A stretch of 64,000 nucleotides of DNA. Source: Streptomyces lienomycini (lineage in GTDB: Bacteria > Actinomycetota > Actinomycetes > Streptomycetales > Streptomycetaceae). Of the stretch, positions 1-64,000 are shown piece by piece. The stretch spans positions 124,001-188,000 of the forward strand of contig NZ_CP116257.1 of the NCBI RefSeq assembly GCF_027947595.1. The letters are read 5' to 3'. The stretch's first letter is position 1, and the number at the start of each line of letters is the position of its first letter. The notes under the pieces were generated by a model. It ran no database searches, was not told where the DNA came from, and worked only from the letters and a program-made list of their open reading frames with translations. The position numbers and the translations under genes were made by a program.

Positions 1-1
1 C

Positions 2-124
2 GCCGACGAGGCCACCTGGTCCGGCGGCCGGGTCTCCGGCAACGACTTCGGCGGCAACGCCTCGGCGTCGACCCGCTTCGACTCGGCGCCCAGCGGCGGG
101 CGCTGGCGGGACAACGCGGGCTGA
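2..124 (+). CDS. C-terminal end of an unidentified protein (5' end outside window)
   Basis: An open frame enters from the left edge and stops at TGA 122-124, giving about 40 residues rich in Gly, Ser, Asn and Asp. The composition (for example SGGRVSGNDFGGNAS) resembles the ends of secreted beta-helix or carbohydrate-active enzymes, but the fragment is too short to assign. It is convergent with the beta-lactamase-like gene that ends 18 bases downstream. Confidence 0.55.
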   Translation, partial: ADEATWSGGRVSGNDFGGNASASTRFDSAPSGGRWRDNAG

Positions 125-142
125 CGGGGCGGGCCCGCCCCG

Positions 143-1021
143 TCAGGGCGCGCGCAGGGCGTCCACCACGATGCGGGCCGCGGTGCCGATCACCGCGTCC
201 GCCGCCGGGAGCACCGCCGCGGTGTGGGCGGTGCGGGTGAAGACGGCCACGGCGTAGCGGCCGCCGTCGGGGTACTCGACGACGCCGACCTCGTTGCGCA
301 GGGTCGGCAGGCTGCCGGTCTTGCCGGCCACGTGGACGTCGTCGAAGGGGAAACCCGAGGCCAGGCGGTGCGGCCACACCTGGAGGCCCATGATCCGGCG
401 CATCGCGGCGCCGTACTCGGGCGGGCAGGCCTCGTCGCGCCACAGGGCGGTGAGCAGGCGGGTCATGTCCCGGGGGGTGCTGCGGTTGGTGCGGGCCGGG
501 TCCAGGGCGCGCAGCCGGGTGATGACGTGCGGGTCGGTCAGTGCCCGGGCACCGTCGGGCCCGGCGTCCTCGCGCATGGTGCCCAGCATCTCGCCGAAGC
601 CGTACACCGCCCGCGTCCGGGTGAGGCCGAGCCGGGCCGCGGTGCGGTTGACGGCGTCCAGGCCGACCCGGCGCAGCAGCAGGTCGGCGGCGGTGTTGTC
701 GCTGACGGACATCATCAGGAACGCGGCGTCGCGCAGGGACAGCCGGACCGGGTCGAGCATGGCCGCGAGCCCCGTCGGCCCCGGGGTGCGTCCGGCGGGC
801 GGGCAGTCCACCTGCTCGGTGAGGTCGAGCGCCCCGGCCGCCGCCAGTTCGTGCAGCGTCACGAGGACACACACCTTGTGGACACTGGCCGTGCACACCG
901 GCTGGTCCGCCCCCGACCCGACCTGCGCCCCCGAGTCGATGTCCACGCCGTGCACCCAGCCGGTGACCCCCGCGTCGGCGAAGGCGGCGTCCAGCCGGGC
1001 GACGGTGGCGGTGTCGGTCAT
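143..1021 (-). CDS. BlaB-like serine beta-lactamase-family protein, cytoplasmic
   Basis: A 292-residue protein of the penicillin-recognising serine hydrolase fold. Visible motifs are S-x-x-K (SVHK, about residue 46), S-D-N (SVSDNT, about 106) and K-T-G (AGKTGS, about 235). No signal peptide precedes the domain and the class A omega-loop ExxLN is not evident, so a secreted resistance enzyme is unlikely. The gene lies downstream of a LysR gene through two ATGA-linked micro-ORFs. The pairing of LysR with a leaderless beta-lactamase-like protein matches the BlaA/BlaB regulators described in Streptomyces cacaoi, where BlaB is a positive regulator rather than an enzyme. The family assignment is clear; the regulatory role is inferred. 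A plain intracellular hydrolase is the alternative. Confidence 0.85.
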   Translation of the reverse strand: MTDTATVARLDAAFADAGVTGWVHGVDIDSGAQVGSGADQPVCTASVHKVCVLVTLHELAAAGALDLTEQVDCPPAGRTPGPTGLAAMLDPVRLSLRDAAFLMMSVSDNTAADLLLRRVGLDAVNRTAARLGLTRTRAVYGFGEMLGTMREDAGPDGARALTDPHVITRLRALDPARTNRSTPRDMTRLLTALWRDEACPPEYGAAMRRIMGLQVWPHRLASGFPFDDVHVAGKTGSLPTLRNEVGVVEYPDGGRYAVAVFTRTAHTAAVLPAADAVIGTAARIVVDALRAP

Positions 1022-1188
1022 GACCAGGCCTCCGGTGCCGGGCGGGTACGGGGGCCCACCGGGCGGGTCGGCGGCCGGGGGGCCACTGGCCGTCCCGCAG
1101 CCCTGTGGTGGGTCGCGGCTGGGTGGCCGGTGGTGGGCGCGGTCGGCCGGGGCGCCGGTGGCGGGGCGGGGACGGCGGTGTCGGTCAT
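1018..1188 (-). CDS. Pro-rich micro-ORF B, coupled to the BlaB-like gene
   Basis: A 56-codon ORF starting MTDTAVPAPPP. Its ATG overlaps the stop of the preceding micro-ORF (ATGA, 1185-1188) and its own stop overlaps the ATG of the BlaB-like gene (ATGA, 1018-1021). A GGAGG-type ribosome site lies 6-10 bases upstream. The product is almost only Pro, Arg, Ala, Gly and Thr with no domain. It is a diverged copy of micro-ORF A: both end with a GPRTRPAPE motif and both carry the same upstream ribosome site. It may be translated only to couple the flanking genes, or may be duplicated junction DNA without a functional peptide. Confidence 0.45.
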   Translation of the reverse strand: MTDTAVPAPPPAPRPTAPTTGHPAATHHRAAGRPVAPRPPTRPVGPRTRPAPEAWS

Positions 1189-1331
1189 GACCGGACCTCC
1201 GGCGCCGGGCGGGTACGGGGGCCCACCAGGCGGGCCGGCGGCCGGGGGCCCACTGGCCGTCCCGGAGCCCTGTGAGGTGGCGCGGTCGGCCGGGGCGCCC
1301 GGGGTGGGGCGGGGGCGTTGGGGGCGGTCAT
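1185..1331 (-). CDS. Pro-rich micro-ORF A following the LysR gene
   Basis: A 48-codon ORF starting MTAPNAPAPPRAP. Its ATG overlaps the TGA of the LysR gene (ATGA, 1328-1331) and its stop overlaps the start of micro-ORF B. The DNA from the ribosome site to the stop is a direct repeat of the segment about 167 bases further along, so the two small frames arose by tandem duplication that kept the stop-start overlaps intact. No domain is recognisable. Preservation of overlap and ribosome site argues for translational coupling, but expression is unproven. Confidence 0.45.
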   Translation of the reverse strand: MTAPNAPAPPRAPRPTAPPHRAPGRPVGPRPPARLVGPRTRPAPEVRS

Positions 1332-2290
1332 AGCCAGTACTCCGATGCCGGGCGAAGGTGCAGTGGCCGGGAGGGGGTCTCGGAGTGGGCGCCGGCCGTG
1401 GTGCGCAGGGCGTGGGTGGCCGCGTCCGCGAAGGCGCCGACGGCGGCGTCGCCGCGGCCCTTGGGCCAGGCCGCGGAGTGCCGCCAGGCGGGCGCGGCCC
1501 CGGCCAGCGGGCGCCAGACCAGGTCCTGGTCGCCGGGGGTCACGAGCCGGGTGTCGCGGGGGCCGAGGGCGACGGCCCCGGAGGACAGGACCAGTCCGCG
1601 GACGAAACTCGCGCCCTGCCCGTGCCGTACGGCGGCGGGCGTGTAGCCGCCCCGGGCGCAGGCGGTGAGCAGGTCGTCGTAGACCGCGGGGGCGTCGGCG
1701 CGCGGGAAGAGGACCAGGTCGTAGCCGGTGAGGGCGGCGAGCGGCACCTGAGCCAGCTCCGTCTGCGGGGCGCCGCGCGGCAGCAGGACGCCGAGGTCGC
1801 GGCGGAGCACCGGGCCCAGTTCCAGGCCGGTGACGTCGCACGGGTGGTGGATGAGGCCGACGTCCAGCTCGTGCGCGGCGAACCCGGCGAGCTGCTGGGC
1901 GGTGGTCAGTTCGTGCAGCTCCAGTTCGAGACCGGCGTGCCGGTGCCGGAAGTCGGCCAGCAGCGCGGCGACGGTCTCGCCGGAGATGTCGGGGGACAGG
2001 GCGGCGCGCAGCAGGCCGCTCTCGCCGTCCCGGATGCGGCGCGCGGCGGTCCGCAGCGACTCGGCGCGGGCCAGCAGCTCACGTGCCTCGGTGAGCAGCA
2101 GGGTGCCCGCCTCGGTGATCGTCACCTGCCGGCTGGTGCGCTCGAACAGCCGGACGCCCAGCTCCTGCTCCAGGCGCCGGATGCGCTGCGACAGGGGCGG
2201 CTGGGCCATGCCGAGCCGGGCCGCGGCACGCCCGAAGTGTGACTCTTCTGCAACAGCCACGAAGCACTCCAGGTGCCGCACCAGGTCCAC
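1328..2290 (-). CDS. LysR-family transcriptional regulator (BlaA-like)
   Basis: A 320-residue LysR protein. The winged HTH occupies about residues 1-60 (FVAVAEESHFGRAAARLGMA..LSQRIRRLEQELG in outline), followed by a linker helix and a periplasmic-binding-protein-like effector domain to about residue 300. The GTG start at 2290 is preceded at 8-13 bases by a TACTGG-like -10, suggesting a leaderless message. The gene is divergent from the esterase and PBP genes and heads the chain ending in the BlaB-like gene. By analogy with BlaA of S. cacaoi it probably controls itself and the divergent envelope genes; no secreted beta-lactamase gene is in the window. Confidence 0.93.
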   Translation of the reverse strand: MDLVRHLECFVAVAEESHFGRAAARLGMAQPPLSQRIRRLEQELGVRLFERTSRQVTITEAGTLLLTEARELLARAESLRTAARRIRDGESGLLRAALSPDISGETVAALLADFRHRHAGLELELHELTTAQQLAGFAAHELDVGLIHHPCDVTGLELGPVLRRDLGVLLPRGAPQTELAQVPLAALTGYDLVLFPRADAPAVYDDLLTACARGGYTPAAVRHGQGASFVRGLVLSSGAVALGPRDTRLVTPGDQDLVWRPLAGAAPAWRHSAAWPKGRGDAAVGAFADAATHALRTTAGAHSETPSRPLHLRPASEYWL

Positions 2291-2375
2291 GACCAGTAAT
2301 CATATCGGGGATTGATCGATCCGACATCCATATCGGTCTTGGACAGGGACTCGACGGGGTTGCTCTCCTCGGGGC
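2291..2375. promoter_or_regulatory. Divergent promoter region of LysR and esterase genes
   Basis: The 85-base gap holds two direct copies of CATATCGG (2301-2308 and 2329-2336) around a TTGATCGATC core, an AT-rich island in otherwise GC-rich DNA. Such a divergent gap is the usual place for LysR binding. The exact T-N11-A box was not resolved. Confidence 0.5.
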
Positions 2376-3434
2376 ATGCGCTCCTTCCGCGACCTCGCGC
2401 TCCGCGCCCGCCGGTGGCCCGGCGCGTTCGCTCTCGCCCTCGTACTCCCCCTGGCCGGCTGCGCCACCGACTCCGGCGGACCGGACGCGGCGCCACCGGC
2501 GAGCGGCCCGTCCGGCAGCGGCCCCGGAACCGTCTCCACAACCCCCTCCGCGACCGGTGCGCCCACCTCGGCGCCCGGGGTCCGCGGGCAGCTCCGGGTG
2601 GACGGTGACGTCCGCCAGTACCTCCTGCACCGGCCCGCCGCCGACGACGGCCCGCGGCCCCTCGTCGTCGCCTTCCACGGCCGCGGCGCCGACGCCGCCG
2701 AGCTGCGCGCGAAGACCCGGCTGGAGAAGGCAGCCGCCGCGCGCGGCATGCTCGTCGCCTTCCCCGAGGGGCTCGGCCGCGGCTGGGGCGCGGGCACCCG
2801 GGCGACGGAGCAGCGCCCGGACCCCGGCCTGGACGTGCGGTTCACCGAGGCGCTGATCGAGCACCTGGTCCGCACCGAGCGGGCCGACCCCGAGCGGGTG
2901 TACGCCGCCGGGTTCTCCAACGGCGGCTCGATGGCCCTGCGCGTGGCCGCCGAACGCCCCGGCCTGCTGGCGGGCGCGGCCTCCGTCTCCGGCCAACTGG
3001 CCACGGGGGACGCCGCGGTGGAGCCCACCGGCCCGGTACCCGTCATGGTCGTCTACGGCGCCGACGACCCCGTCAGGCCCCTCGCCGGCCTGCCCTCCCC
3101 GCCGCCGGACCCCGAGGAGCCGATCCTGCCGACCCGGTCGGCGCGGGACAGCGCGGCCGCGTTCGCGGCGGCGGGAGGCGCGGGCGAGCCGGTCACCCGG
3201 GAGGAGAAGGGCTACGACCGGACGGTGTGGCGGCTCGGCGCCGACGCCCCGGACGGCGACCGGCCCCACGGCACCGTGCGACTCCTCGTCGTCCACGACG
3301 CCGGCCACACCTGGCCGGGTTCGACCGTGCCGCCGCCCGACGGGTTCGGCCCGGTCAGCAAGGCCCTGGACGCCACCGACACGATCCTCGACTTCTTCGC
3401 CGACCCCGACCCCGCCCCCGGCCCCGGCCGCTGA
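2376..3434 (+). CDS. Lipoprotein alpha/beta-hydrolase, PHB-depolymerase/LpqC-like esterase
   Basis: A 352-residue lipoprotein. The N-terminus has Arg residues, a hydrophobic segment and the lipobox LAGC with Cys near residue 27, then a Pro/Ser/Gly linker to about 70. The esterase domain follows, with nucleophile motif GFSNGG (about 190) and a late His in DAGHTWPG (about 315), as in the poly(3-hydroxybutyrate) depolymerase and feruloyl-esterase-like LpqC family. The true substrate is unknown. The gene is 18 bases upstream of a PBP gene, so the two are probably co-transcribed, and it is divergent from the BlaA-like regulator. Confidence 0.85.
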   Translation: MRSFRDLALRARRWPGAFALALVLPLAGCATDSGGPDAAPPASGPSGSGPGTVSTTPSATGAPTSAPGVRGQLRVDGDVRQYLLHRPAADDGPRPLVVAFHGRGADAAELRAKTRLEKAAAARGMLVAFPEGLGRGWGAGTRATEQRPDPGLDVRFTEALIEHLVRTERADPERVYAAGFSNGGSMALRVAAERPGLLAGAASVSGQLATGDAAVEPTGPVPVMVVYGADDPVRPLAGLPSPPPDPEEPILPTRSARDSAAAFAAAGGAGEPVTREEKGYDRTVWRLGADAPDGDRPHGTVRLLVVHDAGHTWPGSTVPPPDGFGPVSKALDATDTILDFFADPDPAPGPGR

Positions 3435-3452
3435 CCGACAAGGACCTCCTCC

Positions 3453-5099
3453 ATGTCCGACTCCCCCCACCCCACCTCTCGCCGCCGCCGCGGGCCCCGC
3501 AACGGGGTGCGGGCCGTCGCCGCCGTGGGCGTCGTCCTCGCGATCGCCGCGGGCGGCTCGTACGCCGCCGGGTTTGGCCCCTTCGCACGCGGCGACGACG
3601 GACCCGACCCCGCCGCGGTGGAAGAGGCGCGCGCCTTCCTCGCCGACTGGGCCGCCGGGCGGCTGCCGAGCGCGGCCGACCGCACCACCGAGCCCGGCAA
3701 GGCGCGGGAGGTGCTGCAGAGCTTCACCGCGGGCCTCGACATCGAGAAGCCGGAGCTGACCGCGGCGGACGGCAGGGCGAAGGGCGCCGAGGACGGCACC
3801 CTCGGCGTCCCCTTCACCGCCAGGATGCCGGTCACCGGCCTGGGCACCTGGACGTACGAGTCGGAGCTGCCGCTGCGCGAGCAGGAGGACGGCGGCTGGA
3901 AGGTGGACTGGCGGCTGTCCCTGGTGCACCCTCGGCTCAGCGACACGGAGAAGTTCCGCCTGGAGCGCGAGGAGACCACCCCGCCGAAGGTCACGGACCG
4001 CGCGGGCACCTCCCTCGTGGGCGCCGACTACCCGTCGCTGGCCCCGCTCCTGGGACGGCTCGCCGGTGACGCGGGCGGCGGCGGTCCGCGCGGCGCGGTC
4101 GAACTGGTCGACCGGACCAGCGGCGAGACCGTGCGCACCGAGGCGTCCTTCGGCAGGAAGCCCGACCCGGGGGCGGCGGACCGGCCCGTACGCACCACCC
4201 TGGACGCCACCTGGCAGTCGGCCGCCGAGAAGGCCCTCACCGAGGCCGACGGCAAGAACGCGGCCCTCGTCGCCCTGCGCGTCGACAACGGCGAGGTCCT
4301 CGCCCTCGCCAACTCCCCCTCCTCCGGCTTCAACCGCGCCGCCTCCGGCACCTACGCGCCCGGCTCCACCTGGAAGATCGTCACCAGCGGCGCCCTGCTG
4401 CTCAAGGGCGCGGTCGCGCCCGACGACGTCGTGGACTGCCCCAAGTACCTGACGGTCGGCAAGGAGTTCCACAACGTCGAGACCTCCGAACACCCCGGCG
4501 CCACCTTCCGCAAGGACTTCACCGAGTCCTGCAACACCGCCTTCATCGGCCTGCGCGGCAAGCTCGACGACGGGGAGCTGGGCAAGGTCGCCCGCACCTA
4601 CTTCGGGGTCGGCCAGGAGTGGCACGTCGGCATCCCGACGTACGACGGGTCCGTGCCCGGTCCCAAGGACGAGACGGAGAAGGCCGCGTCGATGATCGGG
4701 CAGGGCCGGGTCCAGGCGAACCCCCTGATCATGGCGTCGGTGACGGCCACCGCGGTGTCCGGCGAGTTCCACCAGCCGTCCGTCACCGCGGGCAACGAGG
4801 ACGCCACGCGCACCGAGCCGCTCCCCGGCGAGGTCGTCACGCGGCTGCGCGAGCTGATGCGGGCCACCGTCACCGACGGCACCGCGCGCGTCCTGGCCGA
4901 CCTGCCCGGTGAGGTCGGCGCCAAGACCGGCACCGCCGAGGTCTCCGACGACCAGGACAACAACGGCTGGCTCGTCGCCCACCGCGGCAACGTGGCCGTC
5001 GCCGTGGTCGTCGAGGAGGGCGTCACCGGCGGCGGATCGGCCGGACCGGTCGTGCACAGCCTGCTGTCGGCCGTACCGGAGGACGCGGACCCGTCCTGA
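3453..5099 (+). CDS. Penicillin-binding protein with transpeptidase domain
   Basis: A 548-residue class B-like PBP. An N-terminal membrane anchor (about residues 20-40) is followed by an NTF2-like MecA_N domain (about 50-160) and a transpeptidase domain (about 240-545). The active-site motifs are present: S-x-x-K in GSTWK (about 308), S-x-N in SCNT (about 353) and KTGT (about 490). It should cross-link peptidoglycan outside the membrane. It follows the lipoprotein esterase by 18 bases. The MecA_N domain is shared with beta-lactam-insensitive PBPs, which fits an adjacent BlaA/BlaB-type regulator, though low affinity cannot be read from sequence. Confidence 0.93.
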   Translation: MSDSPHPTSRRRRGPRNGVRAVAAVGVVLAIAAGGSYAAGFGPFARGDDGPDPAAVEEARAFLADWAAGRLPSAADRTTEPGKAREVLQSFTAGLDIEKPELTAADGRAKGAEDGTLGVPFTARMPVTGLGTWTYESELPLREQEDGGWKVDWRLSLVHPRLSDTEKFRLEREETTPPKVTDRAGTSLVGADYPSLAPLLGRLAGDAGGGGPRGAVELVDRTSGETVRTEASFGRKPDPGAADRPVRTTLDATWQSAAEKALTEADGKNAALVALRVDNGEVLALANSPSSGFNRAASGTYAPGSTWKIVTSGALLLKGAVAPDDVVDCPKYLTVGKEFHNVETSEHPGATFRKDFTESCNTAFIGLRGKLDDGELGKVARTYFGVGQEWHVGIPTYDGSVPGPKDETEKAASMIGQGRVQANPLIMASVTATAVSGEFHQPSVTAGNEDATRTEPLPGEVVTRLRELMRATVTDGTARVLADLPGEVGAKTGTAEVSDDQDNNGWLVAHRGNVAVAVVVEEGVTGGGSAGPVVHSLLSAVPEDADPS

Positions 5100-5123
5100 G
5101 GCCGGGCGGCCCCCGGCCCCGGG

Positions 5124-6263
5124 TCAGCCGAGGCGCACCGGGAGTTCCACCAGGCCCCGCAGCAGGGTGCTGGTCCGCCAGGTGAGCGTCGCCGGGTCGG
5201 CGGCGAGGGCGAGCGTGGGGTTCCGTTCGAGGAGCAGCCGTACGGCGACGGCGGCCTCGACGCGGGCCAGCGGGGCGCCGAGGCAGTGGTGCGGGCCGTG
5301 GCCGAAACCGAGGTGGCCCCGCGTGCGGCGGCCGATGTCGAAGCGGTCGGGGTCCGGGAAGTGCTCCGGGTCGCGGGAGGCGGCGGCCAGCGAGACGAGC
5401 ACCGCCTCGCCCGCCGCGATCGCGGTGCCCGCCAGCTCCAGCGGCTCGGCGGCGAAGCGGAACGCGGAGGCGTGGACGGGGGAGTTGTACCGCAGCGACT
5501 CCTCGACCGCGGCCTCGACCAGCTCCGGTTCGGCGCGCAGCCGGGCGAGCTGGTCGGGGTGGGTGAGGAGGCTGTGGACGGTGGCGGAGATCAGGTTGAC
5601 GGTCGTCTCGTGCCCGGCGACCAGGATGAGAAAGGCCATGCCGAGCAGTTCCTCGGCGGTGAGTTCGCCGCCGTCCGCCGCGGCGACCAGGTCGGCGAGC
5701 AGCGTGTCGTCCGGGGTGCGCCGCTTGTCGCCGGTCAGGTCGGTGAGGTAGCCGGTCAGGGCGGCGGCCGCCGACGCCGCCGCCTCCGGCGAGGTGGGCA
5801 TGACCAGCTCGTTCGACCAGGTGTGGAAGCCCTCGCGGTCGGCCTCCGGAACGCCGAGCAGCTCGCAGATCACCGTGACAGGCAGCGGCAGCGCGTACCG
5901 GCCGACCAGATCGGCGGTGCCCCGCGGCGGCAGCGCGTCCAGCAGGTCGCCCGCGAGGCGCTCGACGCGGGGGCGCAGGGCGGCGATCCGGCCCGGCGTG
6001 AAGTGTCCGGCGACCAGCCGGCGCAGCCGGGTGTGCTGCGGCGGATCGCTCTGGAGCATGTGGTGGCCGATGGCGTGCCCGCCGTCGCTCTCCCAGGACG
6101 CGGAGTGCCGGATGTCGTTGCGCAGCCGCGAGTCGGTGAGCGCGGTGCGCGCCGCGTCGCGGGTGACGACCAGCAGGCTCTCCCCGCTGCCCGGCACGAG
6201 CACCCGGTGCGCGGCACCCTCGGCCCGCGGGGCGGCCGGTTCCTCGAAGGCGGGCGCGGTCAT
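5124..6263 (-). CDS. Cytochrome P450
   Basis: A 379-residue bacterial class I P450. The I-helix AGHETT motif (about residue 225), the K-helix ExxR in EESLRY (about 265) and the haem-binding loop GFGHGPHHCLGAP (about 325, Cys ligand) are all intact. The ATG at 6263 is chosen because AGGAGGT lies 6-12 bases upstream; the open frame extends further but without a ribosome site. The protein is slightly short for the family (about 400). It is divergent from a TetR gene with a perfect palindrome between them. No ferredoxin gene is adjacent, so electrons must come from elsewhere. Substrate unknown. Confidence 0.93.
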   Translation of the reverse strand: MTAPAFEEPAAPRAEGAAHRVLVPGSGESLLVVTRDAARTALTDSRLRNDIRHSASWESDGGHAIGHHMLQSDPPQHTRLRRLVAGHFTPGRIAALRPRVERLAGDLLDALPPRGTADLVGRYALPLPVTVICELLGVPEADREGFHTWSNELVMPTSPEAAASAAAALTGYLTDLTGDKRRTPDDTLLADLVAAADGGELTAEELLGMAFLILVAGHETTVNLISATVHSLLTHPDQLARLRAEPELVEAAVEESLRYNSPVHASAFRFAAEPLELAGTAIAAGEAVLVSLAAASRDPEHFPDPDRFDIGRRTRGHLGFGHGPHHCLGAPLARVEAAVAVRLLLERNPTLALAADPATLTWRTSTLLRGLVELPVRLG

Positions 6264-6299
6264 GGGACCTCCTGGGGAGAGAACCTGGGGAGCCAAGCC

Positions 6300-6321
6300 A
6301 AACGGGGATGACTCCCCGTTT
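6300..6321. promoter_or_regulatory. Palindromic operator between P450 and TetR genes
   Basis: A perfect inverted repeat AAACGGGGA-TGAC-TCCCCGTTT (9-base arms, 4-base spacer) lies in the 145-base divergent gap. It has the size and symmetry of a TetR-dimer operator and is the best candidate binding site of the neighbouring regulator. Confidence 0.65.
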
Positions 6322-6408
6322 CCGTTGCCGACGATAGCATCGGCGCCGGGACCACGGGGAGCACTCCCCGGTTCGCCCGGCCCGCAGGACGAGACCCGGA
6401 GGACGAGG

Positions 6409-7113
6409 ATGACCGTCGGCGCACGCGACGGAGCGCCCCGGCAGCGACGCGACGCGCGGCGCAACCGGGAGCTTCTGCTGGGGGCGGCCCACGAGGTGTT
6501 CACGGAACAGGGGCTGGACGCGCCGCTGGACGTCATCGCGCGCCGGGCGGGGGTCGGCAACGCGACGCTCTACCGCCACTTCCCCACCCGCGCGGCGCTG
6601 GTGGACGCGGTGTTCCGGGACGCGCTGACGGGCACGATGGACGCCGGTGAGCAGGCACGGAAGGCGCCGGACGCGTGGGCCGGGCTCACCGCCTACCTGG
6701 ACGTCGTCTTCGCCGCCCTGGCCGCCGACCGCGGCTCCAACGACCTGATGACCACGCATCTGCGGGGCGTCGACAGCCTGGAGGCCGTGCACGAGCACAA
6801 CCGGCGGACCGTGGACTCGCTGCTGTGCCGCTGCCGCGAGGAGGGTGTCGTCCGCGCCGACGTCACCACGGAGGACGTCCTGTTCGGGCTGGCGGCGCTC
6901 GGCCGCGCGGTCCCGGCGCTCACCGCCGCGACGGCCGCGACCGCGCCGGACGCCTGGCGGCGCCCCCTCGCCCTATTCCTCGGCGGCCTGCGCACCGCAC
7001 CGGCCGCCGCTACGCTGCCCGCGCCCGCGCTCACGGCCGCCGAACTCGGCGAGGCCCTGCGCGAACTGGGGCCGCACCGCACCCGCCCCGACGGCCGCGA
7101 GCCCGGCGCGTGA
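6409..7113 (+). CDS. TetR-family transcriptional regulator
   Basis: A 234-residue regulator with a typical TetR N-terminal HTH (about residues 15-62, including IARRAGVGNATLYRHFPTR). The C-terminal ligand domain resembles the SbtR/TetR_C group common in Streptomyces. The ATG at 6409 follows a GGAGGACGAGG ribosome site. It is divergent from the P450 gene and probably represses that gene and itself through the palindrome at 6300-6321. Its 3' half is overlapped in antisense by the apparent 3' extension of tatA. Confidence 0.92.
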   Translation: MTVGARDGAPRQRRDARRNRELLLGAAHEVFTEQGLDAPLDVIARRAGVGNATLYRHFPTRAALVDAVFRDALTGTMDAGEQARKAPDAWAGLTAYLDVVFAALAADRGSNDLMTTHLRGVDSLEAVHEHNRRTVDSLLCRCREEGVVRADVTTEDVLFGLAALGRAVPALTAATAATAPDAWRRPLALFLGGLRTAPAAATLPAPALTAAELGEALRELGPHRTRPDGREPGA

Positions 7114-7379
7114 GGCCGGGCCGGCTCAGCCCGGGACGTGCCCCGGCCGCCGGGGTCGCTGTCGGTGCCGGTGCCGGTCTCGGGGTCCTCGCGCCTGACG
7201 GCCTCCCCCTGGACGACGCGCGGCGCCCCCGGCTCGTCGGCGTCCTTCGCCGCGCGGGCCTCGGCCTTGAGGATGCGCGCCGACTTGCCCGCCGAGCGGG
7301 TCAGCTCCGGGAGCTTCTTGACCGCGAGGACGGCTATGACGACGACGAGAATGACCGCGAGTTCGCTCAGTCCGAACAC
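6693..7379 (-). CDS. tatA: TatA/E-family Sec-independent translocase protein, abnormal 3' end
   Basis: The N-terminus (MFGLSELAVILVVVIAVLAV, then KKLPELTRSAGKS) is a textbook TatA: one membrane helix, hinge and amphipathic helix. The GTG at 7379 has GGGGAG upstream. TatA is normally about 80-100 residues, but here no in-frame stop occurs until 6693, so the frame runs about 420 bases into the antisense of tetR. A TGA at 7126-7128 in the next frame would end the protein just after the tetR stop; one extra base in the nearby C/G run would use it. The functional gene is therefore probably 7126-7379 with a one-base deletion or sequencing error. It is an isolated tatA without tatBC. Confidence 0.7.
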   Translation of the reverse strand: MFGLSELAVILVVVIAVLAVKKLPELTRSAGKSARILKAEARAAKDADEPGAPRVVQGEAVRREDPETGTGTDSDPGGRGTSRAEPARPHAPGSRPSGRVRCGPSSRRASPSSAAVSAGAGSVAAAGAVRRPPRNRARGRRQASGAVAAVAAVSAGTARPSAASPNRTSSVVTSARTTPSSRQRHSSESTVRRLCSCTASRLSTPRRCVVIRSLEPRSAARAAKTTSR

Positions 7380-7474
7380 GACGCTCCCCTGGTGGACGTA
7401 CGGTGCGGGCCCGCGGCACGGGCCCGCGCACGGAATCTACGGCATGACGGACCGGCCCCGCAGGGCCGCGGGTC

Positions 7475-7930
7475 TCAGAGGTCGAACTCGTGCGGCGGCA
7501 GGTCGAGGGCGTAGCAGGCCTCGCGGACCACGGCGCGCTCGTCCTTGTCGAAGTCCCCGTCGGCGCCGCCGATCACGATGCCGATCTGGACCACCGCGCG
7601 GGCCTCGGCGGGCTTCTTCTTCGCCTTGGCGATCTCCTGGAGGATGCCGACCTTGCCGAAGGCGAAGTCGGCGGTCAGCTTGTTCAGGTTGTCCTCGAAC
7701 CGGCGGCGCAGGTCGTCGGCGGGGAAGTTCTGCAGCACCTCGTTGGTCGAGATCAGCTGGGCGACCCGCTGCCGCTCCGACGGGTCGACGGTGCCGTCGG
7801 CGGCGGCGACCAGCGCGCACATCGCCATGCTCGCGTCGCGGAAGGCGCCGCTCTTGAGGTCGTTCTTCTTCGCCACGAGCTGCGTCTGCATCTGCGACGC
7901 GGACTCCTTGAAGCGGTCCCACAGGGCCAT
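7475..7930 (-). CDS. terB: TerB-family tellurite-resistance protein
   Basis: A 151-residue TerB. The N-terminus MALWDRFKESASQMQTQLV and the acidic metal-binding loops AAADGTVD (about residue 44) and GGADGDFD (about 122) are typical. TerB is a cytoplasmic, membrane-associated helical protein of the Ter stress system. The gene follows spo0M on the same strand and shares with it the motif CTCTACAGnnnnGTAGAAG, 53 bases upstream of its start. Terminal TerD is found at 37.0-37.6 kb rather than here. Confidence 0.92.
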   Translation of the reverse strand: MALWDRFKESASQMQTQLVAKKNDLKSGAFRDASMAMCALVAAADGTVDPSERQRVAQLISTNEVLQNFPADDLRRRFEDNLNKLTADFAFGKVGILQEIAKAKKKPAEARAVVQIGIVIGGADGDFDKDERAVVREACYALDLPPHEFDL

Positions 7931-7982
7931 GAGAACTCCGTACTCCGTACCGGTCGGAAGGGAAAGGGGGATGATCCTGACC

Positions 7983-8001
7983 CTCTACAGCACTGTAGAA
8001 G
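7983..8001. promoter_or_regulatory. Shared motif upstream of terB (copy 1)
   Basis: CTCTACAGCACTGTAGAAG contains a perfect 7-base inverted repeat TCTACAG-CA-CTGTAGA. A 19-base motif identical outside a 4-base centre occurs at 9075-9093 upstream of spo0M. It lies 53 bases from the terB start. It could be a regulator site or part of an alternative sigma-factor promoter. Confidence 0.6.
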
Positions 8002-8004
8002 TTA

Positions 8005-9003
8005 TCAGCCCTCCTCGTCCTCCGAGTCGCCCTCGGAGAAGTCCCCCACCTCGTCGACGACTTCGGCCGCCACCAGGCCCCCGGCGATCCCCGCCGCGCC
8101 GGCCGCGACGGCGGTACCGATGCCGGACCCGCCGCCCGAGCGGCCCGACTCGTGGGCGGCGTACCCGGACTCGTGGGCGGCGTAACCCGACTCGTGGCCG
8201 TACACCGCGTGGGAGCCGTACGACGCCCGGTGCTCGACCAGCTCCTGGATCCAGCCGTCGACGAGGGTGTTCCAGTCCTGCGGCCCGGACGGGCCCTCGT
8301 GCGGGACGGTGAAGCGGCTGAGCGCGTCGTGCCCGTCGGAGAACGGGCCGCCGCGCTTGTCGGCCTCCAGTACGACCTCCAGGGCGCCGGGCACGGCCAG
8401 GAAGGTCAGCTCGATCTCGTTGACCTGGTGGGCGTAGGCCGGGGGCGGGGTCAGCTCGATCTCCTGGTAGAAGGGCAGCTGCTGCCCCGTGCCGCCGATG
8501 CGGCCGTACTCCAGGTCGGCGGAGCGGAAGCCGAAGCCGAGCCCGCCGAGGGCCTCCAGGACGGCCTCCTGGGCCGGGAGCGGCGCCACGGTCAGCGGGT
8601 CCAGGTCGCCCTGGTCGCGGGCGCCGGCGACCGCCAGCTCGGTGCGCACGCCGAGCACGATGCCGAGCGGCTGCCCGTACAGCTCGGTGGCCGGGGTCTC
8701 CCAGGGCAGCGTCACCGTGAACGGGAGGCTCGTCGACCCGCCCGCCGCGAGCCGGAAGGCGCCGCCGACGGTGTGCCGGTCGAAGACGACGACGCCCTCG
8801 CCGTCGCCGTGCTCCCCGTGCTCGGTCTCCACGCGGGCCACCAGCTCCAGCGCGACGTGCTCGACGTCGTGGTCGGCGGTGCCGCCGACGAGGTGGACCC
8901 GGCCCGACAGTGTGCCCCCCGGCCGGGCGGTGCCCGGGTCGAGGACCGTGTCCACCGTGGGTCCGCCCACACCGAGGGAACCGAGCAGCCGCTTGAACAC
9001 CAT
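8005..9003 (-). CDS. Spo0M-family sporulation/arrestin-like protein
   Basis: A 332-residue SpoOM-family protein: two beta-sandwich arrestin-like halves (about residues 1-250) starting MVFKRLLGSLGVGGPTVDTV. The ATG at 9003 is preferred over an upstream GTG at 9015 because AAGGAG lies 11 bases before the ATG and directly abuts the GTG. The C-terminus adds a tandem repeat (GYAAHES, three imperfect units) and a Gly/Ala-rich stretch resembling a glycine zipper, then an acidic tail. Spo0M proteins influence sporulation in Bacillus; the role here is inferred. It shares a promoter-region motif with terB. Confidence 0.88.
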   Translation of the reverse strand: MVFKRLLGSLGVGGPTVDTVLDPGTARPGGTLSGRVHLVGGTADHDVEHVALELVARVETEHGEHGDGEGVVVFDRHTVGGAFRLAAGGSTSLPFTVTLPWETPATELYGQPLGIVLGVRTELAVAGARDQGDLDPLTVAPLPAQEAVLEALGGLGFGFRSADLEYGRIGGTGQQLPFYQEIELTPPPAYAHQVNEIELTFLAVPGALEVVLEADKRGGPFSDGHDALSRFTVPHEGPSGPQDWNTLVDGWIQELVEHRASYGSHAVYGHESGYAAHESGYAAHESGRSGGGSGIGTAVAAGAAGIAGGLVAAEVVDEVGDFSEGDSEDEEG

Positions 9004-9074
9004 CGAGGCGTTCACTCCTTCACGTTTCGTGCTTCACGTTTCGTGCGGGGAACAACCGGTACCGTCCGGCCGTT

Positions 9075-9093
9075 CTCTACAGGCGAGTAGAAG
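9075..9093. promoter_or_regulatory. Shared motif upstream of spo0M (copy 2)
   Basis: CTCTACAGGCGAGTAGAAG matches the terB motif at 7983-8001 in all positions except the central four. It lies 72 bases from the spo0M ATG, in the same orientation relative to the gene. Confidence 0.6.
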
Positions 9094-9288
9094 CATAGGG
9101 GTCTCAGGACTCCCGATCTCTTTGCTCGTCCTTTACCATGAGGGAGAACCCTCGGGCGGCCGGCTGGTACCGGCGCCCACCGACCCCGTTAAGGAGTCCC
9201 GTTCCGTAATGGAGCCCCCTAGTACCGGCCGTGCCAAGGCCGGCCCGCCAGTCCCCCCGTATGTGCGTGAGGGAAGCGGGGTGGCACG

Positions 9289-10710
9289 GTGACCGAGGTC
9301 CTGCTGCTCCTGCTGGCCCTCCTGCTCACCCTCGCCTGCGCGGTCTTCGTGGCGGCCGAGTTCTCCCTCACCACCGTCGAGCGCGGTGACCTGGAGCGGG
9401 CCGCCGAGTCCGGTGAGCGCGGCGCCGACGGCGCCCTGAGGGCCGTACGGTCCCTGACCCTCCAGCTGTCCGGCGCGCAGCTCGGCATCACCGTGACCTC
9501 GCTGGTCATCGGCATGCTGGCCGAGCCGTCGATCTCGGTGCTGCTGCGCGGCCCGCTGACGGCGATCGGCCTGGGCGGCGCCGCCCCGACGGTGGCGACC
9601 GTGCTCGGCGTGGTGCTGTCCACCGTCGTCCTGATGGTCGTCGGCGAGCTGGTCCCCAAGAACTGGGCGATCTCCCGCCCGCTGGCCGTGGCGAAGGTCG
9701 TCGCGGGCCCGCAGCGCGGCTTCACCACCGCGTTCGGCCCCTTCATCCGCCACCTGAACAACACGGCGAACCGCTTCGTGCGCCGCTTCGGCCTGGAACC
9801 GGCCGAGGAGCTGGCGTCCGCCCGCAGCGCCGAGGAGCTGGTCGCCCTCGCCCAGCACTCGGCCGCCGAGGGCGCCCTGGAGGCGGACTCGGCCGAGCTG
9901 TTCGTGCGGACCCTGCACCTGAGCGAGCTGACCGCGGAGAACGTCATGACGCCGCGCGTGGACGTCAAGGCCCTGGAGGCCCACGCCACCGCCGCCGACG
10001 CCGCGAACCTCTCGCACGCCACCGGCCTGTCCCGCTTCCCGGTCTACCGGGACAGCCTGGACGAGGTCATCGGCACCGTCCACATCCGCGACGTGCTGGC
10101 CCTGGAGCCGGAGCGCCGCCGCGCCACCCCCGTCACCGACCTGGCCACCGCGCCCCTGCTGGTGCCGGACAGCCTGCCCGCCGACCGCCTCCTGGAGCGC
10201 ATGCGCCGCACCCGCACCATGGCCGTCGTCATCGACGAGTACGGCGGCACCGCGGGCGTGGCGACCGTCGAGGACATCGTCGAGGAGGTCGTCGGCGAGG
10301 TGCGCGACGAGCACGACCCGGTCGAGATACCGGACCTGCTGCCCGCCCCCGCCGAGGCGGACGGCCGCGCGGCCTGGGAGGCCGACGGCTCGCTGCGTCT
10401 CGACCACCTGGAGCGCATCGGCCTGACCGCGCCGGAGGGTCCCTACGAGACCCTGGCCGGACTGGTCGCCACCCACCTGGCGCGCATCCCCGCCCAGGGC
10501 GACGTGGTGGCCCTGGACGGCTGGCGCATCGACGTCCTCGGCATCGACCACCACCGTGCCGACCGCCTCCGCGTCACCGCCCCCGCGGCGGACGACGACC
10601 CCGCGGAGCACGACCTCTCCGCGCACGAGCGGCCGGCGCACGACCGCTCGGACCACGAGCGGCCGGAGCACGCGCGGTCGGCGCACGAAGAGCGGGAGCT
10701 GGCCCGATGA
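9289..10710 (+). CDS. CNNM/CorC-type membrane transporter with CBS pair
   Basis: A 473-residue hemolysin-family protein. The CNNM (DUF21) membrane domain covers about residues 1-190, a CBS pair about 215-345 (motif TMAVVIDEYGGTAGVATVED), then a CorC_HlyC domain to about 430. The family is linked to magnesium or divalent cation export. The GTG at 9289 follows GGAAGCGGGG. The last 40 residues are a His/Asp/Glu/Arg-rich repeat (AEHD, AHERP, AHDR, DHERP, EHAR), suggestive of metal binding. The stop overlaps the next gene by ATGA, so the two form a pair. The 160 bases upstream contain hairpins and might be a structured leader. Confidence 0.9.
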   Translation: MTEVLLLLLALLLTLACAVFVAAEFSLTTVERGDLERAAESGERGADGALRAVRSLTLQLSGAQLGITVTSLVIGMLAEPSISVLLRGPLTAIGLGGAAPTVATVLGVVLSTVVLMVVGELVPKNWAISRPLAVAKVVAGPQRGFTTAFGPFIRHLNNTANRFVRRFGLEPAEELASARSAEELVALAQHSAAEGALEADSAELFVRTLHLSELTAENVMTPRVDVKALEAHATAADAANLSHATGLSRFPVYRDSLDEVIGTVHIRDVLALEPERRRATPVTDLATAPLLVPDSLPADRLLERMRRTRTMAVVIDEYGGTAGVATVEDIVEEVVGEVRDEHDPVEIPDLLPAPAEADGRAAWEADGSLRLDHLERIGLTAPEGPYETLAGLVATHLARIPAQGDVVALDGWRIDVLGIDHHRADRLRVTAPAADDDPAEHDLSAHERPAHDRSDHERPEHARSAHEERELAR

Positions 10711-11729
10711 CCGTCGTACAGCTCTTCATCGGCGCGCTGACGCTGCTGACCAACGCGTTCTTCGTGGGCGCCGAGTTCGCCATGATCTCGGTGCGCCGCA
10801 GCCAGATCGAGCCGCGCGCGAAGACGGGCGACAAGCGCGCCCGGATGACCCTGTGGGGCCTGCAGCACATCTCCCAGATGATGGCCACGGCCCAGCTCGG
10901 CATCACCGTCTCCTCCCTGGTGCTCGGCGCGGTCGCGGAGCCGGCCATCGCGCACCTGATGGAGCCGGTGTTCGAGGCGGTCCACATGCCGCACGCGCTG
11001 GTCCACCCGGTCGCCTTCGCCATCGCCCTGGCCCTGGCGACGTACCTGCACATGCTGATCGGCGAGATGATCCCGAAGAACATCGCCCTGGCCGCCCCGG
11101 CGACCACCGCGCTGTTCCTCGGCCCCCCGCTGGTCGCCCTCACCCGGGCCCTGAAGCCGGTCGTGTTCGGCATCAACGCCTTCGCCAACACACTGCTCAG
11201 GCTGCTGCGGGTGGAGCCGAAGGACGAGGTCGAGGCCGTCTTCACCGACGATCAGCTGGCCCGCATGGTGGTCGACGCCAGCGAGGCCGGACTCCTCACC
11301 CCGGCCGACGGCGAGCGCCTGCGCGACGCGCTGGAGCTGGGCACCCGCCCGGTCGGCGAGATCCTGGTCCCGGCCCAGAAGATGCGCACCGTCCCGCACA
11401 CGGTCACCCCGGCCCAGCTGGAACGCATGGCCGCCGACGCGGGCTACTCCCGCTTCCCGGTCACCGGCCCCGGCGGCACCGTCCTCGGCTACCTGCACAT
11501 CAAGGACACCCTGGGCCTGACCGACCGCGAGAGCCCCTTCCCGCGCACGGCCCTGCACCGCGTCACCCGCGTCCGCATCGACACCCCCCTCGACGACACC
11601 CTCACCGCCCTGCGCACCGAGGACAGCCACCTCGCCGCGGTCACCGGCGAGACGGGCGCGGTCCTGGGCTTCGTCACGATGGAGGACGTCCTGACGGAAC
11701 TGGTCGGCCCGACGGCCCCGGTGGCGTGA
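10707..11729 (+). CDS. CNNM-type membrane protein with CBS pair, partner of upstream gene
   Basis: A 340-residue paralogue of the preceding gene: DUF21/CNNM membrane domain (about residues 1-190) and CBS pair (about 210-335), but without the C-terminal CorC_HlyC domain. The ATG overlaps the previous stop (ATGA 10707-10710), so translation is coupled. A full-length and a short CNNM protein in tandem is a common actinobacterial arrangement and suggests a heteromeric transporter (inference). Confidence 0.9.
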   Translation: MTVVQLFIGALTLLTNAFFVGAEFAMISVRRSQIEPRAKTGDKRARMTLWGLQHISQMMATAQLGITVSSLVLGAVAEPAIAHLMEPVFEAVHMPHALVHPVAFAIALALATYLHMLIGEMIPKNIALAAPATTALFLGPPLVALTRALKPVVFGINAFANTLLRLLRVEPKDEVEAVFTDDQLARMVVDASEAGLLTPADGERLRDALELGTRPVGEILVPAQKMRTVPHTVTPAQLERMAADAGYSRFPVTGPGGTVLGYLHIKDTLGLTDRESPFPRTALHRVTRVRIDTPLDDTLTALRTEDSHLAAVTGETGAVLGFVTMEDVLTELVGPTAPVA

Positions 11730-11831
11730 CCCCGGGCACCGCGGGCATCCCGGGAACCCCGGGAACCTCCGCGTGACCAGGCACGTCTCCCCCAGCGACA
11801 GCGACATCCGCACCGTTGGGGGAGACGCGCC

Positions 11832-12344
11832 ATGACCATGGTCGGCCTGTTCTGGATCACCGAGGACTGTGTGTACGTGGGGTCCGAACCCACCGGTACG
11901 GCGCCCGGGGCGCGGCTGACCGAGGACGGGGTGGAGATCCTCGGGCTCGGGCAGGGCGGCCGGTCCTGGACCTGGGACGAGATCACGGGGCTGGACGTGC
12001 GCGACGTGGCCGTGCGGTCCGCCGCGCGGCGGCTGGCGTCCATGGCGTTCGACTCGGTCCTCGTGCTGATCACGGGCGACGGCGAACTCCCGCCGGCCTT
12101 CACGGTGCGGGTGGAGACGGAGCACGAGGGCGCGGTCGAGGCCAACGTCCTGGCCGCCGTCACCGGCGGCATCCACACCCCGGACGAGTACGCCCTCTCC
12201 CGCACCCTCCTCACCCGCCTCGCCGACGGCACCACCCCCGTCGGCGAGCTGACCGACTGGCGGCGGGACGAGCCCGACGACGTCGCCCCCACCCGGGACC
12301 AGCGCCTGGCCCTGCTGCGGCAGTGGACGGCGGCCTCCGTCTGA
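11832..12344 (+). CDS. Conserved hypothetical protein
   Basis: A 170-residue soluble acidic protein with no signal peptide or membrane segment; I do not recognise the family. It contains a short beta-rich N-terminus (MVGLFWITEDCVYVGSEPTG) and a helical C-terminus. The ATG at 11832 follows GGGGGAG. Its stop overlaps the start of the GyrB-like gene (TGATG, 12342-12346), so the two are probably translated together. Confidence 0.75.
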   Translation: MTMVGLFWITEDCVYVGSEPTGTAPGARLTEDGVEILGLGQGGRSWTWDEITGLDVRDVAVRSAARRLASMAFDSVLVLITGDGELPPAFTVRVETEHEGAVEANVLAAVTGGIHTPDEYALSRTLLTRLADGTTPVGELTDWRRDEPDDVAPTRDQRLALLRQWTAASV

Positions 12345-12979
12345 TGGACGCGACGAGGGGTTCCCGGGACGGCACCACCCACGACTGGGCCGCCGACACC
12401 GACGCGGCGCACGTGGCGCACATCCGGCGGCGGGCGGCCGAGTTCGCGCCGGGCGGGCCCCTGCACCTCGTACTGGAGGTACTCGCCTACGCCGCCGACG
12501 AGGCGTCGGACCGGGGCGGTGGACGGTGCGTCGTCGGTCTCCGTCCGGACGGTTCCCTCTGCGTCCGGGACGACGGGCGGGGCACGGACACGCGGGTGGC
12601 CGAGGACGGGCGGAGAGTGCGGAAGCCCGTCATGGCCACGAAGGACCTGCGCTTCTTCGACTTCCCGGGGGCCGAGATGCTGCCGGACGGCCGTCCCCGG
12701 CGCGGTGTGTCCGTGGTCGCGGCGCTCAGCGAGTGGCTCGTCCACACCAACCGGCGCCTCGACGGGGCCTGGACCCGGCGCTACGAGTACGGCGTCCCCG
12801 TCACCGGGCTCGAACCCGTCGAGGCCGACGGCACGACCGGGACCCTGGTCCGGTTCGTGCCGGACCGGTCGCTGGTTCCGGGCCCCGTACCGGAGGCCGC
12901 CGACCTTTCACGCCTCGTCGGGGCCTGGCCCCACCTGGAGGTGCGGGTCGACGACCGGCGCACCTCCGACGCCCCCTAA
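12344..12979 (+). CDS. Stand-alone GyrB-like GHKL ATPase domain, probably degenerate
   Basis: A 211-residue protein aligning only with the N-terminal ATPase domain of GyrB/ParE: HLVLEVLAYAADEA corresponds to the Glu/Asn helix, CVRDDGRGTD to the Asp-Gly-x-Gly loop and GVSVVAALSEWLVHTNRR to the segment after the ATP lid. The Mg-binding Asn of the first motif is replaced (AYA instead of DNS) and the lid motif GGLHGVG is reduced to RRGVS. No transducer or TOPRIM domain follows, so it cannot be a gyrase. It probably binds nucleotide weakly or not at all. Its start overlaps the upstream hypothetical gene; its stop overlaps the convergent ABC permease stop. Confidence 0.8.
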   Translation: MDATRGSRDGTTHDWAADTDAAHVAHIRRRAAEFAPGGPLHLVLEVLAYAADEASDRGGGRCVVGLRPDGSLCVRDDGRGTDTRVAEDGRRVRKPVMATKDLRFFDFPGAEMLPDGRPRRGVSVVAALSEWLVHTNRRLDGAWTRRYEYGVPVTGLEPVEADGTTGTLVRFVPDRSLVPGPVPEAADLSRLVGAWPHLEVRVDDRRTSDAP

Positions 12980-15513
12980 GCCGCCCGCAGCGCCTCCGCC
13001 GGCGGGGTGCGCAGGGCGTGGCGGGTGGGGAGTTCGACGGTGAGCCAGGAGGTCAGGGCCACCGTGGCGGCCGCCGCCGGGAGGAGCCAGGCGGGCCCCG
13101 CGGGCCACGGGCGGCCGAGGAAGCCCTGGCCCAGGAGGGCGAGGGGCACGGCGGACAGGAGCAGGCCGGAGGCGAGGGCCGCGACGGCGACCACCGCGGC
13201 CTCGCGGCGCATCATCGCGCGGATCTGCCGCGGCGTCGTACCGACCAGGCGCAGGGCGGCGATCTCGGACCGGCGCTGGGCGGTGGCGGCGACCAGTTTG
13301 TTGGCGATGCTCAGGAGCAGGTAGCCGAGGAGCACCACGACCACCGCCAGGTTGACCCACACCTCGGGCGGCGTGTCCGCACCGCCGCCGTCCGCCGCCG
13401 TGCTCGCGACGGCGAGGCCGGGACGGCCGGCGGCCAGCGCGCTCAGCCCCCGCTCCGCGCCGGGTGTGCCGTCGGTGCGGACCAGGATCCTCTGGTCGAG
13501 GCCGGTCGTGGTGTGCCCGGCGGCCAGTTCGCGCGAGAGGACGACCGGGCCGAAGCCCAGCCCGCGGTCGTACACGGCGACGACCCGGGCCTCGACCCGC
13601 GCCCCGTCGCCGAGCACCAGGCGGACCCGCTTCCCGAGCCCCGCGTCGCGGGTGCGGGCGGCCTCGGCGCCGACGGCGACCGTGGCGCCGGTCAGGTGCT
13701 CCAGGGAGCCGTCCGTGACGCCCGGGTCCACGACGTCCCGGGTGTCCGGCGCGAGGATCATCGCCGGGGCCGACTCGGCCACGGGATCGCCGAACTCCTC
13801 GTACTCCCACACCACCGAGGTCGTCCCCGCGGGCGCCGCCGACCGTACGCCGGGCACCTCCCGTACGGCGGACAGGGTGTCCGAGGGCAGGCCGCCGAGG
13901 CCCGGCGCGGTCACCTCGTACTGGGCGAGGGTCCCGGCGCGGGTGTCGCCGGAGGTGGCCGCCAGCACCGTGGTCTGCGTGAACACGTACGTCAGGACGA
14001 ACACGACCGCCATGGCCAGCGGGCTGACCACGCCCGCCAGCCGGAGCGCGTAGGCGCGCACGTTGGCCAGGGCCAGCCAGGTCGGGGCCGCGGCCCCGGG
14101 ACGCAGGCGCCGTACGGCCGCCCCGCCCGCGCGCCCGACCAGCGCGGGGCCGGACAGGGCCAGGCCGATCGCGGCGACGATGCCCGCCACGGAGGTGACG
14201 GAGGCCCCGACGACGGTCCGGGACAGGAGCGGCACCACCGCCAGTCCGCACGCGCCGAGGATCAGCAGCAGCCCGGCGCGCGTCCGGACCCGCGAGGGGG
14301 TGCGCGGCTCGCTGCGGGACTCGGCGACCGCCTCGGTGGCCGGCATGCGGGAGGTGCGCCAGGCGGCGCAGCGGGCCGAGAGCCGTACCGCCGCGGTCAC
14401 CAGGAGCAGCGTGGCGAGCGCGGGCAGCGGGCCGACGGTGAGGGGGAGGCCGTCCGGCAGGACACCGCGGTCGGCGAGCAGGTCGCGGAAGCGGCCCGCC
14501 AGCAGGTAGCCGACGGCCGTGCCCGGCACCAGGGCCACCCCCGCGACGACCGTCGACTGCGCGGCGGCCAGGCGGCGGATCTGCTTCGGCGTCGCCCCGA
14601 CCGCCCGCATCAGCGCCAGGTCGCGGCGCTGCCCCGCGACGGCCACGCCCAGCGCACCGGCGACGACGAACCCGGTGATCAGCAGCACGATCCCGCCGAG
14701 CGAACCGGCGAGCAGGATCAGCAGCGAGCGCGCCGAACCCACCCCGGGCTCCACGGCCTCGCCCCGGTCGGCGCCGGTGGCGACCACGAGGCCGGTGCCC
14801 GCCACCTCCTCGCGCACGGCGTCGGCGACCCGCTCCCCGGCGCCGTCGGCGACGCGCAGCCCGATCAGGTCGACGGTCCCGGCGCGCGGGCCCCCGCCCC
14901 CGGCGTCGCGCCCGGCCAGCGCGGCGGCCGTCCCGTCCGCGAAGTACACGCCGCCCGCACCCGGCGCGTCGACCAGCGCGGAGACCCGGTAGGAGGCGGC
15001 GGGGCGGCCGCCCGCCACCACCCGTACCCGCTCGCCCACCGCGACGCCCGCCGCCGCGTCCACCGCGACCTCGCCGGCGCCGGACGGTGCCCGTCCCTCG
15101 GTCCGCGGGTCCGCCAGCAGTTCCGTGGAGGACCAGCCGTGGCCCGCCGTCCGCGGATCCCCGGCGGCCGGCACGACCTGCCCGCGGGCGTCGACGAGGG
15201 CGGCCGGGAACCCGATGTCGCCGACCGCCGCGGTGACGCCGGGCAGCGCGGCCAGCCGGTCGACGACCCGGCCGGGCACCGCGGCCCGCTCCGGCAGCGC
15301 GATCGGCAGGTCCCCGCTCGGGTGGAACTCCTGGTCGGCCGCGACCACGACGTCCGCGCCGCCGAGCCGGCCGGGCGGCAGCTGGGAGCGGAGTCCGGAC
15401 TCGGCCAGTACACCGGTGGCGGCGATCATCGCCGCTCCGCCCAGGACCGCGCACGCCACGGCGAGCAGTGAGCTGATCCGGTGGGCGGCCATCCGCCAGG
15501 CGAGGTGCAGCAT
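12976..15513 (-). CDS. FtsX-like ABC transporter permease
   Basis: An 845-residue MacB/FtsX-type permease. A membrane helix near residues 15-40 is followed by a large extracytoplasmic domain, then two FtsX core domains of three or four helices each (about 255-400 and 720-845) around a second extracytoplasmic region. It starts 3 bases after the ATPase gene ends, so the two form one transporter. Typical substrates of this family are lipoproteins, peptides or antibiotics; none can be chosen from sequence. The stop (TAG) overlaps the TAA of the convergent GyrB-like gene. Confidence 0.93.
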   Translation of the reverse strand: MLHLAWRMAAHRISSLLAVACAVLGGAAMIAATGVLAESGLRSQLPPGRLGGADVVVAADQEFHPSGDLPIALPERAAVPGRVVDRLAALPGVTAAVGDIGFPAALVDARGQVVPAAGDPRTAGHGWSSTELLADPRTEGRAPSGAGEVAVDAAAGVAVGERVRVVAGGRPAASYRVSALVDAPGAGGVYFADGTAAALAGRDAGGGGPRAGTVDLIGLRVADGAGERVADAVREEVAGTGLVVATGADRGEAVEPGVGSARSLLILLAGSLGGIVLLITGFVVAGALGVAVAGQRRDLALMRAVGATPKQIRRLAAAQSTVVAGVALVPGTAVGYLLAGRFRDLLADRGVLPDGLPLTVGPLPALATLLLVTAAVRLSARCAAWRTSRMPATEAVAESRSEPRTPSRVRTRAGLLLILGACGLAVVPLLSRTVVGASVTSVAGIVAAIGLALSGPALVGRAGGAAVRRLRPGAAAPTWLALANVRAYALRLAGVVSPLAMAVVFVLTYVFTQTTVLAATSGDTRAGTLAQYEVTAPGLGGLPSDTLSAVREVPGVRSAAPAGTTSVVWEYEEFGDPVAESAPAMILAPDTRDVVDPGVTDGSLEHLTGATVAVGAEAARTRDAGLGKRVRLVLGDGARVEARVVAVYDRGLGFGPVVLSRELAAGHTTTGLDQRILVRTDGTPGAERGLSALAAGRPGLAVASTAADGGGADTPPEVWVNLAVVVVLLGYLLLSIANKLVAATAQRRSEIAALRLVGTTPRQIRAMMRREAAVVAVAALASGLLLSAVPLALLGQGFLGRPWPAGPAWLLPAAAATVALTSWLTVELPTRHALRTPPAEALRAA

Positions 15514-15516
15514 GGT

Positions 15517-16269
15517 CTACCGCTCCCCCAGGGCCACAAGCCGCTCGGCCAGTCGCGGTGCGCTCGGCTGCCGCAGCTCCTCGACCACGCGGCCGTCGGC
15601 CATCACCAGCGCACGGTGCGACCGGGCGGCGGCGGCCGGGTCGTGGGTGACCATGACCACCGTCTGACCGAGGTCGTCGACGAGTGCGCGCAGCAGGTCG
15701 AGGACCTGGTGGGCGCTGCGCAGGTCCAGCGCGCCGGTCGGCTCGTCCGCGAAGACGACGGCGGGCTTCGCGGCCAGCGCCCGCACCACGGCAGCCCGCT
15801 GCTGCTGCCCGCCGGACAGTTCGGCCGGGCGGTGCGAGAGCCGGTCCGCCAGCCCGACCCGCTCGGTCAGGGTGCGCAGCCAGTCCCGGTCCGGGCCGCG
15901 GCCGGCCAGGCGCAGCGGCAGCGTGATGTTGTCCTCGACGCTGAGCGAGGGGATCAGGTTGTACGCCTGGAACACGAAGCCGACGTGTTCGCGGCGCAGT
16001 TCGGTGCGGCGGGTCTCGTTCAGCCCCGAGATCTCCCGCCCGTCGATGCGGACGCTGCCCGTCGTGGGGGAGTCCAGCCCGGCGGCGCAGTGCATCAGGG
16101 TGCTCTTGCCGGAGCCCGAGGGCCCCATCACGGCGAGGAACGTGCCGTGCTCCACGGTCAGCGACACGTCGTCGAGGGCCCGTACGCCGCCCGTGTACGT
16201 CTTGCCGACGTGCGCCAGGGCGATGGCGGGCGCCCGGCGCGCGGTGGCCGCCCGCACCGCGGTGCTCAT
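15517..16269 (-). CDS. ABC transporter ATP-binding protein (LolD/MacB type)
   Basis: A 250-residue ATPase with Walker A GPSGSGKST (about residue 46), Q-loop, signature LSGGQQQR (about 150), Walker B VVFADEP (about 170) and the switch His in VTHD. The ATG at 16269 overlaps the TGA of the small membrane gene (ATGA) and is supported by homology to family starts. It is the motor for the adjacent FtsX-like permease. Confidence 0.95.
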   Translation of the reverse strand: MSTAVRAATARRAPAIALAHVGKTYTGGVRALDDVSLTVEHGTFLAVMGPSGSGKSTLMHCAAGLDSPTTGSVRIDGREISGLNETRRTELRREHVGFVFQAYNLIPSLSVEDNITLPLRLAGRGPDRDWLRTLTERVGLADRLSHRPAELSGGQQQRAAVVRALAAKPAVVFADEPTGALDLRSAHQVLDLLRALVDDLGQTVVMVTHDPAAAARSHRALVMADGRVVEELRQPSAPRLAERLVALGER

Positions 16270-16514
16270 CGACGCCCCCGCAGGCCGCGCAGGACGAGGG
16301 TCCCGGCGGCGAGCACGGTGACCAGGCCGCTGGCCAGGTGCACCACGACGGAGGCGTCGGCGAAGGAGGCGACCGTGTTGGCGACCACGCTGATCACCAC
16401 GACGGCCCACAGCAGCGTGCGCAGCACGTCCCCGCGGGAGACGGCGCCCGCACCGTCGGCCGCGGCGGGGGTGGCCCGGGGTGTGCTCAGGCGGTAGGGG
16501 TCCTCATGCGTCAT
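16266..16514 (-). CDS. Small two-helix membrane protein of the ABC operon
   Basis: An 82-residue protein with a short cytoplasmic N-terminus (MTHEDPYRLSTPR) and two hydrophobic segments (about 33-55 and 58-76), ending in basic residues. It is the first gene of the exporter operon and is translationally coupled to the ATPase gene. No family is recognised; an accessory subunit is possible. Confidence 0.7.
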   Translation of the reverse strand: MTHEDPYRLSTPRATPAAADGAGAVSRGDVLRTLLWAVVVISVVANTVASFADASVVVHLASGLVTVLAAGTLVLRGLRGRR

Positions 16515-16638
16515 GGCTGCGTCCTCCGTGGGCTGGCTGCGTGGGCTGTGCGGGCTGTGCGGACTTCGCTCCCGGTCCGTCATCGACGCTATGGGCCAGG
16601 GCCCCCGCGGGCCGATCCCGTGGGCCGCCCGGTCCGGG

Positions 16639-16654
16639 GTACAGCAGGCTGTAC
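16639..16654. promoter_or_regulatory. Inverted repeat between ABC operon and sensor kinase
   Basis: GTACAG-CAGG-CTGTAC is a perfect 6-base inverted repeat in the 230-base divergent gap, a candidate site for the response regulator acting with the adjacent kinase. Confidence 0.45.
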
Positions 16655-16744
16655 TTTCCGCTTCCGCACCCGCCGCCGGGCCCCCGGGCGGCATAGGGTC
16701 GGCCCCGTCGGAACAGGGGCGCAGGCCATGGAGGAGGCGGGTGG

Positions 16745-17995
16745 ATGACGACCGCGGTGACGTCCGTGCGGGAGGCGGCCGTACGGACCCTGCGTGACGC
16801 CGGTGCGGCGACCGGGCAGCTCGTCGGCGGGCTCGGCACGGCGACCTCGGGGCTGGGCGTGCTCGCGCTGCTGGCCGTGGCCGCCGTGACCGCGCCGGCC
16901 GGCGTGGGACTGCTGCTCGCCCCCACCGCCCTGCGCGCCCTGCACGCGCTCGCCCGCCACGAACGCGAACGCCTGTCCCGTCACGGCCTCGACGTCGTCC
17001 CGCCCGACCCGCCGCCCACCCGGCTGCGGACCGCCCTGGCCGACCCCACCACCCGGCGCGAGCTGAGCTGGCTGCTCCGGCACGCCACCTGGGGGTTCCT
17101 CCTGGGCCTGCTCGGTCTGCTGCTCCCGCTCTGCGCCGTCCGGGACACCACGTTCCCCCTGTGGTGGCGGCTGAGCCCGGAGGAGGCGACGACCACGTCC
17201 GTGGGCGTCGGCACCGCGCACACCTGGCTGGACGCGCTCGCGGCGACCCTGCTGGGCGTGGGCTGGATCGCGATCGTCCTGGGGCTGGGCCCGGGCATGG
17301 CGCGGCTCCAGGCCGACCCGGCACGGCGGCTCCTCGCGGCGGGCCCCGAGGCGGACCTGTCGCTGCGGGTGGCGGAACTGACCGCGACCCGGGCGGCGGC
17401 GCTGGACGCGCACGCCACCGAGCTGCGCCGGATCGAGCGGTCCCTGCACGACGGGGCGCAGAACCGGCTGGTGTCGGTGACGGTGCTGCTGGGCGCGGCG
17501 CGGCGGATGGCGGCGCGCGACCCCGCCGGGGCGGACGCGTTGCTGGAACGGGCGCAGACCGCCGCGGAGCAGGCGCTGGCGGAGCTGCGTTCGGTGGCCC
17601 GGGGCATCCTCCCGCAGGTCCTGGCCGACCGCGGGCTCGCGGGGGCGCTGTCGGGCCTCGCGGCGGACTGCGGAGTGCCGTGCCGCGTCGAGACGGACGT
17701 GCCCGAGCGGTGTGCGGCGTCGGTCGAGGCGACGGCGTACTTCGTGGTCGCCGAGGCGCTGACGAACATCGCCAAGCACAGCGGTGCCGAGCGGGCCTCG
17801 GTCACGGTCCGGGCCCGCGGGGGCCGGCTGCGCCTGCTGATCGAGGACGACGGCCGGGGCGGCGCCGACGAGGACGCCGGTTCGGGCCTGACCGGCATCC
17901 GCCGCCGCGTCGCGGCCCTGGACGGCACCCTCCGCGTGACCAGCCCGCCCGGCGGCCCCACCGCCCTGGAGGCGGACCTCCCCTGCGGCAGGTGA
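16745..17995 (+). CDS. NarL-type (HisKA_3) sensor histidine kinase, orphan
   Basis: A 416-residue kinase: membrane segments at about 35-65, 115-135 and 170-195, a HisKA_3 dimerisation helix with phospho-acceptor His in SLHDGAQNRLV (about 238) and a HATPase_c domain (about 315-415; VAEALTNIAKHS and DDGRGG). The ATG at 16745 has GGAGG upstream. No response regulator gene is adjacent on either side. The divergent ABC exporter suggests an envelope-stress or antimicrobial-sensing unit with a partner encoded elsewhere (inference). Confidence 0.92.
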   Translation: MTTAVTSVREAAVRTLRDAGAATGQLVGGLGTATSGLGVLALLAVAAVTAPAGVGLLLAPTALRALHALARHERERLSRHGLDVVPPDPPPTRLRTALADPTTRRELSWLLRHATWGFLLGLLGLLLPLCAVRDTTFPLWWRLSPEEATTTSVGVGTAHTWLDALAATLLGVGWIAIVLGLGPGMARLQADPARRLLAAGPEADLSLRVAELTATRAAALDAHATELRRIERSLHDGAQNRLVSVTVLLGAARRMAARDPAGADALLERAQTAAEQALAELRSVARGILPQVLADRGLAGALSGLAADCGVPCRVETDVPERCAASVEATAYFVVAEALTNIAKHSGAERASVTVRARGGRLRLLIEDDGRGGADEDAGSGLTGIRRRVAALDGTLRVTSPPGGPTALEADLPCGR

Positions 17996-18228
17996 CCACT
18001 CCCGGGGGTGGGCCCCGCAGTACCGCGGAGGGACCGGGGGCACGCCGTGCGTCGGCCCCGACACCGGTGCCGCCTCCGGCGATCGACGACGCCGCGCTCG
18101 GCGTCACGCTGGTGAACCGGGCCGACGGGGCGACCGTCCGGGCGCTGCGCTCCTGGAGTCGGCGCTGTGCCGAGGCGGCACCCGTCCGTCGTCCGTGCCC
18201 GGCCCGTACGGCGTACTGGTCCTCGGCC

Positions 18229-20232
18229 CTAGGGCCGCGTGTCGTCCGGGTCGGCCCGCAGCCGCACGGCGAGCAGGGCGACGTCGTCGGTGCTGCCGGG
18301 CGGCGTCCGGGCCAGCAACTCGTCGCACAGCGTGTCCAGCGGCTCGTCGGCGTGGGCGAGGGCGTTGCGGCGCAGCCGGCCGAGGCCGGTGTCCAGGTCG
18401 CTGCCCGGCACCTCGACCAGGCCGTCCGTGTAGAAGAGCAGCGTCGCCCCCGGCGGCAGCGGCACCGCGGCCTCCGGCCGGTGGCCGTCCGTGCCCAGCC
18501 GGGTGCCGAGGAGGAGACCCTGACCGGCCTCCAGGTACTGGGCGCCGCCGTCCGGGGTCAGCAGGAGGGGCGGCAGGTGTCCGGCGCTGGTCCACCGCAG
18601 GGTCCACGGGCCGTCGGGCCGGCCCTCGACGCGGGCGAGGACCAGGGTGGCCATCGACACGGTCGTGATCGCCGGCATGGCGTCGTCGAGGCGGTCGACG
18701 ATGACGCCCGGCGGTTCGGTGTGGTCCCAGGCCAGGGCGCGCAGGACGCCGTGGAGCTGGGCCATGCCCCCGGCCGCCGTCAGGTCGTGGCCGACCACGT
18801 CGCCGATGACGAGCGCGAGGGCGCCGTCCTTCAGCTCGAACGCGTCGTACCAGTCCCCGCCGACCTGGGAACCGGCCGGGGCGGGCTGGTAGCGGGCGGC
18901 CAGGTGCATGCCGTCGGGCTGGGGCAGCGGGGCGAGCAGGTTGCGCTGCATGGCCTCGGCGACGGCACGCTGGCGGCCGAACCGGCGCGCGTTGTCGATG
19001 ACGAGCCCGACCCTGCGGCCGATGTCGCTCACCACCTTCAGGTCGCCGTCGTTGAAGGGATGCGCCGGGTTGGTACGCACCAGTGTCAGGGCGCCGGAGA
19101 CCTGACCTTGCGCCCCCAGCGGCACCGTGAGCGCGGAGGTCGCGCCCACGGCCCGCAGAAAACCGTCGTGAACGGCGCCGAGCGAGAGACCGGTCCCGCT
19201 GTCGCTCACGGTCTCCGCGTCCTCCGCGGCTGCGGTGTCGCCTGCGGTCTCCGCACCCTCCGCGGCTGCGGTGTCGCCTGCGGTCTCCGTGCCTCTTGCG
19301 GTTGCGGTGTCGCTTGCGGCCCCGGTGCCCCTCGCAGTCCCGATGCCGCTTGCGGTTCGGGTGTCCCTTGCGGCCCCGGCGTCCCCCGCGACTCGTGCGG
19401 CCGCCGCGGCCTCCCCGAGGGCCTCGCCCGCACCGGCTGCACCGCCGGCGCCGCCGCCCGCACCGGCCAGTTCCTCCCGTCCCTGGAGCACGGGCTCGCC
19501 CCCGTTCAGCACGCGCGCCGGTGGCGGCAGGTCCGGGCTGCCGTTCGGCGGCAGGGGGCCGCGCCAGCCCTCCTGGGTGGCGTACCGGCCGGCCGGGCCG
19601 GTCACCGCCGTGCGGTGGACCTCGTCCCCGATGCCGGTCAGGAGGTCCACCGCCGCCCAGTCCGCCAGCCGGGGCACCAGGAGGCGGCCGAGCCGGCCCA
19701 GCGCCTCCTCGGTCTCCAGCGTCTGCCCCAGTACGTCCGTGATCTGCGCGACGAGCGTCAGCCGTTCGTTCAGGTCCTCCAGGGCGCTCGTGTAGGCGGT
19801 CCGCTCCCGGCGGGCACCCCGGTCGGCAGCCGTCGTACTGGCCGCGAACAGCAGGGCGGTCCCCCGTACGACGCCGTTGTCCGCGAGCGGGGAGGCCGAC
19901 CAGGCGACCGTCGTCGGGGTTCCGTCCCCGCGCAGGTAGGCGTCCCCGTCGCCCTGCGCCTCGGTCCCGCGGCGCAGGGCCTGGAGGAGCGGACACCGCT
20001 CCCGCGGGATGCGGTTCCCGTCGGGGTCGCGGTGGAGCAGGTCGTGGACGTCCGCCCCGAGCAGGTCCGGCGCCGTCCGGTCCAGCAGCCGCTCGGCGGC
20101 CCGGTTGACCGCGACGATCCGCCCCGCCGTGTCGATCACGGCCAGGGCGCTGCCCAGCTGCTCGGCGACCCGCTGCCAGAAGTCCCGTTCCGCGGCCCAC
20201 CGCCGTCCCGCGTCCCGCGCACCGTTCGCCAC
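18229..20232 (-). CDS. PAS-GAF-PP2C (SpoIIE-type) protein phosphatase
   Basis: A 667-residue multidomain phosphatase: PAS (about 15-140), GAF (about 175-410) and a PPM/SpoIIE phosphatase domain (about 435-660) with QVGGDWYD, IGDVVGHD and GSTDDVALL metal-site motifs. The GTG at 20232 is chosen for GGAGGGG upstream. The GAF domain is split by about 75 residues of Ala/Thr/Gly/Glu low complexity, with units such as TAGDTAAAEGAE. Such proteins dephosphorylate anti-sigma-factor antagonists in partner-switching networks; the partner is not in the window. A related C-terminus begins at the right edge. Confidence 0.93.
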   Translation of the reverse strand: MANGARDAGRRWAAERDFWQRVAEQLGSALAVIDTAGRIVAVNRAAERLLDRTAPDLLGADVHDLLHRDPDGNRIPRERCPLLQALRRGTEAQGDGDAYLRGDGTPTTVAWSASPLADNGVVRGTALLFAASTTAADRGARRERTAYTSALEDLNERLTLVAQITDVLGQTLETEEALGRLGRLLVPRLADWAAVDLLTGIGDEVHRTAVTGPAGRYATQEGWRGPLPPNGSPDLPPPARVLNGGEPVLQGREELAGAGGGAGGAAGAGEALGEAAAAARVAGDAGAARDTRTASGIGTARGTGAASDTATARGTETAGDTAAAEGAETAGDTAAAEDAETVSDSGTGLSLGAVHDGFLRAVGATSALTVPLGAQGQVSGALTLVRTNPAHPFNDGDLKVVSDIGRRVGLVIDNARRFGRQRAVAEAMQRNLLAPLPQPDGMHLAARYQPAPAGSQVGGDWYDAFELKDGALALVIGDVVGHDLTAAGGMAQLHGVLRALAWDHTEPPGVIVDRLDDAMPAITTVSMATLVLARVEGRPDGPWTLRWTSAGHLPPLLLTPDGGAQYLEAGQGLLLGTRLGTDGHRPEAAVPLPPGATLLFYTDGLVEVPGSDLDTGLGRLRRNALAHADEPLDTLCDELLARTPPGSTDDVALLAVRLRADPDDTRP

Positions 20233-20453
20233 GTCGCCCCTCCAGTCAAGGCACCAGTGGTCCGATCGTCCTCGGGCCCCGGCCCGGACGCATCGCCGAC
20301 ACACGACGGCTGCCCTGCCGAGGCCGGGAGAACCCCTGCGGATGTGTGTTCGCCACGACAGCTTTCCGGCGGGCGCGACTAGAGTTCGGGTGCGGGGGAA
20401 ACCGGATTCCCCGCGGCGGTCCGTGTCCCCGGCGGTCCGCGGGAAGGTAGTGC

Positions 20454-20795
20454 ATGCTCCCGGAGAGCAGGCTGAACGCCGAAGGTCGGCCGCAGGCCGC
20501 CGACCGGCTCGACGACGACCAGTACCCGGCCTACACCATGGGCAGGGCGGCCGAGCTGATCGGTGCCACGCCCGGGTTCCTCCGTTCGCTCGGGGAGGCG
20601 GGACTGATCAGCCCCACGCGTTCGGAGGGCGGCCACCGCCGCTACTCGCGCCAGCAACTGCGCCGCGCCGCCCGCGCCCGTGAACTGGTCGACCAGGCGA
20701 CCCCCGTCGAGGCCGCCTGCCGCATCGTCCGCCTCGAGGACGACCTGGAGGCCGCACTGCGCATGAACGAGGAACTCCGCCGCGGCGGCGAATGA
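20454..20795 (+). CDS. MerR-like HTH regulator
   Basis: A 113-residue protein with a MerR-type winged HTH (about residues 28-90: YTMGRAAELIGATPGFLRSL, then GGHRRYS) and a short helical tail without metal-binding cysteines. A GGAAGG ribosome site precedes the ATG at 20454. The small size without effector domain recalls compact MerR-like regulators such as BldC, but identity is not claimed. It sits 250 bases upstream of a cold-shock gene on the same strand; the csp has its own promoter. Confidence 0.85.
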   Translation: MLPESRLNAEGRPQAADRLDDDQYPAYTMGRAAELIGATPGFLRSLGEAGLISPTRSEGGHRRYSRQQLRRAARARELVDQATPVEAACRIVRLEDDLEAALRMNEELRRGGE

Positions 20796-20923
20796 AAACC
20801 TCATCCCGGCGAAACAGATATGCGCGGAACGACCGGAAAGGCGCTCGGAAGAAATCGGATCGGTGATCGGAGCGGTGGCATTTGTCGGCGATTTCGATCC
20901 CGGGTTGTCGATTCATTTCATGC

Positions 20924-20929
20924 TAGGCT
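20924..20929 (+). promoter_or_regulatory. -10 hexamer of first csp gene
   Basis: TAGGCT lies exactly 8 bases before a conserved 18-base leader motif. The second csp has TACTGT at the identical spacing, so transcription of both should begin at or near the leader motif. Confidence 0.6.
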
Positions 20930-20937
20930 GGACATCA

Positions 20938-20955
20938 GTTGCAGTTGTGGTTGCC
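20938..20955 (+). promoter_or_regulatory. Conserved csp mRNA 5'-leader element, copy 1
   Basis: GTTGCAGTTGTGGTTGCC is identical to the element at 35228-35245 (minus strand) before the second csp gene. A second shared block, GGTGATCATC, lies at 20981-20990. The position at the predicted 5' end of a roughly 110-base leader recalls the cold-box of enterobacterial cspA mRNA in placement, not in sequence. Confidence 0.65.
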
Positions 20956-21047
20956 ATTCGTGTTACCGGGTTTCCGGGCAGGTGATCATCACAGCGATGA
21001 GAAGGCCCGCACGGTGCGGGTCTCCAGACTGCCTAGGAGAAATAGAC

Positions 21048-21251
21048 ATGGCTTCCGGTACCGTGAAGTGGTTCAACGCCGAAAAGGGCTTCGGTTTCAT
21101 CGCGCAGGACGGCGGCGGCGCCGACGTCTTCGCCCACTACTCGAACATCAACGCCCAGGGCTTCCGTGAGCTCCAGGAGGGCCAGCGGGTCAACTTCGAC
21201 GTCACGCAGGGCCAGAAGGGCCCGCAGGCGGAGAACATCGTCCCCGCGTAA
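21048..21251 (+). CDS. Cold-shock protein, CspA family
   Basis: A 67-residue single cold-shock domain with both RNA-binding motifs: KGFGFI (RNP1) and DVFAHYS (RNP2 region). It should bind single-stranded RNA or DNA and melt structure. AGGAGA precedes the ATG. It is followed 12 bases later by a strong terminator, so it is monocistronic. It differs from the second Csp in the window at about ten positions. Confidence 0.97.
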
Positions 21252-21262
21252 CCCACGCGTCG

Positions 21263-21290
21263 AGGGCCCGCACCGCACGGTGCGGGCCCT
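21263..21290 (+). terminator. Terminator of first csp gene
   Basis: A perfect 12-bp stem AGGGCCCGCACC / GGTGCGGGCCCT with a 4-base loop begins 12 bases after the stop and is followed by a T-containing stretch. The core is repeated in the terminator of the second csp gene. Confidence 0.85.
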
Positions 21291-21308
21291 TCGTGTGTCG
21301 TCGGCCGG

Positions 21309-22649
21309 TCACCAGCCGGTCGCCAGCAGGTGGTTGAGGAGCAGGGCCAGCACAGCCTGCGCCGCCAGCCACCCGCGCGGGCGCGTGAGGAACGCGCACG
21401 CCGGGAGGAGCCAGAGGGCGAAGGGGAGCCAGATGCGTTCCGTCTCCGCCTTGCTCATGCCGGACAGGTCGGCCGCCAGCAGGGCGAGCAGCGCGGCGGC
21501 CACGAGGAACGCCAGACGGACCTCCTCGGCCCGCACGCCCCCGGCCCGCCGCCGGACCAGCACGCCCCCGGCCCGCCGCAGCCCCGCCACCGTCGCCAGG
21601 CCCGTGATGAGCACCGTGCAGGCCAGGTTGGCCCACACCCAGTACGCGTAGGGGCGGACGCCCGCCGCGCCCTCGTAGTACCTCTCGACCAGCAGGCGGT
21701 ACGCCTCCCACCAGTCGAACCCCACCGCCGTGAACGCCACCGGCACCACCGCCGCCCCCGCCAGCAGCGGCACGAGCAGCACCGGCCGCTCCCGCACCCC
21801 GCGTCGGCCGAGCACGAGCACCGCGGCCGCGATCACCGCGAACAGCGTCAGGCCGTACGAGAGGTAGCAGGTCAGCCCGAACAGCAGCCCCGAGCCCGCC
21901 GCCCACCCCGGTGAGCGCCGGGTGACCGCCAGGGCCAGCAGCGCCACCGCCCACGCGGCGACCGCCGCGAAGTAGCCGTCGGCCGAGGTGCCCATCCACA
22001 CCGCGGCCGGGGCCAGGGCCAGGAACGGCGCCGCCCGCCGGGCGAGCCCCTCGCCGGACAGGGCCCGCACCGCGACCAGCACGGCCGCGCAGCCCGTCGC
22101 GCCCACGGTGATGGTCAGGGCCCCGGCCCAGCCCCCGCCGCCGAGCCCGATCCGGTCGAGCAGCACATAGGTGAGCGTGGACGCCGGAGGATGACCGGCG
22201 ACGTGGGCGGGCCAGTTGTCGGGGGAGTGGAGCAGGATGTGTCCGTTGAAGTCGCGCAGCGTCGCCGGGATGTCGTGCCAGCGGTCGATGACCGAGAGGT
22301 ACTCCTGGCTCGTGGTGAGCCGCCCGGCGATGCCCCGTTCCCAGCCGTCGATCAGGGCCAGCGACCAGGTCCAGGCCATCGCCGTGCCCCAGGCCGCGGG
22401 CGGCAGCGCGCGCCACGGCAGCCGGGCGGCGACGGACGGTCCGTACACCACGACCGCCACCGCGACCGCCACGGCGGCCGGGGTGCCGGGGCCCGGGTGC
22501 GGGTCCCAGCGGCCCAGCAGGGGCGGCCAGCCGACGATCAGGTCGTCGTAGGTGTACACGGTGCGGCCGACGACGATGGCGGCCACCACGAGGAGCACGG
22601 CCGCCGCGGCGGCGCACAGGTCGCGGGGGACGGGGCGGAGGCGGGTCAC
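21309..22649 (-). CDS. Multi-pass membrane protein, GT-C/mannosyltransferase-like
   Basis: About 446 residues with roughly ten hydrophobic helices and a long early loop containing RDFNGHILLHSPDNWPAHVAG and HPPASTLTY, a pattern of actinobacterial polyprenyl-linked sugar transferases (GT-C type, acidic/His loop after the first helices). Start is uncertain: GTG 22649 is used, GTG 22691 is possible, and neither has a strong ribosome site. It opens a block of sugar-transfer and redox genes, consistent with glycosylation on the outer face of the membrane (inference). Confidence 0.75.
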   Translation of the reverse strand: MTRLRPVPRDLCAAAAAVLLVVAAIVVGRTVYTYDDLIVGWPPLLGRWDPHPGPGTPAAVAVAVAVVVYGPSVAARLPWRALPPAAWGTAMAWTWSLALIDGWERGIAGRLTTSQEYLSVIDRWHDIPATLRDFNGHILLHSPDNWPAHVAGHPPASTLTYVLLDRIGLGGGGWAGALTITVGATGCAAVLVAVRALSGEGLARRAAPFLALAPAAVWMGTSADGYFAAVAAWAVALLALAVTRRSPGWAAGSGLLFGLTCYLSYGLTLFAVIAAAVLVLGRRGVRERPVLLVPLLAGAAVVPVAFTAVGFDWWEAYRLLVERYYEGAAGVRPYAYWVWANLACTVLITGLATVAGLRRAGGVLVRRRAGGVRAEEVRLAFLVAAALLALLAADLSGMSKAETERIWLPFALWLLPACAFLTRPRGWLAAQAVLALLLNHLLATGW

Positions 22650-22762
22650 ACCGGCACCGTAGGACGCAGGATCGCGCGTCGGACGGCGCACACGGCGGAC
22701 GTCAGCGTTTCGTCATGGGTCGCGGGCCGTCCGGGGGGTGGGTCGCGGCCTACGGTCGGGAC

Positions 22763-24001
22763 ATGCGCGACCTCGCCCCACGGCTTCCGTCCTCTCCGGG
22801 CTTCTGGCGCAGCCCGCTGCGCGGCCCCTGGTTCACGTCGGTGCTCGGCCTCGTCCTGCTCGTCGGCATCACGGTGCTGTTCGTGACGGGCCTGCTGTCC
22901 TACGCCGCCTACAACCCGGACCTGGCGCCGGTCAACGACAAGACCCCGGACAAGGGGATCCTCGGCTTCTACCTGTTCGCCTGGCCGACCGACCCGCCCT
23001 GGCTGTACCGCCTCACCCAGGGGGTCCACGTCACGCTCGGGCTGGTGCTGATCCCGGTGCTGCTGGCGAAGCTGTGGTCGGTGGTGCCGAGGCTGTTCAC
23101 GCTGCCGCCGGTCCGCTCGCTCGCCCACGCCCTGGAGCGGCTCTCGCTGCTGCTGCTGGTCGGGGGCGCGCTGTTCGAGTTCGTCACCGGGGTGCTCAAC
23201 ATCCAGCTGGACTACCTCTTCCCGGGCTCCTTCTACCCCCTGCACTTCTACGGCGCGTGGGTGTTCTTCGCCGCGTTCGTCGCGCACGCCGTGCTGAAGG
23301 TGCCGTCGGCGCTGCGCAACCTCCGGGCGATGCGCGAGGAGCGCGACGACCTGGTCTCCCCGCGGCCGGCCGCGCCCACCGTCACGCGGCGCGGGGCCCT
23401 GTGGTTCGTCGGGGGCGGCTCACTGCTGATGTTCGCCACGAACGCGGGGCGCGGCTTCGACGGGCCGCTGCGGGCCACCGCCGTGCTCTCCCCGCACGGC
23501 GGGCCCGAGCCGGGCGGCGGCCCGAACGGTTTCCAGATCAACAAGACGGCCGCCCACGTGGGCATCGACCCGGCCGACACCCGCGACGACACCTGGCGGC
23601 TCGTCGTCACGGGGCGCTCGGGTACCGTCCGGTTCAGCCGGGCCGACCTCCTCGCCATGGACCAGCACAGCGCGGCCCTGCCCATCGCCTGCGTCGAGGG
23701 CTGGTCGACCTCCGACCAGCTGTGGCGCGGCGTGCGGCTGCGGGACCTGGCCGCGCGCGTCGGCCACGAGGACCACCCGCCGGACCTGTTCGTCGAGTCC
23801 CTCCAGCGGCGCGGCGCCTTCCGCAGCGGGGCCCTGCGCGCCAACCAGGTGGCCGACCCGCGCTCCCTGCTCGCCCTGTACGTCAACGGCGCGGAGCTGA
23901 GCCGGGACCACGGCCACCCGGCCCGGATCATCGTGCCCGCCGCGCCCGGCGTGCTGAACACCAAGTGGGTGGCCCGGATGACGTTCGGAGACCTCGCATG
24001 A
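22763..24001 (+). CDS. Membrane-bound molybdopterin-dependent oxidoreductase
   Basis: A 412-residue fusion. The N-terminal half has four hydrophobic helices with His residues like a cytochrome b561-type domain (about 20-190). The C-terminal half (about 255-410) is a sulfite-oxidase-type molybdopterin domain; the cofactor-ligating Cys is in PIACVEGWSTSD (about 312). A segment RRGALWFVGGG near 218 marks the domain boundary. The ATG at 22763 follows a TACGGT -10, so the message is probably leaderless. It likely passes electrons between the membrane and an unknown substrate. The next gene overlaps by ATGA. Confidence 0.88.
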   Translation: MRDLAPRLPSSPGFWRSPLRGPWFTSVLGLVLLVGITVLFVTGLLSYAAYNPDLAPVNDKTPDKGILGFYLFAWPTDPPWLYRLTQGVHVTLGLVLIPVLLAKLWSVVPRLFTLPPVRSLAHALERLSLLLLVGGALFEFVTGVLNIQLDYLFPGSFYPLHFYGAWVFFAAFVAHAVLKVPSALRNLRAMREERDDLVSPRPAAPTVTRRGALWFVGGGSLLMFATNAGRGFDGPLRATAVLSPHGGPEPGGGPNGFQINKTAAHVGIDPADTRDDTWRLVVTGRSGTVRFSRADLLAMDQHSAALPIACVEGWSTSDQLWRGVRLRDLAARVGHEDHPPDLFVESLQRRGAFRSGALRANQVADPRSLLALYVNGAELSRDHGHPARIIVPAAPGVLNTKWVARMTFGDLA

Positions 24002-24498
24002 GCCCCGTACGCGGGCCGCGCGGCCCACGCGGCCCGCGTGGACGGCGGCCCGCGATCGGCAGCCCCTTCCAGATCCTCCTGCTGGTCTGCTCCTTCGCGC
24101 TCGCGGGCTACGCGGGCGTACGGCTGCTCGCCGGCGACTGGCTCGGCGTGGCCCTCTGGTTCGTGGGGGCGGCGCTCCTGCACGACCTGGTGCTGCTGCC
24201 GCTGTACTCGGTGCTGGACCGTGCCCTCACGGGCGGGCTCGACGCGGTGCACCACCGTGCGTGGACCGTGTACGTCCGGTTCCCCGCGGCCTTCTCCGGA
24301 CTGCTCCTGCTGGTGTGGTTCCCGCTGATCGGCGGCCGGGTCGACGCCGCCTACGCCGGGGTCACCGGACTGTCGGCGGACGGGTTCCTCACCCGCTGGC
24401 TGCTCGTCACGGCGGCGCTGTTCGGCGGCTCGGCGCTGCTGCTGGCGCTGCGGCTGCCGCGCAGCGCGACGAAACGGCGCTCCCCCGACGTCCACTGA
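23998..24498 (+). CDS. Small integral membrane protein coupled to the oxidoreductase
   Basis: A 166-residue protein with four predicted helices and a collagen-like N-terminal repeat GPRGPRGPRGRR encoded by a G/C hairpin-forming stretch. The ATG overlaps the stop of the molybdoenzyme gene, so it is probably a partner subunit. The last roughly 148 bases overlap the convergent methyltransferase gene. Confidence 0.8.
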   Translation: MSPVRGPRGPRGPRGRRPAIGSPFQILLLVCSFALAGYAGVRLLAGDWLGVALWFVGAALLHDLVLLPLYSVLDRALTGGLDAVHHRAWTVYVRFPAAFSGLLLLVWFPLIGGRVDAAYAGVTGLSADGFLTRWLLVTAALFGGSALLLALRLPRSATKRRSPDVH

Positions 24499-25142
24499 GC
24501 GGCGGGGCGCCAGCCGGCGCAGCGCGCGTGGCCGACGAGGGCGGGGGTGCCGACCCGCGCCCAGGCGAACGGGTGGCCGGCCGCGCGGCCGGTGACGCCG
24601 ACGACCTGCACGCGAGCCCGCTCGTCGATGTCGTCCCCGGCGGTCTCGGCGATCAGCAGGCCGCCGGGTGCGAGCAGCGCGGCGACGCGGCGCAGCAGGC
24701 CGCGGGGGTCGCCGCCGATGCCGATGTTGCCGTCCATGAGGAGGACGGTGTCCCAGCGTCCCTCGCCGGGCAGCGGCTCGAACACGGAGCGCCGCAGGGA
24801 CTGCCCCCCGAGCCCCAGGGTGCGGGTCACGGCGGCCTCGCTGACGTCGATGCCGAGGACGGTACGGCCCCGGGCGGCGAGTTCCGCGACGAACCTGCCC
24901 GGTCCGCAGCCCACGTCGAGGACGGCGCCCTCGCACCGGTCGAGGACCTCCAGGTCGACGGCGTCGGCCCGCCCGCACCAGCGCTCCACGTCCAGGGGCA
25001 GGAGCCGGCCATCGGTGCGGCGCAGGAACAGCGGTCCGTGTCCCGACCGCAGGGCCGCGGCGTAGGGGCCGGAGGTTTCCCAGGCGCGGGCGGCGGGGAG
25101 CGTCGACCGCCGGCCGGCGTCCAGCCGCGCGGCGCCCTTCAC
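24351..25142 (-). CDS. Class I SAM-dependent methyltransferase
   Basis: A 263-residue methyltransferase; motif I is VLDVGCGPGRFVAELAARG (about residue 72), followed by GIDVSEAAV and the post-I acidic residue. The GTG at 25142 overlaps the stop of the DUF2064 gene (GTGA). The conserved part seems to end near RRFVALRG; the final 35 residues are Ser/Ala-rich and read antisense to the neighbouring membrane protein gene until TAG at 24351. Together with the DUF2064 and GT2 genes it forms a three-gene chain, suggesting methylation of a sugar-containing product. Confidence 0.87.
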   Translation of the reverse strand: MKGAARLDAGRRSTLPAARAWETSGPYAAALRSGHGPLFLRRTDGRLLPLDVERWCGRADAVDLEVLDRCEGAVLDVGCGPGRFVAELAARGRTVLGIDVSEAAVTRTLGLGGQSLRRSVFEPLPGEGRWDTVLLMDGNIGIGGDPRGLLRRVAALLAPGGLLIAETAGDDIDERARVQVVGVTGRAAGHPFAWARVGTPALVGHARCAGWRPAAQWTSGERRFVALRGSRSASSSAEPPNSAAVTSSQRVRNPSADSPVTPA

Positions 25143-25777
25143 CGGCTCACGCCCTTCCCGACGGCCGGTGTGCGCGCCGCGAGCCGGGCGGCGAACCGGC
25201 CGTGCGGGGCCAGGGCGGCGACGGCGCGGGCGTCGGCCGCGGTGTCGACGTCGCGCAGCGGCGGCAGGTCGCGCACCCGCAGCCCCGCCGTCAGGAGCCG
25301 CTCGCGCTGCACGGCCCCCGTCACCGGCGTCGACATGGGCACGCCCCGCAGCAGGACGGGGTCGGGGCGGGCCAGGCCCAGGGCCCAGAAGCCGCCGTCC
25401 TCGGCCGGGCCGAAGTACGCGTCGACGTCGTGGAAGTCCACGTCGAGGAGGGCCGGCGTCACCTGGGGAGTGTCCATCCCGATCAGCAGGGCGGGCCCCG
25501 CGCACCCGGCGAAGGCGTCCGCGAGCCGGGCGTCGAGGCCGCCCGAACACTGCGGGACGACGTCGAAGCCGGGCGGCAGCCAGGGCCCGGGGGCGCCGTC
25601 GAGCACCAGGACCCGGCGCCGGGCGGGCGTCGCGGCCACGGCGGTCAGGGTGTCGGCGAGGGCCGCCTCGGCCAGTGCGGCCGCCTCGGCGGGGGTGAAC
25701 GGCGGGGTGAGCCGGGTCTTGACCCGGCCGGGGCGCGGCTCCTTGGCGATGACGAGGAGGGTGTTCACCATGCTCAT
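25139..25777 (-). CDS. DUF2064 / CofC-like glycosyltransferase-family protein
   Basis: A 212-residue nucleotidyltransferase-like protein of the TIGR04282 group (annotated elsewhere as arsenosugar-type glycosyltransferase). It shows LLVIAKEPRPGRVKTRLTPP at the N-terminus, the nucleotide-binding pattern of the family, and IGMDTPQ and EDGGFWALG motifs. The ATG at 25777 overlaps the TGA of the GT2 gene and its own stop overlaps the methyltransferase start. The arsenic genes are nearly 30 kb away, so arsenosugar synthesis is not implied. Confidence 0.88.
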   Translation of the reverse strand: MSMVNTLLVIAKEPRPGRVKTRLTPPFTPAEAAALAEAALADTLTAVAATPARRRVLVLDGAPGPWLPPGFDVVPQCSGGLDARLADAFAGCAGPALLIGMDTPQVTPALLDVDFHDVDAYFGPAEDGGFWALGLARPDPVLLRGVPMSTPVTGAVQRERLLTAGLRVRDLPPLRDVDTAADARAVAALAPHGRFAARLAARTPAVGKGVSR

Positions 25778-26502
25778 CGTGAGTTCCCTTCGCGGGCCGC
25801 GTCACTCGCGCCCGGCCGGACGGGCGGCTCGGCCAGTACGCGGCGCATGTCCCGTACGGCGTGCCAGGTGCCGCGCCAGGTGCCGGTCACCTTCGAGGCG
25901 CCGGTGCGGGGCAGGTAGGGGACGTCGTGCTCGGCGACCCGCCAGCCCGCGTCGGCGGCCCGCACCACCATCTGCAGCGGGTAGCCGCTGCGCCGGTCGG
26001 TGAGGGCGAGGTCGAGCAGCCGCTCGCGGCGGGCGGCGCGCAGCGGGCCGAGGTCGTGCAGCCGCAGTCCGGTGCGGCGGCGCAGCATCCGGGCGAGGGC
26101 GAGGTTGCCCGCGCGGGCGTGCACCGGCCACGCGCCCCTGGCCTGCGGTCGTCGGCGGCCGAGCACCAGGTCGGAGGTGCCGGCGCGGACCTCGCGCACG
26201 AAGGGCGCCAGCAGGGACGGGTCGAGGGAGGCGTCGCAGTCGCAGAAGCAGACGATGTCGGCGGTCGCGGCGCTCAGCCCGGCGTGGCAGGCGGCGCCGA
26301 ACCCGCGGCGGGGCTCGGTCACCACCGTGGCGCCGAGGGAGCGGGCGAGGTCCGCCGAGCCGTCGGTGGAGCCGTTGTCGACGACGAGCGCACGCCAGCC
26401 GGCCGGGACACGGGCCAGGACCCAGGGGAGGGCACCGGCCTCGTCCAGGCAGGGCAGTACGACGTCGACGTCCGGAGCGGGCGAGGTGGTCACGGCTGTC
26501 AC
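25774..26502 (-). CDS. Family 2 glycosyltransferase
   Basis: A 242-residue GT2 enzyme: DVVLPCLDEAGALPWVL at the N-terminus, DNGSTDGS (about 45) and the metal-binding CDCDASLDP (DxD-like, about 95). It transfers sugar from a nucleotide or polyprenyl donor at the cytoplasmic membrane face; no membrane helix is obvious. GTG 26502 is used; GTG 26493 is an alternative. First gene of the GT2-DUF2064-methyltransferase chain and divergent from a two-component system. Confidence 0.87.
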   Translation of the reverse strand: MTAVTTSPAPDVDVVLPCLDEAGALPWVLARVPAGWRALVVDNGSTDGSADLARSLGATVVTEPRRGFGAACHAGLSAATADIVCFCDCDASLDPSLLAPFVREVRAGTSDLVLGRRRPQARGAWPVHARAGNLALARMLRRRTGLRLHDLGPLRAARRERLLDLALTDRRSGYPLQMVVRAADAGWRVAEHDVPYLPRTGASKVTGTWRGTWHAVRDMRRVLAEPPVRPGASDAAREGNSR

Positions 26503-26617
26503 CCTACGAAGCGGAATCGGGCGAAACGGACTTCGACTCCTTACGAAACACGGACGTCGCGACCCCGGCCGCGCGCGACGGGCCCACCGGCGACCACGCG
26601 GTGCGAGGCTGGTGAGC

Positions 26618-27403
26618 ATGGAGCAGCCGTACGACTCAGCCACCCCGGACGCCGTCTTCGCGGGCGGGTCCCGGGGCGGGCCGCCGGGCGGGCCGGGACC
26701 GGCGGCCGCCGCTCCGGCCCGGGTCCTCGTCGTCGACGACGACCCCACCGTCGCGGAGGTCGTGGCCGGGTACCTCGACCGCGCCGGTTACCGCGTGGAC
26801 CGCGCCGGTGACGGGCCGGCCGCGCTCACCCGGGCCGACGCACACCGGCCCGACCTGGTGGTCCTCGACCTGATGCTGCCCGGCATGGACGGCCTGGAGG
26901 TGTGCCGGCGGCTGCGCGACCGGGGCCCCGTGCCGGTCATCATGCTGACCGCACGGGGCGACGAGGACGACCGCGTCCTCGGCCTGGAGGTCGGCGCCGA
27001 CGACTACGTGACCAAGCCGTTCAGCCCGCGGGAGCTGGTGCTGCGGGTGGAGTCCGTCCTGCGCCGCACCCGGCCCGCCGCGACGCCGCGCCCGCCGTCC
27101 GCGGCCGGCCTGACCGCCGACCCCGCCGCCCGCAGGGCCACCAAGGACGGCATCGAACTGGCCCTCACCCTGCGCGAGTTCGACCTCCTCGTCTTCTTCC
27201 TGCGGTACCCCGGGCGGGCGTTCGCGCGGGAGGAACTGATGCGCGAGGTGTGGGGATGGGACTTCGGCGACCTGTCCACCGTCACCGTCCACGTCCGGCG
27301 GCTGCGCGGCAAGGTCGAGGACGATCCCGCCCGGCCCCGGCTGATCCAGACGGTGTGGGGCGTGGGCTACCGCTTCGACGCCGCCGGCCGGCAGGCGGGC
27401 TGA
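26618..27403 (+). CDS. OmpR-family response regulator
   Basis: A 261-residue regulator with an extra 35-residue Gly/Pro/Ala-rich N-terminus, a receiver domain (about 36-150; DDD acidic pocket, phospho-Asp in VVLDLMLPGMDG, Lys in VTKPFSP) and an OmpR/PhoB winged helix (about 170-257). It is 2 bases upstream of its kinase gene and divergent from the GT2 operon, whose expression it may control. Confidence 0.95.
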   Translation: MEQPYDSATPDAVFAGGSRGGPPGGPGPAAAAPARVLVVDDDPTVAEVVAGYLDRAGYRVDRAGDGPAALTRADAHRPDLVVLDLMLPGMDGLEVCRRLRDRGPVPVIMLTARGDEDDRVLGLEVGADDYVTKPFSPRELVLRVESVLRRTRPAATPRPPSAAGLTADPAARRATKDGIELALTLREFDLLVFFLRYPGRAFAREELMREVWGWDFGDLSTVTVHVRRLRGKVEDDPARPRLIQTVWGVGYRFDAAGRQAG

Positions 27404-27405
27404 CC

Positions 27406-28518
27406 GTGCACGCCACCCTCCTCATCGCCCTGTACGCCTTCGCCGGTGCCGCCGCCACCGGCCTGGTGGGCGCGGCCGTGCTGCGGCTGATCCGGCGGCG
27501 GTCGCTGACGGCGTCGCTGGCCGTGGTGGCGGCGGTCGCCGTCCTCGCGATGCTCGCCGGCACGCTGGCCGTCGCCTGGGCGATGTTCCTGTCCCCGCAC
27601 GACCTGTCCGTCGTCACCACCGTCGTGGCGATGGCGGCCGTCGTCTCCCTGGCCACCGCGCTGCTGCTGGGCCGCTGGGTGGTCGCCCGCAGCCGCGAAC
27701 TGGCCGACGCGGCGCGGTCGTTCGGCGACGACGGGGACTACGCCGCCCCCACCACCCCGGCGACCGCCGAACTGGACGCGCTCAGCCGCGAACTGGCGGC
27801 CACCAGTGCCCGGCTCGCGCAGTCCAGGGAGCGGGAGCGGGCCCTGGAGACCTCGCGGCGCGAGCTGGTCGCCTGGATCTCGCACGACCTGCGCACCCCG
27901 CTGGCCGGGCTGCGTGCCATGTCCGAGGCGCTGGAGGACGGCGTCGCCGCCGACCCCGACCGCTACCTGCGGCAGATCCGCACCGAGGTGGAACGCCTCA
28001 ACGACATGGTCGGCGACCTCTTCGAACTCTCCCGCATCCACGCCGGCGCGCTCGCCCTCGCCCCGGCCCGCATCTCACTCTACGACCTGGTCGGCGACGC
28101 CCTCGCGGGTGCGGACCCGCTCGCGCGCGAGCACGGGGTGCGGCTGGTCGGCGACGCCGTGGCGGCCGTGCCGGTCGAGGTGGACGGCAGGGAGATGACA
28201 CGGGTCCTGGGCAACCTGCTGGTCAACGCGATCCGCCGCACCCCCGCCGACGGCACGGTCGCGGTCGCCGCCGAGCGGTCCGCCGACGGCGTGGTGGTCT
28301 CCGTGACCGACGGCTGCGGCGGCATCCCCGAGGAGGACCTGCCGCGCGTCTTCGACACCGGCTGGCGCGGCACCCACGCCCGTACGCCGCCGGCCGGGGC
28401 GGGCCTGGGCCTCGCCATCGTCCGCGGCATCGTCGAGGCCCACCGCGGCCGCGCCACGGTCCGCAACATCCCCGGCGGCTGCCGCTTCGAGGTGACACTG
28501 CCGACGGCGGAGGCGTGA
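27406..28518 (+). CDS. Sensor histidine kinase paired with the OmpR-type regulator
   Basis: A 370-residue membrane kinase: two hydrophobic segments (about 5-25 and 40-85), HAMP-like linker, HisKA with WISHDLRTPL (about 162) and HATPase_c with LLVNAIRRTP, a variant of the N-box, TDGCGGIPEED and GLGLAIVRGIV. There is almost no extracytoplasmic loop, so the signal is probably intramembrane. GTG start at 27406. Confidence 0.94.
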   Translation: MHATLLIALYAFAGAAATGLVGAAVLRLIRRRSLTASLAVVAAVAVLAMLAGTLAVAWAMFLSPHDLSVVTTVVAMAAVVSLATALLLGRWVVARSRELADAARSFGDDGDYAAPTTPATAELDALSRELAATSARLAQSRERERALETSRRELVAWISHDLRTPLAGLRAMSEALEDGVAADPDRYLRQIRTEVERLNDMVGDLFELSRIHAGALALAPARISLYDLVGDALAGADPLAREHGVRLVGDAVAAVPVEVDGREMTRVLGNLLVNAIRRTPADGTVAVAAERSADGVVVSVTDGCGGIPEEDLPRVFDTGWRGTHARTPPAGAGLGLAIVRGIVEAHRGRATVRNIPGGCRFEVTLPTAEA

Positions 28519-28562
28519 GCCGCCGCCGACGTCGCGATCCCCGCGACCCGCAACCGTCCGGC

Positions 28563-28860
28563 ACCGGCTGCGGGTCCGCACCCGCGTGGGCCGGGGCCCG
28601 GTGGGCGAGGGTGGGGGCGGTCGTCGGTGTCGCGATCGCCGTAGGGTCGGCGTCGGTCGGTACCGGCTGGAGGTCCGCCCCCGCGTGGGCGGGGGAGCCC
28701 GGCGGGCGGAGGCGTGGATCGTAGCCGGTGTCGCGATCGCGCCTGACGCCCCGCGTCGGCGACGGCCGCCGGGTGGAACCGGCCTGTACCGGCTGCGGTC
28801 CGTGCCGTGTGGGCCGTCGTCGGTGTCGCCACCCGCATCGGTGACCGCCGCAGGCCGTCA
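28563..28860. repeat. Degenerate direct repeats in a gene-free gap
   Basis: The 516-base gap 28519-29034 has no convincing gene. Three imperfect repeats begin at 28563, 28662 and 28788 with ACCGGCTG followed by GGTCCG and later GTCGGTGTCGC(G/C). Spacings are 99 and 126 bases. Their role is unknown; they might be eroded tandem duplications. Confidence 0.5.
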
Positions 28861-29034
28861 CCGGCCGCCGGTGCGCGCCCCTCGCGGGGCGGCGCGGCCC
28901 TGTGCACGGCCGGCATCTGCGGCTCGGGGCCCCGTGCTGGCCGGTGCCGGAGGGCACGCACGGCGCGCGACTGCCGTGCCCGGCACACGGTTCGTGCGCA
29001 CCGGTGCCGGGCGGGGCGCCGTGCGCCGCGGCGT

Positions 29035-30036
29035 TCACGCGCCCCGCAGGCCCGCCCGGGCGAACTCCTCCATGCCCTCCGCGAATCCGACCTTCGGCCG
29101 CCAGCCCAGTTCGGTGCGCAGGCGTGCCGAGTCGGCGGTGATGTGGCGGACGTCGCCGAGGCGGTACTCGCCGGTGACGACGGGCTCGGGTCCGCCGTGG
29201 GCGGCGGCCAGGGCGGTGGCCATCTCGCCCACCGTGTGCGGCTCACCGCTGCCGGTGTTGTACGCCGTGAGGGTGCCCTCCGGCGGGCGGGCCGCCAGCG
29301 CCGCGACGTTCGCCGCGGCCACGTCCCTCACGTGCACGAAGTCCCGGCGCTGGCGGCCGTCCTCGAAGACGCGCGGGGCCTCGCCGCGGGCCAGCGCGGA
29401 ACGGAAGAAGGAGGCGACCCCGGCGTACGGGGTGTCGCGGGGCATCCGGGGGCCGTACACGTTGTGGTAGCGCAGCGACACCGCCGTCGCACCGGTCGAC
29501 CGGGCCCAGGCGGCGGCCAGGTGCTCCTGGGCCAGCTTGGTCGTGGCGTACACGTTGCGCGGGTCGGCCGGGGCGTCCTCGCCGACCAGACCCGGTGACA
29601 GCTCCGCGCCGCACTCCGGGCAGGCGGGCTCGAAGCGGCCCGCGTCCAGGTCGGCGACGGCGCGCGGCCCGGGCCGCACCACCCCGTGCCGGGGGCACGC
29701 GTAGCGCCCCTCCCCGTACACGACCATCGATCCGGCGAGCACCAGCCGCCGCACGCCCGCGGCGGCCGTCGCGGCGAGCAGCACGGCGGTGCCCAGGTCG
29801 TTGCGGGAGACGTACTCCGCCGCGTCGGCGAAACCGTTGCCGAGGCCGACCATCGCCGCCTGGTGGCACACGGCGTCCACCCCGGCCACCGCCCGGGCGA
29901 CCGCCGCCGGATCGCGCACGTCGGCGCCGGGGTCCTCGCGGACGTCGTAGCCGACGGGCTCGTGCCCCCGCTCCCGCAGGGCCTCCACGACGTGGGAGCC
30001 GATGAATCCGGCGCTGCCGGTGACCAGTACGCGCAT
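29035..30036 (-). CDS. NAD-dependent sugar epimerase with zinc-ribbon insertion
   Basis: A 333-residue extended SDR enzyme: MRVLVTGSAGFIGSHVVEAL (Rossmann GxxGxxG), Ser in AGSMVVYG and YATTK (catalytic Tyr-Lys, about 168). Between beta strands lies an insertion (about 113-150) with CPRH and CPEC, a zinc-ribbon-like feature seen in enzymes annotated as dTDP-L-rhamnose 4-epimerase. The ATG at 30036 is preferred because TAGCGT lies 8-13 bases upstream (leaderless); GTG 30045 is possible. It likely supplies a nucleotide sugar to the nearby glycosyltransferases. Confidence 0.88.
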   Translation of the reverse strand: MRVLVTGSAGFIGSHVVEALRERGHEPVGYDVREDPGADVRDPAAVARAVAGVDAVCHQAAMVGLGNGFADAAEYVSRNDLGTAVLLAATAAAGVRRLVLAGSMVVYGEGRYACPRHGVVRPGPRAVADLDAGRFEPACPECGAELSPGLVGEDAPADPRNVYATTKLAQEHLAAAWARSTGATAVSLRYHNVYGPRMPRDTPYAGVASFFRSALARGEAPRVFEDGRQRRDFVHVRDVAAANVAALAARPPEGTLTAYNTGSGEPHTVGEMATALAAAHGGPEPVVTGEYRLGDVRHITADSARLRTELGWRPKVGFAEGMEEFARAGLRGA

Positions 30037-30257
30037 GCGGCACACGCTAGGCCCGCGGCGGATGCCGGGCCGGGCGACCCGACCGGGGCGTCACAGGTCC
30101 GTAAGGAGACGGGGCGGGCACGGCCGAAGGCGACTTTGCCATTCCTTTGCAACCCGCCCGGTTCCCGCCTCGTCTCTCCGTCCGATCCGCGTCACAGCCA
30201 CGCGGTCGGCGAACGCGCCGACGCGTGGACGCGCCGACGACGAGAGAGAGCGACCCG

Positions 30258-30644
30258 ATGCGCCGTACCATCCTCAGTGCCGTGGCCCTGGCCTGCACCG
30301 CCGTACTGGCGGGCACCGCGCCCGCGTTCGCCGACGACCCCACCCCGGTCCCCGCCGCCCCCGCCGAGAGCGCCCCGAGCGCCGGCACCGAGCCGCGCGA
30401 GGCCTCCCCCGTGCCGTCCGTCAGCGTTCCGGCCCAGGAGCCGACGCAGGCACCGGCCCCCGCGCCCGCCGAGGGCCAGGTCTCCGTCGTACCCAGGGGC
30501 GCGGCCGACACCGGAGTGGCGCCCACGGATACGCAGGGCACCGACCAGGGGCTGATCGGCGCGGGCGCCGGCGGAGTGCTCCTCGCGGGCGGCGTGGTCC
30601 TCTTCGTCGTCCACCGCCGACGGGCGGCGGCGACCGGCGCATGA
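30258..30644 (+). CDS. Secreted, membrane-anchored Pro/Ala-rich protein
   Basis: A 128-residue protein with a signal peptide (MRRTILSAVALACTAVLAGTAPAFA), a disordered Pro/Ala/Ser/Glu middle and a C-terminal membrane helix ending in HRRR. This is the layout of sortase substrates, but no clean LPxTG precedes the helix (nearest is DTGVAPT). Its stop overlaps the start of a class F sortase (ATGA), so it may be the dedicated substrate or partner. Confidence 0.82.
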   Translation: MRRTILSAVALACTAVLAGTAPAFADDPTPVPAAPAESAPSAGTEPREASPVPSVSVPAQEPTQAPAPAPAEGQVSVVPRGAADTGVAPTDTQGTDQGLIGAGAGGVLLAGGVVLFVVHRRRAAATGA

Positions 30645-31266
30645 TCCCGCGCCCCGGCCGGGTCCTCGCCACCGCCGCGCTGGCCGCGCTCCTCGTCGGC
30701 TGCGGCGGAGGCCAGGGGACGGCGACGCCGCCCCCGCGCCCCCGGCGGCCGCGGCGACCACGGCACCGCCCGCGCAGGCCCCGGCGAAGTCGCCCCGGCC
30801 CCTGGCGCGTTCGGTTCCCGTGGGACTGCGCATCCCCGCCATCGGGGTCGACACCCCGGTGATGGGGCTGGGGCTGGCGTCGGACGGCACGGTGGAGGTC
30901 CCGCCCGTCACGGACGACGACCGCGCCGGCTGGTACCGGCACTCGCCGACCCCGGGCCAGAGGGGCCCTTCGGTCCTCCTCGGCCACGTCACGGTCGGCC
31001 GGTACGGGGACGGCGTCTTCCGGCACCTCGCACGGCTGCACCGCGGCGACCGCATCGAGGCCCGCCTGGAGAACGGGACGGCCGCAGAGTTCACGGTCAC
31101 CGCCGTACGGACGGTCGCGAAGGCCGACTTCCCCACGGACGACGTCTACGGGGACGTGGCGGGCCCGGAGTTGCGCCTCATCACCTGCGGCGGCCCGCAG
31201 GACGGCCAGGAGTACCGGGACAACGTGATCGTCTTCGCCGGACTCAGCGCCACCGAGGGCGCGTAG
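30641..31266 (+). pseudogene. Class F sortase, interrupted by an apparent one-base deletion
   Basis: The 5' part from ATG 30641 encodes MIPRPGRVLATAALAALLVGC, a signal/lipobox segment, then hits a C run near 30725-30745. Downstream, the next frame encodes the sortase linker and catalytic domain (GLRIPAIGVDTPVMGLGLA, then VLLGHVTVG with His, LRLITCGG with Cys, YRDN with Arg). One extra C restores a single 208-residue frame, which is the normal class F size. Either the gene is disrupted or the sequence lost a base. An internal GTG at 30820 would give only the catalytic core without membrane anchor. Confidence 0.75.
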
Positions 31267-31306
31267 GCCCCGTGCGCACCGCATACCCTCACGACCATGG
31301 AGAGCG

Positions 31307-31798
31307 TTGAAACGGTCCCGTGACAGGGCGGCGTCCGAACTGTTCGCCGCCCTGTATCCGCGCCTCGCCGGCTGGTGCCGCCGGCTCGTCGACGACGACG
31401 AGACGGCCCACGAGATCGCCTCGGAGGCCTTCACCCGGCTCTGGGCCCGCTGGACGTCCGTGGAGGAACCCCGCGGCTTCCTCTACGTCACCGCCGCCAA
31501 CCTCGTCCGCGACCACTGGCGCAAGCTGGAGCGCGAGCGCCGGGCGGTGCGCCGGGTCACCGCGGAGGTCGCCGTGCGCCCGCACCCCGAACAGGCCGAC
31601 CCGTCGGTGCGGCTGCTCGTACAGTCCCTGCCGGAGCGGTTGCGGGTGCCGATCCTGCTCCACTACTACGCCGACATGCCGATCCGGGAGGTGTCCGTGC
31701 TGACCGGACGCAAGGAAGGAACCGTCAAGGCCGACCTGCACGCGGCCCGCGAACTGCTCCGCGTCCATCTGAGGAGAAGCCTTGACCACACGCCTTGA
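31307..31798 (+). CDS. ECF-type RNA polymerase sigma factor
   Basis: A 163-residue sigma-70 family protein: region 2 (about 10-75, RLVDDDETAHEIASEAFTRLWARW) and region 4 (about 100-155, LPERLRVPILLHYYADMPIREVSVLTG). The start appears to be TTG 31307, with GGAGAG just upstream; no ATG or GTG fits. The next gene begins at TTG 31782 inside its 3' end, so the two are coupled. The downstream product is a membrane protein likely to be its anti-sigma or signalling partner. Confidence 0.88.
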   Translation: MKRSRDRAASELFAALYPRLAGWCRRLVDDDETAHEIASEAFTRLWARWTSVEEPRGFLYVTAANLVRDHWRKLERERRAVRRVTAEVAVRPHPEQADPSVRLLVQSLPERLRVPILLHYYADMPIREVSVLTGRKEGTVKADLHAARELLRVHLRRSLDHTP

Positions 31799-32350
31799 GG
31801 ACGGGACGGACGAGCCCGGTTTCGAACCGGACGGCGACGATCCGCTGCTGGTCGTCCTGCGTCCGGACGCCGGCTTCCTCGGCCCGCCGCCGGGCCGCTA
31901 CGAGGCGATCCGCCGGGCGGCGTCCCGGCGGCGCCTGCTGCGCGCCGCCGCGGGCGCCGTGACGACCGCTGCCGCCGCCGCCCTGATCGCGCTGCCGCTG
32001 CACGGGCGGCCCCCGCCCCGCCCGTGCGTCCGGCGCCACCGCTGGCCCCCGCCCCGGTCGGCCCCGCACCGAAGGCGTCCCCGAGACAGGTCCCGCCCCG
32101 GGACGCCACGCGGGCGCCCACGTCCGGCCCCGGTACGCCGACCGAGGCCACCACGCCGACCGGCGCCACACCGTCGCAGCCCTCGCAGCCGTCGGCGGAG
32201 CCGAGCGACCCGCCCGTCCGGCAGGCGCCGTCGACCGACCCGAGTGCCGTGCCCACGCCCTCGGCGCCGGGCATGTCCGAGCTGCGCGGCATGTCCGAGC
32301 CGGACGGCATGTCCGAGCCGCACGGCACGGCTGCTACAACGGACCGATGA
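31782..32350 (+). pseudogene. Membrane partner of the sigma factor, apparent one-base deletion
   Basis: From TTG 31782 (GAGGAG upstream) the frame encodes a cytoplasmic segment DDPLLVVLRPDAGFLGPPPG and a membrane helix (about residues 50-75). After a C run near 32010-32025 the expected Pro/Thr/Ser-rich extracytoplasmic tail continues in the next frame to TGA 32348-32350, ending with three GMSE repeats. One extra C yields a 189-residue protein. There is no zinc-finger anti-sigma motif. The family is often found after Streptomyces ECF genes. Confidence 0.65.
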
Positions 32351-32700
32351 TCTACCACGTGGTGCCGCTCGCGGAGTGGGAGGCCGATCCGGGCCGGCCG
32401 TACGCGCCGGCCTCGCTCGCCGAGGACGGGTTCGTCCACTGCTCGCCCGACGAGGCGACCACGCTCGCCGTCGTCGACGCCTTCTACCGCGGTGCGCCCC
32501 GGCCGCTGGTGGCGCTGCTCGTCGACGAGGACCGGCTCACCGCGAGGTGCGTGCGGGAGCCGGCCGACCCCGCCCCGCCGCCCGGCGTCGCCGAGGGCAC
32601 CCTCTTCCCGCACGTGCTCGGCCCCCTCGACCGCGCGACCGTCCGGCGGGTGCTGGAGGTCCGCTGGGACGACGAGGGCCGGGCCGCGGGTCTGTCCTGA
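32347..32700 (+). CDS. DUF952-family protein
   Basis: A 117-residue cytoplasmic protein starting MIYHVVPLAEWEAD with the conserved EDGFVHCSPDEATTLAV segment of DUF952. Biochemical role unknown. The ATG overlaps the upstream stop (ATGA). Length is normal for the family. Confidence 0.9.
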   Translation: MIYHVVPLAEWEADPGRPYAPASLAEDGFVHCSPDEATTLAVVDAFYRGAPRPLVALLVDEDRLTARCVREPADPAPPPGVAEGTLFPHVLGPLDRATVRRVLEVRWDDEGRAAGLS

Positions 32701-32702
32701 CC

Positions 32703-33047
32703 TCAGAGGTCCTGGGGGGTGGTGGTGCCGCCGCCCAGCAGGGTGCTGCCGCCGAGCAGCGCGGACGCCGTCTCGACCGGTGTGGCCGCGGGGGCCGGCG
32801 CGGGCTCGGCGCCGGGGGCGGGGTGGCAGGTGAAGCCGAGTCGGGCCATGGCCCGGGTCACCTCGCCGCCGGAGAAGTCGCGGCGGTCCTGCCGGGTGAC
32901 GACCTCGCCCACCTGCTTGACGGGATAGCGGCGGCGGCCGATCGTCACGGACTCACCCGTGACGGTTTCGGGCGTGATGCCCTTCATCAGGTCCAGCACC
33001 CCGGCCTTGGTGAGGTCGAACGGGTACCGGGCGATGACACAGCGCAT
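32703..33047 (-). CDS. Conserved hypothetical protein downstream of DEAD-box helicase
   Basis: A 114-residue protein beginning MRCVIARYPFDLTKAGVLDL with the conserved IGRRRYPVKQVGEVVTRQDRRDFS segment, then a low-complexity Pro/Ala/Gly tail. GGAGG precedes the ATG. It follows the RNA helicase by 57 bases on the same strand and appears to be part of the cold-shock group, but no function is recognised. Confidence 0.82.
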   Translation of the reverse strand: MRCVIARYPFDLTKAGVLDLMKGITPETVTGESVTIGRRRYPVKQVGEVVTRQDRRDFSGGEVTRAMARLGFTCHPAPGAEPAPAPAATPVETASALLGGSTLLGGGTTTPQDL

Positions 33048-33104
33048 GATGCCTCCACAAGGGGGATGGAGCGGGTGGGGTTCTACCGTGGCCCGGCGGG
33101 AGTC

Positions 33105-34682
33105 CTAGGCCGCCGAGCCGCCTGCGGACTGGCGGCGCGGCCTGCGGCGCGGCGCCTCGCCGGCGGGCCGCCCCTGGGCGGCGCGGCCCTGGCCGGTGCG
33201 GGGCTGTGCGGCGGTGCCGCCGCGGTTCGACGCCGCGGCGCCCTGCCCGCCGCCGCGCTGCTGCGAGGAACGGCCGCGGCGGCCGCGGGACGAGGAGCCG
33301 CCGCCGGACGCGGCACGCCGGGGACGCTCCACGACCGGCGCGGTGATGATCACGGGGACGCCGGAGGGGGCCTGCGCGCCGGTGATCCGGGACAGCTCCG
33401 CCTCGCCCGAGCGGACGGGCGTGACCTGCGGGGTGATACCGGCCGAGGACATCAGCCGCGTCATGTCGCGCCGCTGGTCCGGCGTCACCAGCGTGACGAC
33501 GCTGCCGGACTCGCCGGCCCGGGCGGTGCGGCCGCCCCGGTGCAGGTAGTCCTTGTGGTCGCCGGGCGGGTCGACGTTGACGACGAGGTCGAGGTTGTCG
33601 ACGTGGATGCCGCGGGCCGCGACGTTGGTCGCCACCAGCGCCGTCACCTGCCCGTCCTTGAACTGGGCGAGGGTCCGGGTGCGCTGCGGCTGGGACTTGC
33701 CGCCGTGCAGGCCGGCGGCGCGCACACCGCTCTTCAGCAGGTGCTTCACCAGCCGGTCCACCCGGTGCTTGGTGTCCAGGAACATGATGACCCGGCCGTC
33801 GCGCGCCGCGATCTCGACGGTCGTGCGCTGCTTGTCCTCCTCGTGCACGTGCAGCACGTGGTGCTCCATCGTGGTGACGGCACCGGCCGACGGGTCGACG
33901 GAGTGGACCACCGGGTCCGTCAGGTAGCGGCGGACCAGCTTGTCGACGTTGCGGTCCAGGGTGGCGGAGAACAGCATCCGCTGCCCGTCCGGCTGCACCT
34001 GGTCGAGCAGGGCGGTGACCTGCGGCATGAAGCCCATGTCGGTCATCTGGTCGGCCTCGTCCAGCACCGTGATGGTGACGTCGCCGAGGGAGCAGTCGCC
34101 GCGGTCGATGAGGTCCTTGAGCCGCCCGGGCGTCGCGACGACGACCTCGGCGCCGGACCGCAGCGCCCCGGCCTGCCGGCCGATGGACATGCCGCCGACG
34201 ACGGTGGCCGACCTGAGGCCCACGGCACGGGCGTACGGGGCGAGCGCGTCGGTGACCTGCTGGGCCAGCTCACGGGTCGGGACGAGGACCAGGGCGAGCG
34301 GACGCCGCGGCTCGGCGCGCCTGCCGGCCGTGCGGGCCAGCAGGGCGAGACCGAAGGCGAGGGTCTTGCCCGAACCGGTGCGGCCGCGGCCGAGGACGTC
34401 CCGGCCGGCCACGGAGTTCGGCAGGGTCGCCGCCTGGATCGGGAACGGCACGCTCACGCCCTCGTCGCCGAGCGCGGTCAGCATGCGGGCCGGGAGGTCG
34501 AGTTCGGCGAACGTCTCGACGGCGGGCAGCGCCGGGGTGATCGTCTTGGGCAGGGCGAACTCGCCGCCCTGGGACGCGGCGGCCGGCCTGCGGCCGGAGT
34601 TCTGGGGGCGGCCGCCGCCCGAGCGGGAGCGGCGGGGGGCCTCACCGGAGCGTCGGCGGTCGTTGGTGCGTACGCGGTTCAT
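33105..34682 (-). CDS. DEAD-box RNA helicase
   Basis: A 525-residue helicase: Q motif FPIQAATLP, Walker A GRTGSGKT (about 100), PTRELA, VATPGR, VLDEADQM (DEAD), SAT and the second RecA domain with HRGGRTARAG. The tail from about 455 is Arg/Gly/Gln/Ser-rich and probably binds RNA. ATG 34682 is chosen for AAGGAAGG upstream. A perfect 10-bp hairpin lies directly before this ribosome site. It is 256 bases downstream of a cold-shock gene; CsdA-like helicases act in cold-induced RNA remodelling. Confidence 0.95.
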   Translation of the reverse strand: MNRVRTNDRRRSGEAPRRSRSGGGRPQNSGRRPAAASQGGEFALPKTITPALPAVETFAELDLPARMLTALGDEGVSVPFPIQAATLPNSVAGRDVLGRGRTGSGKTLAFGLALLARTAGRRAEPRRPLALVLVPTRELAQQVTDALAPYARAVGLRSATVVGGMSIGRQAGALRSGAEVVVATPGRLKDLIDRGDCSLGDVTITVLDEADQMTDMGFMPQVTALLDQVQPDGQRMLFSATLDRNVDKLVRRYLTDPVVHSVDPSAGAVTTMEHHVLHVHEEDKQRTTVEIAARDGRVIMFLDTKHRVDRLVKHLLKSGVRAAGLHGGKSQPQRTRTLAQFKDGQVTALVATNVAARGIHVDNLDLVVNVDPPGDHKDYLHRGGRTARAGESGSVVTLVTPDQRRDMTRLMSSAGITPQVTPVRSGEAELSRITGAQAPSGVPVIITAPVVERPRRAASGGGSSSRGRRGRSSQQRGGGQGAAASNRGGTAAQPRTGQGRAAQGRPAGEAPRRRPRRQSAGGSAA

Positions 34683-34692
34683 GGGGAACCTT

Positions 34693-34715
34693 CCTTGATA
34701 CGGCACGTATCAAGG
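34693..34715 (-). promoter_or_regulatory. Hairpin abutting the helicase ribosome-binding site
   Basis: CCTTGATACG-TGC-CGTATCAAGG forms a perfect 10-bp stem with a 3-base loop in the helicase leader. The 3' arm ends in AAGG, the first half of the AAGGAAGG ribosome site, so folding should restrict initiation. As DNA it could equally be an operator. Confidence 0.6.
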
Positions 34716-34884
34716 GAGACCCGCAGCGGAAGAGCGGCGCAGGGAATCGCAAGAACGAGCCGGTCCCGGGCGATTTCGGCGTGGTGTGCCGGGAGGGCCG
34801 GGAGAATTGGTGAAAGCGGGGGAATCGAGTGCGGGGGGCACAGACCGTGGCCCCGCGGGGCGCCGTGCGCCCGGAAAAGCGGCG

Positions 34885-34920
34885 AGCTGGGGCCCGCACC
34901 CCAAGGTGCGGGCCCCAGCT
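34885..34920 (-). terminator. Terminator of second csp gene
   Basis: A perfect 16-bp stem AGCTGGGGCCCGCACC / GGTGCGGGCCCCAGCT with a CCAA/TTGG loop lies 18 bases after the csp stop. The core GGGCCCGCACC is shared with the terminator of the first csp. Confidence 0.85.
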
Positions 34921-34938
34921 GCGGAGTACGCGTGAGCG

Positions 34939-35421
<483 letters not shown>

Positions 35422-36279
35422 TCAGCCGAGGGCGGCGAGGTCCTCGTCGGTGAGGACGATCGAACCGGCGGCGACGTTCTCCTCCAGATGGGCCACGGAG
35501 CCGGTGCCGGGGATGGCCAGGGCGACGGGGGAGGAGGCCAGCAGCCGGGCCAGGGCGATCTGCGCGACCGTGGCGCCGTGCCGGTCCGCGACCTCGGCGA
35601 CACGGTCCCCGCCGGCGTCGCCCAGACCGCCGCCCAGCGGGAAGTAGGGCACGTGGGCGATCCCGGCCTCCTCGCAGCGGGCCAGTAGCTCCGTGTCGTC
35701 GCGCCGGTCGGTGCCGGAGCGGTTCTGGACGGCCGCGACGGGGGCGATCGCCCGCGCCTCGGCGAGGTGCCCGGCGGTCACGTGGCTGAGGCCCAGGTGC
35801 CGGATCAGGCCCTCCTCGCGCAGCGCGGCCAGCGCCTCGAAGCGGGCGGCGACGGACTCGCCGTGCGGGGGCGGCTCGATGCCGCCGATACGGAGGTAGA
35901 CGAGGTCGAGGCGGTCGACGCCCAGGCCCGCCAGGTTCTCCTCGACCAGTGCCCGCAGCGCGCCCGGGTCGGCGGTCGCCCGCAGACCGCCGTCCGGGGT
36001 GCGCAGCGGGCCGACCTTGGTGGCGATCACCAGGTGGGCCGGGTAGGGGTGCAGGGCCTCGCGGATCAGGTCGTTGGCGCGGACGGAGCCGTCGCCGCTG
36101 GTGTAGAAGGCGGCGGTGTCGATGTGGTCGACGCCGAGTTCCAGGGCACGGCGCAGCACGGCGCGACCGGTCTCCGGGTCCCGGGCGGGGCCGTGGAAGC
36201 TGTTGGTGGGCAGCCGCATGGCCCCGAAGCCGAGCCGCCCGATCGAAAGGTCGCCGCCGAGGCGGAAGTCGTCGCTCAT
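35422..36279 (-). CDS. Aldo/keto reductase
   Basis: A 285-residue TIM-barrel NADPH oxidoreductase. Catalytic Asp and Tyr are in HIDTAAFYT (about 52-57) and Lys in IATKVG (about 87). The usual catalytic His after the next strand is replaced in LVYLRIGG. NADPH-site segments near VAIPGTGS are present. Substrate unknown. It is divergent from a LuxR-like regulator. Confidence 0.9.
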   Translation of the reverse strand: MSDDFRLGGDLSIGRLGFGAMRLPTNSFHGPARDPETGRAVLRRALELGVDHIDTAAFYTSGDGSVRANDLIREALHPYPAHLVIATKVGPLRTPDGGLRATADPGALRALVEENLAGLGVDRLDLVYLRIGGIEPPPHGESVAARFEALAALREEGLIRHLGLSHVTAGHLAEARAIAPVAAVQNRSGTDRRDDTELLARCEEAGIAHVPYFPLGGGLGDAGGDRVAEVADRHGATVAQIALARLLASSPVALAIPGTGSVAHLEENVAAGSIVLTDEDLAALG

Positions 36280-36380
36280 GCCCTCAGCCTGCGAGGCGGG
36301 GCCCCCGCACGGCGACCCCCTGGCAGCTTGCTGCCACCCGGGCCCCGGAGCCCCGCGGCGTGATGCGTCACCATGGCCGT

Positions 36381-37034
36381 ATGGCAGAGAGCGTGACCGT
36401 CCACGGTGATCTGGAGCTGCTGGCCCGTGCCGGGCATCTCTTCTCCTCCGTGCGTGAGGAGTTCGTCTGCGCCGCGCGCGACCTCGACACCTGGCCGCGA
36501 CCCGCCGCCCGGCGGGTCGCCCGGGCGCGGGTGCGGGACAGCGGGGCCGCGCACGTGCGCAAGCTGCTGAGCCCGGCCGCGCTGGCCGACGAGGGCGGCC
36601 GGGCGCACCTGAGCGAGCTGGCGGCCCGGGGTGCCCGGGTACGTATCGCCGCCGGCGCCCTCCCGCACGAGACGATCATCATCGACCGGCGCTGCGCGAT
36701 CCTCGCCGGAGAGGACTCGCCCGGCGGCCGCGCGTACACGGTGACCACCGCGCCGGCCCTGGTCGGCGGCGTGCACGCCCTGTTCGAAGCCGCCTGGGGG
36801 GCGGCCACCGACCTCGGGACCTTCCTCCGGGGGGAGCGGCCGCACCTCGACGCCGGGAGCCGGACGGTGCTGCGCGCCCTGGGCTCGGGCGCCACCGACG
36901 AGGCCGCCGCGCGCGACCTGGGCATGTCGGTGCGCACCTACCGGCGCCGGGTCGCCGAACTGCTCGACGTCCTGGAGGCGGGATCGCGCTTCCAGGCGGG
37001 CGTGCGCGCGGGCGAACTCGGCCTGGGCGGCTGA
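36381..37034 (+). CDS. LuxR-family-like transcriptional regulator
   Basis: A 217-residue protein with a C-terminal LuxR-type HTH (about 160-210: GATDEAAARDLGMSVRTYRRRVAEL). The N-terminal part (LLSPAALAD, ARVRIAAGALPHETIIIDRRCAIL) matches the phospholipase-D-like sensor region of Streptomyces TrmB/LuxR hybrids, but the usual N-terminal TrmB HTH is missing. ATG 36381 lies 3-10 bases after other in-frame candidates. It is divergent from the aldo/keto reductase, its most likely target. Confidence 0.82.
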   Translation: MAESVTVHGDLELLARAGHLFSSVREEFVCAARDLDTWPRPAARRVARARVRDSGAAHVRKLLSPAALADEGGRAHLSELAARGARVRIAAGALPHETIIIDRRCAILAGEDSPGGRAYTVTTAPALVGGVHALFEAAWGAATDLGTFLRGERPHLDAGSRTVLRALGSGATDEAAARDLGMSVRTYRRRVAELLDVLEAGSRFQAGVRAGELGLGG

Positions 37035-37042
37035 CGGCCGGG

Positions 37043-37627
37043 CTACTTGCTGACGGCGAAGCGCATCAGGGCGTGCTCGTCGCCCTGCTTGATCTTGCCC
37101 GTCTCGTTGATGACCTCCAGCTTCCAGGAGCCGCCGACCCGCACGGCCTTGGCCACGGCGCAGCCGTTGTCCTGGCTGAGCAGGCTGGGCCAGATGTCGG
37201 CGACCTGCTGCGTGCTGCCGCCGGTCGCGTCGTAGACCTTGAAGCTGATGTTGCGGGCCTTCTGGAAGGCGCTGCCCTTCTTGTACGCGGCGGCCACGAA
37301 CACGATCGCCGTGATGGCGCTCGGGAGCCGCGCGAACTCGACGGTCACGGTCTCGTCGTCACCGTCCCCGTGTCCGGTCTGGTTGTCGCCGCTGTGCAGC
37401 AGCGAGCCGTTGCCCATGGGGTCGAGGGAGTCGAGGCCGGCGAGGCGTACCGGGTCCCCGCCCTGGAGGGCGACGGCGATCAGGTCGAGGTCGGTGCCGC
37501 TCTTGCGGCGCAGCTTGCCGAGCACTCCGCCGCTGCTGCCGGCCGTGGGGTCCCAGGAGACGCCGATGGACAGGTGGGTCACTCCGTCCAGGTCCGCCGG
37601 GCCGTCTTCCTTGGTGAGCGTGATCAT
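37043..37627 (-). CDS. terD: TerD-family protein
   Basis: A 194-residue TerD domain protein: LSIGVSWDPTA near the N-terminus and the calcium-binding acidic loop SGDNQTGHGDGDDE (about 80). TerD proteins bind calcium and act with TerB and TerZ in stress and tellurite resistance. The other Ter gene of the window (terB) is 29 kb away. GAGGATGACCCACAC precedes the ATG at 37627. Confidence 0.93.
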   Translation of the reverse strand: MITLTKEDGPADLDGVTHLSIGVSWDPTAGSSGGVLGKLRRKSGTDLDLIAVALQGGDPVRLAGLDSLDPMGNGSLLHSGDNQTGHGDGDDETVTVEFARLPSAITAIVFVAAAYKKGSAFQKARNISFKVYDATGGSTQQVADIWPSLLSQDNGCAVAKAVRVGGSWKLEVINETGKIKQGDEHALMRFAVSK

Positions 37628-37766
37628 GTGTGGGTCATCCTCCGTGGTCGTACCTGTGCCGCCGAGTGTGCCTGGCGCCCCGGGGCGCCGACAGGGCGGG
37701 TCCGCGACCCGGGAGGCAGGCGGTCAGTTTTCGAGAAGCACCGGGGAGGGTGCCGCCCCTACCGTC

Positions 37767-38393
37767 ATGGACATGAACTCCATCGACTCCGTCACCCTGG
37801 AGGTGGCCGACACCGAGGCCGCCGCCCGTTTCTACTCCGAGGCCTTCGGCCTCGACCCGTCGCGGGTGCGCGTGCGGGCCAGTGACGCCCCGACGGACGG
37901 CTTCCGCGGCTTCACCCTGTCGCTCGTGGTCGCCCAGCCGGGCAACGTCGACGCGCTCTTCGCCGCCGCCCTCGACGCCGGTGCCACCGTCCTCAAGCCC
38001 GCCGCGAAGTCGCTGTGGGGCTACGGCGGAGTCCTGCGGGCCCCGGACGGCACGGTCTGGCAGATCGCCACGTCGGCGAAGAAGGACACCGCCCCGGTCA
38101 CCCGCGACGTCGACGAGATCGTGCTCCTCCTCGGCGTCGAGGACGTCAAGGCCAGCAAGCAGTTCTACGTCGGGCGGGGCCTGACCGTCGGCAAGAGCTT
38201 CGGCGGCAAGTACGTCGAGTTCGCCACCGGCACGGGCACCGTCAAGCTCTCCCTCTACAAGCGCCGCGCCCTCGCGAAGGTCGCCGGCGTCCCCGCCGAG
38301 GGCAGTGGATCCCACCGGCTCGTGCTCTGTGGCGCCACCCAGGCGTTCGACGACCCGGACGGCTTCGCCTGGGGGCCGGAACTCAGCCTGTGA
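37767..38393 (+). CDS. VOC (glyoxalase/bleomycin-resistance) family protein
   Basis: A 208-residue protein with two beta-alpha-beta-beta-beta modules (about 1-100 and 115-208): SVTLEVADTEAAARFYSEAF, then IVLLLGVEDVKASKQFYVG. ATG 37767 follows a TACCGT -10 and is probably leaderless; ATG 37773 is possible. Members bind metals or sequester antibiotics; specific activity unknown. Confidence 0.9.
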   Translation: MDMNSIDSVTLEVADTEAAARFYSEAFGLDPSRVRVRASDAPTDGFRGFTLSLVVAQPGNVDALFAAALDAGATVLKPAAKSLWGYGGVLRAPDGTVWQIATSAKKDTAPVTRDVDEIVLLLGVEDVKASKQFYVGRGLTVGKSFGGKYVEFATGTGTVKLSLYKRRALAKVAGVPAEGSGSHRLVLCGATQAFDDPDGFAWGPELSL

Positions 38394-38412
38394 TCCGTTC
38401 GTCTTCCTGTGC

Positions 38413-39870
38413 ATGTCATCACGGGTAACTTCGCGGATACGCGAGCCGCGGCCGCGGGCGAGACTCTGGGCCGTGGCGGGCGCGGCGACCCTCGCGTTCC
38501 TCATCGCGCTGGAGATCGCCGCACGTCGCTACGGCCTGCCGGGGCCGATGACCAACCAGGCCAAGGAACTGGTGTTCGCGCCCGCGTCGGGGCCGCTGCT
38601 CTACGCCGGTCTGGCGCTGACGATGGTGGTCCTCACCTGGCGGCAGCGGTTCGTCGCGATGGCCGCCGCGGTGGGCGTCGATCTCGTCGTCGCACTGGTG
38701 CGGTGGACGGCGGACGACTCCGTGACCGGCAGCCACTCCTTCGGCAACGGCGCGCTGTGGGCGATCCTGGGCTGCGCGGCCGTCGCCGTGACGCGCCGCA
38801 CCGGGCGGGAGCGGATCCTGCTGCTGAAGGGCGTCGGACTCGGTCTCCTGCTGGTGGCCGGCCGCAAGACGGGTGACGCCTGGCTGCTGATCACGTCGAA
38901 GACCCGCCCGGACGTGCTCGACCCGTACGTGGCCACCGCCGACCACGCGCTCGGCAACCCGTCGTGGCTGATGGGCCGGCTCGTCAGGGCCACGGGCCCG
39001 GTCGGCGAGCACCTGCTCGACTGGGTCTACGCACAACTCGCCGTGGCCGCGGTCGTCGTCGCGCTGTACCAGTTGCGCAGGGTGGCGGACGAACGCCGCT
39101 TCCCGCGCCACCACCTGGTCCGCACCTTCCTGGTGATCGGCCTTCTCGGCCCGGCCGTCTACATGGTCTTCCCGGTCGTCGGGCCGGTCTTCGCCTACGG
39201 CACCGGGGCGTTCGGCACCGGCGGAGAGCAGTGGGCGATCGCCAACCTGTGGCCGGACACGCTGCCGCCGGTCGCCGCGCCGCAGCCGTTCACGTACGAC
39301 GGGGTCACCCCCCGCAACTGCATGCCCAGCCTGCACACGGCGTGGGCCACCGTGATCTTCATCCACTCCCGCAGGGCACCCCGGGTGCTGCGCTTCGCAG
39401 GAACGTTTTGGCTGGTCGCCACGCTCACCGCGACGCTCGGGTTCGGCTATCACTACGCCATCGACCTCCTCGCCGGTGCGGTGTTCGCGGTCACGGTCGA
39501 GGCGGCGCTGCGGGCGTTCGACCGCGGCTGGGACCGGTCGGGGACCGGGCTCGTCGCCCACGGCGTGGTGGTGTTCGCCGCGATCCTGACCGCGACCCGC
39601 TACCTCGCGCCGGAGATGGCCCGGCACCCGTGGGTCTTCGGCCCGCTCCTGGTCCTGGCGGCGGCCTCGGTGCTCCACGCCTACGCGCGCACCACGAAGA
39701 GCTGGGCCCCGCTGCCCGCGGTGCCGGCCCAGCGAGCGGAACCGCGGCTGGAGTCGGCCCCGGAGGCCCCGGAGGCCCCGGAGGCCGTGGAGGCCCCGGA
39801 GGCCCCGGAAGCCCCGGGTGCTCCGCTGGTTCTCGGCCCTCGGTCCGGGGCGGTAGGCGAGGAGGCGTAG
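38413..39870 (+). CDS. PAP2-family phosphatase, inositolphosphotransferase-like membrane protein
   Basis: A 485-residue membrane protein with about ten helices. PAP2 motifs are NCMPSLHTAW (about 300) and FGYHYAIDLLAG (about 340), as in the Aur1/Ipt1-like actinobacterial group that handles phospholipid head groups. The C-terminus is a repeat of EAPEAP units (about 450-475). It is 19 bases downstream of the VOC gene. A bidirectional terminator overlaps its stop. Confidence 0.88.
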   Translation: MSSRVTSRIREPRPRARLWAVAGAATLAFLIALEIAARRYGLPGPMTNQAKELVFAPASGPLLYAGLALTMVVLTWRQRFVAMAAAVGVDLVVALVRWTADDSVTGSHSFGNGALWAILGCAAVAVTRRTGRERILLLKGVGLGLLLVAGRKTGDAWLLITSKTRPDVLDPYVATADHALGNPSWLMGRLVRATGPVGEHLLDWVYAQLAVAAVVVALYQLRRVADERRFPRHHLVRTFLVIGLLGPAVYMVFPVVGPVFAYGTGAFGTGGEQWAIANLWPDTLPPVAAPQPFTYDGVTPRNCMPSLHTAWATVIFIHSRRAPRVLRFAGTFWLVATLTATLGFGYHYAIDLLAGAVFAVTVEAALRAFDRGWDRSGTGLVAHGVVVFAAILTATRYLAPEMARHPWVFGPLLVLAAASVLHAYARTTKSWAPLPAVPAQRAEPRLESAPEAPEAPEAVEAPEAPEAPGAPLVLGPRSGAVGEEA

Positions 39871-39896
39871 CCCGTCGGTCCGGCGGGCTACGCCTC
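39862..39896 (+). terminator. Terminator overlapping the PAP2 gene stop
   Basis: A perfect 13-bp stem GAGGCGTAGCCCG / CGGGCTACGCCTC with a 9-base loop includes the TAG stop codon in its 5' arm. Confidence 0.7.
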
Positions 39897-39917
39897 GGTG
39901 CTGGCGCCACCCGCATC

Positions 39918-39945
39918 GTGATGGCGCCATGCGTGGCGCCATCAC
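39918..39945. promoter_or_regulatory. 28-bp palindrome, RHH operator candidate 1
   Basis: Arms GTGATGGCGCCA and TGGCGCCATCAC are perfect inverted repeats around TGCG. Each arm contains the TGGCGCCA half-palindrome also seen at 40031-40051 and, as TGGTGCCA/TGGCACCA, at 43644-43673. It lies 116 bases upstream of the ribbon-helix-helix gene. Confidence 0.65.
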
Positions 39946-40030
39946 GGCGCCGGGCAATGTGTCGGCGTTTCCGCAGTTCAGAGGGGTGAGCCTCGCGGCC
40001 CCGTGATTTCGATGTCGTAAGAGGTTGCGC

Positions 40031-40051
40031 GTGGCGCCATCGTGGTGCCAC
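40031..40051. promoter_or_regulatory. RHH operator candidate 2, autoregulatory position
   Basis: GTGGCGCCA-TCG-TGGTGCCAC is an inverted repeat with one mismatch, 10 bases upstream of the regulator start codon, where bound protein would block transcription. Confidence 0.65.
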
Positions 40052-40060
40052 CATGGCGTC

Positions 40061-40576
40061 ATGGACCTCACCCCGTATGTCGACACCCTCCGCCGCGAAC
40101 TCGCGGTGGCCGCCGAAGCCGGTGGCGACGAAGCCCGCGAGTTGGCCGAGCGGCTGATCGCCCCGCTGGAGTCGGCGACCCGGCTGACCATGCTCAACGT
40201 GCTCTCGGCCGCGATGGACGAGATCACCCGCGAACTGGCCCCCGGTTCGGTCGACGTACGGCTGCGCGGACTCGACCCCGACTTCGTGGTGACGCCGCCG
40301 CCCACCGACGGCGGAGCCGCGGCCCCCGCCGCGCCCGTCGAGGCGCTCAGGACGCAGGCGCCCGCCGAGGGCGACGAAGGCGGCACCGCCCGCGTCAACC
40401 TGCGCCTGCCGGCCCACCTCAAGACGCGCGCCGAGGAAGCCGCGAGCCGCGAGGGGCTGTCGGTCAACGCCTGGCTGGTGCGGGCCGTGTCGGCCGCGGT
40501 CGACGGCGGCGGCGCACCGCGCACCGCGGAGCGGGCGCGCAACGTCGGACAGAGCTTCACGGGCTGGGTGCGCTAG
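40061..40576 (+). CDS. Ribbon-helix-helix (HicB/Arc-like) transcriptional regulator
   Basis: A 171-residue protein. The C-terminal part (about 108-150: ARVNLRLPAHLKTRAEEAAS, GLSVNAWLVRAV) is a ribbon-helix-helix DNA-binding domain. The N-terminal 70 residues are helical and may oligomerise; a Pro/Ala linker joins them. No toxin gene is beside it, so it acts as a free regulator rather than a TA antitoxin. Operator-like palindromes lie directly upstream, and the DUF4097-ABC operon follows 151 bases downstream. Confidence 0.87.
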   Translation: MDLTPYVDTLRRELAVAAEAGGDEARELAERLIAPLESATRLTMLNVLSAAMDEITRELAPGSVDVRLRGLDPDFVVTPPPTDGGAAAPAAPVEALRTQAPAEGDEGGTARVNLRLPAHLKTRAEEAASREGLSVNAWLVRAVSAAVDGGGAPRTAERARNVGQSFTGWVR

Positions 40577-40727
40577 CACCCCGCGCCACCCGACCCCCGC
40601 CCAGTCGCGCCCCCCGGCCACCGCTCCCGCGGCCCTCGCGCCCGCACTCCGAGAGAACCACCGCACAGCGCTCACACCACGTCCCACCAGCGGGGACACC
40701 CCACGGACTCAAGAGGACGGTACAGCC

Positions 40728-41570
40728 ATGCCTTCTTTCGACACTCCCCAGCCGATCGCGGTGACCGCTCACGTCGGCGCCGGTTCCGTCCGGTTCACCG
40801 CGGGCGACCGGCTCGACACGGTCGTCGAGGTGCGGCCCGGCGACCCCGAGCGGGACAAGGACGTACGGGCCGCCGAGCAGACCGAGGTCTCGTTCGCGAG
40901 CGGCGTCCTGACGATCAGCACGAAGGAGCGCCGCTTCATCGGGCCCTCCGGCACCGTCGACGTGGCGGTGGAGCTGCCCGAGGGCTCACGCGTCGACGTG
41001 GACGGCTCCTGGACCCAGGTCCTCGGCGAGGGCCGGCTCGGCGAGGTCCGGGTGAAGACCCCGGGCGGCGACGTCCGCCTGGACACGACGGGGCCGCTCC
41101 AGCTCACCGCCTCCCACGGCTCGGTCACCGTGGACCGGGTCGAGGGCTCGGCCGAGATCACCACCAGCTCCGGCAGCGTCCGCGTCGGCGTCCTCGACGG
41201 CCCGGCCGTACTGAAGAACTCGCACGGCTCCACGACCGTCGGCGCCGCCCTCGCCGACCTGCGGGTGAAGAACGCCAACGGCGACATCAACGTCGCCCGC
41301 GCCGAGGCATCGCTCACCGCCACCACCGCCCACGGCACCCTGCGGGTGGACGAGGTGGCCCGCGGCGAGATCCGGCTGGAGACCTCCTACGGCGCCATCG
41401 AGGTCGGCGTCCGCGAGGGCACGGCCGCCTGGCTCGACGTCCAGTCGACCGGCGGGCAGGTGCGCAACTCCCTCACCGCGTCCGGCAGCCCCGTGGAGAG
41501 CGAGGAGACCGTCAAGGTCCACGCCCGCACCCGGTACGGCAACATCGACGTCCGCCGCGCCAAGGTTTGA
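40728..41570 (+). CDS. DUF4097 beta-strand repeat protein
   Basis: A 280-residue right-handed beta-repeat protein with alternating units such as GSVTVDRVEGSAEITTSSGS and GDINVARAEASLTATTAHGT, typical of DUF4097/adhesin-like proteins. It has no signal peptide. AAGAGGACGG precedes the ATG. These proteins often accompany DrrAB-type exporters and RHH regulators in Streptomyces, as here. Function unknown. Confidence 0.92.
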   Translation: MPSFDTPQPIAVTAHVGAGSVRFTAGDRLDTVVEVRPGDPERDKDVRAAEQTEVSFASGVLTISTKERRFIGPSGTVDVAVELPEGSRVDVDGSWTQVLGEGRLGEVRVKTPGGDVRLDTTGPLQLTASHGSVTVDRVEGSAEITTSSGSVRVGVLDGPAVLKNSHGSTTVGAALADLRVKNANGDINVARAEASLTATTAHGTLRVDEVARGEIRLETSYGAIEVGVREGTAAWLDVQSTGGQVRNSLTASGSPVESEETVKVHARTRYGNIDVRRAKV

Positions 41571-41676
41571 GCGCCGCCCCCGGGGGGCGCCGCCGCCCCG
41601 GCGCCCCCTCACCTCAGTCGCCCCACCCTCAGTCGCCCCACCCCCAGTCACCCCATCCCTCGAACGGGAGGGCTCC

Positions 41677-42708
41677 ATGCCTTCGTCTGTCATGCCCACG
41701 ACCACACAGGCCGGCCCGCAGGCCCCCGCCGCCGTCTCCGCCACCGGCCTGCGCAAGTCCTACGGCGACAAGACCGTCCTCGACGGCATCGACCTGCGCA
41801 TCCCGGCCGGGTCCGTGTTCGCGCTGCTCGGGCCGAACGGGGCCGGCAAGACCACCACCGTGCAGATCCTCTCCACCCTCGTCACCCCCGACGCCGGCGA
41901 CATCCGCGTCGGCGGCCACGACCTCGCCACCGCCCCGCAGGACGTGCGCGGCGCCATCGGCGTCACCGGCCAGTTCTCGGCCGTGGACGGCCTGATCACC
42001 GGCGAGGAGAACATGCTCCTCATGGCGGACCTGCACCTGCTCCCCCGGCGCGAGGGCCGGCGGGTCGCCGCCGAGCTGCTGGAACGCTTCGGACTCACCG
42101 AGGCCGCGAAGAAGCCCGCCTCCACCTACTCGGGCGGCATGAAGCGCCGCCTCGACATCGCCATGACCCTCGTCGGCGCCCCCCGGGTCATCTTCCTCGA
42201 CGAGCCCACCACCGGCCTCGACCCCCGCTCCCGCCACAACATGTGGCAGATCATCCGCGAACTCGTCACCGGCGGCGTCACCGTCTTCCTCACCACCCAG
42301 TACCTGGAGGAGGCCGACGAACTCGCCGACCGCATCGCCGTGCTCCACGACGGGAGGATCGCCGCCGAAGGCACCGCCGAGGAACTGAAGCGGATCGTCC
42401 CCGGCGGACACGTCCGGCTCCGCTTCACCGACCCGGACGCCTACCGCGACGCCGCCGGCGCACTGGCCGAGAGCACCCGGGACGACGACTCCCTCACCCT
42501 GCAGATCCCCAGCGACGGCAGCCAGCGCGACCTGCGCTCCGTCCTCGACCGCCTGGACGGCGCGGGCGTCGAGGCCGACGAACTCACCGTCCACACCCCC
42601 GACCTCGACGACGTCTTCTTCGCCCTCACCGGTGGCACCGGCGTCCCCGCCCAGTCCGACGCGACCCCCGACGCGACCCCCGACGCGACCAAGGAGACGG
42701 CCCGATGA
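41677..42708 (+). CDS. DrrA-type ABC transporter ATPase
   Basis: A 343-residue ATPase of the daunorubicin-resistance family: Walker A GPNGAGKTT (about 51), signature YSGGMKRR (about 150), Walker B VIFLDEPTTGLDP (about 168) and the DrrA-specific C-terminal domain (about 230-330). The tail carries a small repeat (DATPDATPDAT). GAGGG precedes the ATG. The permease gene overlaps by ATGA. The pair should export a hydrophobic compound. Confidence 0.95.
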   Translation: MPSSVMPTTTQAGPQAPAAVSATGLRKSYGDKTVLDGIDLRIPAGSVFALLGPNGAGKTTTVQILSTLVTPDAGDIRVGGHDLATAPQDVRGAIGVTGQFSAVDGLITGEENMLLMADLHLLPRREGRRVAAELLERFGLTEAAKKPASTYSGGMKRRLDIAMTLVGAPRVIFLDEPTTGLDPRSRHNMWQIIRELVTGGVTVFLTTQYLEEADELADRIAVLHDGRIAAEGTAEELKRIVPGGHVRLRFTDPDAYRDAAGALAESTRDDDSLTLQIPSDGSQRDLRSVLDRLDGAGVEADELTVHTPDLDDVFFALTGGTGVPAQSDATPDATPDATKETAR

Positions 42709-43496
42709 GCACCCTCACCCTCGCCGCACGCAACTCGTCCACCATGCTGCGCCGCAACCTCCTGCACGCGCGCCGCTACCCCTCCCTCACCCTGAACCTG
42801 CTGCTCACGCCGATCATGCTGTTCCTGCTCTTCGTCTACGTCTTCGGCGACACGATGAGCGCGGGCATGGGCGGCGGCACCGCCGACCGCTCCGCCTACA
42901 TCGCCTACCTGGTGCCGGGTCTGCTGCTCATGACCATCGGCAGCACCACGGTCGGCACCGCGGTCTCCGTCTCCAACGACATGTCCGAGGGCATCGTCGC
43001 CCGCTTCCGCACCATGCCCATCCACCGCGGCTCCGTGATGACCGGGCACGTCGTCGGAAGCGTGCTGCAGTCCGTGGCCAGCGTGGTGCTCGTCGGCGCC
43101 GTCGCCGCGGCGGCCGGCTTCCGCTCCACCGACGCCACCGTCCTGGAGTGGCTCGCGGCCGTCGCCCTGGTCACCCTGTTCGCCACGGCGCTCACCTGGA
43201 TCGCGGTCGGCATGGGCCTGGTCAGCCCGAACGCCGAGGCCGCGAGCAACAACGCCCTGCCGCTGATCTTCCTGCCGCTCATCTCCAGCACCTTCGTCCC
43301 CATCGACGCGATGCCGGGCTGGTTCCGGCCGATCGCCGAGTACCAGCCCTTCACGCCCGTCGTCGAGACCCTGCGCGGCCTGCTCCTCGGCAGCGGGATC
43401 GGCCACAACGGCTGGCTCGCCCTCGCCTGGTGCGTCGCCCTCTGCGCGCTCGGCTACTTCTGGTCGAAGGCGGTCTTCGACCGCGACCCGAAGTAG
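42705..43496 (+). CDS. DrrB-type ABC transporter permease
   Basis: A 263-residue ABC-2 permease with six predicted helices and the family motif near LPLIFLPLISSTFVPIDAMP (about 190). It starts within the stop of the ATPase gene. A 15-bp terminator stem follows 46 bases downstream. Confidence 0.94.
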   Translation: MSTLTLAARNSSTMLRRNLLHARRYPSLTLNLLLTPIMLFLLFVYVFGDTMSAGMGGGTADRSAYIAYLVPGLLLMTIGSTTVGTAVSVSNDMSEGIVARFRTMPIHRGSVMTGHVVGSVLQSVASVVLVGAVAAAAGFRSTDATVLEWLAAVALVTLFATALTWIAVGMGLVSPNAEAASNNALPLIFLPLISSTFVPIDAMPGWFRPIAEYQPFTPVVETLRGLLLGSGIGHNGWLALAWCVALCALGYFWSKAVFDRDPK

Positions 43497-43541
43497 GGCG
43501 GCCATCTCGGCGGGCGGGCGCCCGCCACCCGGTTCCCGCCC

Positions 43542-43580
43542 AGGGCGGCGCACCCGACACCTCGCCGGGTGCGCCGCCCT
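43542..43580 (+). terminator. Terminator of the DUF4097-ABC operon
   Basis: A perfect 15-bp stem AGGGCGGCGCACCCG / CGGGTGCGCCGCCCT with a 9-base loop. Confidence 0.75.
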
Positions 43581-43643
43581 CGCACGTGGCCCGGCCACCG
43601 CACGAAGCGGACGAAGCAGGCAGTGCCAAAAATGATGCATACG

Positions 43644-43673
43644 TGGTGCCAGTTATGTGCCATGATGGCACCA
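43644..43673. promoter_or_regulatory. RHH operator candidate 3, before the GtrA-like gene
   Basis: TGGTGCCA (43644-43651) and TGGCACCA (43666-43673) form a perfect inverted repeat around a 14-base spacer that includes a further ATGTGCCAT half-site. The arms match the palindromes before the RHH gene. Confidence 0.6.
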
Positions 43674-43724
43674 TCGATGGCGCGGCACCGCCGTGCGCAG
43701 GTCGGCGGAGGGGGACGGACGGCC

Positions 43725-44237
43725 ATGGACACCGCAGAGAACACCGCGACAGACACCGCGGCGAACCGGTCGCAGGCAGCACCCGGTGCTCTCGCCGACT
43801 TCGCCCGCTTCGTGCTCTGCGGGGGCGGGCTGGGCCTCGCCGCCGGCTTCGCCGTGGCCGCCCTCGCCTCCTGGATCCCCTGGGCCCTGGCCAACGCGCT
43901 GGTCACCGTGGTCTCCACCCTCCTCGCCACCGAGCTGCACGCCCGGTTCACCTTCGGCGCGGGCGGCCGCGCGACCTGGCGCCAGCACACGCAGTCGGCC
44001 GGATCGGCGGCGGCCGCGTACGCGGTGACCTGCGCGGCGATGCTCGCCCTGCACCAACTGGTGGCGACGCCCGGTGCGGTGCTCGAGCAGGCCGTCTACC
44101 TGTCCGCCTCCGCGCTCGCCGGCCTCGCGCGGTTCGCCGTACTGCGTCTCGTCGTCTTCACGCGGACCCGCACGCGGGAGGTCCCCGGACCGCGGACCTC
44201 CCCGGCCCGTCCCGCGGCGGTGACCGTCCTGGCCTGA
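43725..44237 (+). CDS. GtrA-like four-helix membrane protein
   Basis: A 170-residue protein with four hydrophobic segments between about 22 and 145 and basic ends, resembling the GtrA family of polyprenyl-phosphate-sugar translocation proteins. ATG 43725 has GGAGGGGG upstream. It lies under an RHH-type palindrome and may belong to the same regulon as the exporter operon. Family assignment rests on topology and short motifs only. Confidence 0.7.
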   Translation: MDTAENTATDTAANRSQAAPGALADFARFVLCGGGLGLAAGFAVAALASWIPWALANALVTVVSTLLATELHARFTFGAGGRATWRQHTQSAGSAAAAYAVTCAAMLALHQLVATPGAVLEQAVYLSASALAGLARFAVLRLVVFTRTRTREVPGPRTSPARPAAVTVLA

Positions 44238-44372
44238 GGCGGCTCGTCGTCAGAGAGGTGTCAAAGGCGTTCGCACCGCCGTATGGAAGCCATCAAGGGC
44301 GGTCGAATCCGGTCGGAAGGGGGCTCTTATCTCCATGTCAGCTTCTCTTCCGAACCTCACCAGGAGCTCGCG

Positions 44373-44456
44373 ATGGCCGACGTGGCCTTCGTCCTCACCA
44401 CGATCGCGGTGTTCGCGCTCGTCGCCCTTGTCGCCAAGGGGGTGACGAAGCTGTGA
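44373..44456 (+). CDS. 27-residue membrane peptide upstream of kdpF
   Basis: [27 protein letters not shown] is one membrane helix; AGGAG lies 6-10 bases upstream of the ATG. Its stop overlaps the GTG of kdpF (GTGA, 44453-44456). The tight coupling and ribosome site argue that it is real. It may be a second KdpF-like stabilising peptide. Confidence 0.72.
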   Translation: MADVAFVLTTIAVFALVALVAKGVTKL

Positions 44457-44542
44457 CCGCGGAGAACGTCGTCGGCCTGATCGTGGCCGTCGCCCTGCTC
44501 GGTTACCTCGTCCTCGCCCTGATCCACCCGGAGAGGTTCTGA
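44453..44542 (+). CDS. kdpF: Potassium-transporting ATPase subunit KdpF
   Basis: A 29-residue one-helix peptide ([20 protein letters not shown], then ALIHPERF) with the characteristic HPERF ending of KdpF. It starts inside the stop of the preceding peptide gene and ends 7 bases before kdpA. KdpF stabilises the KdpABC complex. Confidence 0.88.
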
Positions 44543-44549
44543 GCACCGC

Positions 44550-46226
44550 ATGAGCCCCGTCCTCGCCGGCGTGCTCCAGCTGCTCGCGCTGATCGCCGCG
44601 CTGGCCCTCGCCCACATCCCCCTCGGCAACCACATGGCCAGGGTCTACTCCTCCGGCACGCACTGGCGCGTGGAGAAGTGGATCTACAAGGGCATAGGTG
44701 CCGACCCGGACCGGGAGATGCGCTGGCCCGCGTACCTGCGCGGCGTCCTCGCCTTCTCCCTCGCCGGTGTCCTCTTCCTCTACCTGCTCCAGCGGCTGCA
44801 GGGCGTCCTGCCCGGCTCGCTCGGCTTCGCCTCCATCGACCCGGACCAGGCGTTCAACACCGCCGCGTCCTTCGTGGCGAACACCAACTGGCAGTCGTAC
44901 TACGGCGAGCAGGCCATGGGCCACGTCGTGCAGACCGCCGGTCTCGCCGTGCAGAACTTCGTCTCGGCGGCCGTCGGCATCGCCGTGGCCGTCGCCCTCG
45001 TCCGCGGCTTCGCGCGGTCCCGCACCGGAGAACTCGGCAACTTCTGGGCCGACCTGGTCCGCGGGGTCGTCCGCGTCCTGGTGCCGATCGCCGCCGTCGG
45101 CGCGGTGATCCTGGTGGCCTGCGGGGTCATCCAGAACTTCTCCGGCATCCACGAGGTCGGCCAATTCTTGAATGAGCACAGTCTGGGCGGCCCGCAGCAG
45201 TGGAACGGGGGCGCGGTCGCCTCGCAGGAGGTCATCAAGGAGCTGGGCACCAACGGCGGCGGCTACTTCAACGCCAACTCCGCCCACCCCTTCGAGAACC
45301 CGACGCCGTTCACCAACCTGTTCGAGATCTTCCTGATCCTGCTGATCCCGGTCGCCCTGACCCGCACCTTCGGCGTCATGACCGGCTCGCTGCGCCAGGG
45401 CTACGCGATCCTCGGGACGATGGCCGCCATCTGGCTGTCCTTCGTCGCCCTGATGATGTGGACCGAGTTCGCCCACCACGGCCCGGCGCTGCGGGCGGCC
45501 GGGGGCGCGATGGAGGGCAAGGAGGTGCGCTTCGGCATCGGCGGCTCGTCGATCTTCGCGGTGTCGACCACCCTCACCTCGACCGGCGCCGTGGACTCCT
45601 TCCACTCCTCCTACACCGGCCTCGGCGGCGGCATCACGATGCTCGGTATGATGCTGGGCGAGATCGCGCCCGGCGGTGTCGGGTCCGGCCTCTACGGCAT
45701 GCTCGTCATGGCGGTCGTCGCGGTGTTCATCGCGGGACTCATGGTCGGCCGTACGCCCGAGTACCTGGGCCGGAAGATCGGCACCCGCGAGATCAAGTAC
45801 GCCGCCTGCTACCTCCTGATCACCCCGGCCCTGGTGCTGGGCCTCACCGCGGCGGCCATGGCCCTGCCCACCCCGGGCGACTCGATGACCAACACCGGGG
45901 CGCACGGCTTCTCCGAGATCCTGTACGCCTACACCTCCGCCGCGAACAACAACGGCTCGGCCTTCGCGGGCCTGAACGCCGACACCCAGTGGTTCAACAC
46001 CACCCTCGGCCTCGCCATGCTCCTCGGCCGCTTCCTGCCGATGGTGTTCGTCCTGGCCCTCGCGGGCTCGCTGGCCGCCCAGCGGCCGGTGCCCTCCACC
46101 GCGGGCACCCTGCGCACCGAGAAGCCGCTGTTCAGCGGTCTGCTGGCGGGCACCGTCCTGATCATCACCGGTCTGACCTACTTCCCGGCCCTCGCCCTGG
46201 GCCCGCTCGCCGAGGGGCTGGCATGA
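44550..46226 (+). CDS. kdpA: Potassium-transporting ATPase subunit KdpA
   Basis: A 558-residue channel-like subunit with about ten helices. Selectivity-filter-type segments include [14 protein letters not shown] and [19 protein letters not shown], hallmarks of KdpA. Its stop overlaps the kdpB ATG at 46223. With KdpB and KdpC it forms the high-affinity K+ pump. Confidence 0.97.
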
Positions 46227-48361
46227 CCACCGACACGCGGCGCACCGGCCCGCGGAAACAAGAGGGCTCCATGTCCACAGCCACCCCGACCCGGGCGCCG
46301 CACGGCGACGCGCCCACCGGGCACCAGCCGCCGGAGGGCCGCGTCGGCGCGGGTCTCTTCGACCCGAGGCACCTGCTCACGTCGCTGCCCGAGGCGTTCC
46401 GCAAGCTCGACCCGCGGGTGATGGTGAAGTCGCCCGTCATGTTCGTCGTCCTGGTCGGCTCCGTACTGACCACGGCCTTCGCCTTCACCGACCCCGGCGA
46501 CTGGTTCGGCTGGACCATCAGCGCCTGGCTCTGGCTGACGGTGCTCTTCGCCAACCTGGCGGAGGCGGTCGCCGAGGGCCGCGGCAAGGCCCAGGCCGAC
46601 ACCCTGCGCAGGGCGAAGACCGACACCGTCGCCCGCCGCGCCGACGGCACCACCGTCCCCGGCACCGCGCTCACGGTCGGCGACCTGGTCGTCTGCGAGG
46701 CGGGGGACGTCGTCCCCGGCGACGGCGACGTCGTCGAGGGCGTCGCCTCGGTCGACGAGTCGGCGATCACCGGGGAGTCGGCGCCCGTCATCCGCGAGTC
46801 CGGCGGCGACCGGTCCGCGGTCACCGGCGGGACCAAGGTGCTCTCCGACCGCATCGTCGTCCGGATCACCACGAAACCGGGCGAGACCTTCATCGACCGG
46901 ATGATCGGCCTGGTCGAGGGGGCGGCCCGGCAGAAGACGCCCAACGAGATCGCGCTGAACATCCTGCTGGCCTCGCTGACCGTCGTCTTCCTGCTGGCCT
47001 GCGCGACCCTCCCGCCGTTCGCCGACCACGCCGGCACCCACCTGAGCATGGTCGTGCTGGTGGCCCTGCTGGTCTGCCTCATCCCCACCACGATCGGCGC
47101 CCTGCTCTCCGCGATCGGCATCGCGGGCATGGACCGCCTGGTGCAGCGCAACGTGCTGGCGATGTCGGGCCGCGCGGTCGAGGCCGCCGGTGACGTCTCC
47201 ACCCTGCTCCTGGACAAGACCGGCACGATCACGCTCGGCAACCGGCAGGCGGCCGCGTTCGTGCCGGTGCGCGGTGTGACGGCGGCCGAGGTCGCCGACG
47301 CCGCCCAGCTCTCCTCGCTCGCCGACGAGACACCCGAGGGCCGCTCGATCGTCGTCCTCGCGAAACAGGAGTACGGGCTGTGCGAGCGCGGGCCTGGCGA
47401 GCCGACCGGCGCCGAGTGGATCGGCTTCACCGCGCAGACCCGCATGTCGGGCGTGGACGTGGACGGCCGCAAGGTGCGCAAGGGCGCCGCGGGTTCGGTC
47501 GTCGCCTGGGTCCGGGAGCGGGGCGGCACGGTCGCCGAGGACGCGGACACGACCGTCAGGAACATCTCCGAGGCGGGCGGAACGCCGCTGCTGGTCGCGG
47601 TCGAGGACGAACGCGGGGCACGGGTCCTGGGCGTCGTCCACCTCAAGGACGTCGTCAAGCAGGGCATGCGGGAACGGTTCGAGGAACTGCGCCGCATGGG
47701 CATCAGGACCGTCATGATCACGGGCGACAACCCGCTGACGGCCAGGGCGATCGCCGACGAGGCGGGTGTCGACGACTTCCTCGCCGAGGCCACGCCCGAG
47801 GACAAGATGGCGCTCATCAAGCGCGAGCAGGCCGGCGGCAAGCTGGTCGCGATGACCGGCGACGGCACCAACGACGCGCCCGCGCTGGCCCAGGCGGACG
47901 TCGGCGTCGCGATGAACACCGGCACGTCGGCCGCCAAGGAGGCCGGCAACATGGTCGACCTCGACTCCGACCCGACCAAGCTCATCGAGATCGTCGGGAT
48001 CGGCAAGCAACTCCTGATCACCCGCGGCGCGCTCACGACGTTCTCCGTCGCCAACGACGTCGCCAAGTACTTCGCGATCATCCCGGCGCTCTTCGCGGCC
48101 GTCCATCCGGGCCTGGACAAGCTCAACATCATGGGCCTGTCCTCACCGGACTCCGCGATCCTCTCCGCGGTGATCTTCAACGCGCTGATCATCGTCGTCC
48201 TGGTGCCCCTCGCGCTGAGGGGCGTGCGCTACCGGCCCATGAGCGCCGACCGGATGCTGCGCCGCAACCTCGCCGTGTACGGACTGGGCGGCCTGATCGC
48301 CCCGTTCGCCGGCATCAAGCTCATCGACCTGATCGTCTCGCTCGTCCCCGGGATCGGCTGA
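46223..48361 (+). CDS. kdpB: Potassium-transporting P-type ATPase subunit KdpB
   Basis: A 712-residue P-type ATPase: ITGES actuator motif (about 177), phosphorylation motif DKTGTITLG (about 330), and [17 protein letters not shown] hinge motif (about 545). ATG 46223 overlaps kdpA; ATG 46271 would shorten the N-terminus by 16 residues and is also plausible. Full-length and intact. Confidence 0.97.
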
Positions 48362-48366
48362 CCGAC

Positions 48367-49047
48367 ATGAACACTTCCCTCACCAACGCCGTCCGGCTGC
48401 TCGGCGCGGGCCTGCGCGCCCTGCTCGTCCTGACCGTCGTCACCGGCATCGTCTACCCGCTCGCCGTCACCGGCGTCGCCCAGGGGCTGTTCCCCGGCAA
48501 GGCGAACGGCTCGGAGATCGAGGCGGACGGCGGCAGGGTCGTCGGCTCCTCCCTCATCGGCCAGGCGTACGACCTGCCGCTGGGAGACGGCCGGGAGACC
48601 CCGGAGCCGGACCTCAAGTGGTTCCAGGGCCGCCCCCGGAACGGCCTCGGCGCCAACACCGTCAACACCCAGTACGACCTCATCCTGTCCGGCGCCACCA
48701 ACCGCTCCGCCGACAACGCGGAACTCGCCCGGTGGGTGAGGGAGGCCAAGGCCGCCGTGGTCGAGGACAACTCCGTACCCGGCCACCCCGTCGACCCGTC
48801 CGACGTACCCGCCGACGCCGTCACCTCCTCCGGCTCCGGCCTGGACCCGGAAATCTCCCCCGAGTACGCCGCCCTCCAGGTGCACCGGGTCGCCGAGCGC
48901 AACGGCCTGTCCGCCGAGCGCGTCCAGGAACTCGTCGACGACCACACCGAGCACCGCACCCTGGGCTTCATCGGCGAACCGCGGGTGAACGTCCTCCGAC
49001 TGAACATCGCGCTCTCGCAACTGCGGGCACCGGCGTCCGAGCGGTGA
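48367..49047 (+). CDS. kdpC: Potassium-transporting ATPase subunit KdpC
   Basis: A 226-residue subunit with one N-terminal helix (about 15-35), GSSLIGQ and FQGRPR motifs, SGATNR, and a conserved C-terminus (PRVNVLRLNIAL). It begins 5 bases after kdpB. No kdpD or kdpE follows: the next gene is convergent and directly abuts the stop (TGA and TCA at 49045-49050). Control must come from elsewhere. Confidence 0.97.
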   Translation: MNTSLTNAVRLLGAGLRALLVLTVVTGIVYPLAVTGVAQGLFPGKANGSEIEADGGRVVGSSLIGQAYDLPLGDGRETPEPDLKWFQGRPRNGLGANTVNTQYDLILSGATNRSADNAELARWVREAKAAVVEDNSVPGHPVDPSDVPADAVTSSGSGLDPEISPEYAALQVHRVAERNGLSAERVQELVDDHTEHRTLGFIGEPRVNVLRLNIALSQLRAPASER

Positions 49048-49821
49048 TCAGCGCACCGGGAACCCGAAGGCGTAACCCTGCTCCCTGAGCCAGGGAAGGA
49101 CCTGCCGCAGCGCCTCGACGGTCTGCGTGCGGTCGCCGCCCGCGTCGTGGAAGAGGATCGTCGGCCCGTTCGGCAGCTCCCGCTGGACGGTGGCGACGAT
49201 GGCGTCGGTGCCCGGCCGCTCGAAGTCCTTGGTGTCCACGTTCCAGCCCAGCGGACGCATGCCCCGGGAGGCGGCGAGCTTGCGGCTGTACGGGGTGAAG
49301 GCTCCGCCGGGCGCCCGGTAGTACATCGGCCGCACGCCGCCGGACGCCTCGGTGATCATGCGCTCGGCGTCGAGGATCTCCTTGGACTGGTAGGCCTCGG
49401 ACTTCTTGTCCATCCCGGTGTCGTGCGACACCGAGTGGTCGCACAGCCGGTGCCCGGCCGCGACGACGTCCTTCACCAGGTCCGGGTGGGCCTGCGCCTG
49501 AAGGCCCGTCATGCAGAAGGTGGCCTTCACCCCGGACTCCCGCAGCAGGTCGAGCACCTGCGGGGTCCACGCCGGGTCGGGGCCGTCGTCGATGGTGATG
49601 TTGACGCCGCGCGCCCCCGCGTCCGAGGCGTGGACGATGCTGACGTCGACCGGCTTGGCGTCGTTGCCCGGTGTGGCCGACGCGGACACCTTCGGCGACG
49701 CGCCGCCCACGGAATCGGCCTGCGCGGTCCACACCGAGGCGCCGACGGCGAGCACCGTCACGCCCAGGGCCGCCCCGACCACCTTGCCGTACCAGCCCCG
49801 CCCACCACCGTGCCGCGCCAT
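49048..49821 (-). CDS. Secreted polysaccharide deacetylase (CE4/NodB)
   Basis: A 257-residue protein with a signal/anchor helix (about 12-33) and a NodB domain (about 68-255): TIDDGPD (catalytic Asp and metal Asp), HSVSHD (metal His pair) and YRAPGG. It should remove acetyl groups from peptidoglycan or chitin-like polymers outside the cell. It is convergent with kdpC with zero intervening bases. Confidence 0.93.
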   Translation of the reverse strand: MARHGGGRGWYGKVVGAALGVTVLAVGASVWTAQADSVGGASPKVSASATPGNDAKPVDVSIVHASDAGARGVNITIDDGPDPAWTPQVLDLLRESGVKATFCMTGLQAQAHPDLVKDVVAAGHRLCDHSVSHDTGMDKKSEAYQSKEILDAERMITEASGGVRPMYYRAPGGAFTPYSRKLAASRGMRPLGWNVDTKDFERPGTDAIVATVQRELPNGPTILFHDAGGDRTQTVEALRQVLPWLREQGYAFGFPVR

Positions 49822-50000
49822 GTCCGCCCCGCCTTCGCGTAGTTCCTCGCCGCCGGTCCTCCACCGCGTCGAGGACCACATGACAGGACGGGCGCGAGCG
49901 GCCGGAGGATGCGTCCGTTACGGATCACGGACAAAAACGGGGAAGTTCACGGACAACCGCCGCGAGGGACCCTCCACCTCCGGCGCATCTGACGGCCGGT

Positions 50001-50744
50001 TCAGGCGGCGGGCTCGGCGGGCTCGGTGAGGAAGCGGTCGAGTGCGGTGAAGACGGCCCCGGGCTCCTCGCGGATGGGCAGGTGCCCCGCGCCGGGGATG
50101 AGTTGGAACCGCCCGGAGGGAAACGCGGCCGCGTAGGCGCGGCCGAAGTCGGGGGTGACGACGGTGTCGTCGGCGCCCCAGATCACGAGCACGGGGCAGG
50201 TGACCGCGGACAGGAGTGCCAGTAGCCCCGGGTCGTGCAGGTCCGGCCCGGTATAGGCGCGCAGGGTGGTGGGCATCCGGGCGGGCGGACCGCCGCGTGC
50301 CGCCGGCGTGCGGATGCCGGGCGGCGGCCCACTGGGCAGGTTGACGCGGTGGCCCGGGATCTCGGGCCCGATGGCATTCATGAGGACGAGCCGGGAGATG
50401 CGGCCGGCGTGGTCGTCCACGGCCATCCGGGCGGCGACCCAGCCGCCGAAGGAGGTGCCGACCACGGTGACGCCGTCCAGTTCCCGCTGGTCGAGCAGGT
50501 CGAGGTAGGCGACGGCGAGGGCGGCCACGGAGTCGAGCGCGTCGGGTCTCGCGGTGTCGTCCCAGCCCGGATGGGTGGGTGCCAGTACCCGGTGCCCGGT
50601 GGCGAGGTGGTCGACCAGGGGGGTGATGCCGGCGGGGCCGGGTGCGCCGTGCAGGACGAGTACCGGGCCGCCCTCTCCGGCCTCCCGTACGGCCAGGTCG
50701 AGGTCGGAGCGCACGGTGACGAGGCGCGGGACGGGCGCGGTCAT
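50001..50744 (-). CDS. Alpha/beta-fold hydrolase
   Basis: A 247-residue hydrolase: oxyanion segment LHGAPGPAG, nucleophile GTSFGG (about 98), acid in WGADD and His in GAGHLP (about 222). Substrate unknown. It follows the TetX-like gene by 61 bases and probably belongs to the same TetR-controlled operon. Confidence 0.92.
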   Translation of the reverse strand: MTAPVPRLVTVRSDLDLAVREAGEGGPVLVLHGAPGPAGITPLVDHLATGHRVLAPTHPGWDDTARPDALDSVAALAVAYLDLLDQRELDGVTVVGTSFGGWVAARMAVDDHAGRISRLVLMNAIGPEIPGHRVNLPSGPPPGIRTPAARGGPPARMPTTLRAYTGPDLHDPGLLALLSAVTCPVLVIWGADDTVVTPDFGRAYAAAFPSGRFQLIPGAGHLPIREEPGAVFTALDRFLTEPAEPAA

Positions 50745-50805
50745 GCTGTCTCCCGGGTGGCGTGGCCGGTGTCGGTGGTGCTGTCGGTGGTGCTGTCGGC
50801 GGTGG

Positions 50806-51945
50806 TCACCCGGCTGCCGGTCCGGCGGTGAAGAACTCGATCATCCGCTCCAGTCCCCGGTCGCCGAACATCGTGTCCAGGCTGGCGGCGGACTCGGCCG
50901 CGGACGCCTCGCTGCGCGGGAAGAGGGCCTGTTCGTAGGAGGCGAGCGCGGCCTCGGTGTCGCCGGGGCGGGCGGCGATCGCCTCGGCGAGTTCGGCACC
51001 GTCGAGCATGGCCAGGTTGGCGCCCTCGCCGGCGAAGGGGGACATGAGGTGGGCGGCGTCGCCGAGGAGCGTCACCCCCGGGGTCCGTTCCCAGCGGTGT
51101 CCGACGGGCAGGGCGTGGATGCGGCGCGGGGTGACCGTGTCCGCGTCGGCGACCAGGCCGCGCAGGTCCTCGTGCCAGCCTTCGAAGCGGGTGAGGACGG
51201 CGGCCTTGGCGGCGGCGGGATCGGTGAAGTCGACGGTGTCCAGCCAGCCTTCGTCGGCCTTCAGCGCGGCGTAGACGTGGAGGCTGCCGTCGGTCTCGCG
51301 GTGCGCGAGGAAGCCGCGCCGACCGCCCAGGCTGATGAAGAAACCGCCCCCGACGAGGGCGGCACTGCGCGGGTGGCGGGCGTCGGCGTCGTGCAGGTCG
51401 GTCTCGGCGAAGGAGACGCCGGTGTAGGCGGGCGTGGCGTCGGAGAGCAGCGGCCGTACCCGGGACCAGGCCCCGTCGGCGCCGATCAGGAGGTCGGTGG
51501 TGACGGTGGAGCCGTCGGCGAACGTCACCTCGTGGCGGCCGTCGCCCAGCCCCCGGACGGCGGTGACCTTCCTGCCCCAGCGGACCGTGCCGTCGGGCAG
51601 CGAGTTCAGGAGCAGGTCGCGCAGGTCGCCGCGGTCCACCTCCGGGCGGGCGCCGGTTCCGTCGTCCTTCTCGCGGACGTGAACGGTGGCGTCCGGGCCG
51701 ACCAGGCGCATCTCCTGACCGCCCCCGTGGACGATCTGGAGGAAGTCCTCGTGGAGGCCGGCGGCGTGCAGCGCCTTCTGGCCGTTCTCCTCGTGGATGT
51801 CGAGCATGCCGCCCTGGGTACGGGCCGCGGCGGACGCCTCCAGTTCGAAGACGGCGGCCTGGACGCCGTTGACGTGCAGGACGCGGGCGGCGGTGAGGCC
51901 GCCGAGGCCTCCGCCGATGACCGCGACGGGGTGATGGGTGCTCAT
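50806..51945 (-). CDS. TetX-like FAD-dependent monooxygenase
   Basis: A 379-residue flavoprotein: VAVIGGGLGGLTAARVL (GxGxxG), GGMLDIHEENGQKAL, DRGDLRDLLLNSL and GDAAHLMSPFAGEGANLAML. These segments align by eye with the tetracycline-inactivating TetX enzymes much better than with aromatic hydroxylases in general. Whether tetracycline is the substrate cannot be read from sequence. The gene lies downstream of a TetR gene, and both promoters carry the same palindrome. Confidence 0.88.
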   Translation of the reverse strand: MSTHHPVAVIGGGLGGLTAARVLHVNGVQAAVFELEASAAARTQGGMLDIHEENGQKALHAAGLHEDFLQIVHGGGQEMRLVGPDATVHVREKDDGTGARPEVDRGDLRDLLLNSLPDGTVRWGRKVTAVRGLGDGRHEVTFADGSTVTTDLLIGADGAWSRVRPLLSDATPAYTGVSFAETDLHDADARHPRSAALVGGGFFISLGGRRGFLAHRETDGSLHVYAALKADEGWLDTVDFTDPAAAKAAVLTRFEGWHEDLRGLVADADTVTPRRIHALPVGHRWERTPGVTLLGDAAHLMSPFAGEGANLAMLDGAELAEAIAARPGDTEAALASYEQALFPRSEASAAESAASLDTMFGDRGLERMIEFFTAGPAAG

Positions 51946-52032
51946 GGGTCCTCCGACTGACTGACCGAGTACGCCGCAGGGCGACGGAGCGGGCGGATCA
52001 CGAGGCGATCCGGCCGGACACCTCCACGGTAA

Positions 52033-52044
52033 CGAACATGTTCG
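52033..52044. promoter_or_regulatory. TetR operator before the TetX-like gene
   Basis: CGAACATGTTCG is a perfect 12-bp palindrome inside a 20-bp near-palindrome (GTAACGAACATGTTCGTCAC). The same core is at 52827-52838 before tetR. Confidence 0.75.
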
Positions 52045-52120
52045 TCACGTACAAGTTCTTCACGTACAGGCTCGTCGAAGAGAGTGCCTCGGTCGCGGGC
52101 GGGCGGTCGGCGAACGGGCG

Positions 52121-52813
52121 TCAGCCGTTCGTGCCGGGGACGGGGGTATGGGTGATGCCGTTGACCAGGACGTCGAAACTCCAGCCCATACGGTCCTCGG
52201 GCGAGCCGCTGACCAGGGCGGGCATGTGCGCCCTGATGGCCGGATGGGTCTCGTCCACGCGGTGGAGGGCCCGGGTGGTGGCGTTCCAGTCGTCCTCGAT
52301 CATGGGGTCGTGTTCCTGCGCCGACTGTTCGGCGGCCGTGGCCGTGGCGTCCTGGAGCAGCTTGTCCACGCCCCAGGCGACCTGCTCACGGGAGGCGCCG
52401 CTGCGGGACAGCAGGTCCAGGACGCGCTCCACCAGGCGCAGGTAGTTGCCGCCGCTGGGCCGCGCCACCAGAGCGGACCGGGCGAGCTGCGGATGCGCGA
52501 ACAGCACGGAGGTGTAGGAGGCCAGTACGGCGCGGAGCTGCTCGCGCCAGTCGCCCCCCGCCCCTTGGCCGGTCAGGTCGACCTCGCCCAGCAGGGCGTC
52601 GAGGACGGCCGCGTGCAGCTCCGCGGTGTTGGCCACGTAGACGTACAGCGAGGCCGGGCCGGTGTCCAACTCCTTGGCCAGCCGGCGCATGGTGACCTTC
52701 TCCAGCCCCTCGGCACGCATGACCCGCACGGCGGTGTCCACGATCCAGCCCCGTGACAAGGCAGGCTTCGCGGGCCGCTCCCGGCGGCTGATCGGCTCAT
52801 TCCTCGCAGTCAT
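52121..52813 (-). CDS. TetR-family regulator (TetR_C type) of the TetX-like operon
   Basis: A 230-residue TetR protein: HTH at about 22-65 (VTMRRLAKELDTGPASLYVYVAN) and a TetR_C-type ligand domain with acidic and His residues. ATG 52813 sits 13 bases from the palindrome at 52827-52838. The organisation tetR-tetX-like-hydrolase on one strand with operators at both start regions fits substrate-induced degradation of a small molecule. Confidence 0.92.
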   Translation of the reverse strand: MTARNEPISRRERPAKPALSRGWIVDTAVRVMRAEGLEKVTMRRLAKELDTGPASLYVYVANTAELHAAVLDALLGEVDLTGQGAGGDWREQLRAVLASYTSVLFAHPQLARSALVARPSGGNYLRLVERVLDLLSRSGASREQVAWGVDKLLQDATATAAEQSAQEHDPMIEDDWNATTRALHRVDETHPAIRAHMPALVSGSPEDRMGWSFDVLVNGITHTPVPGTNG

Positions 52814-52826
52814 GCACCGATCGTAA

Positions 52827-52838
52827 CGAACATGTTCG
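52827..52838. promoter_or_regulatory. TetR operator before tetR
   Basis: CGAACATGTTCG, identical core to the site at 52033-52044, preceded by GTAA in both. Confidence 0.75.
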
Positions 52839-53192
52839 ATCCCGTTGCGTGCCCGGGGGAGGGCGGTGCTGCCCATGGTCCGGTGGCGGGCGCCGCACAC
52901 CGTCTCGTAAAAATCCTCTCCGAAGTCGTTCTGCCCGGAGATCTCTTGGACGATGTGGTCGTGATCTTCAAGCAGGGTGCGCACGTGTTCACAGAAGCCT
53001 GCCCCACCCGCCGCCCCTTCGAGACCTTCGGCATGCCGTGCCCCCTCCAGAAGGTTCCTCGTCGGCCCCTGCGTATGAGGGGCCGGTGTCTGCCTGGATC
53101 AGCCTGCCCCATACCTATGACACCGGGCCGGAACGAGGGAGGTCCTGGAGAGCCTGCTGAGCGGCCTGGCATGGCGCGGCCTGGAAACGACT
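52839..53192. other. Gene-poor gap, possibly a decayed reading frame
   Basis: No confident gene is seen. The minus strand keeps an open frame with balanced codon use (for example LLEDHDHIVQEISGQNDFGE) upstream of tetR but lacks its own start signal, so it may be a remnant. GC content is lower than in neighbouring DNA. Confidence 0.35.
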
Positions 53193-53219
53193 GAGGCCCA
53201 GGTCGATGACCTGGGCCTC
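53193..53219 (-). terminator. tRNA-associated terminator
   Basis: A perfect 12-bp stem GAGGCCCAGGTC / GACCTGGGCCTC with a 3-base loop lies immediately beyond the 3' end of the tRNA fragment. Confidence 0.75.
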
Positions 53220-53223
53220 AATG

Positions 53224-53269
53224 TGGAGCGGGTGACGAGAATCGAACTCGCACTCTCAGCTTGGGAAGC
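53224..53269 (-). other. 3' fragment of tRNA-Gly(CCC), attachment-site scar
   Basis: On the minus strand the sequence runs from the anticodon loop (TTCCCAA, anticodon CCC) through the T arm (GAGTTCGATTCTC) to the acceptor CACCCGCT and encoded CCA. The 5' half needed to pair (GCGGGTG and D arm) is absent; unrelated DNA replaces it from about 53270. Site-specific integrases of actinobacterial elements use exactly such tRNA 3' ends, so this is probably attL or attR of an island extending to higher coordinates. Confidence 0.75.
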
Positions 53270-53594
53270 GACGGCGCTTCACGGGTGAGATCACCTCTCA
53301 CCTGCGGCTACGTATTCTGGAGCGCGTTTTCGGCTACCTGTTCCGCGCCGCTGTTTACCGTTGTTGTCCGGTCGTATGGGCACGCTGTGGGCACGAGGCT
53401 GGTCGGCGCTGCTTCGCGGAGGGCCGCTGGGCACTTGGTGATGAGGAATGCCTGGCGGGGGAGCACCGCTGCCACGGTGACTTGCGTGTGCACACTCCTA
53501 ACCGAGGATGCCAAGATCACAAAAAGCGTCTCTTTGGGCACAGACTTCGATCTTCGCCGCAGGCAGCCTGGGGTTCTGGGCGAGGAGGCGGCCG
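53270..53594. other. Gene-poor DNA next to the att scar
   Basis: Lower-GC, weakly biased DNA without a convincing gene. It contains the repeated phrase GGGCACG (TATGGGCACGCTGTGGGCACG near 53380), of the kind found near phage-integrase attachment regions, but no integrase frame remains. Confidence 0.4.
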
Positions 53595-53825
53595 ATGTGG
53601 TGGATCGGGATGGGGCTCGGAGGCGTCGCGGGTGTTGTGGTCCTGCGCGTTCTGCTCCGGCAGGTCCGGGGGCTGTTGCTGGACTTCGGCGACGTGACGC
53701 GAGCCTGGACCGAGGTTTTGTCGAGTATCGGTGGTGGGGAAGGCCGACGGGTTGGTTGCTGCGCTGCGCGCTATCGGTGCCCCGGGGCCGTGGATGCTCC
53801 GAGGTGTGTACGCCGGCTCAAGTAG
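53595..53825 (+). CDS. Small hypothetical membrane protein
   Basis: A 76-residue ORF starting MWWIGMGLGGVAGVVVLRVL with one N-terminal membrane helix and an amphipathic segment after it; GAGGAGG lies upstream of the ATG. Codon bias is weaker than in neighbours, as expected for imported DNA. No family recognised. Confidence 0.45.
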   Translation: MWWIGMGLGGVAGVVVLRVLLRQVRGLLLDFGDVTRAWTEVLSSIGGGEGRRVGCCAARYRCPGAVDAPRCVRRLK

Positions 53826-53876
53826 GCGATCTGTCGTGAGGCCATGGTCGATCCGAGTGCGGGCTGCGGGCGTTGC

Positions 53877-54290
53877 TCATGACTGCGGCTCTGGCGCGAT
53901 CTCCTTGATCAGGCCCTCGACCAGCACCTTGATCTCGTCGCGGATCGGGCGGACGGCCTCGACGCCCTGGCCGGCCGGGTCCTCCAACTGCCAGTCCAAG
54001 TAGCGCTTGCCCGGGAAGACCGGGCACGTGTCGCCACAGCCCATGGTGATGCAGACGTCGGACTCCTTGACCGCGTCCACGGTCAGCATCTTTGGCACCT
54101 CGGCGGAGATGTCGACACCGACCTCGCGCATCGCCTCGACGGCGGCCGGGTTGACGTTCTCGCCCGGGTTGGATCCGGCGGAACGGACCTCGACGCGATC
54201 CCCGGCCAGGTGGGTCAGCCACGCGGCTGCCATCTGCGAGCGGCCGGCGTTGTGGACGCAGACGAACAGCACGGAAGGCTTGTCGGGCAT
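53877..54290 (-). CDS. arsC: Arsenate reductase, thioredoxin-type (LMW-PTP fold)
   Basis: A 137-residue ArsC: LFVCVHNAGRSQMAA contains the Cx5R phosphatase loop, and the redox cysteines lie in ITMGCGDTCPVFPGK (about 82-90); the acidic LDWQLEDP loop follows. It reduces arsenate to arsenite. ATG 54290 fits the family N-terminus; ATG 54320 would add ten residues. It is divergent from arsR with a shared operator region. Confidence 0.95.
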   Translation of the reverse strand: MPDKPSVLFVCVHNAGRSQMAAAWLTHLAGDRVEVRSAGSNPGENVNPAAVEAMREVGVDISAEVPKMLTVDAVKESDVCITMGCGDTCPVFPGKRYLDWQLEDPAGQGVEAVRPIRDEIKVLVEGLIKEIAPEPQS

Positions 54291-54351
54291 CAGGAGGTCT
54301 CTCTTGTCTCGAGACGGCATCAGGCGCGCATGGCATCAGCGCCCGATGGTG

Positions 54352-54365
54352 TCAGTCACCACTGA
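54352..54365. promoter_or_regulatory. ArsR operator candidate in the arsC-arsR gap
   Basis: TCAGT-CACC-ACTGA is a perfect inverted repeat; further ATCAGT and TCAGTC half-sites are spread over 54335-54400, covering both divergent promoters. Confidence 0.55.
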
Positions 54366-54382
54366 TGTGAGAGTATCAGTGC

Positions 54383-54691
54383 ATGATGACGTCAGTCGAC
54401 ACTGACCTGATCCGGGTCCTGGCGGACCCGCTCAGGCTGCGGATCGTGACCCTGCTCGCCAAAGAGACGCTGTGCACCACCCACCTCGTGGAGGAGACCG
54501 GTGCCCGGCAGACCAACCTCTCCAACCACCTGAGAGTGCTGCGCGAGGCCGGCGTCGTCGAAACCGAGCCGTGCGGCCGCTACACGTACTACAGGCTCCG
54601 CCCGGACGTCATCGCCTCGCTCGCCGGCCAGTTCGCCGACCTGGCCGACTCCGCACGCAACGCCGTCGAGAACAAGAGGGCCTGTCCGTGA
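54383..54691 (+). CDS. arsR: ArsR-family repressor (first copy)
   Basis: A 102-residue winged-helix regulator: ADPLRLRIVTLLAKETLCTTHLVEETGARQ, TNLSNHLRVLREAGVV and a C-terminal VENKRACP. Cys residues at about 32 and 101 could take part in arsenite binding. The stop overlaps the GTG of acr3 (GTGA). It should repress the arsC and arsR-acr3 units until arsenite binds. Confidence 0.94.
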   Translation: MMTSVDTDLIRVLADPLRLRIVTLLAKETLCTTHLVEETGARQTNLSNHLRVLREAGVVETEPCGRYTYYRLRPDVIASLAGQFADLADSARNAVENKRACP

Positions 54692-55797
54692 CCCGCACCG
54701 AAGCCCCCGCGACGACCACCGAGGAGCCCTCCGTCGTCGCGAAGCTGTCGACGCTCGACCGCTTCCTCGCCGTCTGGATCCTCATCGCCATGGCCATCGG
54801 CCTCGGCCTGGGCCGAGCCATCCCGGGTCTGGACGACGCCCTTGCCAGGGTCGAGATCGGCGGCATCTCCCTGCCGATCGCCGTCGGCCTGCTGGTCATG
54901 ATGTATCCGGTCCTGGCCAAGGTCCGCTACGACAGGCTCGACGCCGTCACCGGCGATCGCAGGCTCATGGCCTCGTCGCTGGTGATCAACTGGATCGTCG
55001 GCCCGGCGGTGATGTTCGCGCTCGCCTGGATCTTCCTGCCGGACCTGCCCGAGTACCGCACCGGCCTGATCATCGTCGGCCTGGCCCGCTGCATCGCCAT
55101 GGTCATCATCTGGAACGACCTCGCCTGCGGCGACCGCGAGGCCGCCGCCGTACTCGTCGCCCTCAACTCCGTTCTCCAGGTCCTGGCGTTCGGTCTGCTC
55201 GGCTGGTTCTACCTCGACCTGCTGCCCGGCTGGCTGGGTCTGGGCGACGGCGAACGCCTGGACATCTCCATGTGGAAGATCGCCCTGAACGTCGTCATCT
55301 TCCTCGGTGTTCCACTGCTCGCGGGCTTCCTCACCCGCCGCATCGGCGAGAAGAGGCTCGGCCGCGAGAAGTACGAGTCCCGCTTCCTGCCGAGGATCGG
55401 TCCGTGGGCGCTCTACGGCCTGCTGTTCACGATCGTCATCCTGTTCGCCCTGCAGGGCAGGACCATCACCTCGCAGCCGCTGGACGTGGTCCGCATCGCG
55501 CTGCCGCTGCTGGTGTACTTCGCGGTCATGTTCTTCGGCACCTTCCTGCTGGGCAAGGCGATCGGCCTCGCCTACGACCGGACGGCCACCCTCGCCTTCA
55601 CCGCCGCCGGCAACAACTTCGAGCTGGCCATCGCCGTCGCCATCGCCACTTTCGGTGTCACCTCCGGCCAGGCCCTGTCCGGCGTGGTGGGTCCGCTCAT
55701 CGAGGTGCCCGTCCTGATCGGCCTCGTCTATGTTTCGCTGGCCTGGCGCAAGAAGTTCACCCCGTCCGCTCCGACCACCGAGGGCAGAGGCTACTGA
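54688..55797 (+). CDS. acr3: ACR3-family arsenite efflux permease
   Basis: A 369-residue ten-helix transporter of the ACR3/BASS fold. The conserved Cys is in VGLARCIAMVIIWNDLACGD (about 130) and the helix with AGNNFELAIAVAIA (about 310) is intact. It expels arsenite produced by ArsC. GTG 54688 is coupled to arsR; a TGATG overlap leads to a 20-codon ORF before the monooxygenase gene. Confidence 0.96.
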   Translation: MTRTEAPATTTEEPSVVAKLSTLDRFLAVWILIAMAIGLGLGRAIPGLDDALARVEIGGISLPIAVGLLVMMYPVLAKVRYDRLDAVTGDRRLMASSLVINWIVGPAVMFALAWIFLPDLPEYRTGLIIVGLARCIAMVIIWNDLACGDREAAAVLVALNSVLQVLAFGLLGWFYLDLLPGWLGLGDGERLDISMWKIALNVVIFLGVPLLAGFLTRRIGEKRLGREKYESRFLPRIGPWALYGLLFTIVILFALQGRTITSQPLDVVRIALPLLVYFAVMFFGTFLLGKAIGLAYDRTATLAFTAAGNNFELAIAVAIATFGVTSGQALSGVVGPLIEVPVLIGLVYVSLAWRKKFTPSAPTTEGRGY

Positions 55798-55859
55798 TGC
55801 ATTGCCTCACGGCCCGCACCGTCCGGTCCATCACGTGCGCGGCGGCGCAGGCGGCATGA
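55797..55859 (+). CDS. 20-residue ORF linking acr3 and the flavin monooxygenase gene
   Basis: MHCLTARTVRSITCAAAQAA starts within the acr3 stop (TGATG) and ends within the next start (ATGA, 55856-55859). It may be a coupling ORF that carries ribosomes between genes. The two cysteines are notable but function is unknown. Confidence 0.35.
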   Translation: MHCLTARTVRSITCAAAQAA

Positions 55860-56920
55860 CACAGCACTCCGACGTGGTGGTGATCGGCGGCGGTCAGGCA
55901 GGGCTCGCCGCCGGCTACCACCTGCGCCGCCTGGGCCTCGACTTCGTCGTCCTCGACGCCCAGGCCACCCCGGGCGGGGCCTGGCAGCACACCTGGGACT
56001 CGCTCCACCTGTTCTCCCCGGCAGCCTTCTCCTCGCTCCCCGGCCGCCTCATGCCGCCGCAGTCGGGCCAGGAGTACCCGGACGCCGGGCACCTGGTCGC
56101 CTACCTGAGCGACTACGAGAAGCGATACGACCTCCCGGTGCAGCGACCCGTCCGGGTGATCGGCGTGCACGCCGACAGCCGGCTGCTGCGAGTGGAGACC
56201 GACTCCGGCCCGTGGTACACACGCGCGGTGATCAGCGCGACCGGCACTTGGTGGCGTCCCTTCCTCCCCGCCGTCCCCGGCCGCGGCGACTTCCAGGGCA
56301 GGCAACTGCACACCGTCTCGTACCGCGGACCGCGGGACTTCGCGGGCCAACGCGTGATCGTCGTCGGGGGCGGCAACTCCGGCGCGCAGATCGCCGCCGA
56401 CCTCGCCCACGACACCGAACTGACCTGGGTGACCCGGCGTCCGCCCCGGTACCTCGCCGACGACATCGACGGCCGCGCCCTGTTCGACGCGGCCACCGCC
56501 CGACGTCGCGCCCTCGACGAGGGCCGCACCGACACCGGAGGCGTCGCCTCGCTGGGGGACGTCGTCGCCGTACCGCCCGTGCGCGAGGCCCGGGACGCCG
56601 GGCGGCTCAAAGCGTCACCCATGTTCGCCCGCCTCGACCGCGACGGCGTCGCCTGGGTCGACGGCACGCGAGCGCCCGCCGACGTGGTGATCTGGTGCAC
56701 CGGCTTCCGGCCTGCCCTCTCCCACCTGTCACCCCTGGGCCCGCGCGGCCCGCGCGGCCACATCCCCACCCAAGGCACGCGTGCAGTGGCGGACCCCCGG
56801 CTGCACCTCCTCGGATACGGAGACTGGACGGGCCCCGCCTCCGCCACGCTCATCGGCGTCGGACGGCCGGCCCGCGACGCAGCGCGGGAGATCGCCGGGC
56901 TTCTCGAAGGTGCAAGGTGA
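55856..56920 (+). CDS. ArsO-like flavin-dependent monooxygenase
   Basis: A 354-residue flavoprotein of the FMO/thioredoxin-reductase-like group: VVVIGGGQAGLAAGYHL (FAD site), VIVVGGGNSGAQIAADL (NADPH site, about 165) and WCTGFRP (ATG-type motif, about 285). It lies in the arsenic operon, as ArsO genes do; a role in organoarsenical or arsenite oxidation is inferred. Convergent with the second arsR. Confidence 0.87.
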   Translation: MTQHSDVVVIGGGQAGLAAGYHLRRLGLDFVVLDAQATPGGAWQHTWDSLHLFSPAAFSSLPGRLMPPQSGQEYPDAGHLVAYLSDYEKRYDLPVQRPVRVIGVHADSRLLRVETDSGPWYTRAVISATGTWWRPFLPAVPGRGDFQGRQLHTVSYRGPRDFAGQRVIVVGGGNSGAQIAADLAHDTELTWVTRRPPRYLADDIDGRALFDAATARRRALDEGRTDTGGVASLGDVVAVPPVREARDAGRLKASPMFARLDRDGVAWVDGTRAPADVVIWCTGFRPALSHLSPLGPRGPRGHIPTQGTRAVADPRLHLLGYGDWTGPASATLIGVGRPARDAAREIAGLLEGAR

Positions 56921-56930
56921 TCCGCGTGCG

Positions 56931-57299
56931 CTACCGAACGGCCAGCAGTTGTCCCATCGCCGCCAGTACCGACGGCTCGACCCGGTAGTAGACCCAGGTG
57001 CCGCGCCGCTCGGACGTGAGCAGGCCGGCCTCCTTGAGTTTCTTGAGGTGGTGGGAGACGGTCGGCTGCGAGACACCGACGTCGGAGATGTCGCACACGC
57101 ATGCCTCGCCGCCCTCGTGCGAGGCGACGGCCGAGAACAGCCGCAGCCGCACGGGGTCGCCGAGCGCCTTGAACATACGGGCGGTGCGCTCGGCCTCCTC
57201 GGCGGTGAAGGGACGCTCGCTCAACGGCGGGCAGCACGGCACCGCGGCGACGGGGGCCTCGGATCGTTCCAGCAGCGGCAGTGCCTTGGCATTCGACAT
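56931..57299 (-). CDS. ArsR-family repressor (second copy)
   Basis: A 122-residue ArsR protein with FKALGDPVRLRLFSAVASHE, the metal motif ACVCDISD (CxC on the recognition-side helix, about 67-69) and VSQPTVSHHLKKLKEAGLL. PCCPP near residue 22 adds further thiols. ATG 57299 lies at a palindrome. It probably controlled the flavoprotein genes to its right that are now truncated. Confidence 0.93.
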   Translation of the reverse strand: MSNAKALPLLERSEAPVAAVPCCPPLSERPFTAEEAERTARMFKALGDPVRLRLFSAVASHEGGEACVCDISDVGVSQPTVSHHLKKLKEAGLLTSERRGTWVYYRVEPSVLAAMGQLLAVR

Positions 57300-57322
57300 A
57301 CGTCTATGTTGACACATGTCGA
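57293..57322. promoter_or_regulatory. Operator candidate of the second ArsR
   Basis: TCGACAT (57293-57299) and ATGTCGA (57316-57322) are perfect inverted repeats spanning the arsR start; TATGTTGACACAT lies between them. Confidence 0.55.
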
Positions 57323-57338
57323 ACTAGCCCAGCCAGAG

Positions 57339-57615
57339 TCAGCGGGCGTCGAGATGGGCGACAAGGCGCCGTACGACGCGGGCGGCGTCCCTGCCGACCC
57401 CGCGCAGGGAGTTCGAGGAGAGGCTGCGCTGCCATTCCAGGCCGACGTACGCCAGTCCGGGATGGGTGGTCGACAGGCCCTCCCGGTGGCGCGGTTGGCC
57501 GTCGCAGTCGAGGGCGCCGAGCGGGCGCAGATAGCCGAGGTCGGGTCGGTAGCCGGTGGCCAGGACGATCGTGTCGATCTCCTCGGTGGCGCCGTCGGTC
57601 CATGTCGCCTTCGTG
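57339..57615 (-). pseudogene. C-terminal remnant of a flavoprotein monooxygenase
   Basis: About 92 codons in one frame ending at TGA 57339-57341, including DTIVLATGYRPDLGYL and HPGLAYVGLEWQRSL, the C-terminal part of an FMO-like enzyme. The frame is cut at 57615 by the inverted-repeat segment, so the N-terminal FAD and NADPH domains are missing. Confidence 0.75.
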
Positions 57616-58617
57616 CCGTGGCTCTGTTCACGAGTTGTGACAGCGATTGTTCACCGCTTCGGCAGGCACTCGCACCGGGCCGTGTTCGATTCCCGCGAGT
57701 AGTGACAGCACCGGGTCCGCTGGCGCCCGACTGACGGTTCCGCCTACTCCATCGTGGAAGCATGTGCCGATGTGCAACTCCCTAACCGTGCTGGGAACGT
57801 GTGGTGCTTGGCCGGAGGCAGGACGGGCAGCGAGCGGCTTCCTGCTGGAGGCATACGGCTTCCGCCTGGTCTTGGACCTCGGATACGCGACGCTGCCCCG
57901 GCTGCTGGCGCGATGTGCGGCGAGCGAGGTCGACGCCGTCGTCATCACCCATGAGCACCCGGATCACTGTGCGGATCTGAGCGCCCTGTGCCGAGCGCTG
58001 CTCTACGGCGGCGGGCGCCGGGACCGTGTGCCGCTGTACTGCCCTACGGGAGTGCTGGGGAGAGTGCAGGCGATGGAGCCGACCGAGGACCTGCACGAGG
58101 TCTTCGAATCGCGTCCGCTGCCGGGCCTTTACCAAGTCGGTCCTTTCCATCTGAACGGGCGACTCCTTCCGCATCACGTGCCACACGCGGGAGTGCGACT
58201 GACGGGCCCAAACCTGAGCGTGGCCTACAGCGGCGACGCCGGCCCCGACCACGTGCTCGGCGATCTGGCGACTGGTACGGATCTGCTGGTCGCCGGAGCA
58301 ACACTGCAGGGCGCCGCTGTCGACCCCCACCTGCTCAGCGCCACCCAGGCCGGCCAATGGGCTGCTCGCGCGGGAGTGGCGCGCCTGGTGCTGACGCACT
58401 TCTGGCCCGGGGCCGATCGTAGGCAGTCCGTTGCCGAGGCCGGTGTCGCCTACACCGGGGAGATCCTGACTGCAAACGAGGGAATGACCCTTGCTATTTG
58501 ACACGCACGGCAGCTCAGCTCGGTGCGCACGATTGTGGACGTTCGATTCCGCGCGAACGCTGGCTGCCTCCCAAACCCATCAACAAGTGCTGTCCGTATT
58601 CGTGAACAGAGCCACGG
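57616..58617. mobile_element. About 1-kb inverted-repeat-bounded segment carrying one MBL-fold gene
   Basis: CCGTGGCTCTGTTCACGA at 57616-57633 recurs as the exact reverse complement at 58600-58617. Similarity continues inward (GACAGC and TTGTT at matching positions) for about 36 bases. GGCTCTGTTCAC resembles the ends of Streptomyces IS elements. No transposase is inside; the only gene is an MBL-fold hydrolase. No clear target duplication was found (flanks GTG and TGA). It is best described as a mobilisable cassette or a remnant of one. Confidence 0.65.
57770..58501 (+). CDS. MBL-fold metallo-hydrolase inside the inverted-repeat segment
   Basis: A 243-residue metallo-beta-lactamase-fold protein: ITHEHPDHCADL (HxHxDH zinc motif, about 62), SGDAGPDH (metal Asp) and LTHFWPG (late His). 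The layout resembles the RNase Z-like/phosphodiesterase branch rather than true lactamases. GGAAG precedes ATG 57770. Codon bias is weaker than in flanking genes, supporting foreign origin. Substrate unknown. Confidence 0.9.
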   Translation: MCNSLTVLGTCGAWPEAGRAASGFLLEAYGFRLVLDLGYATLPRLLARCAASEVDAVVITHEHPDHCADLSALCRALLYGGGRRDRVPLYCPTGVLGRVQAMEPTEDLHEVFESRPLPGLYQVGPFHLNGRLLPHHVPHAGVRLTGPNLSVAYSGDAGPDHVLGDLATGTDLLVAGATLQGAAVDPHLLSATQAGQWAARAGVARLVLTHFWPGADRRQSVAEAGVAYTGEILTANEGMTLAI

Positions 58618-59461
58618 TGAGAAGTCCGCTTCCGACCGCATCACCTACCGCGTCCCCGACCTGAAGGACCCGGCTGTCCGAGCCCGCTACGCCGGCAAGC
58701 GCACGGCGGTCGTCGGTTCCGGCGCCTCCGCCTTCACCGCTCTCGCCCTGCTCGCCGACCTGGCCGGGGAAGAGGCGGACACACACGCGGTCTGGATCCT
58801 GCGCCGAGGCATCGGCGACGCCACGTACGGCGGCGGCGAGGCCGACCAGCTCCCGGCCCGCGGCGCCCTCGGCCTGCGTGCCAAGGCGGCGGCGGAGCAG
58901 GGGCACGCGAGCGCCGTCACCGGGTTCCGTACGGAAGCGGTCGAGCGTGACGGCGACCGGCTGGTCCTGGTCGCCGAGGACGGCCGCCGCCTGGACGCGG
59001 TCGACGAGGTCGTCGTCCTGACCGGCTTCCGCCCCGACCTCAGCTTCCTCTCCGAGCTCCGCCTCGGCCTCGACGAACGCCTCCAGGCCCCGACCGCGCT
59101 GGCCCCGCTGATCGACCCGAACGTCCACTCCTGCGGCACGGTCTACCCGCACGGCGTGAAGGAGCTGTCCCACCCGGAGCAGGCCGTCTACCTGGCCGGC
59201 ATGAAGTCCTACGGCCGCGCCCCCACCTTCCTCGCCATGACCGGCTACGAGCAGGTCCGCTCCATCACGGCCGCACTCGCCGGTGACCACGAGGCGGCCG
59301 AACGCGTCGAGCTGACCCTGCCGGAGACCGGTGTGTGTGGCGGCGCGGGTCTGTTCGACGAGCCCGACGCCGCGCGGAGCGGCGAAGGCGGAGGTTGCTG
59401 CGCGGCCCCTGCCACGCTGCACATCGGCATCGGCGCACCGGCCGCCTCCGGCGGCTGCTGA
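58618..59461 (+). pseudogene. N-terminally truncated FAD/NAD(P)-binding protein of arsenic islands
   Basis: From 58619 the frame encodes the second half of a flavoprotein: DRITYRVPDLKDPAVRARYA, then the NAD(P) site TAVVGSGASAFTALALLADL, VVVLTGFRPDLSFLSEL and a Cys-rich tail (GGCCAAP, ASGGC end). The N-terminal FAD-binding half is absent; the frame continues backwards into the inverted-repeat segment with a start at 58523, giving a chimeric 312-residue ORF. It is unlikely to be a working enzyme. Confidence 0.75.
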
Positions 59462-59640
59462 CAGACCGACACCGCGGGCGCCGGCGTGTTCCTTGCGTTG
59501 GGCGGCGAGTACGTCGGGGTGACGGGCCTTGGTGCCGCCCAGAAGCGCAGGTCGGGGGAAGCACACCTCGACCTTGTTCTTCCACGCGTGCGGCGGTGAC
59601 GGTGAGTACCCCGGTGATCGTGGGGTCCCGGCCGTCGTCG

Positions 59641-59664
59641 GCCGAGGAGTACGGTGAAACCAGG
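59641..59664 (+). promoter_or_regulatory. DUF5994 promoter motif, copy 1
   Basis: GCCGAGGAGTACGGTG carries the GAGGAGTA core found before the other DUF5994 genes, with TACGGT at the -10 place, 38-61 bases before the gene at 59702. This is the weakest of the four copies. Confidence 0.45.
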
Positions 59665-59701
59665 CTTGCGGTTTGCCGTCTTTGGTAGGTAGGCGAGTGC
59701 G

Positions 59702-60235
59702 ATGTCCGACCCCGACCCCCCGCGGGTGACCAGGCTCCTGCCCGACGCTGTGCATCAGGCGGTTTCGCGACCTGGAACCGCCGTGGTGCGGCTCGAGACG
59801 ACCCATGACCGGAAGGGTGCGCTCGACGGGGCGTGGTGGCCCCGCTCCCGCGACATCGCCGGTGAACTGCCCGGCCTCGTCTCCGCGCTGTCCGAGTACC
59901 TCGGGCCGATCACACGTGTCGGTCTGGACACCGACGCCTGGGACGAGCTGCCGACGCGGCTGACGATCGACGGTCGTGTCGTCCGCATCGACTCCTTCCC
60001 GGTCGGAGACGACACCGTTCTCATCACCCGGGGCAGCAATGATCTCTTCTCGCTGCTGGTGGTTCCGCCCCACACCGCGGCCGACGCGGCCCGCGCGGCC
60101 ATGGCCGCAGCCGTGCGCGCAGGCAGTCAGACGCCGGCGGAACAGATCCTCATCGACACCGGCACGGAGCGTGTGGGCCCGAGGCATGCACCCACCGCTG
60201 CGCTACGCCACGGCCGCCATGAGCCGGGCCGCTGA
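59702..60235 (+). CDS. DUF5994-family protein (paralogue 1)
   Basis: A 177-residue soluble protein. The family core is GALDGAWWPRSRDIAGELP (about 40), LGPITRVGLDTDAW and SLLVVPPHTAADAAR. Function unknown. It ends convergently with and 33 bases inside paralogue 2. The 240-base gap upstream (59462-59701) holds no gene beyond small decayed frames. Confidence 0.88.
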   Translation: MSDPDPPRVTRLLPDAVHQAVSRPGTAVVRLETTHDRKGALDGAWWPRSRDIAGELPGLVSALSEYLGPITRVGLDTDAWDELPTRLTIDGRVVRIDSFPVGDDTVLITRGSNDLFSLLVVPPHTAADAARAAMAAAVRAGSQTPAEQILIDTGTERVGPRHAPTAALRHGRHEPGR

Positions 60236-60604
60236 CGACGCGCTCGTCGGGGGCGGCACCACGAGGAGATCCCAACGGCCCGCAGTGTAGGACTGCAGCA
60301 GGATCCTGTGCGGGTTGAGCACCTCGGTGAATCGGTCGACCGCCACCTCGTAGCCGTTGACGACGACCACGCCGTGCGGGAGAGGCTGCCAGTGGCGGGG
60401 ATTGACGGCCACGTGGGTGAGCCGTCCCCACAGCGGATCGATCACGTCGGCCAGTTCGCCGAGTTCTCGTGCCAGGTCGCGGGTCCGTGGCCACCACGCG
60501 CCGTCCGGACGGCCGAAGCGGCTGGCGGATCCGAGGACGAGGCGTGCGGCACGTGGTCGGAACGGTGCCGCGTGCGGACGGAGCTGAGTGGTGTTCATGA
60601 TCAT
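60203..60604 (-). CDS. DUF5994-family protein (paralogue 2)
   Basis: A 133-residue member: GRPDGAWWPRTRDLARELGE, LWGRLTHVAVNPRHW and RWDLLVVPPPTSA. It is shorter than its relatives at the C-terminus. ATG 60604 or 60598. The shared promoter motif lies at 60698-60729 upstream in matching orientation. Confidence 0.9.
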   Translation of the reverse strand: MIMNTTQLRPHAAPFRPRAARLVLGSASRFGRPDGAWWPRTRDLARELGELADVIDPLWGRLTHVAVNPRHWQPLPHGVVVVNGYEVAVDRFTEVLNPHRILLQSYTAGRWDLLVVPPPTSASSAARLMAAVA

Positions 60605-60697
60605 GAGGAAAAAACCTGACTGCGGGCCTGCGCCGGCTGACGGCGCGCCCGGTGGTGGGTGAGCGAGGACGGGACCGGCGGCGCCGGTGCACGAAAG

Positions 60698-60729
60698 CCC
60701 TCGAAGTCCTCAGGCTACTCCTCGACGAG
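60698..60729 (-). promoter_or_regulatory. DUF5994 promoter motif, copy 2
   Basis: On the minus strand CTCGTCGAGGAGTAGCCTG continues with AGGACTTCGAGGG. It matches copy 4 at 27 of 32 positions. TAGCCT is a plausible -10 and TTGTCG lies 15 bases further upstream as a weak -35. Confidence 0.65.
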
Positions 60730-60793
60730 CCCCGACAAGAGGCTTCGGCCTCATCGGGTGGACTGCTCCCGGCGTACGGCCTGGTCGGGCGCC

Positions 60794-60820
60794 GCGAAGA
60801 GTAGGCTGGAGGAACCGGGG
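60794..60820 (+). promoter_or_regulatory. DUF5994 promoter motif, copy 3
   Basis: GCGAAGAGTAGGCTGGAGGA then ACCGGGG, with TAGGCT as -10, about 93 bases before paralogue 3 and in the same direction as that gene. Confidence 0.6.
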
Positions 60821-60912
60821 ACACTCCGCGCACGGGCATTTCGCGTCTGTGCCGTTTTCGGTGATCGAATACGCCGGGTCGGCTCAGGCCCGCCCGGGGC
60901 AGGGTTCGCGTC

Positions 60913-61503
60913 ATGACTGCGACCGTCTCCCCTCCGACGACGTCCGAAGACCGGCGTCCCACATCCCCCGTGCGTCTCTCGCTCGCCCCCGCCGGCTCGG
61001 CACCGCTCCTGCTGGACGGCGCCTGGTGGCCGCGTTCGCGTGATCTCACCGCCGAACTGCCGGCCCTGGCGTCCGTTCTCGATCCGCTGTGGGGGCGGAT
61101 CACCCGGATCACGGTGAACCCCGCCCAGTGGCCGGTCGTCCCGCGGAAGGTGCCTGTCGCCGGGCATGTGGTGAAGGTGGGCTGGTTCCGCTTCGAGCAG
61201 GACGAGCACGAGTTGCTGCTGCTCTCCTACCACGTGGGCCGCTGGAACCTGCTGGTCGTTCCCCCGCAGACGCCTCCGGCCGCGGCCGCCTGGCTGATGG
61301 CCGCTGCGAGTGACCCGCGCCGGACAGCGACCGCGAGCAGCCTGCTGGCGGATGCCGCGCGTCTGACGGTGACCGCCGAGGCCGACCGCACCAGGGAAGC
61401 GGTGTGGGAGTCCGAAGGAGGACATGGAGCCGGTGCTTCCGTCATTTCTCCATGGCTTCGAGTCGCCGTCGCCACACCGGATGACCGGCCGGAAAGGGTG
61501 TGA
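60913..61503 (+). CDS. DUF5994-family protein (paralogue 3)
   Basis: A 196-residue member with LLLDGAWWPRSRDLTAELP, LDPLWGRITRITVNPAQW and RWNLLVVPPQTPP. Longer C-terminus than the others. A small membrane-protein gene follows after 4 bases, so the two are probably co-transcribed. The 308-base gap upstream (60605-60912) holds two copies of the DUF5994 promoter motif in opposite orientation and no gene. Confidence 0.9.
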   Translation: MTATVSPPTTSEDRRPTSPVRLSLAPAGSAPLLLDGAWWPRSRDLTAELPALASVLDPLWGRITRITVNPAQWPVVPRKVPVAGHVVKVGWFRFEQDEHELLLLSYHVGRWNLLVVPPQTPPAAAAWLMAAASDPRRTATASSLLADAARLTVTAEADRTREAVWESEGGHGAGASVISPWLRVAVATPDDRPERV

Positions 61504-61507
61504 GGCC

Positions 61508-61789
61508 ATGGACATCCTCGTGACGGTGTTCGTGCTGCTGGCGGTGATCGCGGCAGGCGCGTTCCTCATCCACCGCCTGAACTCCCAGCACGGGGGCAGA
61601 AGTGCCGCCTTCCACTACGGCCGCAGCGGTGTCGTCGCACCAGACCGGAAGACCGACGAAGGGCCGGCGGTACGCCGACGGTCCCCAGTCGCGAACGACG
61701 CCGGCGAGCGCCGGGGCTCCCGGTACGGCGGACGCGGACGGCTGCGTCCTGGACGCCGCCGTACCCACGGCGGCGTCTCGCCCCGCTAA
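61508..61789 (+). CDS. Small membrane protein with basic tail
   Basis: A 93-residue protein: one N-terminal helix (MDILVTVFVLLAVIAAGAFL) and a long Arg/Gly/Ser-rich cytoplasmic tail. It follows a DUF5994 gene by 4 bases. Its TAA overlaps the TAG of the convergent desaturase gene. No family recognised. Confidence 0.65.
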   Translation: MDILVTVFVLLAVIAAGAFLIHRLNSQHGGRSAAFHYGRSGVVAPDRKTDEGPAVRRRSPVANDAGERRGSRYGGRGRLRPGRRRTHGGVSPR

Positions 61790-62826
61790 GTGGGGACGCG
61801 GGTCCGTCGGAGCGGGGCGCCGGCGTCGTGGAGGCTGGTGAGTGCCAACCGGTAGGAGGCGACCAGGCCCGTTTCCGCGTAGTCGACACCCAGGTCCCGG
61901 CAGTACCGCCGGACGATGGCGCGGGCCTTGCGCAGGTTGGGGCTGGGCATGCTCGGGAACAGGTGGTGCTCGATCTGGTGGTTCAGGCCGCCGAGCGCCA
62001 GGTCGGTGAACCGGCCGCCGTTGACGTTGCGTGAGGTCAGCACCTGGCGGCGGAGGAAGTCGGGGCGGTCGTCGGCCGTCAGGATCGGCATCCCCTTGTG
62101 GTTGGGTGCGAAGGCCGAACCGAGGTAGACGCCGAACAGGCACTGGTGGACGGCGAGGAAGGCGATCGCCATCCCGGGCGGCAGGACCCAGAACAGGGCG
62201 GCCAGGTAGGCGGCGCAGTGCCCCAGGAGCAGAGCGCCGTCGACCGCCCGGCGTTTGAGCCGGCGGTTGGCCATGGCCCTGCCGCTCGCCACGTGCAGGT
62301 TGAAGCCCTCCAGCGTGAGCAGGGGAAAGAAGAGGAACGCCTGCCAGCGGCCGAGCAGGCGGGGCAGTCCGGTGGCGGCGCGGGCCTGGTCCGGGGACCA
62401 GACGAGCAGGTCGGGTCCGATGTCGGGGTCGAGGTTCTCGGTGTTGGGGTTGGCGTGGTGACGGGTGTGCTTGTCCTGCCACCAGCCGTAGCTCATGCCG
62501 ATCGACGCGCCGGCGATCCGTCCGGACAACTCGCTGGCCCGGCGGCGGCGGAACACCTGCCGGTGGGCCATGTCATGGGCGACCAGGGCGACTTGCCCGT
62601 ACATCACGGCCAGGAACGCGGCGATCGCCAGTGTCCACCAGGAGGCGCCGACGAGGACGAACGCGGCCCATCCGGCGGCGTAGAGCCCGGTCACGGCGGT
62701 GATGCGTAACGTGTAGTAGCCGGGGCGGCGCCCCAGCAGTCCGGCGTCCGCGATCTTCTTCGACAGCCGGGCGAAGTCGCTGCCGGGAGTGTCGGGGCGC
62801 GTGGCGGTGGTGGTGGCCATGGTCAT
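61786..62826 (-). CDS. Membrane fatty acid desaturase
   Basis: A 346-residue di-iron desaturase with the three His boxes HDMAHRQ (about 92), HTRHH (about 128) and HQIEHHLFP (about 290), and four membrane helices. It introduces double bonds into acyl chains and would raise membrane fluidity. ATG 62826 is used; ATG 62820 is possible. A DUF5994 gene lies 100 bases upstream on the same strand and may be co-transcribed. Confidence 0.93.
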   Translation of the reverse strand: MTMATTTATRPDTPGSDFARLSKKIADAGLLGRRPGYYTLRITAVTGLYAAGWAAFVLVGASWWTLAIAAFLAVMYGQVALVAHDMAHRQVFRRRRASELSGRIAGASIGMSYGWWQDKHTRHHANPNTENLDPDIGPDLLVWSPDQARAATGLPRLLGRWQAFLFFPLLTLEGFNLHVASGRAMANRRLKRRAVDGALLLGHCAAYLAALFWVLPPGMAIAFLAVHQCLFGVYLGSAFAPNHKGMPILTADDRPDFLRRQVLTSRNVNGGRFTDLALGGLNHQIEHHLFPSMPSPNLRKARAIVRRYCRDLGVDYAETGLVASYRLALTSLHDAGAPLRRTRVPT

Positions 62827-62926
62827 GAGGACGTCTCTCTCAGAAGCGGGCGGATGACTCGGGGCGGCCCCAGGGCGAGTTGGGCGCGGGGAGCGGGTGC
62901 GTACATGGACGTGCCCGCGGCGGCTC

Positions 62927-63436
62927 CTACCACCGAGGGGCCCGGGTGCCCCGCCCGGTGGGTCCCACACGGCCGCGCGGACCTGCCGCCGCCGTCGGGG
63001 CCGGGGCTTCTCCGTCGGCGCCGGGCCGCCGGTCGTCCAGGGCGGCGGTCGTGAGGAGAGCGGCTGCTTCCTCCGTCGCGTCCGGCGGGATCACCTGCAG
63101 ATCCCAACGGCCGAGCCCTGGGGAGAGCAGGACGACCCGGTCCGGGGCGTGCGGAGAGGCGGGGGCCTTGTGCAGGCGGACGACCTGGTTGGCGACGAAC
63201 ATGCGCCCCGGTGCCGCCGACCAGGCCGCGGCGTCTACGGTGACGCCGGTGATGTCGCCCCACGCTCTCGGCAGCGCGGCGAGCATCTTCGGGAGCTGTG
63301 TCAGAAGATCGCGGGAGTACGGCCACCACACTCCGTCGATCCGGCGCGGCAGCGCGCCGTGCGGCGCGAGACGCAGGCGGACGAGGGGCAGGGGCGGGGA
63401 CAGGGTGGACGGTGCGGTGGGGACTGTGGCGATCAC
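62927..63436 (-). CDS. DUF5994-family protein (paralogue 4)
   Basis: A 169-residue member with RRIDGVWWPYSRDLLTQLP, AWGDITGVTVDAAAW and RWDLQVIPPDATEE. GTG 63436 fits the family N-terminus. The shared promoter motif lies about 276 bases upstream, in the 394-base gap 63437-63830 that otherwise contains no evident gene. Confidence 0.9.
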   Translation of the reverse strand: MIATVPTAPSTLSPPLPLVRLRLAPHGALPRRIDGVWWPYSRDLLTQLPKMLAALPRAWGDITGVTVDAAAWSAAPGRMFVANQVVRLHKAPASPHAPDRVVLLSPGLGRWDLQVIPPDATEEAAALLTTAALDDRRPGADGEAPAPTAAAGPRGRVGPTGRGTRAPRW

Positions 63437-63711
63437 GTGGGATCTCTCTGACGAGTTGGGTGCCGGCCGGTTCGGCAGGGCACGGCGGCCGACGGTCCGC
63501 GGGCTGTCGGGCAGCGCCGGACGTGGCCGGTGGATCCGGGTGCTGGAGGTCGTGCCTGGCCGCTCTTGCCGGAGGAAAGCGCCGACGACCGCCGCGAGTT
63601 CGCGGGAAGGGAGTCGGCGGGCGTATGCGGGGTGAAGGGGGGAGACCCTTCCGCGTGACGAACGCCGGTGGATACCGGGGTGGAGCCGGTCCGCCACCGG
63701 CGTGCCTGATG

Positions 63712-63743
63712 CCCTCGGTCTCCTCAGACTACTCCTCGGCGAG
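63712..63743 (-). promoter_or_regulatory. DUF5994 promoter motif, copy 4
   Basis: On the minus strand CTCGCCGAGGAGTAGTCTG continues with AGGAGACCGAGGG, with TAGTCT as -10, directed towards paralogue 4. Confidence 0.65.
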
Positions 63744-63830
63744 TAAAGGCGGCGTGACAGCAGGTCATCAGTGGTGTGGGAGATGGTGGGCGCCTCCGCG
63801 GCACCGGCCCGGTCCGACGGCCACCACGTC

Positions 63831-64000
63831 TCATGGCGGCGGTACGCGCAGGGCGAGCAGGGCCACGTCGTCGGTGCTGCCGGGCGGCAGGTGGGCGAGC
63901 ACCTTTCCGCACAGCCTGTCCAGCGGTTCGTGGACGAGAGTGAGCGCGTGCCGGAGCAGCCGGTCCAGGCCCGTGTCGAGGTCGCTGCCCGGTGTCTCGA
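63831..64000 (-). CDS. C-terminal end of a second PP2C (SpoIIE-type) phosphatase, cut by window edge
   Basis: The final 55 residues read GSDLDTGLDRLLRHAL, EPLDRLCGKVLAHLPPG and STDDVALLALRVPPP, closely matching the C-terminus of the PAS-GAF-PP2C protein at 18.2-20.2 kb. The STDD metal motif is intact. The 5' end lies beyond the window. Confidence 0.85.
   Translation of the reverse strand, partial: ETPGSDLDTGLDRLLRHALTLVHEPLDRLCGKVLAHLPPGSTDDVALLALRVPPP

Follow-up and report, generated by a model that had tools for sequence, protein, structure and literature searches.

A promoter motif and a candidate cis-regulatory RNA leader at DUF5994 genes of Streptomyces and other actinobacteria

We analysed a window of 64,000 nucleotides from Streptomyces lienomycini (contig NZ_CP116257.1, positions 124,001 to 188,000), which carries four genes for DUF5994 proteins (PF19457), here called c1 to c4 (Table 1). 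A profile search of the 7.86 Mb genome found four such genes, every one of them inside the window and above the Pfam cut-off for PF19457. The proteins are only 38–55% identical in pairwise comparison, which rules out a recent duplication. No mention of DUF5994 as a term was found in the literature searched. Correcting the initial annotation, we place the likely start of c4 near 63436, about 285 nt from its motif, and the 5′ region of this copy is therefore atypical.

Table 1. Features of the DUF5994 locus and of a further leader-like copy in the window. Covariance model R1 has c2 and c3 among its 55 model sequences; both are absent from the model sequences of R2.
Feature	Position in window	Strand	Basis
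-10-like motif of c1 (GAGGAGTACGGT)	59644..59655	+	exact match; 50–100% kept in 6 relatives
DUF5994 copy 1 (c1)	59702..60235	+	PF19457 131.4 bits; class B (promoter motif without structured leader); no R1/R2 match upstream
DUF5994 copy 2 (c2)	60203..60604	-	PF19457 107.6 bits
RNA leader of c2, diverged, reaching ATG	60602..60707	-	R1 39.4 bits, E 1.5e-7; R2 33.9 bits, E 1e-5
-10-like motif of c2 (GAGGAGTAGCCTGAGGA)	60707..60723	-	one of two exact genome sites; 100% kept in 6/6 relatives
-10-like motif of c3 (GAAGAGTAGGCT)	60796..60807	+	1-mismatch match; 95–100% kept in 6 relatives
RNA leader of c3 with P1, P2, P3, predicted start site to ATG	60812..60915	+	R1 82.0 bits, E 1.3e-17; R2 79.7 bits, E 7.4e-16; row 1 of alignment A1
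DUF5994 copy 3 (c3)	60913..61503	+	PF19457 134.3 bits
Small membrane peptide 3′ of c3	61508..61789	+	ORF; relative in 49/80 named DUF5994 loci
DUF5994 copy 4 (c4)	62927..63436	-	PF19457 106 bits
-10-like motif of c4 (GAGGAGTAGTCTGAGGA)	63721..63737	-	second exact genome site; 87–96% kept in 6 relatives
PAS/GAF/SpoIIE phosphatase gene, 3′ end, just upstream of c4	63831..64000	-	ORF L427:832-3075 (-); SpoIIE 150.8 bits
Leader-like copy without DUF5994 gene	18031..18119	+	R1 37.0 bits, E 5.9e-7; R2 39.4 bits, E 6.4e-7

The initial annotation had described a GAGTA motif upstream of each of the four paralogues, and all four motifs were recovered. With up to one mismatch, GAGGAGTANNNT occurs at 10 sites in the window compared with 3.26 in shuffled sequences (none of 100 shuffles reached 10). 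Three exact sites (59644, 60712 and 63726) and one with a single mismatch (60796) belong to the DUF5994 copies; the remaining six fall away from them. The motif regions of c2 and c4 are identical at 27 of 32 bases, as the annotation had stated, and shuffled pairs reached at most 20 (n=300). The regions of c3 and c1 match those of c2 and c4 less well, again as described, at only 18–22 of 32 bases, a similarity that is weak on its own because it hardly exceeds the shuffle maximum. Among the relatives, 93 of 136 cases had GGAGTANNNT at a distance of 100–260 nt upstream of the DUF5994 domain, compared with 2/134 further upstream, 0/141 in the coding region and 0/136 for the reversed motif. These counts support the claims that the motif is conserved and points towards its gene, as does its complete conservation at c2 in all six close relatives; at c1 conservation drops to 50% in one of the six (L296). 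On the opposite strand GGAGTANNNT was found in 23/136 cases, for which divergent gene pairs may be the source.

A genome-wide search, proposed in the initial annotation, gave a divided answer. The 17-base motif GAGGAGTAGNCTGAGGA has exactly two sites in the genome, at c2 and c4, and no site with one mismatch, so it is not equally common at unrelated promoters. The looser CGGAGTASNSTGRA (up to one mismatch) has 29 genome sites compared with 28 for its reversed control and is thus not enriched in this genome. The -10-like consensus is GGAGTA, with GGGTAC in one distant copy (L408), and upstream profiles built without variable spacing contained no conserved -35 element. In other genomes the motif is common to non-homologous genes, several of them signalling genes.

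The desaturase and the membrane peptide had been proposed to form a stress-response group with the DUF5994 genes, and the two fared differently. The peptide is a frequent companion, found in the named DUF5994 loci (Table 1) and in 24/40, 6/40 and 0/21 loci of three other sets. A desaturase like that of the window occurs in only 12 of the 80 named loci, six of which are the closest relatives (L293–L298), and in 3/40, 0/40 and 3/21 loci of the other sets. Being present in so few loci, the desaturase is not a regular member.

The initial annotation had missed a further feature, a longer element of which the motif forms the promoter end and a structured RNA the transcribed part. In genes that we call class A, the motif is followed by an RNA leader of about 100 nt that runs from the predicted start site to the start codon. 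Within the window the leader is present at c3, in a diverged form at c2 and not at c1. At c4 only the first bases of the leader, ACCGAGGGCA, follow the motif, and neither model matches there. Since class B genes such as c1 have the promoter alone and c4 only the start of the leader, the leader is not always needed. The additional copy at 18031..18119 is probably a relict. By eye, a diverged motif precedes it, and a gene for a SpoIIE phosphatase lies close by.

Of 96 matches outside the R1 training set, 81 have GTANNNT in the 16 nt that precede the leader, and none has it in either of two intervals further upstream. The start codon falls exactly at the model end in 48/52 and 61/70 matches, a coincidence favoured by the model's own ATG. 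A run of at least four U after P3, as in a terminator-type attenuator, was found in 1 of 55 leaders, namely that of c2 (six U), and this run is interrupted in the six close relatives. At gathering score, none of the 4227 Rfam models matched in the window. At E≤1, Rfam yielded a single weak CRISPR-repeat match in eight loci; in 13 loci it yielded two tRNA genes and weak Plastid-ycf2 and cspA matches, none of them on a leader.

The leader folds into three helices, P1, P2 and P3, each supported by compensatory changes. P1 encloses P2, the loop of P2 mostly has six bases (consensus UCCCAC, positions 27–32), and the loop of P3 is variable. In alignment A1 (55 leaders, aligned by MAFFT without use of the structure) 90.3% of cells were paired, compared with 36–49% when slid, and 78 cells carried double changes compared with 34.2 in shuffles; for two of the five measures the result was less clear, as 41 and 27 of 500 shuffles scored equally high. 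Three model-fitted alignments, which are biased towards the structure, gave 180 double-change cells compared with 59.7 shuffled (A4; none of its 70 rows belongs to the training set), 109 compared with 36.2 (A3; shares 2 of 51 rows with the training set) and 89 compared with 34.5 (A8; shares 2 of 27 rows with the R2 set). Across 159 leaders, the six top covarying column pairs out of 4,950 all lie inside P1–P3; tree-based E values were 0.03–0.05 for the top three pairs, of which each helix holds one, and exceeded 1 for the fourth to sixth. The arms of P1, P2 and P3 are co-adapted, with 0 of 100 permutations as good for each helix. None of the other pairings that we tried supported an alternative structure that would make a switch. 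A 2:3 pairing had 2 double-change cells compared with 5.7 shuffled, permutation tests gave no co-adaptation for an outer P4 pairing or for a loop-to-ribosome-site pairing, and for an internal-loop pairing 13 of 100 permutations were as good.

These data bear on whether the conservation downstream of the motif belongs to DNA rather than RNA. An alternative sigma factor or activator could bind the motif, with the downstream bases serving as a DNA operator. Class B genes, which share the motif and lack the leader, would fit such an arrangement, as would the paired TTCCGGAA sites seen by eye upstream of one other family (f68), which resemble those of a DNA-binding activator. However, there are three separate helices in which compensatory and G-U changes occur, the P3 loops vary and the end is fixed at the start codon. 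These features fit an RNA, and we regard a promoter without an RNA element as unlikely.

The leader is distributed among many soil actinobacteria. R1 matched in 81 of 121 genomes of the genus of the window (E≤0.1) and, in a sample of the family, in 88 of 150 genomes and 12 of 17 genera; R2 matched in 42 of 394 genomes of the taxonomic class, from 15 of 137 genera. Downstream of 204 distinct leaders, which are selected matches and not a random sample, we found DUF5994 genes (158), an unnamed family of about 220 aa (14), STAS genes (8; R1 leaders precede STAS genes in, for example, L200, L188 and L217), CBS genes (4) or none (20). Further contexts are alanine-dehydrogenase-like genes and additional genes for STAS anti-anti-sigma factors. 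The proteins encoded after the leaders of L418 and L422 match AlaDh_PNT_N and AlaDh_PNT_C of Pfam, and the leaders of L415, L417 and L419 precede AlaDh_PNT-like genes as judged by likeness. The best NCBIfam model for the L418 and L422 proteins, alaDH, scores far under its cut-off, so 'PNT-type' is a loose label. Two natural fusions join DUF5994 to a STAS domain (L249 and L424).

Among the matches examined DUF5994 is the commonest gene after the leader, and its product might bind the RNA that precedes its gene, a form of autoregulation known from some RNA-binding proteins. Against this, eight of the 121 genomes (G001, G030, G032, G088, G094, G109, G110 and G118) have a leader match, weak in G088 (E 0.048) and G032 (E 9.5e-4), and no DUF5994 match, and six have DUF5994 and no leader match. 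In G001 and G118, the two of the eight that were inspected, the leader precedes the unnamed family of about 220 aa. The model of DUF5994 moreover had no clear match in the PDB, and we judge autoregulation very unlikely.

Gene conversion might also have spread promoter and leader among neighbouring genes as a mobile cassette, with no regulatory logic in common. The tandem and divergent arrangement of the copies, the seemingly truncated genes after the leaders of L192, L196, L219 and L220 (by eye) and the geneless copy at 18031 are what such spreading might leave behind. Leaders before different gene families nevertheless diverge widely in sequence while their helices are kept, and a mere cassette appears improbable to us.

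We consider it likely that the element is a cis-regulatory RNA which acts on translation, is transcribed from a dedicated promoter and serves a partner-switching regulon. The motif would be the -10 region of this promoter, and at many of these genes transcription would start about 7 nt downstream of it, making the conserved leader of about 100 nt the whole 5′ untranslated region. In the transcript, P1 with P2 as its cap would form a two-part hairpin and P3 a G+C-rich one, whose base is predicted to end some 4 nt short of the likely ribosome-binding site. A bound metabolite, a protein or a physical condition may then shift the leader and alter access of the ribosome. As there is no conserved U-run after P3, control is most likely exerted at translation start. 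The occurrence of the promoter-leader unit before DUF5994, STAS, CBS, alanine-dehydrogenase-like and ~220-aa genes, together with the DUF5994-STAS fusions, points to what is probably a small regulon. Judging by these gene contexts and the two fusions, the regulon is probably linked to the control of a stress sigma factor by partner switching. The leader class ties DUF5994, a domain of unknown function, to anti-anti-sigma factors, and the natural fusions provide further evidence for this link. It also offers an entry point to DUF5994 and provides an alignment of greater size and diversity in which to look for the signal. Where a structured leader serves several unrelated genes, what it senses is usually of central importance to the cell.

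Promoters of SigB homologues in S. coelicolor, in the part of PMC8346170 drawn on here, have a -10 element GGG-N-A and a -35 element starting with G (GTTT or GNNT). The -10 region of our genes is likewise G-rich, and L408 alone reads GGGTAC. The consensus GGAGTA has neither the three leading G nor the A at position five, and at the -35 position profiles without variable spacing contain no conserved element here. ANTAR-target RNAs, as presented in excerpts of PMC8164766, are also actinobacterial structured RNAs that serve several genes, some of them overlapping ribosome sites. Their definition requires two stem-loops, each with a loop of six bases that has A at position 1 and G at position 4. 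We rejected this assignment, as the P2 loop consensus UCCCAC has neither of these bases, P2 lies inside P1 and the P3 loop is not constant.

Two candidate riboswitches of Streptomyces are also close to the leader, given here as the portion of PMC11109978 drawn on describes them. The dauA motif (SRC-36-1; 57 representatives) is a three-stem junction holding the ribosome site before a STAS-domain gene, and the pntA motif (WRC-36-2; 11 representatives) lies upstream of an NAD(P) transhydrogenase-type gene and has the ribosome-binding site inside a stem. The ligands proposed in 2024 were sulfate or a surrogate for dauA and a nicotinamide dinucleotide for pntA. As in these descriptions, Streptomyces leaders of our set lie just upstream of STAS genes (only 8 of 204) and before the AlaDh_PNT-like genes named above. 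Folding of seven STAS leaders, compared with the three stems of dauA, did not give one clear junction, and the outer P4 was without co-adaptation; in eight AlaDh_PNT-type leaders, RNAalifold placed a helix that encloses P3, ends shortly before the start codon and hardly varies. Unlike dauA as described, our class comprises DUF5994 together with three or more further gene families and is also found in other families of the taxonomic class. Compared by description, both motifs are probably parts of this leader class. The recurrence of their contexts here speaks for a metabolite riboswitch in the narrow sense, with one of the ligands proposed in 2024. If all belong to one RNA class, however, neither sulfate nor NAD(H) would suit its DUF5994, STAS, CBS and unnamed genes well as a common ligand, and we find this reading doubtful. 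Somewhat short of probable, in our estimate, is the wider proposal that a stress regulon based on partner switching is coordinated by a single class of actinobacterial regulatory RNA, which has its own promoter and includes dauA and pntA as branches, and that the ligand is a general stress signal, not sulfate or NAD(H). If dauA and pntA do belong to it, two orphan candidates would merge into a single class that can be tested and has a far broader context.

The initial annotation had described a -10-like promoter element of GAGTA type before all four DUF5994 genes of the window, and we found the motif before each of them at a level above chance, with similarity weak over 32 bases in copies 1 and 3 (c1 and c3). 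A search of the 7.86 Mb single-contig genome found only these four DUF5994 genes, all within the window, which occupies 124-188 kb. The c3 region has its nearest named relatives, at 92-96% identity, in Streptomyces cellulosae, Streptomyces sp. SID14436, S. composti, S. ardesiacus, S. griseoincarnatus and S. rochei, from which we assign the genome to Streptomyces. With the window's genome included, 79/121 genus-sample genomes and 10/198 phylum-sample genomes carried DUF5994. The relatives' set comprised 142 distinct DUF5994 domains from fetched loci; GGAGTANNNT occurred 100-260 nt upstream of the domain in 93 of the 136 cases with enough upstream sequence, compared with 2/134 in an upstream control and 0/141 in the coding region.

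Downstream of the motif, one part of the genes (class A, resembling c3) share a leader with the rough consensus ACCGRGAGCAYTTCGCACACCGGCTYCCACGCCGGTGTCGTTCYCGGCGA..CCGGGCCG..CGGCCCGGGGACRGGTCCGCGTCATG (alignment A1, made without structure; 55 distinct rows). Judged from sequence, its A, 7 nt past the last -10 base, is where the transcript would start, and it ends at the start codon. Anchored on the leader, a profile of 135 leaders, many of them training rows of the covariance model R1, whose set was motif-selected, gave G(G)AGTA(C/G)NNTGRA ~14 nt before the leader and no conserved -35. For 96 hits that had not been used for training, GTANNNT lay ≤16 nt upstream of the leader in 81 and two control windows held none; the upstream profile was more smeared. 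By eye, loci of family f68 of the class (L240, L241, L243, L244 and L245) carry TTCCGGAA sites upstream of the leader at the -35 position, paired in some loci, an arrangement as for a DNA-binding activator.

RNAalifold predicted helix P1, the larger part of P3 and some of P2. In A1 the named structure had 90.3% of cells paired, compared with 36-49% for slid versions, and 78 double-change cells compared with 34.2 after shuffling. Two of the five A1 measures were less decisive: pairs changed on both sides (12 versus 9.4; 41/500 shuffles as high) and pair types (27/500). In model-fitted alignments, which lean to structure by construction, 22, 19 and 21 of 26 pairs were changed on both sides and no shuffle of 500 was as high on any measure; training-set overlap was nil for A4, 2/51 rows for A3 and 2/27 rows of the R2 set for A8, fitted to a second model (R2). 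We also scored a 159-leader alignment made without structure against a home-made tree-based null. The top six of 4,950 pairs, and eight of the top 14, fell in P1-P3, a ranking very unlikely to arise by chance. Because a single pair in each of the three helices reached E 0.03-0.05, all remaining pairs having E >1, and one simulated alignment topped the observed best score, the significance of single pairs is modest.

R1 matched leaders in 81/121 genus genomes (E≤0.1), in 88/150 family genomes (12/17 genera; E≤0.01) and in 29/296 class genomes (11/114 genera), and R2, built on 89 diverse hits, in 42/394 class genomes (15/137 genera), with part of the candidates scored in these searches. The R2 search and one further search gave matches in families f68, f69, f77, f95 and f99. 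Throughout these searches, matches near E 0.001-0.01 may be chance. Both models matched c3, c2 and a third copy (18031-18119) in the window; c2 and c3 are members of the R1 set and absent from the R2 set.

Among 204 distinct leaders, 158 preceded DUF5994, 14 an unnamed ~220-aa family, eight STAS and four CBS genes (the last two counted with profiles built on two sequences each), and 20 none of these, several of them at apparent truncated DUF5994 genes or contig ends; as the fetched hits were chosen, these counts are not frequencies. Pfam confirmed STAS in five proteins (L200, L217, L188, L408, L410; L numbers denote fetched loci), CBS in two and AlaDh_PNT in two, and matched none of five scanned members of the unnamed family. 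Leader-bearing STAS and DUF5994 genes adjoin in L188, L189, L202, L205 and L206, the unnamed family adjoins DUF5994 in L193 and L201, and both domains are joined in single chains behind the leader in two loci (see table). In L189, L202, L205 and L206 an ORF of 29-32 aa with the conserved start M(S/A)AAVE.T.RKL lies between leader and STAS domain, perhaps translated as a coupling peptide. Both L200 and L188 have a tRNA gene ~300-470 bases before the STAS leader. By eye, a good leader is kept before seemingly truncated DUF5994 genes in L185, L192, L196, L219, L220, L253 and L258, which suggests that duplication and decay are frequent.

Coordinates of features in the window and in fetched loci
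Feature	Sequence	Position	Strand
Leader-like copy without recognisable gene, flanked by sensor kinase and SpoIIE phosphatase genes	window	18031-18119	
ORFs for a membrane transporter, a flavoprotein and a small ArsR-like regulator	window	54472-57317	
Four DUF5994 genes	window	59.7-63.4 kb	
Motif of c4	window	63721-63737	-
DUF5994 + STAS single chain	L249	553-1503	-
DUF5994 + STAS single chain	L424	668-1549	-

Partner-switching control of SigB-type sigma factors usually involves SpoIIE phosphatases and STAS proteins. In four sets of DUF5994 loci, STAS-like ORFs occurred in 11/80, 9/40, 2/40 and 8/21 and SpoIIE-like ORFs in 11/80, 5/40, 1/40 and 0/21; neither occurred in 56 background loci, which were shorter and all from one genome. 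The end of a PAS/GAF/SpoIIE phosphatase gene lies 93 nt upstream of the c4 motif, and a second such gene adjoins the third leader copy. The transporter, flavoprotein and regulator ORFs beside the DUF5994 group look, by eye, like an arsenic-resistance cluster.

A U-run after P3 was absent in 54/55 leaders, the exception being c2, and P3 ends ~4 nt upstream of a conserved RGGU; control of translation start is thus the natural guess for how the leader may act. RGG is mostly paired in the predicted ensemble (unpaired probability 0.17-0.38; 179 leaders), and a search for a conserved pairing partner of RGG found none. That DUF5994 regulates its own leader is less likely, since some genomes have the leader but no DUF5994 match.

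The scanned leaders had no match in Rfam. The dauA and pntA candidates of Streptomyces precede STAS and NAD(P) transhydrogenase genes, respectively (PMC11109978, whose main text does not contain the term DUF); both carry the label 36, which points to a single source genome, probably that of S. avermitilis. We consider it quite likely that dauA and pntA are branches of the present leader class, a candidate cis-regulatory RNA that is new in extent and contexts.
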